From contig JAFGTG010000218.1 of assembly GCA_016934255.1 (NCBI GenBank), forward strand, positions 1 to 33,405: a stretch of DNA of 33,405 nt, written 5' to 3'. The notes beneath the pieces are model-generated. The model made no database searches, was not told the origin of the DNA, and saw only the letters and a list, made by a program, of their open reading frames with translations. Source of the DNA: Sedimentisphaerales bacterium. GTDB taxonomy: Bacteria > Planctomycetota > Phycisphaerae > Sedimentisphaerales > Anaerobacaceae. Numbering within the stretch: position 1 is the first letter of the stretch; every line of letters starts with the position of its first letter. Below are positions 1-33,405 of this stretch, one piece after another. Position numbers and translations under genes: made by a program.

Positions 1-1167
1 ACCGGACGTTTTAACGTCGAGATTTTCCGCAAGCCACAGATTCTCAGTACGCTCGTACAGGGCAGGGATCGGGATTTAGGCAGCCGGATCGAATTCAATT
101 ATCTCCATCTTCCCATTCAGACCTCGGGATATATGGGGGAGTTTGCCAGTCAACATTACCGCTACGTCTCCGGCTTTGCATCGATTGACTTTGCTTTTGT
201 GGTTCGTGTGGTTTTGAGCCTGATGGTTATTTTCCTGGCCTACAACAGCATTTCCGAAGAGAGAGTCCAGGGCACGCTTCGATTAATCCTGTCTCATCCT
301 CTATCGAGAGGTCAACTCCTCTTCGGTAAATTCCTTGGCGGTTTCATCGTCGTGTTGGGTTCGCTCACTATCGCCACCCTCGTCGCCGTGCTTGTTTTAG
401 TTCTACACCCGGCGATCTCCATCAATGGAGATTTATCGTTACGCATCCTGGCGATGTGGGGAATCTCCACCCTTTATCTTGTGGCTTTCTTCACACTAAG
501 TCTCATGATCTCCACGATCTTCAATCGTCCTTCAGTCGCACTGTTGGTCCTTCTGCAAATCTGGATCGTTATTATCGTTATTTATCCCAACCTCAGCATT
601 ATTTTGGCTCAGCAGGTGAGTCAACTGCCGCACAGCGAGGAACTTTCCGACCGCAAACGAGCTATCTTCCAACCCTACGAGAACGAGTACGAGCAGTCGC
701 GTCAGGCATTTCATAAGATGGTCCAATCAGGTGAACACGACACGGAATTGCAAAAAAAGAACTTCGAACTGAGCGCCCAGCGAACGGAACTGCATCACCG
801 CATCGATCGCGAATACAGCCAACAGCTTACGCACCAGATGCGCCTTGCTCAAAATATCGCCATCCTCTCTCCTTCTGTCTTATTCAACGGTGCCATCCAA
901 CGCCTGGCCGGCACGGACATCCGGGAATTTGACAGCTTCATGGAAGGCGTTCAACGGCATTGGCAAAAATACATAGAGCAATGGCCGCTACGCTATAAGG
1001 ATTACAAAGCTTACCGGGAATCTAAACTTCCGGAATTTACCTATGCCGTACAGTCGGTTACTGAAAGTATCTCGCAAACGCTTCACCAGTGGACCATTCT
1101 CTTTCTGCTCAGTGTCGTTTTCTTTGTCACGGCCCATACAATCTTCATGAAGAAAGATATTGGATGA
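1..1167 (+). CDS. ABC-2 type transporter permease (5' partial)
   Basis: Membrane permease subunit of an ABC exporter; substrate unknown. The frame is open from base 1 with no stop before the ATG at 133, and the residues encoded by 1-132 read as normal permease sequence, so the gene starts before the window. A membrane segment (around FAFVVRVVLSLMVIFLAY) is followed by the ABC-2 signature-like stretch EERVQGTLRLILSHPLSRGQLLFGKF, three further hydrophobic helices, a long polar Glu/Gln/Arg-rich exported region and a final helix near the C-terminus. The next gene encodes a paralogue with the same layout (EKEAGTLRLVLSYTLRRNQVLLAKY), so the two probably form a heterodimeric permease. The ATPase is not in the window and would be expected just upstream. 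Family assignment is firm; the transported molecule cannot be read from the sequence. Confidence 0.85.
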   Translation, partial: TGRFNVEIFRKPQILSTLVQGRDRDLGSRIEFNYLHLPIQTSGYMGEFASQHYRYVSGFASIDFAFVVRVVLSLMVIFLAYNSISEERVQGTLRLILSHPLSRGQLLFGKFLGGFIVVLGSLTIATLVAVLVLVLHPAISINGDLSLRILAMWGISTLYLVAFFTLSLMISTIFNRPSVALLVLLQIWIVIIVIYPNLSIILAQQVSQLPHSEELSDRKRAIFQPYENEYEQSRQAFHKMVQSGEHDTELQKKNFELSAQRTELHHRIDREYSQQLTHQMRLAQNIAILSPSVLFNGAIQRLAGTDIREFDSFMEGVQRHWQKYIEQWPLRYKDYKAYRESKLPEFTYAVQSVTESISQTLHQWTILFLLSVVFFVTAHTIFMKKDIG

Positions 1168-1171
1168 GCAC

Positions 1172-2572
1172 ATGATCGCCATTATCAAACGAGAAATTCT
1201 GGAACATCTGAAAAGCCTTCAGTTTATCATCTTGATCATACTGAGTATTCTGCTATTCAGCATGAACGGATGGATCACCGCGCAAAAACACCGCGAACAA
1301 ATGAGTCGATATAACGATGGCGTGTCGGCATCGGCACGCCAACTCAGTACAACACAGACGTCCCTGTACACACGTCCGAGTCCATTGGCGCTTTTGAGCG
1401 ATGGTGGATCGAAAAATCAGCCTCCCGGCTATAATCTCAATCCTAAAGGCCGTTTGACTCCCATGTCGGCCGGACAGAAAAATTTCAAGATGTCGTTTGT
1501 TCCCGAATTGGATTGGGCGTTTATTGTAAAAGTCATCTTCAGCCTCTTTACGTTGCTGCTGGCCTTTCGTGGAATCTCCGGTGAAAAGGAAGCCGGTACA
1601 CTTCGCCTGGTTCTGTCTTATACTCTAAGACGAAATCAGGTTCTACTTGCTAAGTACGTCTCGATCATCCTTACAACCGGTATTCCTTTGATTCTGGGTG
1701 GTCTGGTCAGTCTATCCCTCGTGAGTATCTTTCTGCCCGAAGCGGTGAGTCCAACACTTGTCCCGCGTATCGGCTTGATGATTTTCTTGGCCTTCTTCTA
1801 TCTTTCCATTTTCGCTTTACTGGGCTTGTTTGTCTCTTCCCTCGTCGGACGGTCCTCCGTGGTTCTTTTAATTCTGCTTGCCTTATGGATCTTGCTTGTC
1901 ATTGTAGTTCCCAACCTTTCTGGAATCCTATCGGACAAGCTGGCAAACGTCCCGAGTGAGTACCAAACTGCCAAACAAGTCGATTCAGTTCTTCAGGAAC
2001 AGGTCTGGGGCAGAATAAATAAAGTGAAAGAGCGAGTGAAAAGTGGAGAGCTGACCACCGAAGACGCGATCAAGCTCGAATCAGACCGCGCTTTCGAGGA
2101 AGGTCAACAAGAGGTCCGCGATCACTACGCCCTCTATCAAAACGCCATGAAGCGCCGGGCGAATATGGCGAGAATGCTCTCCCGATTATCCCCGACGGCG
2201 TTGTTTCAGTTTGCCTCCGAGAGCGTGGCGGATACGGGTCCTCGACGTGAAGAGCGGTTCCTTGCGGATGCTGAAACATATTCTGTAATCTATGACAATT
2301 ATATTCTGGAAAAACTGGGTAAACTCGTGGGAGTTTCCTACTGGTCCTTTGGAACGAGTGTGACGGTCAATGGCAAACACATTAGTATCGATTCACCTCA
2401 TCCGGAAGAATATCAGGGTGATAAGTCCGATTTTCCAAAGTTTATCGAAAGCAAATCCAACCTGGCGCACAATGTCCAGGAAGCGGCTCTGGACCTGGCG
2501 GGACTGTCGCTCTGGAATCTGTTCCTGGCCGGGCTGGCTTTTTGGGCCGTTTCGCGATGCGATGTGAGGTGA
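1172..2572 (+). CDS. ABC-2 type transporter permease, second subunit
   Basis: Second permease of the same exporter, 466 residues. The N-terminus MIAIIKREILEHLKSLQFIILIILSILLF is the usual ABC-2 start: a short cytoplasmic amphipathic stretch and then the first helix. A polar exported segment follows, then GISGEKEAGTLRLVLSYTLRRNQVLLAKY, four hydrophobic helices, a second long charged exported segment and a C-terminal helix. A TTG at 1160 would overlap the preceding stop by 8 bases. The ATG at 1172 is preferred because it gives the typical family start and has a GGATGAG element just upstream. The gene lies 4 bases after the first permease, so the two are co-transcribed and probably translationally coupled. 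It converges with the minus-strand gene ending at 2590, and no clear intrinsic terminator is visible in the 17-base gap. Confidence 0.86.
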   Translation: MIAIIKREILEHLKSLQFIILIILSILLFSMNGWITAQKHREQMSRYNDGVSASARQLSTTQTSLYTRPSPLALLSDGGSKNQPPGYNLNPKGRLTPMSAGQKNFKMSFVPELDWAFIVKVIFSLFTLLLAFRGISGEKEAGTLRLVLSYTLRRNQVLLAKYVSIILTTGIPLILGGLVSLSLVSIFLPEAVSPTLVPRIGLMIFLAFFYLSIFALLGLFVSSLVGRSSVVLLILLALWILLVIVVPNLSGILSDKLANVPSEYQTAKQVDSVLQEQVWGRINKVKERVKSGELTTEDAIKLESDRAFEEGQQEVRDHYALYQNAMKRRANMARMLSRLSPTALFQFASESVADTGPRREERFLADAETYSVIYDNYILEKLGKLVGVSYWSFGTSVTVNGKHISIDSPHPEEYQGDKSDFPKFIESKSNLAHNVQEAALDLAGLSLWNLFLAGLAFWAVSRCDVR

Positions 2573-2589
2573 CACGAATGAGTGCAACA

Positions 2590-4176
2590 TTACTCTCGTT
2601 GATTTTCCCACGCTGATGTAGGAGATACCTGAGGGGGATTAGGCGTAGCCATCGTGACAGGCATCGATAACAATACCTCGCGATCTCCTCGATACACCTT
2701 CGCCAGCGTCTCACCCACAGCGGTGGGAGCGGTCGTGACCAGCTCGGGCGTATTGAACATCCGAAGATACGATTCGTAGAAACGCGGATCCTCTTGCGGC
2801 AAAACGAAAGGTTGGTGGGCCTTTCCCGTCGAATCGACATAACTGATGAACAAACGAGTAAAGACGCCGTGCAGACGTTTGCTGCTGAAAAGAATCCATC
2901 GCCCGTTGCTCGACCATGCGTGCCATCCCTCGCTCTGGTCGCTATTGATCTCAAGAGGGCGGTATGAAAACGATCCGTCTTGCTCTGGGTGTTGCAAATC
3001 TATCACATAGACATCGCTTTCCTGTTTCCAACTGGGAAAATATCCATAGTCGAACATACAGAAAGACAGCCATCGCCCGTCCGGGCTGCAACGGGGCATA
3101 CCGATGCCCTTACCAATCTGCTTAGCCGATAACACCGTTTCAATCTCACCCCAGGTGTGTGTGTCTATGTCATAAGCGATACGGACAAGATCATATTGAA
3201 CTTGATCGTATAGTTCGGGGGGATTCCTCGTATCCGACGGCCACAGTTTCGGGGCGCTGCAGAAGTAAAGATAGCGGCCATCCGCCGACCAGGCGGGCCA
3301 GTTCTCCAGCCGGTCTTTACGGGCCAGCTTCGGTTCGACGTCGGCCTTTTGAGGCTCACACAAATAATACGCCAGATACGAATCTATATTCACGGTATCG
3401 CGAACTTCATTCCGGGCCGAATGATAAAACATGGGTAGATTATTCATGGCATACACCGCCATCCGGCCGCTGGGGTGCCAGGACGTATAACCGAACTTTC
3501 CGCCCAGCTTTTGCACACGGCCATCTTCAACGAGAAGCGTTTTGGCGCCATATTTTTTTGAACGGACGCCGATAAGCATCTTGTCGCCCTGGTTCCGCGG
3601 AAAGGAATGGCAATTCAAACACCCGTTCTCATAACTCATCCCGCTAAGAATCACGGATTCCTTAAAGCTGCCAAGATCGCGGCAATAAATACCGATTTCA
3701 CCTCTGACGCGCAGGTGCGTCGGATACATCTTTCGATAGACGGCAAAGCCGTCGATCTCCTCTTCAGCAATAAAGTTTTTCACGGAGCGAAAATGGTGCC
3801 ATTGACACTTCTCGTTCTTGACATAGATATCAATTTGAAGAGTCTCTCCTTTATTGTTTTCGAGCAGATCGCGCCAACGCTCTGGGGGGATTTGTATGAC
3901 TCCATCCCTGCTGAAGACTTCAATGGTCTCGCCTTGTTGCGATGCTACCCTGGCGCAGAAAATGACGCCGGGTTCCCGGATTAAAAAATTCAATGGAGCG
4001 ATATTCGGCGGGATCGTTGTCCCCTGATAATCCGGAAAAATCCGAGCCTCACGATCGATCTGCTCAAATTCCTTAATCGGCTCCCACAACGGAGAGGAAC
4101 GGAGGAAGATCGCGTACGTCAATACCCCGGCTGTAAGAACAATGACAAACAGACCTATGAAGATACGTCGCCGCAT
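2590..4176 (-). CDS. TolB-like beta-propeller protein with a CxxCH haem motif
   Basis: A 528-residue exported or membrane-anchored protein with one N-terminal hydrophobic helix (about residues 4-24). A single CLNCH sequence at about 186-190 is a canonical c-type haem attachment site. It is followed by WD40/TolB-like blades seen as repeated phrases such as YTSWHPSGRMAVY, WPAWSADGRYLYFCSA, MPRCSPDGRWLSFCMF and HAWSSNGRWILFSSKR. These phrases are typical of the PD40/TolB propeller family. The ATG at 4176 has AAGGAA 6 bases upstream and is preferred to the TTG three bases earlier. The neighbour upstream on the same strand is a large DUF6057-like membrane protein. Whether haem is actually attached depends on cytochrome c maturation genes not seen here. 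Electron transfer or sensing are both possible and neither is shown. Confidence 0.75.
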   Translation of the reverse strand: MRRRIFIGLFVIVLTAGVLTYAIFLRSSPLWEPIKEFEQIDREARIFPDYQGTTIPPNIAPLNFLIREPGVIFCARVASQQGETIEVFSRDGVIQIPPERWRDLLENNKGETLQIDIYVKNEKCQWHHFRSVKNFIAEEEIDGFAVYRKMYPTHLRVRGEIGIYCRDLGSFKESVILSGMSYENGCLNCHSFPRNQGDKMLIGVRSKKYGAKTLLVEDGRVQKLGGKFGYTSWHPSGRMAVYAMNNLPMFYHSARNEVRDTVNIDSYLAYYLCEPQKADVEPKLARKDRLENWPAWSADGRYLYFCSAPKLWPSDTRNPPELYDQVQYDLVRIAYDIDTHTWGEIETVLSAKQIGKGIGMPRCSPDGRWLSFCMFDYGYFPSWKQESDVYVIDLQHPEQDGSFSYRPLEINSDQSEGWHAWSSNGRWILFSSKRLHGVFTRLFISYVDSTGKAHQPFVLPQEDPRFYESYLRMFNTPELVTTAPTAVGETLAKVYRGDREVLLSMPVTMATPNPPQVSPTSAWENQRE

Positions 4177-4217
4177 CAATAATTCCTTAACTAGTTCCTG
4201 TAGCGGAAACGCGATTT

Positions 4218-4282
4218 GTCATTCCCGCGAAGGCGGGAATCCACTTTTTTACGCCCTGGACCCCGGCCTTCGCAGGGGTGAC
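4218..4282. repeat. REP-like palindromic repeat pair
   Basis: Two 26-base imperfect copies in opposite orientation occupy 4218-4243 and 4257-4282. Each is itself palindromic around CCCGCGAAGGCGGG or its diverged form. The first copy is the exact reverse complement of 6211-6236 on the far side of the DUF6057-like gene. The element resembles the dispersed hairpin repeats of the GTCATTCCCGCGAAGGCGGGAATCC type known from many bacterial genomes. It fills most of the gap between two minus-strand genes and could act as a transcript-stabilising or attenuating hairpin. Confidence 0.85.
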
Positions 4283-4312
4283 ATGTGAGTTTTCTACTTT
4301 CCGCAACAGTCA

Positions 4313-6133
4313 CTAACTACCCAAAAAGTAATAATAGAAATACGTATGACCGAACTTTTCCTTGAGCGCCGCCTGGGCCACGGATTTATTTTGACCGTAT
4401 TGTTGCATCGCCCGGGAAAACTCGGAAAACGTCAGTTTGATCGGCTCGGAAATGCTCAAATCCGGCACCTCAGGCGATTGTTTTTTTATGAACCGGTAGA
4501 GAAGCAGCGCCTCCTGGAAATGTCGTGGAATTTTCAAGCCGTTCATAGGATGATACATGTTGAATTTTTGGACGAAACCCTCCAGGTTCTTCGATAACAG
4601 CAGCCAGGCCATACCGTACATATAGGCCATTTGATTGTGTGGATTTTCCGTCATGAGCAAGGTCAAGGTATCGGCGTTGCCGACGTAGTCGGTATGAAGC
4701 ATGACATCTCGTAAGGATTGAATCTCACTATCCTTGGACAAATCCGGATGATTTTCCAGCCGGGTGAGATAATCATTCGCCACCGGCGACCAAAACGGGA
4801 CTTTCTCTAACGTCCTGAGAAAAACGCGGGCGGTACCGGTATTGCCCTTGACCATATTCACCAGGGCCAGACGCTGAAGCAGCAGGGGGCGTTCGCCGAA
4901 CGTCTCGACGGAGATACTCAGCGCATTCTCCGCTTGATTGACAAGGCCAAGTTCCAAACAGGTATCGAATTTCTGCCAGACCGGGTCGGTCCCCTCGCGC
5001 GTCAGAAACAAGGCGGTGGGGTGTTGTGGAAAGCTGAACATTTCGTCGCCGAGTCGCCCCGTCCGATACAGCGCATGGTTGACGGCGTGACATACGAAAT
5101 ATTGATACGGACTCTCACGGCCGATCTCGATGATTTTATCCCACATCTTATGCCGGGAATAATAGTCAATGCGAAGCGATCTTTTAAGTTCAGAATTATA
5201 AGAAAGCAGAGAAGTGACGATCACTATGCCGACCAGGACAAACATTCGACGGATTAACGACAAGGCGTTGTCGTTCATCCAACCTTTTGACAGAGTGTGC
5301 TTATCGAAGAACAATCGCCATATCCCGAAAATAACGAGGACCAAAGGAAGAAACAAATAAAGCGCATAAACCACGGGCAGCAACGTTCGACCTGATTGGC
5401 GGCTCAGAAGTTGCCAGGAAAATGGCAACAGCCGGCTATAGGCGTCAAGAAACCTGATATCATACATCATATAACCGAGAACAAAGGGTATAGCGGCGCC
5501 CGAGACCAACATAACCAAACCAGAGAACCAGCGACGTCTTAAAAGCACCTCGGATAATCCGCAAAGAAGAACGAAAATAAAAGCTGAACCTCCCGCCATG
5601 AGGTATAGGAATGTAAAGATAACCAGGAAAAAAAGGGAGACTTTTAAAGTGCTACCCGGTGCAAAACGTAGATAAATACAGAAACCCGCCAAGGCCACAG
5701 TCAATCCCATGATTGTTTGAAAATGAAACGTATATTGACTGTAGAGAAAAAGTAACAGCAGGGGACCGAAGTATCGAAGTCCACGCAGTTGAGAAACTCC
5801 AAACATCTTGATAATATAATCGGTACAGAAATAGATCGTCCACGCCTGGGCTATGACGACAGCCGAACCGAGCCAGGAATAATAAAAGGACTGGGCAAGA
5901 AAGGCCGAAAGATATTCAACGCATCCCCCGGGATACGTCAGGAAACCTTCGAAAAAATCCCATCCCGTGTAAAAGGTCGGGAAGTTGTCGAGCAGACCGC
6001 CTCCGTGATACAGCAGCCGAAGATCAATCACAAACGCCAGGTAGATGTAGAAAAATATGAAGAAACCCAGGCCGAGAAGTCGTCTCAGTGGGTGTGGGCT
6101 GATGTACTTTCGAGCTACATTTCTTGCACGCAT
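4313..6133 (-). CDS. Multi-pass membrane protein, DUF6057-like
   Basis: A 606-residue protein. Roughly residues 1-310 are a polytopic membrane domain with about nine hydrophobic helices (for example LGLGFFIFFYIYLAFVIDL and VSLFFLVIFTFLYLMAGGS). The remaining C-terminal half is soluble and helical, with TPR-like spacing of small and aromatic residues (LVNQAENALSISVETF, LQRLALVNMVKGNTGTARVF). The overall design, a glycosyltransferase-C or O-antigen-ligase-like membrane half plus a TPR half, matches my recollection of the DUF6057 family, but I cannot verify that. It sits between two REP-like repeats and directly upstream of the haem-motif propeller gene, so the two may work together. No strong ribosome site precedes the ATG at 6133. 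Function unknown. Confidence 0.7.
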   Translation of the reverse strand: MRARNVARKYISPHPLRRLLGLGFFIFFYIYLAFVIDLRLLYHGGGLLDNFPTFYTGWDFFEGFLTYPGGCVEYLSAFLAQSFYYSWLGSAVVIAQAWTIYFCTDYIIKMFGVSQLRGLRYFGPLLLLFLYSQYTFHFQTIMGLTVALAGFCIYLRFAPGSTLKVSLFFLVIFTFLYLMAGGSAFIFVLLCGLSEVLLRRRWFSGLVMLVSGAAIPFVLGYMMYDIRFLDAYSRLLPFSWQLLSRQSGRTLLPVVYALYLFLPLVLVIFGIWRLFFDKHTLSKGWMNDNALSLIRRMFVLVGIVIVTSLLSYNSELKRSLRIDYYSRHKMWDKIIEIGRESPYQYFVCHAVNHALYRTGRLGDEMFSFPQHPTALFLTREGTDPVWQKFDTCLELGLVNQAENALSISVETFGERPLLLQRLALVNMVKGNTGTARVFLRTLEKVPFWSPVANDYLTRLENHPDLSKDSEIQSLRDVMLHTDYVGNADTLTLLMTENPHNQMAYMYGMAWLLLSKNLEGFVQKFNMYHPMNGLKIPRHFQEALLLYRFIKKQSPEVPDLSISEPIKLTFSEFSRAMQQYGQNKSVAQAALKEKFGHTYFYYYFLGS

Positions 6134-6166
6134 GAATTCGTTTACTCATATTGACCGATTTTTGTT

Positions 6167-6236
6167 GTCATCCCTGCGAAGGCAGGGATCCAAAAACGTA
6201 ACGAGTAGAGTGGATTCCCGCCTTCGCGGGAATGAC
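6167..6236. repeat. REP-like palindromic repeat pair
   Basis: Two head-to-head 26-base copies at 6167-6192 and 6211-6236, each with an internal hairpin (core CCCTGCGAAGGCAGGG in the first and CCCGCCTTCGCGGG in the second). The second copy is the exact reverse complement of 4218-4243. The pair separates the epimerase gene from the DUF6057-like gene. Confidence 0.85.
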
Positions 6237-6294
6237 AAATCGCTTTATCTTTTTATCATTGAAAGATTGACTTTGCTCCTCAATCCCAAAACGG

Positions 6295-7251
6295 TCAGTT
6301 TGAGTTAGTTTCCTCTTGCCTCAGCCAGGCGGCGAATTTGGATAGCCCGGTCTGAATCGGCGTCGAGGGTCGATAGCCTAAATCCTGCATGGCCTTCGTA
6401 ACGTCGGCGTACGTGCGTTCGACGTCGCCGGGCTGCGGCGGGAGATAGTCCTTCACGGCTTTCTTGCCGAGTGCGATCTCAATCTCGCCGATCAAATCGT
6501 TGACGGAAATCGGCTGCGACTCACCGAGATTGTAGATATGGAAACGGTTGCATTTTTCCATCGCCGCGGTGACTCCGGCAATGATGTCGTCAATATAGGT
6601 GAAATCCCGCATCATGGACCCATCGCCGAAAACGGGAATGGGTTGACCCGCTTCGATGAGCCTTGCAAATTTGTGAATGGCCAAATCGGGACGCTGCCGG
6701 GGCCCGTAAACCGTAAAGAATCGCAGACACGTTATCGAAATACCGTATAGGTGTTGATACGTATGACAGATCAGCTCGCCCGCCTTTTTGGTCGCGGCGT
6801 AAGGTGAGATTGGAAAATCGACGTTGTCCTCTTCGGAAAAAGGAACCTTCTCGTTATTCCCATAAACGCTCGAGCTGGAGGCAAAAATAAACTTGTCAAT
6901 CTCGTATTTCTTGGCGGCCTCAAGCAGGACCATCGTGCCGTTGATATTCACGTCCGCATAAAGCACGGGCTCGGCAATCGAAGGGCGAACTCCGGCCCGG
7001 GCCGCCAAATGCACGATGACATCTACATCGGCGTCCATCGCCTGATCCATTGCGTCACGGTCCCGAATGTCGGCTTCGACGAGTTGGAAATGCTTATCTT
7101 TCAGGCAGCGGTCGATGTTTCGACGCTTGATACGCGGATCGTAAAATTCGTCGAAACTATCAATACCGACGATCTCGCAGCCATCGTTCAGAAGTCGTTC
7201 GCACAAATGCGAACCGATGAATCCCGCGGCGCCCGTTACGAATACTTTCAT
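6295..7251 (-). CDS. NAD-dependent sugar-nucleotide epimerase (UDP-glucuronate 4-epimerase-like)
   Basis: Extended short-chain dehydrogenase of 318 residues, the normal length for UDP-sugar 4-epimerases. The Rossmann motif GAAGFIG is at residues 7-13. The catalytic triad region is FIFASSSSVYG (about 121-131) with Tyr151 and Lys155 in YAATKKAGE. The stretch DSFDEFYDPRIKRRNI and the phrase LRFFTVYGPRQRPDLAIHKF are characteristic of the UDP-glucuronate/UDP-galacturonate epimerase branch. The expected reaction is reversible inversion at C4 of a UDP-hexuronic acid or hexose, supplying precursors for surface polysaccharide. GGAGG lies 10 bases before the ATG at 7251. It is 18 bases downstream of a small membrane protein gene and in line with an aminotransferase and a NusG paralogue, as in capsule or exopolysaccharide operons. 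Exact substrate is uncertain. Confidence 0.85.
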   Translation of the reverse strand: MKVFVTGAAGFIGSHLCERLLNDGCEIVGIDSFDEFYDPRIKRRNIDRCLKDKHFQLVEADIRDRDAMDQAMDADVDVIVHLAARAGVRPSIAEPVLYADVNINGTMVLLEAAKKYEIDKFIFASSSSVYGNNEKVPFSEEDNVDFPISPYAATKKAGELICHTYQHLYGISITCLRFFTVYGPRQRPDLAIHKFARLIEAGQPIPVFGDGSMMRDFTYIDDIIAGVTAAMEKCNRFHIYNLGESQPISVNDLIGEIEIALGKKAVKDYLPPQPGDVERTYADVTKAMQDLGYRPSTPIQTGLSKFAAWLRQEETNSN

Positions 7252-7269
7252 GTGATCTGTTCCTCCCTC

Positions 7270-7659
7270 TCATGCAGAAAAAATGATAATGGCTCCGACC
7301 ACAATCACCGCCGAGGCAATCACCCGAAAAATGACGTTCGATTGTGTTTCATACCAGTCGAAGATTCGACGGATCATATCCGGCCCGAGAATAAAAATGA
7401 GAATACCGGAGATCAAAAAGAGAATCCCGAAAATCCCAACGATTTTAGGTTCGCGGCACTGCGTGGCGGCAAGCAGAAAAATGACCGCCAGGGCGAATCG
7501 GACCAGCCCGGCGAAATAAACGCGTTTACCCTTCTTGAAAAAGCTCATGAGATTCTTAAGAAGAATGGGTCTGAAAAGATATACGAATCCGATCAAAACG
7601 AACACGCTCCCCAAACTCTTAATAATAATCACCATGTCCATGAGCTTATTCCGCTTCAT
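7270..7659 (-). CDS. Small four-helix membrane protein, unknown function
   Basis: About 129 residues, almost entirely hydrophobic, with four predicted helices: SLGSVFVLIGFVYLF, GLVRFALAVIFLLAA, IVGIFGILFLISGILIFIL and NVIFRVIASAVIVVGAIIIF. Short basic loops (KNLMSFFKKGKR) separate them. I do not recognise a family. Its start overlaps the end of the NusG-like gene (ATG at 7659; alternative ATG at 7641 just after that gene's stop), which points to co-translation. Its place in a glycan gene set suggests an envelope role, but nothing in the sequence shows one. Confidence 0.7.
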   Translation of the reverse strand: MKRNKLMDMVIIIKSLGSVFVLIGFVYLFRPILLKNLMSFFKKGKRVYFAGLVRFALAVIFLLAATQCREPKIVGIFGILFLISGILIFILGPDMIRRIFDWYETQSNVIFRVIASAVIVVGAIIIFSA

Positions 7660-8203
7660 CAACGACTTCTATCGTATCAATATCAATCTCGACGCTCGCC
7701 GCCTGACCGAGCATATCGACCTGCAGGACCAGGCGTGTCATCCCTTTCGTGGTCGTGACGATCCCTTCCAGGCCGAGCAAAGGGCCGGCAATAACTTTAC
7801 ATTTTTGCCCTGCTTTGACATACTTGTCGGGAACGAGCGGCGCCCCGGCTTCGAGGGCCTGTTGAATCTGCAGCAACTCATCGATCAGTTGTTCCTGGTC
7901 TTTGACTTTGATCAGATTCGCCACGCGGTCGGTGCGCAGCACCTCGGTCCGATCGTTCTCCCCGCCACAGAAAAACAGATAGCCACTGAAGAGGGGCAGC
8001 AGTGATCGGATCGTTCTTCGGCTTTTTCGCCGGACCTTCCAGCTCATCGGAAGAAAATAGCTGATCCGCCGTCGAATCAGATCATGGGCCAGGGCTTTCT
8101 CATTTCGACTCTTTGTATGAACCACCCACCATTCACCGGTGAACTCGCGAAGCGATTCGACGTCCGGCCAGATGAGCGGAGGATTTTCATTTACCTTCAG
8201 CAA
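7646..8203 (-). CDS. NusG/RfaH-like transcription antitermination protein
   Basis: A 185-residue NusG paralogue. The NGN domain is recognisable from WWVVHTKSRNEKALAHDLIRR (about 25-45) through FSGYLFF (about 72-78). A KOW element, VIAGPLLGLEGIVTTTKG, lies at about 138-155. Specialised NusG proteins (RfaH, UpxY, LoaP types) ride on RNA polymerase and suppress termination within long polysaccharide operons. Placement as second gene of this operon fits that role. The start is a TTG at 8203 inside the stop region of the aminotransferase gene, supported by GAGGA 9 bases upstream; no in-frame ATG is available nearby. This is distinct from housekeeping NusG, which would sit with secE and rplK. Confidence 0.85.
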   Translation of the reverse strand: MLKVNENPPLIWPDVESLREFTGEWWVVHTKSRNEKALAHDLIRRRISYFLPMSWKVRRKSRRTIRSLLPLFSGYLFFCGGENDRTEVLRTDRVANLIKVKDQEQLIDELLQIQQALEAGAPLVPDKYVKAGQKCKVIAGPLLGLEGIVTTTKGMTRLVLQVDMLGQAASVEIDIDTIEVVDEAE

Positions 8204-9321
8204 CGTATTTCGTCCTCATTTTTTTCGTAAAATTCAAGTATCGTACGAGCAACATACTCTATTTGTTCCGGTGTCAACTCAGCATAAATCGGTAACGACA
8301 ACACCTCGCCGCACAGCCTCTCGGCCACCGGCATATCCCCCTGAGAATAACCGAGATCGCTAAAGCAATCCTGCAGGTGCAACGGCTTTGGATAAAAGAT
8401 CGCAGAGCCAATCCCATTATCGGCCAGAAACTGCTGCAACTTATCCCGTTCGGGCGCTACGATGGTATATTGGTGATAAATACATCTATTGTTGGCATTT
8501 ATCCTCGGCGTTTTAACCGGCGAGTCGGATAAAAAACGGTCATAAAGAGCCGCGTGCCGTCTGCGTTTTTCATTCCATTGGCCGAGATATTTGAGTTTAA
8601 CATCCAGGACGGCGCCTTGGATGCCGTCCAGGCGAAAATTACCGCCGACAACGTGATAGAAATATCGCGGCTTTTGTCCGTGATCGCGCAACGCTCTGAT
8701 CTGTCCGGCCAACCCATCGTTATTCGTCGTGACCAGACCACCGTCACCGAAAGCGCCGAGGTTCTTGGTCGGGTAGAACGAAAAACATCCGCAATCGCCG
8801 AAGTTCCCGGCTTTCACGCCGTCCTGGACGGCGCCGATGGCCTGAGCGGCATCTTCGATCACCACCAGATTATGCCGCCGGGCCATGTCCAAAATGGGCT
8901 TCATCTGAGCCACCTGCCCGAATAGATGCACGGGAATAATCGCCCGTGTTTTTTCTGTGATCTGAGGCTCGATTTTCGCCGGGTCGATGTTGAAAGAATC
9001 CGGATCGACATCGACGAAAACGGGCTTCGCTCCGAGCCGAACAACAGAGCCCGCCGTGGCAAAAAAAGTAAAAGGCGTCGTAATCACTTCGTCACCCGGT
9101 TTGATGCCCAACGCCATCAGGCTCGCCAATAAAGCATCCGTACCGCTCGATACGCCGATGGCATGTTTCACACCGCAATAGGCGGCGACGTTTCTTTCAA
9201 ATTGCGCCACGGCCGGTCCGAGCGCAAACGCCTGACTCTCACAGACATTGTCGATAGCCCGTTTGACTTCGTCTTGAATCGTTTTATATTGTGCTTTTAA
9301 ATCTAATAATGGAACCTGCAT
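8197..9321 (-). CDS. DegT/DnrJ/EryC1/StrS-family PLP-dependent sugar aminotransferase
   Basis: A 374-residue protein of fold-type I. The PLP-binding lysine is Lys186 in SFYPTKNLGAFGDGG. Asp157 in VVIEDAAQA contacts the PLP ring nitrogen, and GVSSGTDAL (56-64) binds the phosphate. These positions match the sugar aminotransferase family that transfers an amino group from glutamate to a keto-sugar nucleotide (WbpE, WlbC, PglE and relatives). Which amino sugar is made cannot be told; C3 amination of a UDP-hexuronate would fit the neighbouring epimerase. GGAG lies 5 bases before the ATG. It is the first gene of the minus-strand glycan operon and overlaps the NusG-like gene by 7 bases. A well-formed promoter at 9498-9526 leaves a leader of about 170 bases. 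Confidence 0.9.
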   Translation of the reverse strand: MQVPLLDLKAQYKTIQDEVKRAIDNVCESQAFALGPAVAQFERNVAAYCGVKHAIGVSSGTDALLASLMALGIKPGDEVITTPFTFFATAGSVVRLGAKPVFVDVDPDSFNIDPAKIEPQITEKTRAIIPVHLFGQVAQMKPILDMARRHNLVVIEDAAQAIGAVQDGVKAGNFGDCGCFSFYPTKNLGAFGDGGLVTTNNDGLAGQIRALRDHGQKPRYFYHVVGGNFRLDGIQGAVLDVKLKYLGQWNEKRRRHAALYDRFLSDSPVKTPRINANNRCIYHQYTIVAPERDKLQQFLADNGIGSAIFYPKPLHLQDCFSDLGYSQGDMPVAERLCGEVLSLPIYAELTPEQIEYVARTILEFYEKNEDEIRC

Positions 9322-9497
9322 TCATACTCCGTAAATTCGCTTGCTTTGCTCTGACGACTATCTTCGAGGCATCGCTTGACTAAAACACCGACGACAATCT
9401 CCTTATTGTCAATTCTTATCTTTGACTAATCCATAAAAGCCAACCACACCCATTTTGATAATTACACACAATAATCCCTAATCCCGAAGGGAATAAG

Positions 9498-9526
9498 AAC
9501 ATACCTGAATTCAAATAAAATGTCAA
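9498..9526 (-). promoter_or_regulatory. Sigma-70-type promoter for the glycan operon
   Basis: On the minus strand, TTGACA (9521-9526) and TATGTT (9498-9503) are separated by exactly 17 bases. Transcription would begin near 9491, giving a leader of about 170 bases before the aminotransferase ATG, long enough to carry a site for the operon's own NusG-like protein. Confidence 0.6.
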
Positions 9527-9550
9527 AAGAATTGGGCGAAGAATTAAATA

Positions 9551-9579
9551 TTGACTATTTTCCGCTTTAAATGACAATA
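9551..9579 (+). promoter_or_regulatory. Possible promoter of the ATP-grasp gene
   Basis: TTGACT at 9551-9556 and ACAATA at 9574-9579 with a 17-base spacer. The -10 element is only a moderate match. A start near 9586 would leave a leader of about 84 bases before the preferred ATG at 9670. Confidence 0.4.
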
Positions 9580-9669
9580 AACATGTTTAGAAACGTATTC
9601 AGGAACGACAGACAATCGAAAGCTTGTCCCGCCCTCGGCCAGAAGCTCGGGCCGAAGGGAGCGAAGTCG

Positions 9670-10671
9670 ATGGATCGAAAATCAAAGACTCGATATAACG
9701 TGAACGTTCTCTTTACCTGTATCGGCCGGCGCGTCTCGCTGCTTGAAAGCTTCCGCCGGGCGGCACGGCAACTGAAGATCGACGCGTTATTTTTGGGCAC
9801 GGATACGACCGAATTGAGTTCCGCCCTGCAACTGTGTGACAAACGTTTTCTGGTTAAACCCACAACGCATCCCGGCTATATCAACGAATTACTGTCGATC
9901 GTTAAAACCAATCACGTGAAATTGCTCATTCCAACAGTTGATCTGGATCTCAAATGCCTGGCACTAAACAAGCCAAAATTCACCGCTCTTAATTGTCGCG
10001 CCCTCGTCTCGGATCCGGATGTGATCGATCTTTGTCAGGACAAACGAAAAACGTATAAGTTCTTACGAAAAAACAACTTCGATACCCCCTTAACCGTAAG
10101 TATCCGAACGGCTTTATCAAAAAATAAATCAGAAATTAAATATCCCGTGTTTGTGAAACCCTGGGACGGCTATGCCAGTAAGGGAAACATCGTCGCCAAC
10201 AATCGCGACGAACTATCCTTCTATGCTAAAAAAATACCAAACGCCATCTGCCAGGAACTCGTCGAAGGCAATGAATATACCTGTGATGTTTATGTGGACT
10301 TCGATAAAAAAGTGCGTTGTGTTGTTCCAAGACGACGTATCGAAGTCAGAGTAGGCGAAGTCAGTAAAAGTCAAATCGTCAAAAATTCTCACATTATGGA
10401 TGAATCCGCCACATTAGTTGAAAAACTCGGGGCCGGGCCGGGTGTTATCACGTTACAATTGTTCCTTACCGGCGATAACAAAGTCACGTTCATCGAGATC
10501 AATCCGCGATTCGGGGGCGGCGTGCCGCTATCCATCAAGGCCGGCGCGAATTTCCCTAAATGGATATTGCAGGAGCTAACCGGCCAAAAACCTCGCATCC
10601 GCCCGGATGCTTTCAAAAATAACCTCATCATGCTCCGCTACGACAGTGAAGTCTGGCTGGAGGGGATTTGA
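9670..10671 (+). CDS. ATP-grasp ligase (CarB/PylC-like)
   Basis: A 333-residue ATP-grasp enzyme, a family that forms acyl-phosphate intermediates and ligates carboxylates to amines. An N-terminal Rossmann-like domain (VLFTCIGRRVSLLESF) is followed by the ATP-grasp core: YPVFVKPWDGYASKGN (lysine and glycine-rich loop), CQELVEGNEYTCDVYVD, and the metal-binding C-terminal motif FIEINPRFGGG in which Glu and Asn coordinate magnesium. The ATG at 9670 has AGGGAG 8 bases upstream and opens directly onto the family's first strand. An upstream in-frame ATG at 9571 would add 33 non-conserved residues and translate a hairpin. Relatives occur in capsule and peptide-like natural product clusters. The gene converges with the ParE toxin gene with only 2 bases between stops. 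Substrates unknown. Confidence 0.85.
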   Translation: MDRKSKTRYNVNVLFTCIGRRVSLLESFRRAARQLKIDALFLGTDTTELSSALQLCDKRFLVKPTTHPGYINELLSIVKTNHVKLLIPTVDLDLKCLALNKPKFTALNCRALVSDPDVIDLCQDKRKTYKFLRKNNFDTPLTVSIRTALSKNKSEIKYPVFVKPWDGYASKGNIVANNRDELSFYAKKIPNAICQELVEGNEYTCDVYVDFDKKVRCVVPRRRIEVRVGEVSKSQIVKNSHIMDESATLVEKLGAGPGVITLQLFLTGDNKVTFIEINPRFGGGVPLSIKAGANFPKWILQELTGQKPRIRPDAFKNNLIMLRYDSEVWLEGI

Positions 10672-10673
10672 TA

Positions 10674-10973
10674 TTAAATCGAATTCACTCTTTGCTTCCA
10701 GTGATCAGGGTGTCTATGAAGATGACTCACGGCAACAATGAGAATGTAATCTGTACGAACTTGGTAGATCACTCCATAAGGAAATCTATCTGTTCTGCAT
10801 CTACGCGTTCTTTTTGAAATGGGACTCCATGCTTTAGGATATTGCAATATACGTGAAAGGGTTCTTTTGATCTCAAGGGCAAATCTGAAAACGAGACCTT
10901 CGCTCTGTTCGTTATAGAAAGCAATCGCTTCTGCTAATTCCTGTTTTGCCGGATCGAGAAACTCAATTCTCAT
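10674..10973 (-). CDS. RelE/ParE-family toxin
   Basis: A 99-residue protein of ParE fold: LDPAKQELAEAIAFYNEQSEGLVFRFALEIKRTLSRILQYP, then the strand pair CRTDRFPYGVIYQVRTDYILIVAVSHLHRHPDHWKQR. ParE toxins usually poison DNA gyrase and RelE relatives cleave mRNA; the sequence fits the ParE branch that pairs with small addiction-module antitoxins. The ATG overlaps the stop of the antitoxin gene by 4 bases (ATGA), the usual coupling in such pairs. It lies at a convergent junction with the ATP-grasp gene. The ORF is complete; activity is not shown. Confidence 0.9.
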   Translation of the reverse strand: MRIEFLDPAKQELAEAIAFYNEQSEGLVFRFALEIKRTLSRILQYPKAWSPISKRTRRCRTDRFPYGVIYQVRTDYILIVAVSHLHRHPDHWKQRVNSI

Positions 10974-11203
10974 TTATTTGCCTGATGATCGATCTCTTTA
11001 AAAACGTCTGAAGCGGGTGTTGATCCTATATCTCCCTGGTCAAATGCATCGATTCGGTCTTCGGCTTCTTTTGCCCAAGCATTGTCAATGTCTTTATCGG
11101 CTGGAAATTCAAAGCTGGCTAATATCTTTTCGACAAGTTCTGCTCTATCAACAGGTGGAAGATTAAGCACATCTTTTAATATCTGTTGGGTATGTGGCGT
11201 CAT
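10970..11203 (-). CDS. Addiction-module antitoxin (short helical type)
   Basis: A 77-residue acidic helical protein, MTPHTQQILKDVLNLPPVDRAELVEKILASF, continuing to a low-complexity acidic tail. The LPPVDRAELVEKLL-type phrase is the hallmark of the putative addiction-module component family that neutralises ParE-like toxins. The ATG at 11203 is chosen because GGAG lies 7 bases upstream and the family begins here; an in-frame extension to 11242 has no ribosome site. It precedes and overlaps the toxin gene. A promoter candidate is at 11233-11261. Confidence 0.88.
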   Translation of the reverse strand: MTPHTQQILKDVLNLPPVDRAELVEKILASFEFPADKDIDNAWAKEAEDRIDAFDQGDIGSTPASDVFKEIDHQANK

Positions 11204-11232
11204 GACATAACTCCAATGACTACATTGTTTTA

Positions 11233-11261
11233 ATAATACCACAAATTCTAATAGAAAGCAA
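11233..11261 (-). promoter_or_regulatory. Candidate promoter of the toxin-antitoxin pair
   Basis: Minus-strand TTGCTT (11256-11261) and TATTAT (11233-11238) with a 17-base spacer, placed 30 bases before the antitoxin ATG and just after the end of the isomerase gene. It would make the pair independent of the upstream operon. Confidence 0.45.
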
Positions 11262-11275
11262 TGGTCAATCGTTAA

Positions 11276-12223
11276 TCATAGTGTAACAATGAGATATTGC
11301 GTATCGTCGTAAAAACGGATGGCGCCTTCATACGCTGCGGGGATCAGCAGGCAATCGCCGGCGCGGAAATCCACTTTTTCCATACCGGTTTTCAGGATCG
11401 TCCCGCAGCCGGACAGGAAAATCAGGGTTTTTACCTTACCGGCCGAAAGTAAAACCTCACAGCTCCGGGCCTGATGGCCTTTATCGACTGTAAAGTACTC
11501 GGATTCCACCAAACTGCCGATCCGTGTCACGGGAAGATCGTCGCTCGATTGATCGAAATGGATACTCTCCAAAGCTTGTTCGATATGGAGCTCTCGCGGA
11601 TTTCCCGCGTCATCAACCCGGTTCCAATCGAACACACGGTACGTCGTATCTGACGGCGTCTGAATCTCCGCAATCAACAAACCCGCACCAATCGCATGCG
11701 CCGTCCCGGCGGGCAAAAAATGACACTCGCCTTCCCGGACCTCAATCTTTGTAAGCAGATCCGCCACACTACCTTGCTTGATAGTCTCGGCAAATTGCTC
11801 TTTGGTCACTCCCTCTTTCAATCCCTTGTAGATCACCGCCCCCGGCTCGGCGGAAATCACATACCAGCATTCGGTCTTCGGCGCCCCCTCGCCCGTCCGC
11901 CGGCACGTCTCTCGGTCGGGATGCACCTGCACGCTCAGCACGTCCTGGCAATCCAAGAGCTTAATCAGCAGGGGAAATTCCCCTAAAAAGCCTTCAAATC
12001 CTATGATCTCTTCCGAAAATTCCTGAATCGCCGAGGCAAGCGTCCGCCCGGCCAGCTCGCCGTTGGCGATCACCGATTTATCCCCCGGCAGATCGGCCAA
12101 TTCCCAGCTTTCCCCGATCTTCTCACCGCCCGGCAATTCTTTGCCGAACACCTCATGCAGTTTCCGCCCCCCCCAAATCCGCCGCTTATAAATCGGCTCA
12201 AATTTCAATGGGTACACTTTCAT
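11276..12223 (-). CDS. manA: Mannose-6-phosphate isomerase, class I
   Basis: Zinc enzyme interconverting fructose 6-phosphate and mannose 6-phosphate, the entry to GDP-mannose and mannose-containing glycans. The 315-residue length fits the short (Firmicutes-type) class I family. Metal ligands are visible: Gln99 and His101 in VQVHPD, Glu118 in KTECWYV, and His176 in PAGTAHAIG. The active-site segment TYRVFDWNR is at about 194-202. The ATG at 12223 starts with the family's usual MKVYPLKFEPIYKRRIWGG; an upstream TTG at 12274 would add 17 unrelated residues. It lies 54 bases after the NHL-repeat gene on the same strand. All active-site residues appear intact. Confidence 0.93.
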   Translation of the reverse strand: MKVYPLKFEPIYKRRIWGGRKLHEVFGKELPGGEKIGESWELADLPGDKSVIANGELAGRTLASAIQEFSEEIIGFEGFLGEFPLLIKLLDCQDVLSVQVHPDRETCRRTGEGAPKTECWYVISAEPGAVIYKGLKEGVTKEQFAETIKQGSVADLLTKIEVREGECHFLPAGTAHAIGAGLLIAEIQTPSDTTYRVFDWNRVDDAGNPRELHIEQALESIHFDQSSDDLPVTRIGSLVESEYFTVDKGHQARSCEVLLSAGKVKTLIFLSGCGTILKTGMEKVDFRAGDCLLIPAAYEGAIRFYDDTQYLIVTL

Positions 12224-12277
12224 CGCGCCAATTTTACAGAAACGCCGCCGTCCCGTCCAATCCAATCCGACCAATTC

Positions 12278-14902
12278 TCAGGGTGAGTGAACAGGGGCAA
12301 ATTTCTGGATTCTGTGATTGTGGCTATCACTTACGAAAACATTACCTTCCGCATCCACAGCAATGCCCAAGGGTACGTTGAACTGGCCTGGAGCTTCGCC
12401 AAATTCGCCCCACTGGATTAGGAATTTGCCGTCGGTCGTGAATTTCTGGATACGGTGATTGTCGCTATCGGCGACAAAGACATTTCTTTCTTTGTCGACC
12501 GCCACTGCTGCCGGAAAGTGAAATTCACCGTCGCCGCTCCCTACTCTTCCCCATTTAACAAGGAATCTGCCATTGGAATCGAACTTCTGGATGCGACAAT
12601 TTTGTCTGTCGCAGACATAGACATTGCCCACCTCATCCACGGCAATCCCTTCAGGCTCATTCAACTCGCCGTTGCCAAAACCTTTGCCCCCCCAATTCTT
12701 GATGAGGTGCCCATTACGATCAAACTTTGTTACAATATGTTCGATTGTATCCGCGACATAGACATTATCTTTTGAATCCACGGTAATCGATATCGGATAA
12801 TCACGTGCCTTCGACTCTTCGTCGTAATCTCTCCACTGCCACTGCATCGCAAATTGACCGTCCGATCTAAATTTCTGGATAAAAGGCTTGGCGCGATATC
12901 GACTAGTGTTGACCAAGGAACAAACATAAACGCTGCCGGAAGTGTCTATGGCGACATCCCTGGGACCACAGAAGAACTGTTTTGGGCCCCACTTAGCAAT
13001 CTGAAACTTACCAATCACCTTCCAAGTCGATGAAAGCTTCCAGATTTCTGGCCCATTGTGTACATATAAGTTACCGTCTCCATCAACAGTTATCCTTCCC
13101 GGTGTTCTGCGTAGATCGGACAGCAAATCTGATCTTTCCGTAGGCCAAGCGCTTAATACTTTTCCTTCCGAGTCGAATTCATTAATACGTGCATTACCTA
13201 GGTCAGTCGCGAAGAGGTGGCCCGTCTTGTCGGTGCATATGTCCGAAAAGACTCCTCCATCCTCTGCCCTAATCGTAGCGACCTGATCCCCCTTCGAATC
13301 GAACTTCGCGATCCGGCTACCATCGTGATCTATTGCGTAAATGTCGCCGCTGGTGTCACAAGTAATGCGATCGACAACTGAAACACTCCAAGTAGTTGTG
13401 AAGGCACCGGTTGGGTCGAATTTCTGGATGCGGCACTTCTCCGCTTCTGGGCCACCCGGCTGATCAAGGACATAGATGTTGCCCGATCCGTCCAAAGCTA
13501 TTGAGCCGGGATATGTGAATTCTCCCTTTCCGACGCCTCGCATGCCCCATTTTGTAAGGAAGGTCCCATTTGGATCAAACTTCTGGATCCTGTGATTGTC
13601 TTTGTCCGCCACATAGACGTTGCCCAAAGGATCAACAGCTATATCGCTGGGGTGTCGGAACTCGCCATCCTTCTCGCCCATCCAACCCCATTTCTTCACA
13701 AACTCACCTTTCCTATTGATCTTGTACACTTGGTCAATAGCCATCAGCGTTATGTACAAATTGGCTGATTTGTCTGTAGCTATGCCACTGATCGTCATCC
13801 AGTAATTCGTATCCCATTGGTCCAAGAACTGACCCTCTGAATTGAATCTCTGAATCCCGTTGTCGGCAGCGAGAAGATTTCCTTCAGAATCGATCGCCAC
13901 GCCTTGCGGAGAATTAACATGTCCATGGCGAGCGTCAAAGATTCCCCATTGCTCCAGAGACTTGCCTAAAGAATCGAATCGCAAAACTCTGTGTTGCCAT
14001 TGTTGTGTGACATAGACAAAGCCGTGATTGTCAACAGCAATGCGCCTATTTGTTGAAGCATCTGGTTTCCATTTTTCAAGGAATTGTCCGCCCGAAGTGA
14101 ACTTCTGGACAGATTGAAGATCAAGCACATATACATTGCCCGCCGCATCAAACGCAATGGACTGTGGCATCCTGAACTGGCCATCCTTACTTCCGAGATC
14201 GCCCCATTTGTGTAGGAACTTTCCATTCGGATCAAACTTCTGGACGCGATGATTCCCACTATCCGCAACGTATATATCGCCTTGTTTATCAATGGCTATT
14301 GTCTCAGCTATTTGGAACTGGCCATCGGCAACACCGAAATCACCCCACTGAGTCAGGAAGTTCCCGTCGGACGAGTATCTCTCAATGCGGACGGAGCCCT
14401 TTTGCTTTGAACCCGGCATATAGTCGGCTGCCAGTACATAGACATCTTCCGTCGGGCTGAAAGCTACATCAACAAGAAGCTCAAACGTGTCAACGTCTGG
14501 TCCTTGCCTTTCAAACATCCCTATGAATTCTCCGTATGGAGTGAATTTTTGTATTCGGCTGTACTCCCACTTATCGCGATCCCAGTCCACGACATAGACG
14601 ATTCCTGAACTGTCTGTCTTAATGCTAACGATGCTTTGGAACTGACCATCTCCTTTACCGGGATTGCCCCACTGGGTGATAAATCTACCTTCGCTATCAA
14701 ATTTCTTGACGAGGTAGTTTCCGAGGTCGCCGACATAGACATTTCCAGACTCGTCAACAGCAACTGCCCATGGGTGGTAGAAGTGCCATCCCCGGGGCGC
14801 TTCAGGCCAGATTCTCACTACGCGGTACTCCTCATTTGCTGAGATTGCACTCGAGGATACTCCAAGCATTACAAGAATGATGAAAAGGTCCTTAGCACGC
14901 AT
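12278..14902 (-). CDS. Secreted NHL-repeat protein (18 NHL units)
   Basis: An 874-residue exported protein. A signal peptide (MRAKDLFIILVMLGVSSSAISA) is followed almost entirely by NHL repeats. I count 18 units of the form VAVDxxGNVYVADxxNHRIQKFDxxGxFLxxWG, enough for three six-bladed propellers. The first and last four units are closest to consensus and the middle ones are diverged. NHL propellers bind proteins, RNA or carbohydrates, or act as lyases; no catalytic signature is seen here. AGGAG lies 8 bases before the ATG at 14902; an in-frame start at 14932 would push the signal peptide inward. It follows the anti-sigma gene by 36 bases, so it is likely produced with, or is a target of, that sigma factor. 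Confidence 0.9.
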   Translation of the reverse strand: MRAKDLFIILVMLGVSSSAISANEEYRVVRIWPEAPRGWHFYHPWAVAVDESGNVYVGDLGNYLVKKFDSEGRFITQWGNPGKGDGQFQSIVSIKTDSSGIVYVVDWDRDKWEYSRIQKFTPYGEFIGMFERQGPDVDTFELLVDVAFSPTEDVYVLAADYMPGSKQKGSVRIERYSSDGNFLTQWGDFGVADGQFQIAETIAIDKQGDIYVADSGNHRVQKFDPNGKFLHKWGDLGSKDGQFRMPQSIAFDAAGNVYVLDLQSVQKFTSGGQFLEKWKPDASTNRRIAVDNHGFVYVTQQWQHRVLRFDSLGKSLEQWGIFDARHGHVNSPQGVAIDSEGNLLAADNGIQRFNSEGQFLDQWDTNYWMTISGIATDKSANLYITLMAIDQVYKINRKGEFVKKWGWMGEKDGEFRHPSDIAVDPLGNVYVADKDNHRIQKFDPNGTFLTKWGMRGVGKGEFTYPGSIALDGSGNIYVLDQPGGPEAEKCRIQKFDPTGAFTTTWSVSVVDRITCDTSGDIYAIDHDGSRIAKFDSKGDQVATIRAEDGGVFSDICTDKTGHLFATDLGNARINEFDSEGKVLSAWPTERSDLLSDLRRTPGRITVDGDGNLYVHNGPEIWKLSSTWKVIGKFQIAKWGPKQFFCGPRDVAIDTSGSVYVCSLVNTSRYRAKPFIQKFRSDGQFAMQWQWRDYDEESKARDYPISITVDSKDNVYVADTIEHIVTKFDRNGHLIKNWGGKGFGNGELNEPEGIAVDEVGNVYVCDRQNCRIQKFDSNGRFLVKWGRVGSGDGEFHFPAAVAVDKERNVFVADSDNHRIQKFTTDGKFLIQWGEFGEAPGQFNVPLGIAVDAEGNVFVSDSHNHRIQKFAPVHSP

Positions 14903-14938
14903 TTTCTTAGCTCCTGCAATAAATGAGAACACTTATTG

Positions 14939-15514
14939 TCACAGTCCGTTATGTTCTGCTGGGAAAAAGGCCGACCTTGGTGAAGCAGACCTATCAATCC
15001 GTTCTTCCAGTTCCTGCATTCGAAAATAGAGAGCGGAGATCGCCTTCTGCTGTTTTTCCTGAGCCTCTTCAAGTTGTTCTTTCTCACGCGCAAGGGCAAT
15101 TTCTCGTTTAGACGTTTCCAACTCTTGCGTTAAGATTTCCACTTTTTTCGCCAGGCGGAAAGACACAATCCAGGACGCTGTGAGAAGAACCAAAGCAGCC
15201 AGACCGGTAACCCACGCCCGTCGGGGGAATCTGATCAATAATGGCACACTCGGTCGTTTAATTTCATCTTTCCGAGTCCCCCTCCGCTGAGAATCAGCTT
15301 GGACGACCTGCATTACTTCTTGTTCTACCCCACCGGGAATGTTTGGCACGTCAGTAGAGGCGAACTGCTTTCTAACGCGAAGCATGTCTTCATAAAAAGC
15401 CCTGCATACTGAGCAGTCCTTCAGATGTTCATCAATGAGTTTCTCATCGTCTTTGTTGCCTTCGTTGTCGAAAACAGCTACGAATCTTCTCTGACATTCA
15501 TCGCACGAAATCAT
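14939..15514 (-). CDS. Membrane anti-sigma factor with zinc-finger (zf-HC2-like)
   Basis: A 191-residue single-pass protein. An N-terminal anti-sigma zinc site is formed by Cys4 and Cys7 (SCDEC) and the His30-x3-Cys34-x2-Cys37 motif (HLKDCSVC). One membrane helix follows (AWVTGLAALVLLTASWIVSF, about 99-118). Then comes a long Glu/Lys/Gln-rich coiled coil (about 120-173), which would lie outside the membrane. Such proteins hold an ECF sigma factor at the membrane until a signal arrives. The ATG overlaps the sigma gene's stop by 4 bases (ATGA) and is preceded by GGGAGGT. The periplasmic coiled coil instead of a globular sensor domain is unusual and suggests partner-protein sensing. Confidence 0.9.
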   Translation of the reverse strand: MISCDECQRRFVAVFDNEGNKDDEKLIDEHLKDCSVCRAFYEDMLRVRKQFASTDVPNIPGGVEQEVMQVVQADSQRRGTRKDEIKRPSVPLLIRFPRRAWVTGLAALVLLTASWIVSFRLAKKVEILTQELETSKREIALAREKEQLEEAQEKQQKAISALYFRMQELEERIDRSASPRSAFFPAEHNGL

Positions 15515-16119
15515 TTGCTTACCTCCCGGTCGTGTGAATCTTTGCCCAAAAAATCTTCCCTCAGGGGCGCCAGCAATTTACGTAGTTTCCTGACCGCTTC
15601 GACTTTCCTTGAACTCACCGTGCCCACAGGACAGCCTAAGACATCCGCAATTTCCTTATAGGAAAATCTCTGCTCCTCGCTGAGGATGTAAACCAGTCTG
15701 TGCGGCTCCGGCAGATCGGCTATGGCTTTACCTATCGCTGCTGCGAGTTCATTGGCAACGGCCTGTTCAGATGAACCATTGGTTGAAATCAGATTCTCTG
15801 CAGAGTCCAGAAAATCGTCTCTGGAAGCATGTGTGAAGGTGATTCGGCACCGTTTCCTTTCATGCTCATTCAGAAAATGATTCTTCGCAATCTGAAAGAT
15901 GTATGTTGTGAATCTTCCCTTAGGGGCATATATAGTTCTACCTCTCCATAGCCTCAAAAATGTCTCTTGCGTGCAATCTCTGGCCTCTTCGACATCCCAT
16001 AACAGACGATAAAAAAAGCAAAAAATACGCCGCTCATAACGATTGAAAAGCTCCTCAAACGCAGAAATATTCCGGTCCTTAACAAAAGTCATCAGTTCTT
16101 CATCCGTATATTTTGACAT
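15511..16119 (-). CDS. ECF-family RNA polymerase sigma factor
   Basis: A 202-residue two-domain sigma factor. Region 2 is FEELFNRYERRIFCFFYRLLWDVEEARDCTQETFLRLWRG with the DxxQETF polymerase-binding motif. Region 4 is LPEPHRLVYILSEEQRFSYKEIADVLGCPVGTVSSRKVEAVRKL, a helix-turn-helix that reads the -35 element. The region between them (about 100-135) is a variable linker. The ATG at 16119 has GAGAAGG 8 bases upstream; a GTG at 16143 is possible but weaker. It is coupled to the anti-sigma gene by a 4-base overlap. An inverted repeat (ACATAGA/TCTATGT) lies just upstream and could be part of its control region. The usual prediction, untested, is that it activates its own operon and the NHL protein. 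Confidence 0.93.
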   Translation of the reverse strand: MSKYTDEELMTFVKDRNISAFEELFNRYERRIFCFFYRLLWDVEEARDCTQETFLRLWRGRTIYAPKGRFTTYIFQIAKNHFLNEHERKRCRITFTHASRDDFLDSAENLISTNGSSEQAVANELAAAIGKAIADLPEPHRLVYILSEEQRFSYKEIADVLGCPVGTVSSRKVEAVRKLRKLLAPLREDFLGKDSHDREVSK

Positions 16120-16141
16120 CAACGAAACCTTCTCCTGACTC

Positions 16142-16165
16142 ACATAGACGGCCTTCTATCTATGT
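16142..16165. promoter_or_regulatory. Inverted repeat upstream of the ECF sigma gene
   Basis: Perfect 7-base arms ACATAGA (16142-16148) and TCTATGT (16159-16165) with a 10-base spacer, ending 23 bases before the preferred sigma ATG. It could be an operator or a leader hairpin. No clear -35/-10 pair was assigned. Confidence 0.4.
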
Positions 16166-16270
16166 ATAACCGGAAAGAAATGGAAAAACTCACTTTTTAC
16201 GAAGTTTTTTTGGGATTTGTCCAGGAAGCCGGCAAGAATTCTCTCTTTGAAAGCTACCCGCCTCAGGAGA

Positions 16271-17188
16271 CTACCTGAGGTAATTGGTGATGCCGTCGGC
16301 GATGGCCTGGGCCATGCGACCCTGGAAGGCGCTATCCCTTAGCAGACCGGCTTCATAACGATTCGACAGATACCCCATTTCGACCAGGACGGCCGGGCCG
16401 TTCGTATCCACCAAGACGTGGTAATTCCCCTTTCGAACTCCCTTACTGCTCAAGCCCGTACTGGACATTGCAGCCTCTAACGCGTTGGCAGCCCGTTGAG
16501 AGGCCCGGGAGGCCCCGTTGGCGATATAGAGTGTATAGCCCCGCGTCGAGCTTTTCGGCGACGAATCCGCATGAATGCTTACAAACAGGTCCGCGTTGAG
16601 CCGGTTGGCGATAGCCGCACGCTCTTCCAGTTCGGGATAATAATCGCCCGTCCGCGTCATTTTTACGCGAATACCCCTTTGTTGCAATAAATCGGTCACT
16701 TCCCTGGCAACCGCTAAATTGATGTGTTTCTCATAATACCCAAGACAGCTTGTCGCGCCGGGATCTTTGCCGCCGTGACCGGGGTCGATCACGACATAGC
16801 CGGATACGACGCTGGGGGGATTGGGTTCGGGAAGTGGAGTGGGTTCGGGAGTCCCTAACATAGAGCGTATCTTGGATACGAGTGCTTTGGGTATATAGAC
16901 TTCACCCGCCTCGATTCGACTGACTTCACCGATTTCTTTCGCGTTGACGTACACCGAGCCGCCTTTGTGGGTGAAAATCATGACAGTCTTGCCCAAACGG
17001 CGAAGGATAATGTGAGTGGACGTCTTATCGTCCACGCGTAAACTGAGGAGCTGGGCAAGCTCGGAAACGCTGATGGTCTGCTGGTCCGAAGCCGGACCGC
17101 TAATCACCGGAACGGCAGAAGGCTGACACCCCACCATCGCGAAAGCTGCCGAAGTTATGAGTATGACTAATCGGAATCTTTTACACAT
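16271..17188 (-). CDS. N-acetylmuramoyl-L-alanine amidase lipoprotein (Amidase_3)
   Basis: Zinc hydrolase that cuts the bond between muramic acid and L-alanine in peptidoglycan, used in cell separation or wall turnover. A lipoprotein signal ends in MVGC with Cys21 as the lipid anchor. Residues about 38-110 form a small domain reminiscent of the copper-amine-oxidase-like N-terminal domain found on amidases. A Pro/Glu linker follows, then the AmiC-type catalytic domain. Zinc ligands are His138 (IDPGHGGKDPG), Glu153 and His206 (SIHADSS), with catalytic Glu270 in VLVEMGYLSN. A perfect 7-base hairpin (16261-16280) overlaps the stop codon but has no T-tract. The ATG at 17188 lacks a strong ribosome site. 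Catalytic set intact. Confidence 0.92.
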   Translation of the reverse strand: MCKRFRLVILITSAAFAMVGCQPSAVPVISGPASDQQTISVSELAQLLSLRVDDKTSTHIILRRLGKTVMIFTHKGGSVYVNAKEIGEVSRIEAGEVYIPKALVSKIRSMLGTPEPTPLPEPNPPSVVSGYVVIDPGHGGKDPGATSCLGYYEKHINLAVAREVTDLLQQRGIRVKMTRTGDYYPELEERAAIANRLNADLFVSIHADSSPKSSTRGYTLYIANGASRASQRAANALEAAMSSTGLSSKGVRKGNYHVLVDTNGPAVLVEMGYLSNRYEAGLLRDSAFQGRMAQAIADGITNYLR

Positions 17189-17285
17189 TTTGACTTTGTT
17201 ATCGGCATTTTGGGGCGATTCACATTAGCCTCCATTTTTCAGATGCGCCGGCTTCCACAATCATCAGATTCCGTGTTATCCCTTA

Positions 17286-18089
17286 TTAGGGTATAACATG
17301 CCAGTTCGACGCCATCAGCGCGAAATCCCCCAGATTAACAAGACCATCCCGGTTAGCGTCGGCCCGCTCGTAATAATCGTTTTTCCGTCCGGCGTCCGTT
17401 GCCAGCCAGTAGCGGCTCAATTCCATTAGATCGGCGATATCCACGATACCATCGACGACCAAATCGCCCGTTAATGGCTCCGTATTAAAAACGATTGTAA
17501 AAGGTTCTGAAGGCTCATATTTGTCTCCATCGTCCAGCGAATCGTAGAGACAAAACGTGATCCAGTGCAGATTCTCGCCATCCACGGCTTGGTACGACAT
17601 GTGCATATGGCTATCGTCGCGTTGGTGATATATGGCGCTGTGACTGAAACTCTGACCGACGGTATCGATGGTAAATTGGGGATAATCCTTATGCACGGCC
17701 CGGATGCCCTCCGACATATCGACACATTCGATAAAAATGTTGTAATCCGCTTCGGGCTCGCCGGCGAGGGCACGGTTGGGATCGTAGGTATAAGCCGCGC
17801 TCGGATTCGTGCTTTGGAACGCGTCTAAGCCGGGTTCGCCAACACGATAGGAGTAACTCGGAAAGATACTCTTGTGCAAAGGGTAAAACCAGTTGGCGTA
17901 TTCGGTCTCTCCGCTGTCCCGGTATTTCTGCCGGCTATCGACAAATAACTGTCTGTCGTCGTCGGTGCCTTCGATGCCGTCCCGATTACAGCCGATGATC
18001 AAGTGGTCGAGCGGACACTCCGCTTGCACAATGGAGGATACCGCCGGGATCATTATCAATATGATTCCCAGGTTGATTCTTGATATCAT
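17286..18089 (-). CDS. Secreted dockerin-type protein with His-containing ligand-like motif
   Basis: A 267-residue exported protein with signal peptide MISRINLGIILIMIPAVSSIVQA. The middle region (about 25-205) is of an unrecognised family. It contains the phrases DHLIIGCNRDGIEGTDDDRQLF and SHSAIYHQRDDSHMHMSY, the latter rich in spaced histidines. The C-terminus is a complete dockerin type I pair: DLVVDGIVDIADLMELSRYW (about 208-228) and DANRDGLVNLGDFALMASNW (about 244-263), both with the Asp/Asn calcium-loop spacing. In planctomycetes dockerins are common on exported proteins and do not imply a cellulosome. It is downstream of a pseudopilin gene and a second dockerin gene near a Fur/Zur-type repressor. 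A zinc link is an inference from context and histidines. Confidence 0.75.
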   Translation of the reverse strand: MISRINLGIILIMIPAVSSIVQAECPLDHLIIGCNRDGIEGTDDDRQLFVDSRQKYRDSGETEYANWFYPLHKSIFPSYSYRVGEPGLDAFQSTNPSAAYTYDPNRALAGEPEADYNIFIECVDMSEGIRAVHKDYPQFTIDTVGQSFSHSAIYHQRDDSHMHMSYQAVDGENLHWITFCLYDSLDDGDKYEPSEPFTIVFNTEPLTGDLVVDGIVDIADLMELSRYWLATDAGRKNDYYERADANRDGLVNLGDFALMASNWHVIP

Positions 18090-18142
18090 TTTCAGTTCTC
18101 TCTTTTCTTAGATCGTGTGTGAGAAATCTAAATTGCCATCCT

Positions 18143-18218
18143 TGTTATTCTGAGGCTTTGCCGAAGAATCTCAATTCATACGCAACGTCTGAGATTCTTC
18201 ACTTCGTTCAGAATGACA
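18143..18218. repeat. Inverted dispersed-type repeat
   Basis: Imperfect inverted arms at 18143-18173 and 18190-18218. The second reads TGAGATTCTTCACTTCGTTC and continues to AGAATGACA; the first carries the complementary GAAGAATCTCA. This arrangement resembles hairpin repeats seen in many unrelated bacterial genomes. It occupies the gap between two minus-strand genes and is a different family from the repeats at 4218 and 6167. Confidence 0.8.
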
Positions 18219-18240
18219 GCACCTCTTTTCACACATGCTC

Positions 18241-19026
18241 TTAAGGTGTTTCGGGCCATTTTGGCGCCGCTTCAGGATACCAATAGCACGTGCCCGGCCA
18301 CTGATACGTCTGTTCGAAAGTCAATCCATCGACGTGACCGTCGGCAAACAGGTAATTGGAATTTTTTTTATGCCGGTCCCACGCGACGAACTGCTTGGCG
18401 TATTCGACCGATCCTTCCCAGCTCTCCGGGTGGATATGATCGGCCAAGTCGAAGCTTTCCGTATCCGGGGCCTCGCTGATCCAGATGCAGAACATCGGGC
18501 GACGAATATTGTTGACGTTGTTATACCGGTTCACACGTGCTCCGTAGCGATAATGAATCGGGTCCAGCAGAGCATTTACGGCAAAGCTGGAATATCGCGC
18601 ATCCTTCTGGTCATCGATGGGCTTATTCCAATCGACGAAATCGTTTCCCTTGTCACTGGGACACTGGAAGAGCAACTGCTCACGTGTATATCGCGAAAGG
18701 ATAAATAACCAGTGCTCGTTCGGATCGTCACAGTGACACGAGCTCGGAGGAAGCCGATAGTCGGAGTCGAGCAGATAGGCCGAGACGGCCACACCCATCT
18801 GCCGCATGTTGCTCAGGCATGCGATTTTTCGAGCCTGCTCGCGGGCACGCCCCAGAGAAGGCAGCAGTATCCCCAGCAGCAGGGCGATAATCGCAATGAC
18901 GACCAGCAACTCAATGAGCGTAAAACCCGGTTTTCGTTTGAATAATTCAGTACGGTATTCGGGGTGCCGTGCGACACCCCGAATACGCTGTAACGTCGAT
19001 CGTAACTCGCATAAATCCGTTTTCAT
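18241..19026 (-). CDS. Pseudopilin-like protein with H-X9-DG C-terminal motif
   Basis: A 261-residue type II secretion/type IV pilin-like protein. Prepilin cleavage and methylation motif [20 protein letters not shown] begins at about residue 34, with Gly-Phe at the cleavage point and Glu at +5. The leader before it is long. The body holds [20 protein letters not shown]. Near the C-terminus is an H-X9-DG motif: His in WDRHKK, nine residues, then DG in FADGHVDGL. This pairing defines a protein family greatly expanded in Planctomycetota and Verrucomicrobiota. AGAGG lies 7 bases before the ATG. It sits between two dockerin genes, 23 bases after the upstream one, so they are probably co-transcribed. 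Its role is not known for any member I can name. Confidence 0.88.
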
Positions 19027-19049
19027 GATCGATCCTCTTTTTTCAATGT

Positions 19050-19952
19050 TTAGCTTTCATGATCGTGATCGAGAGCTTCCTGATCCTCGCCGCGGTAGAT
19101 GCCGGACTGGCCCCACTGTTCGATAACGATTTCAAGATCGAGAATATCCACAATACCGTCCTCGTTGAGGTCGCCGGTTATCGGTTGACACACCGTTTTG
19201 GCGAAAGATATGACGAAATCAGCCGAGCGCTGATAGATATCGCCGGCATCGTGAGCCGAAAACACGACCGAGACCTCTTCGTCACCTTCGTCGAGCCAGA
19301 AATAGAATCCCATGTGCTCGTGGATACCCCAGGCGTTTTGGTCGGCAAGCCATTGCTTGCTCAAAAAGTAAACGTCGCCGTTGCTTTCGAGCGTGGGGGT
19401 ATCATCCGGGAGCAAGAGGAAAAAATCATCCTCGTCGAGATTGTCACTGATGCGTTCTCGCCGAACATAAATATCCCAGGCCGGCACGGTATTGGCATCG
19501 ACGCTTTCGAGATTCCACGCGTCCAGCGGACCGTGTGCCGAATGCCAGCCGTCCAGGTGCTGGTAGCCGTTGGGATCGCCGTAACCATCCGCTTTACTGT
19601 ACGTAAAGCGACACGTGTACAGTTCCTTGGTCGGATCGTCAGGCTTTGTAATGTGCTCGTCGCCTTCCTTCACCGGTGTCAGCACAAGAAACGGCGTTCC
19701 ATTCGTCTGCTCCCAGTTAGGCCACCCCGGCGTCGCGCAGAAATGGACGGGCGGCACCGAAAAGAACCACAATTTATCATCGTCCGTCGGATCAAGGTCC
19801 ACGGCTCCAACGCCGGGATTGCTCCCATCTGCCGGACGCCAGGTGGGATTGATACCGATATGGGTATGTGCAAAGGCATGATCCGCAACCGCATAATTCG
19901 AAAGACCAAATATCAATACAAGTATGATGATACTTGCTCGTTTTATAAGCAT
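19050..19952 (-). CDS. Secreted His-rich protein with a half dockerin
   Basis: A 300-residue exported protein with signal peptide [23 protein letters not shown]. The mature region begins [15 protein letters not shown] and has more spaced histidines in [11 protein letters not shown] and [12 protein letters not shown], which look like metal ligands or a cupin-like site. Only one dockerin half is present, [20 protein letters not shown] at about 266-285, followed by an acidic tail ending DHDHES. AGGAGGT lies 9 bases before the ATG at 19952, so a GTG at 19973 is rejected. It lies 145 bases downstream of the small His/Cys membrane gene of the putative zinc operon. Function is unknown; metal binding is inferred. 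Confidence 0.72.
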
Positions 19953-20097
19953 AGCTCTATAACCTCCTGCCACTCTATAAGAAGAAGTAACTTTGTCGCT
20001 GCCTTCAATTGTCCAAACAGCTTTAAGATATATTCATGATGTGAGCGCGCCTATCGGTCCCGGAGAAAGGAATCCGTGAGGATCGAAGAGGCACGGT

Positions 20098-20406
20098 TTA
20101 GCTCAGGGGAAGCTGTGGAGGCGGACGAGGACGAAAAGAATCGAAGTGAAAGGTTTGGGTGTAAGATTGAGTATAAAACGCTATTTGACCTTCGAGTCGA
20201 TTGAAATCAGGAAGATGAGATTCGGGTTCCGTGATAAACTTGCCGGGCTTAATCAATAATCGCTGGCAAATCGGACAGTGTGCAGCATCATGGTCCTCGG
20301 GATGCTCATGGTTCAGCAAGTGGAGGTACAGCGATAATCCCGTGACCAATGCCACGAAGAAACTCGTCATCAAAATCAAACCGACTTTTCGAGCCACACG
20401 CGACAC
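20098..20406 (-). CDS. Small single-pass membrane protein with His/Cys metal-binding cluster
   Basis: About 102 residues. One membrane helix (VGLILMTSFFVALVTGLSLYL) is followed at once by the dense cluster HLLNHEHPEDHDAAHCPICQ, with five histidines and a CPIC pair in 20 residues. The rest is polar and ends in a proline-rich tail (PRPPPQLPLS). The cluster is suited to zinc or copper binding outside the membrane. A GTG start at 20406 has GGAG 9 bases upstream. A TTG at 20421 is an alternative adding five residues. It follows the Fur/Zur-type gene closely and is probably the third gene of that operon. I do not recognise a named family. Confidence 0.65.
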   Translation of the reverse strand: MSRVARKVGLILMTSFFVALVTGLSLYLHLLNHEHPEDHDAAHCPICQRLLIKPGKFITEPESHLPDFNRLEGQIAFYTQSYTQTFHFDSFRPRPPPQLPLS

Positions 20407-20438
20407 GTGTTTAATCTCCAATCTTCATTTTGCTCTAC

Positions 20439-20864
20439 TCAAGCACACGCCGGACACAGCCCTTCAAGCCGAACCTGCTGACGATAAATAATAAATCCTT
20501 CATGCGGACTCCGAGCCATCGGCAGAACCATCCCCGTCAGGCAGTACGTGTTTCCGCAACGAATGCAGGTAAAATGAGGATGACACTGGCTTTTCGTGCA
20601 ATGATGGGCCAATTCAAAATGGGCCGCCCGCTTTTCGACATACGCTTTATGCACTAATCCGACGTCCGTTAAACTTTCGAGGGTCCGATAGATACTGACC
20701 TTGTCGAAGTGATCTTCGCCCAGCCGTCGCGCTATTTGTGCCTGTTTGAGCGGCTTATTCGCCCTGATCAACACATTCAAAACGGCCACTCGACCGCTCG
20801 TACAGTAAAGCTTAACCGCCTTGAGCATCTTTCGGGCTTTCAGGTCTAAATTCGACTTAGTCAT
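20439..20864 (-). CDS. Fur-family metalloregulator (probably Zur-like)
   Basis: A 141-residue Fur-type repressor. The DNA-reading helix is DKVSIYRTLESLTDVGLV (54-71). The regulatory metal region includes His87-His88 and HPHFTCIRC (95-103). A structural zinc site is formed by Cys100/Cys103 and Cys137/Cys140 (CPAC at the C-terminus). The family represses target genes when loaded with its metal. Zur identity is inferred from the His-rich neighbours. GGAG lies 5 bases before the ATG at 20864; an in-frame extension to 21059 would run back through the preceding gene. It lies 17 bases after the His-rich membrane protein gene, and a matching palindrome is found upstream of that gene. Confidence 0.88.
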   Translation of the reverse strand: MTKSNLDLKARKMLKAVKLYCTSGRVAVLNVLIRANKPLKQAQIARRLGEDHFDKVSIYRTLESLTDVGLVHKAYVEKRAAHFELAHHCTKSQCHPHFTCIRCGNTYCLTGMVLPMARSPHEGFIIYRQQVRLEGLCPACA

Positions 20865-20881
20865 TTCTACTCCGGATCCTC

Positions 20882-21616
20882 TCAATGGTGATGATGCGAC
20901 AGATCGACCTCCGAATTCACAAACAACAACGGAAACACAATATCGCTGATACAGCAGGGCAGCCAGACCGCGATAAATAGAACGATAAAGACACCGGCGA
21001 GCATCACCGGTGACAGTTCCCGGTGCGTGTTCATAAGAACGTGGAATGATGAGGCCCACGTACTAACCAGCACGTGCCCGGCGTGTGGGAATTTCGTGCT
21101 TGGCCATAAAAACGCAATGATAACCCCGAGTAACGCGGCGGGATTAACGAGATACCAGTCCTCGATGAACCCCAAATGAAGCCTTGCCCGGATCGAGGAT
21201 GATTCCGTCTCATGAGCGTGTTCGTGCTCCCCGGATTCGTCATGCGTGTGAGCATCGTTCTGCTCATCGTGACCATGCGTATGCGAATGAACCGGAATGG
21301 CCACTCCCAAAATGCTTTCGCCGAAAAACGGAAGAACGCAATCACTCAATGTGGCGATGCCAACCGCACCGAAATACCCCACCAGAAAAACGCTCAAAAA
21401 ACCAGCCTTCTTCTTGTAAAGCTTGTACAATGAAGCGGTTACGATCGCCGAAAGGACCACGTGAGCGGGGTGGAACACCTGGAAAAGCCGATGACTAACC
21501 TCCGGTTCCTCACTTTTGAACAAAAGCATACAAAGAATCCCCGTAGCCGCTCCAAAAAGCGTAAATGGCGCATGACTTTTCAATTCCGTCAGGATTCTTT
21601 TCAATCGTATGCTCAT
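20882..21616 (-). CDS. Polytopic membrane protein with His-rich loop (putative metal handling)
   Basis: A 244-residue protein with about six membrane helices. Between helices 3 and 4 is a His-rich loop (110-135) starting HSHTHGHDEQNDAHTHDE, with nine histidines alternating with small or acidic residues. The protein ends in HHHH. Conserved-looking polar residues inside or beside helices include FHPAHVV, ATLSDCVLP, KFPHAGHVLVSTWASSFHVLM and WLPCCISDIVFP, which could form a metal path. The loop resembles those of ZIP and CDF zinc transporters, but the helices match neither family that I can recognise. First gene of the operon with the Fur-type regulator; a 21-base palindrome lies 79-99 bases upstream. 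Metal transport or storage is inferred. Confidence 0.72.
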   Translation of the reverse strand: MSIRLKRILTELKSHAPFTLFGAATGILCMLLFKSEEPEVSHRLFQVFHPAHVVLSAIVTASLYKLYKKKAGFLSVFLVGYFGAVGIATLSDCVLPFFGESILGVAIPVHSHTHGHDEQNDAHTHDESGEHEHAHETESSSIRARLHLGFIEDWYLVNPAALLGVIIAFLWPSTKFPHAGHVLVSTWASSFHVLMNTHRELSPVMLAGVFIVLFIAVWLPCCISDIVFPLLFVNSEVDLSHHHH

Positions 21617-21694
21617 CTTTGTTTTCTACTCCAAATCCTGTATTCGATTCACTCATTGACAACACACGTAACACAACGTTAACTACCCTATCAA

Positions 21695-21715
21695 ATTTGC
21701 AACTATGTTGCAAAT
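21695..21715. promoter_or_regulatory. Perfect palindrome, candidate Fur/Zur operator
   Basis: Nine-base arms ATTTGCAAC (21695-21703) and GTTGCAAAT (21707-21715) around TAT. TTGCAA-type dyads of this length are typical of Fur-family operators in several phyla. It lies between the divergent His-rich membrane gene and ribF, directly in front of the operon that encodes a Fur-family protein, so autoregulation is the simplest reading. Confidence 0.7.
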
Positions 21716-21869
21716 ATATTTTTTATTTTTTCATCTAATCGGGATACCAAGGATTGGGGCTCACCGAATCATTCAGCGCTATTTTGAGCCGAAACGCTTG
21801 CAGATGAACGTGCGTAGGGGTACATTATCACCTCTACCCATGAATAGGATGCCGGTAGGGAGCTCAGAC

Positions 21870-22886
21870 ATGAATAACAAGAAACAGGATCGTAAAGAGA
21901 TGAAAGTCATCGACACCATATCGGAACTGGAACAAATCGAAAAGGGCTGCGTACTGACGATCGGCAACTTTGACGGCGTCCACCTCGGACACCAGGAGAT
22001 TTTAGCCGCCGCCCGCCAAATCGCGGATCAACGCGGAGCCGAATTGGTCGCGATGACCTTTGAACCGCACCCCGTGGCCATCCTATTTCCCGAACGAGCG
22101 CCGGGCGTCCTGACGCCCCTGGAGCTTAAAATGCATTTACTGGCCCAATGCGGCGTCGATTCCATGATTGTGCTCAAAGACAATCCCGAATTGCTGGACC
22201 TGACGCCGGAGGATTTTGTCAGCCGCTTTCTCGTCGAAAAAATCCGGCCCAGCGCCGTCGTGGAAGGCACGGATTTCAACTTCGGCGTCGGACGGACCGG
22301 CAATGTCGATACCCTTATGAAACTGGGACCCCTTGAAGGATTTGCCACCTCCATTATCCAACCGAAGAAAATCATACTTTCCACAGGCCAGTCGATCCGC
22401 GTCTCCAGCACGATGATCCGCTATATGCTCGAAAGCGGCCACGTCGCAGATGCCAGTGCGGCTCTGGGCCGACCCTATCAGCTCATTGAAGAGATCATCT
22501 CCGGCCGGGGCATCGGCAAAAAACTGGGATTTCCAACGCTCAACATGCGAAAACCCAAACAGGTCCTCCCCGCTGAGGGCGTCTATGCCGGTTTTGTAAC
22601 CATAGGGGACGCCATAGACGATCTCCTCACAAGCAAAAAGTCGATTCCCGCGGCGTACAGCATCGGCCAGGCGCGGACCTACGGCGAAGAATTCCCATTG
22701 CTGATTGAGGCCCATCTGCTACAAAAGAATCTCGGGGATATCACGGCCCAATACATGGCGATGGACTTCATTCAACGCATCCGCAGCCAGCACAAATTCA
22801 AAACGCCCGATGATCTCTCCAAACAAATCGCCAAAGACTGCGAACAAGCGGAAGAAATCTTAAGTAAGTGCAGACATGACGGATGA
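21870..22886 (+). CDS. ribF: Bifunctional riboflavin kinase / FAD synthetase
   Basis: Makes FMN from riboflavin and ATP, and FAD from FMN and ATP. The 338-residue length is normal. The N-terminal nucleotidyltransferase domain has the HxGH motif in GNFDGVHLGHQ (about 32-42) and a conserved TFEPHP. The C-terminal kinase domain has GRGIGKKLGFPTLN at about 212-225 and EGVYAG shortly after. The ATG at 21870 has AGGGAG 7 bases upstream. Upstream in-frame starts would translate the palindrome region, and a later ATG at 21900 is also possible. The gene is divergent from the zinc-type operon and shares its intergenic palindrome. It is followed after 33 bases by nrnA, a common pairing near infB-rbfA in other bacteria. 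Confidence 0.93.
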   Translation: MNNKKQDRKEMKVIDTISELEQIEKGCVLTIGNFDGVHLGHQEILAAARQIADQRGAELVAMTFEPHPVAILFPERAPGVLTPLELKMHLLAQCGVDSMIVLKDNPELLDLTPEDFVSRFLVEKIRPSAVVEGTDFNFGVGRTGNVDTLMKLGPLEGFATSIIQPKKIILSTGQSIRVSSTMIRYMLESGHVADASAALGRPYQLIEEIISGRGIGKKLGFPTLNMRKPKQVLPAEGVYAGFVTIGDAIDDLLTSKKSIPAAYSIGQARTYGEEFPLLIEAHLLQKNLGDITAQYMAMDFIQRIRSQHKFKTPDDLSKQIAKDCEQAEEILSKCRHDG

Positions 22887-22919
22887 TTTAAAACGAAACC
22901 CCTTATTAAAAACTTGACA

Positions 22920-23921
22920 ATGAATAACGATCTCCAAAAAGCAATCGAGTTAATTAATCAATCCAACTGTGTTTTGATGACGACGCACACGAAGCCGGAC
23001 GGTGATGCGTGTGGATCTGTAGTGGCAATGTCCGAAGCGTTGAGAGCACTGGGTAAGAGCGTCATTCCGCTTTTGCTTTCGACGGTCCCGACGTGGTACG
23101 AGTTTTTGTTTACTGAAAAAGTGCCCGTTCTTGGTGAAGATATTCAACTCGATGAGTTGAAAGCGGGGGGGCTGGGTGACTTCGACTTGATCGTGATTGT
23201 CGATACAAACAGCACGAGTCAATTACCGACGTTCGACGAATTCTTAAAATCGAATGACAAACCGGTTTTGATTATCGATCATCATGTTATCTCAGACGGC
23301 CTGGGTGACATAGAGATTGTCGATTCCTCTGCATCCGCAACGGGCTTAATCGTTCTCGATCTGTTCAAGCACACCGGTTGGGCGATCACGGAGAAAATTG
23401 CCGAGGCGTTGTTCATCGCGATCGCTACCGACACGGGCTGGTTCCAGTTCAGCAACACCGACAGCCGGACACATCGTGGCTGTGCCGAATTGATCGAAGC
23501 CGGGGCGAAATCGGCGATGATTTACGAAAAGCTATACCATACCTTCTCACAGGCAAGGTTCAAACTTATGATCGCGATGCTCGATTCGCTTGAGCTGCAC
23601 TTCGATGACCGGTACGCCGTCATGCAGATTACCCGGAACGACTTCGAGCGAACCGGCGCCGAATACAGCGATACGGAAAATCTCATCAACGAAGCCCATC
23701 GCATCGCCACGGTCACGACGACGGCGCTCTTCATCGAGCTTAAAGACGGTCGAGTTCGCTGCTCGCTGCGAAGCCGCGATGGGCTTGACGTCAGCCGAAT
23801 CGCCGCCCAATTCGGTGGCGGAGGCCACAAACAAGCAGCCGGCACGTTTCTGCCCGGACCATTAGAAAAGGCAAAACAGCTCATCATGGCTGAAATCACC
23901 AAGGATATTGACAAGAATTGA
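22920..23921 (+). CDS. nrnA: DHH-family phosphoesterase, nanoRNase / pAp phosphatase
   Basis: Manganese-dependent enzyme that degrades 2-5 nt RNAs and usually also dephosphorylates pAp. The 333-residue length fits NrnA. DHH domain motifs are HTKPDGDACGS (23-33), VDTNS (about 95), IDHHV (about 119-123) and DTGWFQFSNTDSRTH. The C-terminal DHHA1 substrate-binding motif is GGGGHKQAAG (about 298-307). The ATG at 22920 is the natural start although no strong ribosome site precedes it; translation may be coupled to ribF. It converges with the GH5-like gene at 23940 with no evident intrinsic terminator between. All metal ligands appear present. Confidence 0.9.
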   Translation: MNNDLQKAIELINQSNCVLMTTHTKPDGDACGSVVAMSEALRALGKSVIPLLLSTVPTWYEFLFTEKVPVLGEDIQLDELKAGGLGDFDLIVIVDTNSTSQLPTFDEFLKSNDKPVLIIDHHVISDGLGDIEIVDSSASATGLIVLDLFKHTGWAITEKIAEALFIAIATDTGWFQFSNTDSRTHRGCAELIEAGAKSAMIYEKLYHTFSQARFKLMIAMLDSLELHFDDRYAVMQITRNDFERTGAEYSDTENLINEAHRIATVTTTALFIELKDGRVRCSLRSRDGLDVSRIAAQFGGGGHKQAAGTFLPGPLEKAKQLIMAEITKDIDKN

Positions 23922-23939
23922 TCTGAAATAGCCTCTGTT

Positions 23940-25763
23940 TTACCTGCCGTATTTTATTTCTAAAGCGGAGATTTGCGCTTCGGTGGCAAAGTCGATTTTA
24001 AGATATTTTGCATTGTTGCCGGGAACGGCACCGAGATAGAGAACTGGTTTGTGGTAGTCGTATTCGCCTTTGCCGACAAAGTAATCCTGGCGCTCGAAGG
24101 TGACCGGATGAAAGTCACGCCCATCAGTCGAAACTAAGAACTTGAAATCTATAATCTCTTTCGGGAAAAACGAAAAGACCTTCCACGAATGAATCGGTCC
24201 TTCGACTTTATAAACGATATACTCCCCGGACTGTCCCCTGAGCCGATGGGCGTCTTCCTTAAAATTTCGCGCCTGTTTGATTTCCAATGATAATTTATTA
24301 CTGTGTTTATGAACGGATTGCATGTCGCGCATCTCATCCACCAGCGTTTTATGAGAAACCCAAACGGGACCGACAATATTCGATGGTTTTGAGATGCCAG
24401 CCGAGTTATGGGCGATGACACGGTAATAATAACGCTTACCCATATCGACACCCACATCGTTAAATAATGGCCGATATTGAAGCGCGGCGTCGGATAGTCC
24501 GCATTTTGCCGCCAGCCACGGGCCGTCTTTATGCTGTGCTCTTTCTACGATGTAGGTCTGAGCACCGGCGCTTCCCTGCCAAGAAATCGCAGCCACATCG
24601 TCAATATCCAGCAAAACCGGCGGCGCCGGCTTTGCAATCGGCGGGGCGGAAATGCCTCGAATCTCGAAGGCTTTCCGACGCATCAGATCGAGCAGTCCCG
24701 TCTCATCGAATGCGGCGGTGGAGGCGAAGCCGGGCCAATGATAGGACTTGAACAGATCGCCGCCGTAAGGTTCGCTGTGCCAATAGAAGCCGCCGTCCCG
24801 GCTGCGATACCGCAACGACCAGATCAGGGCGCCGCTGACATGTTCTTTTATGACGGTTTGAAGAACCTTTTCGACCGCATCGGTAGGAATGAAGCCGAAT
24901 TCCCCCACAAAGTAGGGCTTTTTGCCGCGTGCCTTAACCATATTTCGTTTAATCTGGCCGATCGTTTCCGTGGGATTTTTTGAATAGTGGTGCGTTGTCA
25001 CCAGATCGATATTTTCATCCTGAATCGATTCGTCCCGCAAATTTGTCGTATGGTAGCCGTCAAGAACAAGATGATTCCCGTCAAGGCTCTTGATATACGC
25101 GGCGGCTTTCGCCGTCCATTCATGGGGACAGACAAGCTCGTTTCCCGTTTCCCAGGCCAGGATCGCCTTATCGTCACGGTACGTGACACCCGTCACCGAA
25201 TTCGTTCGGTTGATGACGAAGTTTACGATACGCTTATAATCCTCGAATAATTCCGGATCGGTCCAAAAGTCTTTGGCGTTCTTGCCTCTAAACGCCGCCG
25301 CGGCTCCGATGCCTCCCCACCATTTCCAGTTATCGATGAAAGGAAAAATGACGCGCAGGCCTTTGCGATTGGCCACGGCTAACACCATATCGAGCGATTT
25401 GAACGCCTCGTCGTTAAATTGCCCCGGGCCGAGGATATGCCGGGGAATATTCGGATCTTCACCCTCAACACGAAGGGATAAGGTATAGGTACGCACGACC
25501 TGGCCGCCCATCTGCCTGACGGCTTCAAGCGCATCGGCAATCTCGAACTCGTTCGTCAGCCGCCACGGATTCGTTTCGGTGAAGGGCATATTGTCTTCGT
25601 TGTAGTGCAAGCAGGGGATGTTGAAGCTGATGAATCGAAGCTCGCCGTTCTCATCCATCAGCTTGTCACCTTCCCGATAGACGAATTGAGTGAAAACACG
25701 TTCAGACGCCGGCGAATTTGTAATACATGACAGAAATAATAAAGCGATGAATATCCTCTTCAT
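23940..25763 (-). CDS. Exported GH5-like glycoside hydrolase (beta-mannanase-type) with Fn3 domain
   Basis: A 607-residue secreted protein with signal peptide MKRIFIALLFLSCITNSPAS. The catalytic TIM barrel spans about 25-370. The acid/base is probably Glu209 in ILAWETGNEL and the nucleophile Glu288 in YFVGEFGF, as in clan GH-A; IDNWKWWGGI and THHYSKNP are further barrel motifs. The layout is closest to fungal/plant-type endo-beta-mannanases of GH5. A fibronectin type III-like domain (about 380-470) follows, with phrases TYIVERAQHKDGPWL and YYYRVIAHNSAG. A C-terminal discoidin-like beta domain ends with YLKIDFATEAQISALEIKY. AAGGGA precedes the ATG. Exact substrate is not readable; mannan or a related plant or algal glycan is likely. 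Confidence 0.85.
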   Translation of the reverse strand: MKRIFIALLFLSCITNSPASERVFTQFVYREGDKLMDENGELRFISFNIPCLHYNEDNMPFTETNPWRLTNEFEIADALEAVRQMGGQVVRTYTLSLRVEGEDPNIPRHILGPGQFNDEAFKSLDMVLAVANRKGLRVIFPFIDNWKWWGGIGAAAAFRGKNAKDFWTDPELFEDYKRIVNFVINRTNSVTGVTYRDDKAILAWETGNELVCPHEWTAKAAAYIKSLDGNHLVLDGYHTTNLRDESIQDENIDLVTTHHYSKNPTETIGQIKRNMVKARGKKPYFVGEFGFIPTDAVEKVLQTVIKEHVSGALIWSLRYRSRDGGFYWHSEPYGGDLFKSYHWPGFASTAAFDETGLLDLMRRKAFEIRGISAPPIAKPAPPVLLDIDDVAAISWQGSAGAQTYIVERAQHKDGPWLAAKCGLSDAALQYRPLFNDVGVDMGKRYYYRVIAHNSAGISKPSNIVGPVWVSHKTLVDEMRDMQSVHKHSNKLSLEIKQARNFKEDAHRLRGQSGEYIVYKVEGPIHSWKVFSFFPKEIIDFKFLVSTDGRDFHPVTFERQDYFVGKGEYDYHKPVLYLGAVPGNNAKYLKIDFATEAQISALEIKYGR

Positions 25764-25859
25764 TGTCCCTTACCTTTCAACGATTTCACAATCATGAATT
25801 CACTCTCCCCCCCCAACTCACAGACATGATATAAAATATAACCGGAAGGGACGCGAAAC

Positions 25860-27086
25860 TCAATATTTATCATTCATAACCGGGATATCCCCAATCTGAC
25901 CTATCTCAGCGAAAATACCGTACCGCGAGGCGTCCTGGTCGTCGCTCTGCCAAACCGTCACGAACGTGCCGATCTCACTGATCGCAACGGATGGATAGCG
26001 ATGGTCGCCTTCGATAAATGAATTGATAAGAAATTCTTCGCCAACGGATTCGCAAAGGCTGTTGAAACACTGACCGAATATATCCCGCTCGTTCACATTC
26101 GGATCAATTGGGCTTTCCCATACAATCATAAAATCGTATAGATTGTTCATAGCTACCTGAGGATAGCATTGGGGGCCATCAATGTTTGTATTAACGAGAA
26201 ACTGCTCGCTAAACGGCTCGCCATTCGGATCGAACAGACGGGCGTGAATATCGTCCAGGCCGGCAAGGTCCGGATCGCCATCCCAGACCACCACAAAGTA
26301 ACCTTCCGCATTCATCGCAATCGATGGTCTGGTAACGGAGCTAACTGGGATTGTGCTGACTTCAAACGTATCGGATCTCGCCAGGCCATCAGCATCGAAT
26401 AACCTGGCTAAAATCGTATTATGACTCCGATCATCCAACCAGGCAACGGCGAAACGGTCATTCGCATCCGCCGAGACGACGGGATAACGACAGACCGCCG
26501 GTTCCTCATTGACCATAAACACCTCCTCCAATTGCACCCCATTGCTCTCGAATATCCGGCCGCATATCGCCTTTTTACCTGCTTCAGGCATGTTTTCACT
26601 CTCCCAAACCACGACAAATGTGCCGTTCCCACCCATCGCCACATCGGGATAGCGTTGCTTACCACTCGTTACGTGATTAACGAGGATTTCATCGCCAAAG
26701 GGAACACCATTCGGATCAAAACATTGGACGAAGATATCCTCCTCATCGTCGTCGTTAAACCCCGGCCCATGCCAGGCGACGACGAATCCGGCTGTGGCAT
26801 CCATCGCCACAGCCGGTTCCGTCTGGTTTCCAGAGGAGGTTGTATTGATTTGAAATTCCTCTCCGAGCGGACCACCATTTAGATCGAATCGTCGGCCGAA
26901 AACGCCGTTTGAGCTGCCATCCTGGCCGTAACTGCTCCAGACGACCACGAAATTCCCACCCGGCGCCATCGCGATATTCGCATTCTTCTGATCGTTCGTC
27001 GTATGCGTATTCACCTGAAATTCCGCAAGACAAAATCCGGCCCAAGATACACTCAATACCAGAAAATAAACATATCCCGCTTTCAT
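25860..27086 (-). CDS. Secreted seven-repeat beta-propeller-like protein
   Basis: A 408-residue exported protein with signal peptide MKAGYVYFLVLSVSWAGFCLA. The mature chain is seven tandem repeats of about 50-56 residues with the pattern PxVAMxxxGxFVVVWxSxxxD followed by IfgRxFDxNGxPxGEEFxVN. The first residues of the mature protein (FQVNTHTTNDQ) match the last strand of the repeat and the C-terminus stops before it, which is the closure expected of a seven-bladed propeller. No catalytic motif is recognised. The ATG at 27086 has GGAGGTGA 4 bases upstream, one of the strongest ribosome sites in the window; an in-frame start at 27116 is disfavoured. A minus-strand promoter candidate is at 27249-27277. 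Confidence 0.8.
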   Translation of the reverse strand: MKAGYVYFLVLSVSWAGFCLAEFQVNTHTTNDQKNANIAMAPGGNFVVVWSSYGQDGSSNGVFGRRFDLNGGPLGEEFQINTTSSGNQTEPAVAMDATAGFVVAWHGPGFNDDDEEDIFVQCFDPNGVPFGDEILVNHVTSGKQRYPDVAMGGNGTFVVVWESENMPEAGKKAICGRIFESNGVQLEEVFMVNEEPAVCRYPVVSADANDRFAVAWLDDRSHNTILARLFDADGLARSDTFEVSTIPVSSVTRPSIAMNAEGYFVVVWDGDPDLAGLDDIHARLFDPNGEPFSEQFLVNTNIDGPQCYPQVAMNNLYDFMIVWESPIDPNVNERDIFGQCFNSLCESVGEEFLINSFIEGDHRYPSVAISEIGTFVTVWQSDDQDASRYGIFAEIGQIGDIPVMNDKY

Positions 27087-27248
27087 GAAATCACCTCCAT
27101 CCCAACCATTTTTCATATCAAAACGGCAAAAACCTGTATTTAACGCTAAATAATCCAGCGCATACTATCCCTTTCTATTTGGTTAGGGCGAAATTGGAAC
27201 CTGAAATGTTGATGGTTAAAATGGAAAATTATGAAGAAAAGTTAAAAA

Positions 27249-27277
27249 ATTATCTTGACATTTCACTTTGTCATCAA
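27249..27277 (-). promoter_or_regulatory. Candidate promoter of the seven-repeat protein gene
   Basis: Minus-strand TTGATG (27272-27277) and GATAAT (27249-27254) with a 17-base spacer in an A/T-rich gap. The start would be near 27242, giving a leader of about 155 bases. Confidence 0.45.
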
Positions 27278-27313
27278 TTCCGATGATTCGCTTTAATCAA
27301 TGACTAAATGTCT

Positions 27314-28129
27314 TCATTTTTTTACATTACTCATTGACGAAACGATAACGGCCACCAACGGAAAATGATCGCTCGCGTCAACGGGTGTTACCTTGGCCGC
27401 CGTACAGGCCAAATGCCGGCTGTACAAAATATGATCATACCGATTTTTCAATTTGATTCCGGTTGATACTTTCCATTCCCACGTATTGATATATTTATCG
27501 TAGAGGCTCAGTGCGTCTGTAAATCCCTGCTCGATCAACTCCCGTATCGCCTTGCTTTTTTCGCTCTCATTAAAATCGCCGAGAATGATCAATGGTTGCT
27601 TTTTATTTATACGGTCTATGAATTCATGAAGTTCTTTACAATGAATATCTTCCGCCGAAAAGTATGCCCCGACACTCACGGTTCCCTGATCTGAAAGCGG
27701 GGGGCGTAAATGGACATTCAGTATCTGAACGAAACCGATAGGCGTTCTAACCTCGCAGAGAAGGGCTGGAAACCAACCTTCCTCCGGAAGGATCAGCTCG
27801 GCACTAAGTATTTCGTATCGGGACATGATTCCAATCCCGCCTGCGGCTCCACCCTCGTAAAACGTAGCGTATGGATATTCGTTGGATAAATGAGCTTTAA
27901 GAAAGGATTCCCAGCGTCTATGAGTTTCCTGCAAGCAGATAATGTCAGCCGCTTCGCTCGATAGATACTCCGCTACTTTATCCGGATTGACAAAGCCCCA
28001 GTTGACATTATACGTGACGATTTTAATATGTGCCTGCCGGGGATGAAAGTCGGCCTCGTTTTGGCTTGAACATCCACCTATCAAACATAGGATGTTCAAT
28101 AGCATTATGGACCGGATCAGATTCTTCAT
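27314..28129 (-). CDS. Endonuclease/exonuclease/phosphatase-fold lipoprotein
   Basis: A 271-residue protein of the EEP superfamily, anchored outside the cytoplasm. The lipoprotein signal MKNLIRSIMLLNILCLIGGC ends at Cys20. EEP motifs in order are IKIVTYNVNW, IICLQETH (metal-binding Glu), GGIGIMSR, LNVHLRPP, ILGDFNE (catalytic Asp and Asn) and SDHFPLVA (catalytic His). Members hydrolyse phosphodiester bonds in nucleic acids, sphingomyelin or inositol lipids. Export suggests extracellular nuclease or phosphodiesterase activity. The ATG at 28129 is chosen because it gives a textbook lipoprotein signal, though its ribosome site is weak; in-frame ATGs further upstream give a poorer signal. Confidence 0.85.
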   Translation of the reverse strand: MKNLIRSIMLLNILCLIGGCSSQNEADFHPRQAHIKIVTYNVNWGFVNPDKVAEYLSSEAADIICLQETHRRWESFLKAHLSNEYPYATFYEGGAAGGIGIMSRYEILSAELILPEEGWFPALLCEVRTPIGFVQILNVHLRPPLSDQGTVSVGAYFSAEDIHCKELHEFIDRINKKQPLIILGDFNESEKSKAIRELIEQGFTDALSLYDKYINTWEWKVSTGIKLKNRYDHILYSRHLACTAAKVTPVDASDHFPLVAVIVSSMSNVKK

Positions 28130-28197
28130 CACTGGTTTTCCGCTCAAAACATTCATAGATCGGAAGGACACATCTAACAAACAATATATGATACCCT

Positions 28198-28223
28198 GGC
28201 CGGATTTTCAAGAAAACCCGGCC
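28198..28223. repeat. GGCCGG-type hairpin between two minus-strand genes
   Basis: A 26-base near-palindrome with 12-base arms (28198-28209 and 28212-28223) and one mismatch, core GGCCGG and CCGGCC. No T-tract follows on either strand, so it is not a standard terminator. A similar GGCCG hairpin lies at 30893-30916. Confidence 0.6.
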
Positions 28224-28318
28224 TATGAATGATCCAGTCGTGCTATCGTGTCCACCGTTCTTCACGCCAATCGCTCAATCCAGAATTTTGTTATTCGTAT
28301 TGCGTCTTTGGATTCGCT

Positions 28319-30754
28319 TTAATAAACTTCGATGGTACCTTCATATGGCCAAAAGTTGTTCGCAGTTATGGTCACCCCATAAATCCCGGCTTCATTCACC
28401 GTAAAAAAAGTGTATCCGTTCTCATCTGTTACCTCTCTGAATGTAATGTCATTAAGCGTCAGTACAACGATAGCATTTTCAACAGGTTTATTCAAGCTAT
28501 CGGCGACATCAACCTCGATATCGCGCGGACCGCGGATTCCATATTGTAAAAACATCTGTAGGTCTCCTGGTTCACGAGTCCAAATCGGCATCTCGGGATC
28601 CCCAAAGAGATTATACATTTCAAAATGCAGTTCCGGACGCACTTTCGTACTATAGGCACTAAATGGATCTGAAACAAATTTGGTTTTCATATAAAACTTG
28701 CCGGCCCAGTTGATCATTCCCAAGCAGCCCGGCCCCGCTTTCTCGAACCAGGTGGGGGACGTCAATGTTCCATCGAAATCAGGCCAAATCGCATCGATCA
28801 TTCCTTTCATCAGATAGTCATTGTCTGCATAACTGCTTCGACTGGCCCCGATAATGGCAACCGCACCGCCATTAGGCTGTCGCAACAAATGTTCGCAGAG
28901 GCACTCATGCGAATTATCAGTCGTATCTTCATACGGTTCGTCGAAAATATCTGTCTCATTGTCGAACCATCCTGTGTCACACCCTATTGAAAAAACAACG
29001 GGTGCTTTAATGTCATTAGCGAGTATCGGGATATCCGTTACATCAAGCGACGGTTGCACCCAGGACGTTCTACTGCCATGACCATTGTAAACCATAAGAA
29101 AACACCCATTCTGAACGACCTTCCAAATTTCGAAGGTATCGCCAGTCCAGGGGAAATCTCCTCTTCGCCCCTTCAAGTAAGACGGCAAGGAGGTGCCATC
29201 TTCAAACTTTTGGGGGCCATAAAAGCAACAACCGCTATAGTCATAGATACGTATAGGATTCAAGCCATTGACGGAAAGATACTCCCAAATCTCTTCAGCG
29301 AATTCGATGATTTTGAAACCCATATCCTCTTGGCCATCTCCGTAAAAATCTTCGAATAGCTGCACGAGACAAACATCCTTATAATAATTGTCAGGAGCTG
29401 AAAATCCGATTTTAGAGGTTTCGTAGATAAGAATCTTGTCGATTACTTGAGTAGCTTGTTGGAGCGTATCGACGGAGAGCCGACCAATGAGAACGTCGGG
29501 GAAATAGTCTACACCGTCCAACCTTGTATAGTGGAGATCCGTTCCAACCCGTCCTTGTTCTTCTTTTTCATGTTTGAGACCGTAGTTGGTTGGCACTATC
29601 GGATTACCCGCATCGTCACCCACATCTCCTATTAGAAGAATATAGGTCGGTACGGGATCCCATTTATCATATGCATTCTGCAGGTAATCTCTAATATCCT
29701 CAGCTTTGATACCCCCCTCCGGATTCTGGTCGTTCATCTCGGAGAGTGTCACCACGCGGGTCATATACCCTTTTCGCCGCTTCCAATCTGCGAGCCTGAC
29801 AATGGGATTATCAGGATCCTCTGAAATGTAGAAGGCGTCCGGAGTGAGTATCAGATAATCAGATCCCGCTTGCTTCTCATTATTCCGGTCCCAAAAGATC
29901 ATGCTTTCCGGTCCAGCGAACCGCACAGGTTTCTTGTAATTCATCACTGTTGCAGAAAGAAGCTGCTCAAACGGTTCAGATAAAAGCCTGGGATCGATGG
30001 ATTCGTTCCGATCAGGCGGATTGTATTCGACCTTCACCGTGATTTTTCTATAGGTGGTAATGACTTTCGAGGCGGGATTATACTGGACGGGATAAAGCCT
30101 GAGAAAAACAATCCGGTGCCCCCGAACGATACCGATGTCTCCGGGGCCTATCGCCGCGGGTTCTGCTGGATAGTTTTCATTCGACTGATAGGCGTCAACA
30201 TCAATAATGAAAAATTCCTCGTTTGGATCATCTTGGCGGGATCGACTGGGTTGTGCTGGATATATATTATATCCTTCGAAGGAATAATACTCTGCGGTGT
30301 CAACGTCTGCTTCAACATTGATTTCTACACCAAGTGGCACTTCTAAAATCTGAGTGAATACAGGCAATTCAGGTAAACCAACCGTGCAAAGCTTGCCACA
30401 CGTGGGGATAGATACCCGGTGAAAGACTTCATTGTCTCGGGCCGCAACCCTAACATCTTCTCTATACATACCGTAAATATCAAAGTTGATGAACAAAACG
30501 TCTGAGCCACTCCTTTCTTCATCGATTCTGGCTCGAGGGGGTGTTCCCGGAGGTGTCGGTGGTACAGGGGGCATAGGAGGGCTTGGCGGTGAAGGGGGAA
30601 CGACCGGCCCAGGTGGCGGTGTTGGGGGCGTTGGCGGTGATGGATCAATCACCCCTGATGCGAATGGGATCCAAATCGGACCATCCTGTGCCCCGACGAC
30701 ATTGAGCATGAACATAACAAACAACATGGAATAACTATATGGTAACGGTTTCAT
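28319..30754 (-). CDS. Gingipain-type cysteine protease (peptidase family C25)
   Basis: An 811-residue exported protease. Signal peptide MKPLPYSYSMLFVMFMLNVVGA is followed by a proline-rich stretch (about 37-73, PP/TPP/SPP units). A C25 propeptide-like domain covers about 75-265. The catalytic caspase-like domain has SDYLILTPDAF, YILLIGDVGD and IGRLSV. The catalytic His559 is in VYNGHGSRTSW and Cys592 in FSIGCDTGWF, the gingipain dyad arrangement. Residues about 725-811 form an Ig-like/carboxypeptidase regulatory-like domain (VENAIVVLTLNDITF). AGGGAG lies 7 bases before the ATG. No C-terminal type IX sorting domain is recognised, which fits a non-Bacteroidota host. Proline-rich spacers between signal and propeptide are unusual for this family. 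Confidence 0.9.
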   Translation of the reverse strand: MKPLPYSYSMLFVMFMLNVVGAQDGPIWIPFASGVIDPSPPTPPTPPPGPVVPPSPPSPPMPPVPPTPPGTPPRARIDEERSGSDVLFINFDIYGMYREDVRVAARDNEVFHRVSIPTCGKLCTVGLPELPVFTQILEVPLGVEINVEADVDTAEYYSFEGYNIYPAQPSRSRQDDPNEEFFIIDVDAYQSNENYPAEPAAIGPGDIGIVRGHRIVFLRLYPVQYNPASKVITTYRKITVKVEYNPPDRNESIDPRLLSEPFEQLLSATVMNYKKPVRFAGPESMIFWDRNNEKQAGSDYLILTPDAFYISEDPDNPIVRLADWKRRKGYMTRVVTLSEMNDQNPEGGIKAEDIRDYLQNAYDKWDPVPTYILLIGDVGDDAGNPIVPTNYGLKHEKEEQGRVGTDLHYTRLDGVDYFPDVLIGRLSVDTLQQATQVIDKILIYETSKIGFSAPDNYYKDVCLVQLFEDFYGDGQEDMGFKIIEFAEEIWEYLSVNGLNPIRIYDYSGCCFYGPQKFEDGTSLPSYLKGRRGDFPWTGDTFEIWKVVQNGCFLMVYNGHGSRTSWVQPSLDVTDIPILANDIKAPVVFSIGCDTGWFDNETDIFDEPYEDTTDNSHECLCEHLLRQPNGGAVAIIGASRSSYADNDYLMKGMIDAIWPDFDGTLTSPTWFEKAGPGCLGMINWAGKFYMKTKFVSDPFSAYSTKVRPELHFEMYNLFGDPEMPIWTREPGDLQMFLQYGIRGPRDIEVDVADSLNKPVENAIVVLTLNDITFREVTDENGYTFFTVNEAGIYGVTITANNFWPYEGTIEVY

Positions 30755-30892
30755 TTTTTATCTCCCTGGTATCAACTATTCTGGTTGTTGTTCAACTAAT
30801 CAGACTATGTCTTTGACAAAGATAGTTTTTCAGAGACTCCTTGTATTGAGCCAAAACATCTTCGAAGGAACATTATGCAACAAGACGGCGCA

Positions 30893-30955
30893 GGCCGACT
30901 TTATTCCAAGCCGGCCTTGCACGCCATCACCAACTGCAAAACACCATATGGTGTT
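30893..30955. repeat. Intergenic hairpin plus 16-base perfect palindrome
   Basis: Two elements in the 279-base gap between minus-strand genes. A hairpin with 9-base arms (30893-30901 and 30908-30916) has one mismatch and a GGCCG/CGGCC core. A perfect palindrome AACACCATATGGTGTT lies at 30940-30955. Neither is followed by a T-tract. The palindrome could be an operator for the C25 protease gene, or part of a 3' structure of the upstream gene. Confidence 0.55.
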
Positions 30956-31033
30956 CATTTATTCCATATCATGCGTCGTTTCCGAAAAGATCGTCCAGAA
31001 GCTCATAAATTCTGAGGGAGCTTACTACCAAGT

Positions 31034-32182
31034 TTACGGATCCTTATCTACCAGAAATACGACATAACCGGTATCACACCTTTTGTAATCACACCACGGA
31101 ACGTAGTTTCTATTGACGCTGATCATTCCCATGTCATCATCGCCATCCAGTATCGAAAAACCGAAACCAAAGCCGGCAATGGTAAAGCCAATATGGACTT
31201 TCGAACCGCCGCCGTCTTCTTCCCAGAAATCGAAGCAGGTGAAAGGATGGTAATTGGCATTGTTGTAATAGAAATACATCGGATCACTGTGGGATTCCCC
31301 CAGGTAGTACCACTTTCCTTCATAGTTCACTTTTTTCAAGTTGACTCTGTGCTTGATGAGTGTATTTGGACTTGATCCCGTGTAGAGTTGTCCGACCAGC
31401 ACATAAACCTCCGCTTTGCCTCTGATCCAGGGTTCCTGATCGTCTCTCAGATAAATCCACGGCACACCGATATAGGAATTGGTGTCATTCGAATCCGGAG
31501 CTACACCGTCCACTTCTTCGGGAGGCTCATCCGTCTGCGACCACAAACCCATCTCATTGGGATCGAGTGCTTCAGGATCCTCGTTGAGGCTGACGACAAG
31601 TACGGGCGTATTCGGAGGATCGGCATTGCTCCTACAATCCAGAATACGAGGCTCGCCGGTCTCGACATGGTAGGCGATTGTGTAGAATAAATCCTCGTCA
31701 GTCCCGATCGGGCCTGATGCGATTAATACATTTGGATCCCCGTTCCATTTTTGTCGATGCGCTTCGACGGGCAAATAGAAATCGAGAGCAGCTGCCGATC
31801 TCTGTCCTTCCCCACGAACACTATTTGGATCTCTCGACATCTCACTCGATATGACGTTAATCTGTGTTCCTATCTCATCAAAGCTTCGACTCCTCTCAGA
31901 AACATTCGTTCCTCTGGCACGATCCCTCTCTCTGCTTCTGGTGATCGTGTTCGCCAGATCAAGTATTTTCTCTGAGTTGCGCGCTGTTTTGACATTCTCG
32001 AAAATGAACTGCCGAAAATCACTGTCTTGGAGCGGTTTATAAAGTTGGAATGCTATTTCATCAAGGCTCTTGTTGATTGTTTCAACCTGGTTTGAATCCA
32101 AGGCCAGAACGTACGGCGGTGAGAAACAAATCATTATGAACAGGCTAAAATACAAAAGCTGGTGAAGTTTTTCGGTAGACAT
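31034..32182 (-). CDS. Secreted protein of unknown function
   Basis: A 382-residue exported protein with signal peptide ending PPYVLA before LDSNQVET. The N-terminal part (about 30-130) is helical and charged (FRQFIFENVKTARNSEKILDLA). The rest is beta-rich and acidic, with WIYLRDDQEPWIRGKAEVYVLV, FDFWEEDGGGSKVHIGFTIAGFGFGFSIL and a final YKRCDTGYVVFLVDKDP. Four cysteines could form two disulphides. I do not recognise the family. The ATG at 32182 has GGAGGT 6 bases upstream, so an in-frame start at 32200 is disfavoured. It is the first gene of a minus-strand run with the C25 protease. No catalytic motif is visible. Confidence 0.75.
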   Translation of the reverse strand: MSTEKLHQLLYFSLFIMICFSPPYVLALDSNQVETINKSLDEIAFQLYKPLQDSDFRQFIFENVKTARNSEKILDLANTITRSRERDRARGTNVSERSRSFDEIGTQINVISSEMSRDPNSVRGEGQRSAAALDFYLPVEAHRQKWNGDPNVLIASGPIGTDEDLFYTIAYHVETGEPRILDCRSNADPPNTPVLVVSLNEDPEALDPNEMGLWSQTDEPPEEVDGVAPDSNDTNSYIGVPWIYLRDDQEPWIRGKAEVYVLVGQLYTGSSPNTLIKHRVNLKKVNYEGKWYYLGESHSDPMYFYYNNANYHPFTCFDFWEEDGGGSKVHIGFTIAGFGFGFSILDGDDDMGMISVNRNYVPWCDYKRCDTGYVVFLVDKDP

Positions 32183-32982
32183 GATATTACCTCCATGCAA
32201 AAAATTGTGAAATTACGGAAACCAGTTAATACCTGAACATTCAATGCCGTGCGATCGTTTTTTGGTCAGGATACTCTATTTTCACATTCGCCTTCACCCC
32301 CATAATCCAGGAAGGTAAGAGTCAAATTACACCCTTTCCCCTATCAACCCCTAAGCCCCCATATGCCTGATGACAACTTGCTTATTTATCGCATATCTTC
32401 GGCTTTTGGATGATACGAAGCATCACGATCTCACGGCTACGATACGAAATAAGTCTCTGGGGAAAAAACGGCGGCCCTCTGGGGAGCAATCCGGTTACTC
32501 TGGGAAACTTATCGTGTACGGCATAAACAGACATCTGCATCTCCCTCTACAGCGTCGGTTTAACGAATCTCAGATCGTGCTTGCTTATCCCATTTTCTGT
32601 GGATTCATCAAATAGGAAATAATGATTCCCATTAAATAAGACAGCACGCCTTGAAATACATATAAAACATCTATACCTTAAAGCGTCGTAATCAAACCGA
32701 TCCCGCGCAGAAAAACTACCCCTCTTCGGATAATTTTAAATTCCGCCTTTTTGTCAATGTCGCCATCGATGCCCTATGGCTATATCTCGTTCGTTATTTT
32801 ATAAGTCCATTCCATAAGATATGTCAATTGTGGTGACTACGTATTTTTTGTCTAACCCCGAAAATAAGCTTTCGACAACTTCCGCGTTTCTGGCGGTTTT
32901 ACTCGAAATATCGAACATTTTTACCCTGTTCAGCGTAGAAAGAAACGGTCCGAAAAATATTAAAATTTTTTTTAAAAATGTA
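32183..32982. other. Gene-poor region
   Basis: About 800 bases with no supported gene. Small frames on the plus strand at 32370-32615 and 32821-33051 have no ribosome site and no recognisable content. A minus-strand frame at 32382-32534 (about 50 residues, MSVYAVHDKF...) has GGAG 6 bases before its ATG but no other support. The stretch 32951-32982 is A/T-rich and acts as a likely upstream promoter element for the small RNA candidate. Confidence 0.5.
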
Positions 32983-33011
32983 TTGACGGACCGTCGATAT
33001 TGGAATAAAAT
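32983..33011 (+). promoter_or_regulatory. Strong sigma-70-type promoter with A/T-rich upstream element
   Basis: TTGACG (32983-32988) and TAAAAT (33006-33011) with exactly 17 bases between. Immediately upstream, 32951-32982 is almost pure A/T with A- and T-tracts, like an UP element. Such promoters usually serve stable RNAs. No gene with a ribosome site follows. Confidence 0.65.
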
Positions 33012-33017
33012 TGGAGA

Positions 33018-33177
33018 ATCAACATGGGCTGGTAGTGTATCAGGCCATTAAGAAAGGATCAGGTTAGGGTTTTGAAAAAACTGTTACGATTGTTATGGTT
33101 TACTGTTTTTGACTGCTGACGGACATGTATATGTCCTGCTTTGAAGCCGCTGGCAGTGCAGAACAGCGGTTTTTTTT
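33018..33177 (+). ncRNA. Candidate structured small RNA, family not recognised
   Basis: A transcript of about 160 bases is bounded by the strong promoter at 32983-33011 and the terminator at 33147-33177. Visible structure: a hairpin of ATGGGCTG (33024-33031) with CAGGCCAT (33041-33048), 7 of 8 pairs; a GGACAT/ATGTCC hairpin with a 4-base loop (33121-33136); and the terminator stem. The longest protein it could start is trivial (ATG GGC TGG TAG at 33024). It does not match SRP RNA, tmRNA, RNase P RNA or any riboswitch core I know; 6S RNA is possible in size but its bubble is not evident. The exact start is inferred from the -10 position. Confidence 0.5.
33147..33177 (+). terminator. Intrinsic terminator
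   Basis: Stem CCGCTG (33147-33152) with CAGCGG (33164-33169), an 11-base loop, then eight T residues (33170-33177). It ends the small RNA candidate. Confidence 0.8.
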
Positions 33178-33282
33178 ATTGCTCTTTTTTAAGTAAATCG
33201 TTAAAACCGGCGGGCTTTTCGATTGATTATTCTCAATCGGCCTCTTACAATCCGGGGTTTCAAGCTTTTTTGAAGTTTTTGC

Positions 33283-33310
33283 TTGAACTTCACCGATTGA
33301 ATAGTAAAGT
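33283..33310 (+). promoter_or_regulatory. Candidate promoter of tRNA-Ile
   Basis: TTGAAC (33283-33288) and TAAAGT (33305-33310) with a 16-base spacer, 17 bases before the tRNA. The -35 overlaps one arm of a TTCAAGC/GCTTGAA inverted repeat (33259-33287). Confidence 0.5.
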
Positions 33311-33327
33311 AGGTGATCGTCATTGTG

Positions 33328-33401
<74 letters not shown>

Positions 33402-33405
33402 TTGA

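Follow-up and report, generated by a model that had tools for sequence, protein, structure and literature searches.

We propose that three adjacent genes of a Sedimentisphaerales bacterium form a zinc-starvation operon that is repressed by its own Zur-type regulator, a reading to which we assign a probability of roughly 85%. The genes lie on contig JAFGTG010000218.1 of assembly GCA_016934255.1, positions 1–33,405 of the forward strand; this whole stretch of 33,405 nt is called the window. Zinc as the signal is further supported by relatives in which the gene run goes on to genes for ZnuA and ABC-3 permeases. For the product of the first gene, called TM here, a role as inner-membrane zinc importer is suggested by its sequence and appears moderately probable. 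The features are:

20882–21616, minus strand: TM, a six-helix inner-membrane protein of 244 aa, candidate zinc importer, without Pfam or NCBIfam family but with relatives
20439–20864, minus strand: Fur-family regulator of 141 aa, Zur-like according to Pfam (FUR, 2.3e-9), alignment to S. coelicolor Zur (3mwm) and conservation
20098–20406, minus strand: small one-helix protein of 102 aa, His-rich, with CPIC and with PRPPP near the C end; its relatives directly follow Fur
21695–21715, strand-neutral: operator palindrome ATTTGCAACATAGTTGCAAAT, a predicted Zur-type box according to conservation and the Desulfovibrio ZUR signal consensus (PMC545781)
21685–21713, minus strand: probable promoter with TTGCAA (21713–21708) as −35, a 17-bp spacer and TAGGGT (21690–21685) as weak −10
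19050–19973, minus strand: secreted His-containing protein (AHTHIG) with a dockerin-like end
18241–19026, minus strand: DUF1559/prepilin-type secreted protein, whose order with the 19050–19973 gene is kept in some loci
17286–18089, minus strand: second dockerin-type secreted protein, weakly similar to the 19050–19973 protein

The sequence-only reading of this DNA had described three closely spaced minus-strand genes, and this description holds: gaps of 17 and 32 bases separate the genes for TM, the Fur-family regulator and the small protein, and a GGAG precedes every start codon, which is GTG for the small protein. The proteins had also been described correctly, as TM has six helices, nine histidines in one loop (residues 104–146) and a HHHH end, the Fur-family regulator has two CxxC zinc sites (C100xxC103 and C137xxC140), and the small protein carries five histidines and CPIC within 20 residues (HLLNHEHPEDHDAAHCPICQ). 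The neighbourhood, on whose conservation the proposal had been made to depend, is conserved: the same Fur subfamily follows TM in 44 Planctomycetota loci, window included. Divergent genes, presumably ribF-like and DHH-type as judged from sequence and general knowledge (window 21705–23921, plus strand), are kept as neighbours in many relatives. Downstream in the window lie an amidase gene and, further on, a phosphomannose isomerase gene, both of which we take to code for zinc enzymes and both of which recur near TM in relatives. In six Fur-less Planctomycetota loci (L045, L046, L054, L058, L070, L075) the phosphomannose isomerase gene directly follows TM.

The dyad of 21 bases in front of the first gene was found as claimed, with perfect 9-base arms and a 3-base gap. 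The window contains six perfect 9-base dyads with a gap up to 10, compared with 0–3 in shuffled sequences, and ATTTGCAACATAGTTGCAAAT is the sole one with a gap up to 4. The dyad alone is thus mildly unusual, and it owes its significance to its conservation. Among loci with at least 300 upstream bases the box stands upstream of TM in 36 of 44 Fur-linked loci versus one of 60 Fur-less loci; the exact box is absent from eight Fur-linked loci, and the Planctomycetota TM loci without Fur gene are also without box. The single Fur-less case, L014, has a box-like TTGCAACTCGGTTGCA before a TM gene with no adjoining Fur gene, and a weak Fur relative is encoded elsewhere in that genome. Within the genomes searched the box is nearly unique: 15 of 16 genomes have the exact 15-mer TGCAACTNAGTTGCA either a single time or as a pair of adjacent copies, and a scan with the 17-mer allowing up to 2 mismatches gave no further site in eight of ten genomes. 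G306 and G299 have one extra weak match each, which is chance level judging by controls. Ten other GTGCAACnnnGTTGCAC sites in the genome of the window turned out to be copies of a dispersed repeat and not boxes. This repeat, GTAGGGTGTGCAAC(TTT/ATA)GTTGCACACGCGG, mimics the box, has flanks that match each other and is present on at least ten contigs of this genome (loci L115–L125; contigs C82, C114, C201, C268, C392, C469, C475, C492, C536 and C631).

The position of the box relative to the promoter is conserved as well. A −10 hexamer lies 17 bp from the first or second half-site in 26 of the 36 loci. When all half-site to −10 spacings were compared, requiring at least 4/6 hexamer matches, the 17-bp spacing was found in 14 loci for the first and 17 loci for the second half-site, and other spacings in 0–7 loci. 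The window's own −10, TAGGGT, is weak (3/6 match). With this spacing the box covers the −35, as expected of a repressor site; since the half-sites TTGCAA/TTGCAT double as −35, a bound protein would block RNA polymerase. This arrangement bears on the possibility that TM serves export or detoxification and that the operon responds to zinc excess. Efflux proteins such as CDF have His-rich loops and C-terminal His runs, and TM shares these traits, but a Fur-family protein with its box over the −35 implies that the metal-bound form represses, which is the reverse of how efflux is controlled, and the gene run is shared with ZnuA. An exporter is therefore very improbable.

The box itself is of a known type. 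For znuABC-zur of Desulfovibrio, the ZUR signal predicted by Rodionov and colleagues is ATGCAACnnnGTTGCAT (PMC545781), and several of our boxes, for example ATGCAACTTAGTTGCAT, match this consensus exactly. The box fits the Nur consensus tTGCaa-N5-ttGCAA (PMC3919588), too, which would suit the uptake of nickel, cobalt, manganese or iron in place of zinc, with a regulator resembling Nur, Mur or Fur. A weak similarity of TM to CbtA, although it stays below the family cut-off (PF09490, E=0.53, 10.5 vs 30.7 bits), and the location of some Omnitrophota TM copies near feoAB point in the same direction. Nevertheless, the box equals a published predicted ZUR signal, the SBP linked to TM in some relatives scores best with the zinc model AztC, and the aligned sensory site of the regulator has a cysteine as in Zur proteins. 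Taken together we regard a different metal as quite unlikely.

The regulator belongs to the Fur family (PF01475, E=2.3e-9, 37.9 bits, cut-off 23.1). Its structural Cys4 site C100/C103/C137/C140 is complete and 100% conserved, and the candidate sensory ligands H72/C89/H95/H97 are 97–100% conserved (C89 97%, H95 and H97 100%). The latter four residues align to D65, C79, H85 and H87 of S. coelicolor Zur (ScZur, 3mwm), of which we take D65, H85 and H87 to be ligands and of which C79 belongs to the M site; the regulator has a cysteine at the C79 position, histidines at H85 and H87, and H72 at the place of D65. As these conserved residues align with ScZur and the Nur M site consists of four histidines, the regulator favours zinc. 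The score with the NCBIfam Zur equivalog PRK11639 misses the cut-off (24 vs 167 bits) by so much that the regulator is not an orthologue of E. coli Zur. Other Planctomycetota have a 27–38% identical Fur subtype with HPHFxCxxC, which is found throughout the phylum. C89 and C94 are missing from all four intact copies that were looked at (L201, L202, L203, L205), and the subtype is once found near folE.

The link to zinc uptake comes from relatives with longer gene runs. In L072 and L059 the order is TM, Fur, small protein, porin-like protein, ZnuA and two ABC-3-type permeases. ZnuA is recognized by Pfam with 7e-45 and 3.4e-46, respectively, the permease pair of L072 with 4e-21 and 3e-18, and the gaps in the L072 run measure 6 to 75 bases. 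The runs of L035 and L053 extend to the porin-like protein and the ZnuA gene. For the linked ZnuA the best NCBIfam score is that of the zinc SBP AztC, below the AztC cut-off. The palindrome over the promoter and the ZnuA and ABC-3 genes in the runs of relatives are both in line with a Zur operator.

The same gene runs could also mean that TM is an accessory within a zinc-starvation regulon, namely a zinc-binding partner of the porin or ZnuA, a membrane metal chaperone or a store. The gene run includes ZnuA in four relatives and in two of them also ABC-3 permeases able to import, and the His loop is suited to binding. On the other hand, most TM-Fur loci have no ABC genes alongside, no ZnuA turned up in three chromosome-level records (G295, G296, G297) of the ten genomes searched, TM has invariant polar residues inside its helices, and members of the family can do without the loop. 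We therefore consider an accessory role unlikely. A Pfam search also found no ZIP in G296, one of the ten genomes; as the records G295–G297 may be incomplete, the missing ZnuA and ZIP are suggestive only. TM-Fur genomes have mostly kept their ZIP genes. The genome of the window has on contig C136 (L167, 3124–8137) a cluster that lacks TM and Fur and codes for a similar small protein, a porin-like protein, ZnuA and a pair of ABC-3-like permeases; next to it lies another ZnuA gene, accompanied by genes for an ATPase and a permease. A short pattern scan revealed no box at the porin-ZnuA-ABC3 cluster.

TM itself could not be placed in a known family, in agreement with the sequence-only reading: profile searches of Pfam and NCBIfam gave nothing above cut-off for the window protein, 70 relatives scanned singly gave no family above cut-off, and the TM profile found no family among the PDB sequences. 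In particular, the window protein has no Pfam match to ZIP (PF02535, E<=10) or CDF, and ZIP is absent among the families listed for the 70 members at E<=1. The CDF equivalog DmeF (16.2 vs 250 bits) and, for the family, DUF4257 stay below their cut-offs. One scan of genome contigs yielded 80 TM loci that were kept; relatives span at least seven phyla and the hosts comprise Planctomycetota, Omnitrophota, Auribacterota, Elusimicrobiota, Deltaproteobacteria/Myxococcota, Chloroflexota, Aerophobetes and others. TM matches, some of them weak, were obtained in 35 of 294 Planctomycetota genomes. TM stands beside other Fur-type genes in Myxococcota/Deltaproteobacteria, Elusimicrobiota and Chloroflexota (L086, L104, L110), and these three are found in the other main clade of the TM tree, apart from the Planctomycetota group; the Fur label needs nine changes on this tree. 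In Omnitrophota and other relatives TM comes without Fur gene, box and His loop, so that its function in these organisms may be wider or another one. Three Omnitrophota loci (L079, L097, L103) have TM near feoA/feoB, once also near a DtxR-type gene, which hints that a different metal or regulator is involved there.

The alignment of the family shows invariant residues at H15, H49-P50-x-H52, S91-D92, P96, H178-x-x-H181, C221-C222-x-S224-D225 and P229, and near-invariant residues at H147, E152 and H192. The invariant motifs fall into the helices, HPxH in TM2, SD in TM3, HxxH in TM5 and CCxSD in TM6. The histidine-rich features on which the first reading had put its emphasis are present, but they are not what the protein is built around: most relatives in other phyla have hardly any such loop, with a median of 7 loop histidines in the Fur-linked Planctomycetota rows and of 1 in the remaining rows. 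Judging from the alignment, the His-rich loop is a variable add-on to the family. An internal duplication (HPxHV/HAGHV, SD/SD) looked convincing by eye and was no better than column shuffles in a profile test. Several invariant membrane histidines would also be compatible with a redox or haem membrane protein that merely adjoins the regulator, and ferredoxin-type MinD ATPases occur among the Omnitrophota neighbours. However, HxxH with histidines one helix turn apart, SD and CC would suit metal-ion sites better, and the box is found before TM and almost nowhere else in the genomes searched, so that this explanation is scarcely credible.

AlphaFold models of the window TM (pLDDT 85, pTM 0.81) and of a loop-less relative (pLDDT 90, pTM 0.87) both show six long helices. 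Positive charge peaks in the connections TM2-3 and TM4-5 and at the N-terminus, and the TM3-4 loop is acidic. This charge pattern predicts a periplasmic His loop and a cytoplasmic HHHH end. A His loop on the outside favours capture for import; we favour import by TM over storage. Foldseek found no match to the PDB at E<=0.001 for either model. With VIA-align, prokaryotic TRIC chains rank first, with Z reaching 9.8 for one model and 10.4 for the other and an rmsd of about 3.0 across some 132 residues, values to be seen against the Z of 13 that helical bundles can reach by chance. In this overlap TM2–6 of TM lie on TM1–5 of TRIC. The overlap with BbZIP is weak (Z 6.0 with rmsd 3.9 over 143 residues, and Z 5.0; rmsd 3.9–4.0). 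Neither the window TM nor its relatives match TRIC/UPF0126 (PF03458) in Pfam. The best local alignment to the TRIC/UPF0126 profile falls into the register of the structural overlap, with TLSD on TLRD after the glycine kink. Its score of 16.9 was exceeded by several of 100 shuffles (up to 25.5); homology was thus rejected and we treat the TRIC likeness as a lead only.

The small one-helix protein is, from its sequence, probably a periplasmic metal-binding protein. Its gene is followed by the AHTHIG gene in nine loci including the window, where the gap is 124 bases, and the AHTHIG gene is possibly the distal part of the same locus.

We suggest the following mechanism, which builds on what the sequences show: the order of the genes, the conserved box and its place over the −35, the conserved ligands and the link to ZnuA. 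When zinc is sufficient, the Fur protein with structural zinc at C100/C103/C137/C140 and sensory zinc at H72/C89/H95/H97 would bind the palindrome as a dimer, cover the −35 and silence the operon, its own gene among the rest. At falling zinc levels the regulator would release the palindrome and the operon would be expressed. TM would then carry zinc through the inner membrane: its TM3-TM4 loop, acidic and rich in histidine, could collect Zn(II) in the periplasm, and the path of the ion could be lined by HPxH (TM2), SD (TM3), HxxH (TM5) and CCxSD (TM6). Outside the membrane the anchored His/CPxC protein may capture or hand over zinc, and the secreted His-containing proteins of the window perhaps do so, too. 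As a more tentative proposal, TM could be the first member of a novel zinc importer family that has no sequence relationship to ZIP, CDF, NRAMP and ABC permeases and whose helices are arranged as in TRIC channels, with Cys and other residues replacing the kink glycines. This family would be widespread in uncultured phyla and in Planctomycetota placed under a dedicated Zur that controls essentially one promoter. If TM carries zinc, it would add a transporter family to the short list of ZnuABC, ZIP and few others and help to explain the zinc supply of many uncultured bacteria. The single-promoter Zur circuit makes the zinc assignment directly testable.

Several known systems invite comparison. 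The small protein resembles DUF2946 in being short and His/Cys-containing but scores below the Pfam cut-off (E=0.024, 15.8 vs 23.7 bits). The ZepA (All3515) exoprotein system (PMC10957091) has a Zur-linked secreted His protein, which lies beside a Fur-family gene in some PVC bacteria. An identity of the secreted proteins with ZepA was rejected, as there is no NCBIfam match, for the 19050–19973 protein included, and the motif H-x2-9-H[FY]H is absent from this protein and seven of its eight relatives. ZIP and CDF transporters have, like TM, His/Asp motifs in paired helices and a His-rich loop, whereas TM lacks a Pfam sequence match to them and has different motifs (HPxH, SD, HxxH, CCxSD). TRIC/UPF0126 gives the best structural overlap with the two TM models (Z 8.5–10.4 for most TRIC entries); in contrast to TRIC, TM has no GGG kink motifs in its alignment, carries an additional helix at the N-terminus and has nothing that corresponds to TRIC TM6–7. 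With the Zur proteins of S. coelicolor, M. tuberculosis and E. coli (PMC6103462) the regulator has in common the winged-helix Fur domain, the Cys4 site and a one-Cys sensory site between the domains. It differs in its predicted His/Cys/His/His sensory site and in apparently having one promoter per genome, and two His positions of the third site (D) of ScZur are C94 and P96 here. Finally, znuABC-zur of Desulfovibrio (PMC545781) has the same 17-bp palindrome and, as here, a Fur-family regulator inside the operon that it is predicted to control. The Desulfovibrio operon consists of znuABC, whereas here the first gene codes for a family-less membrane protein and ZnuABC is usually absent from the operon.
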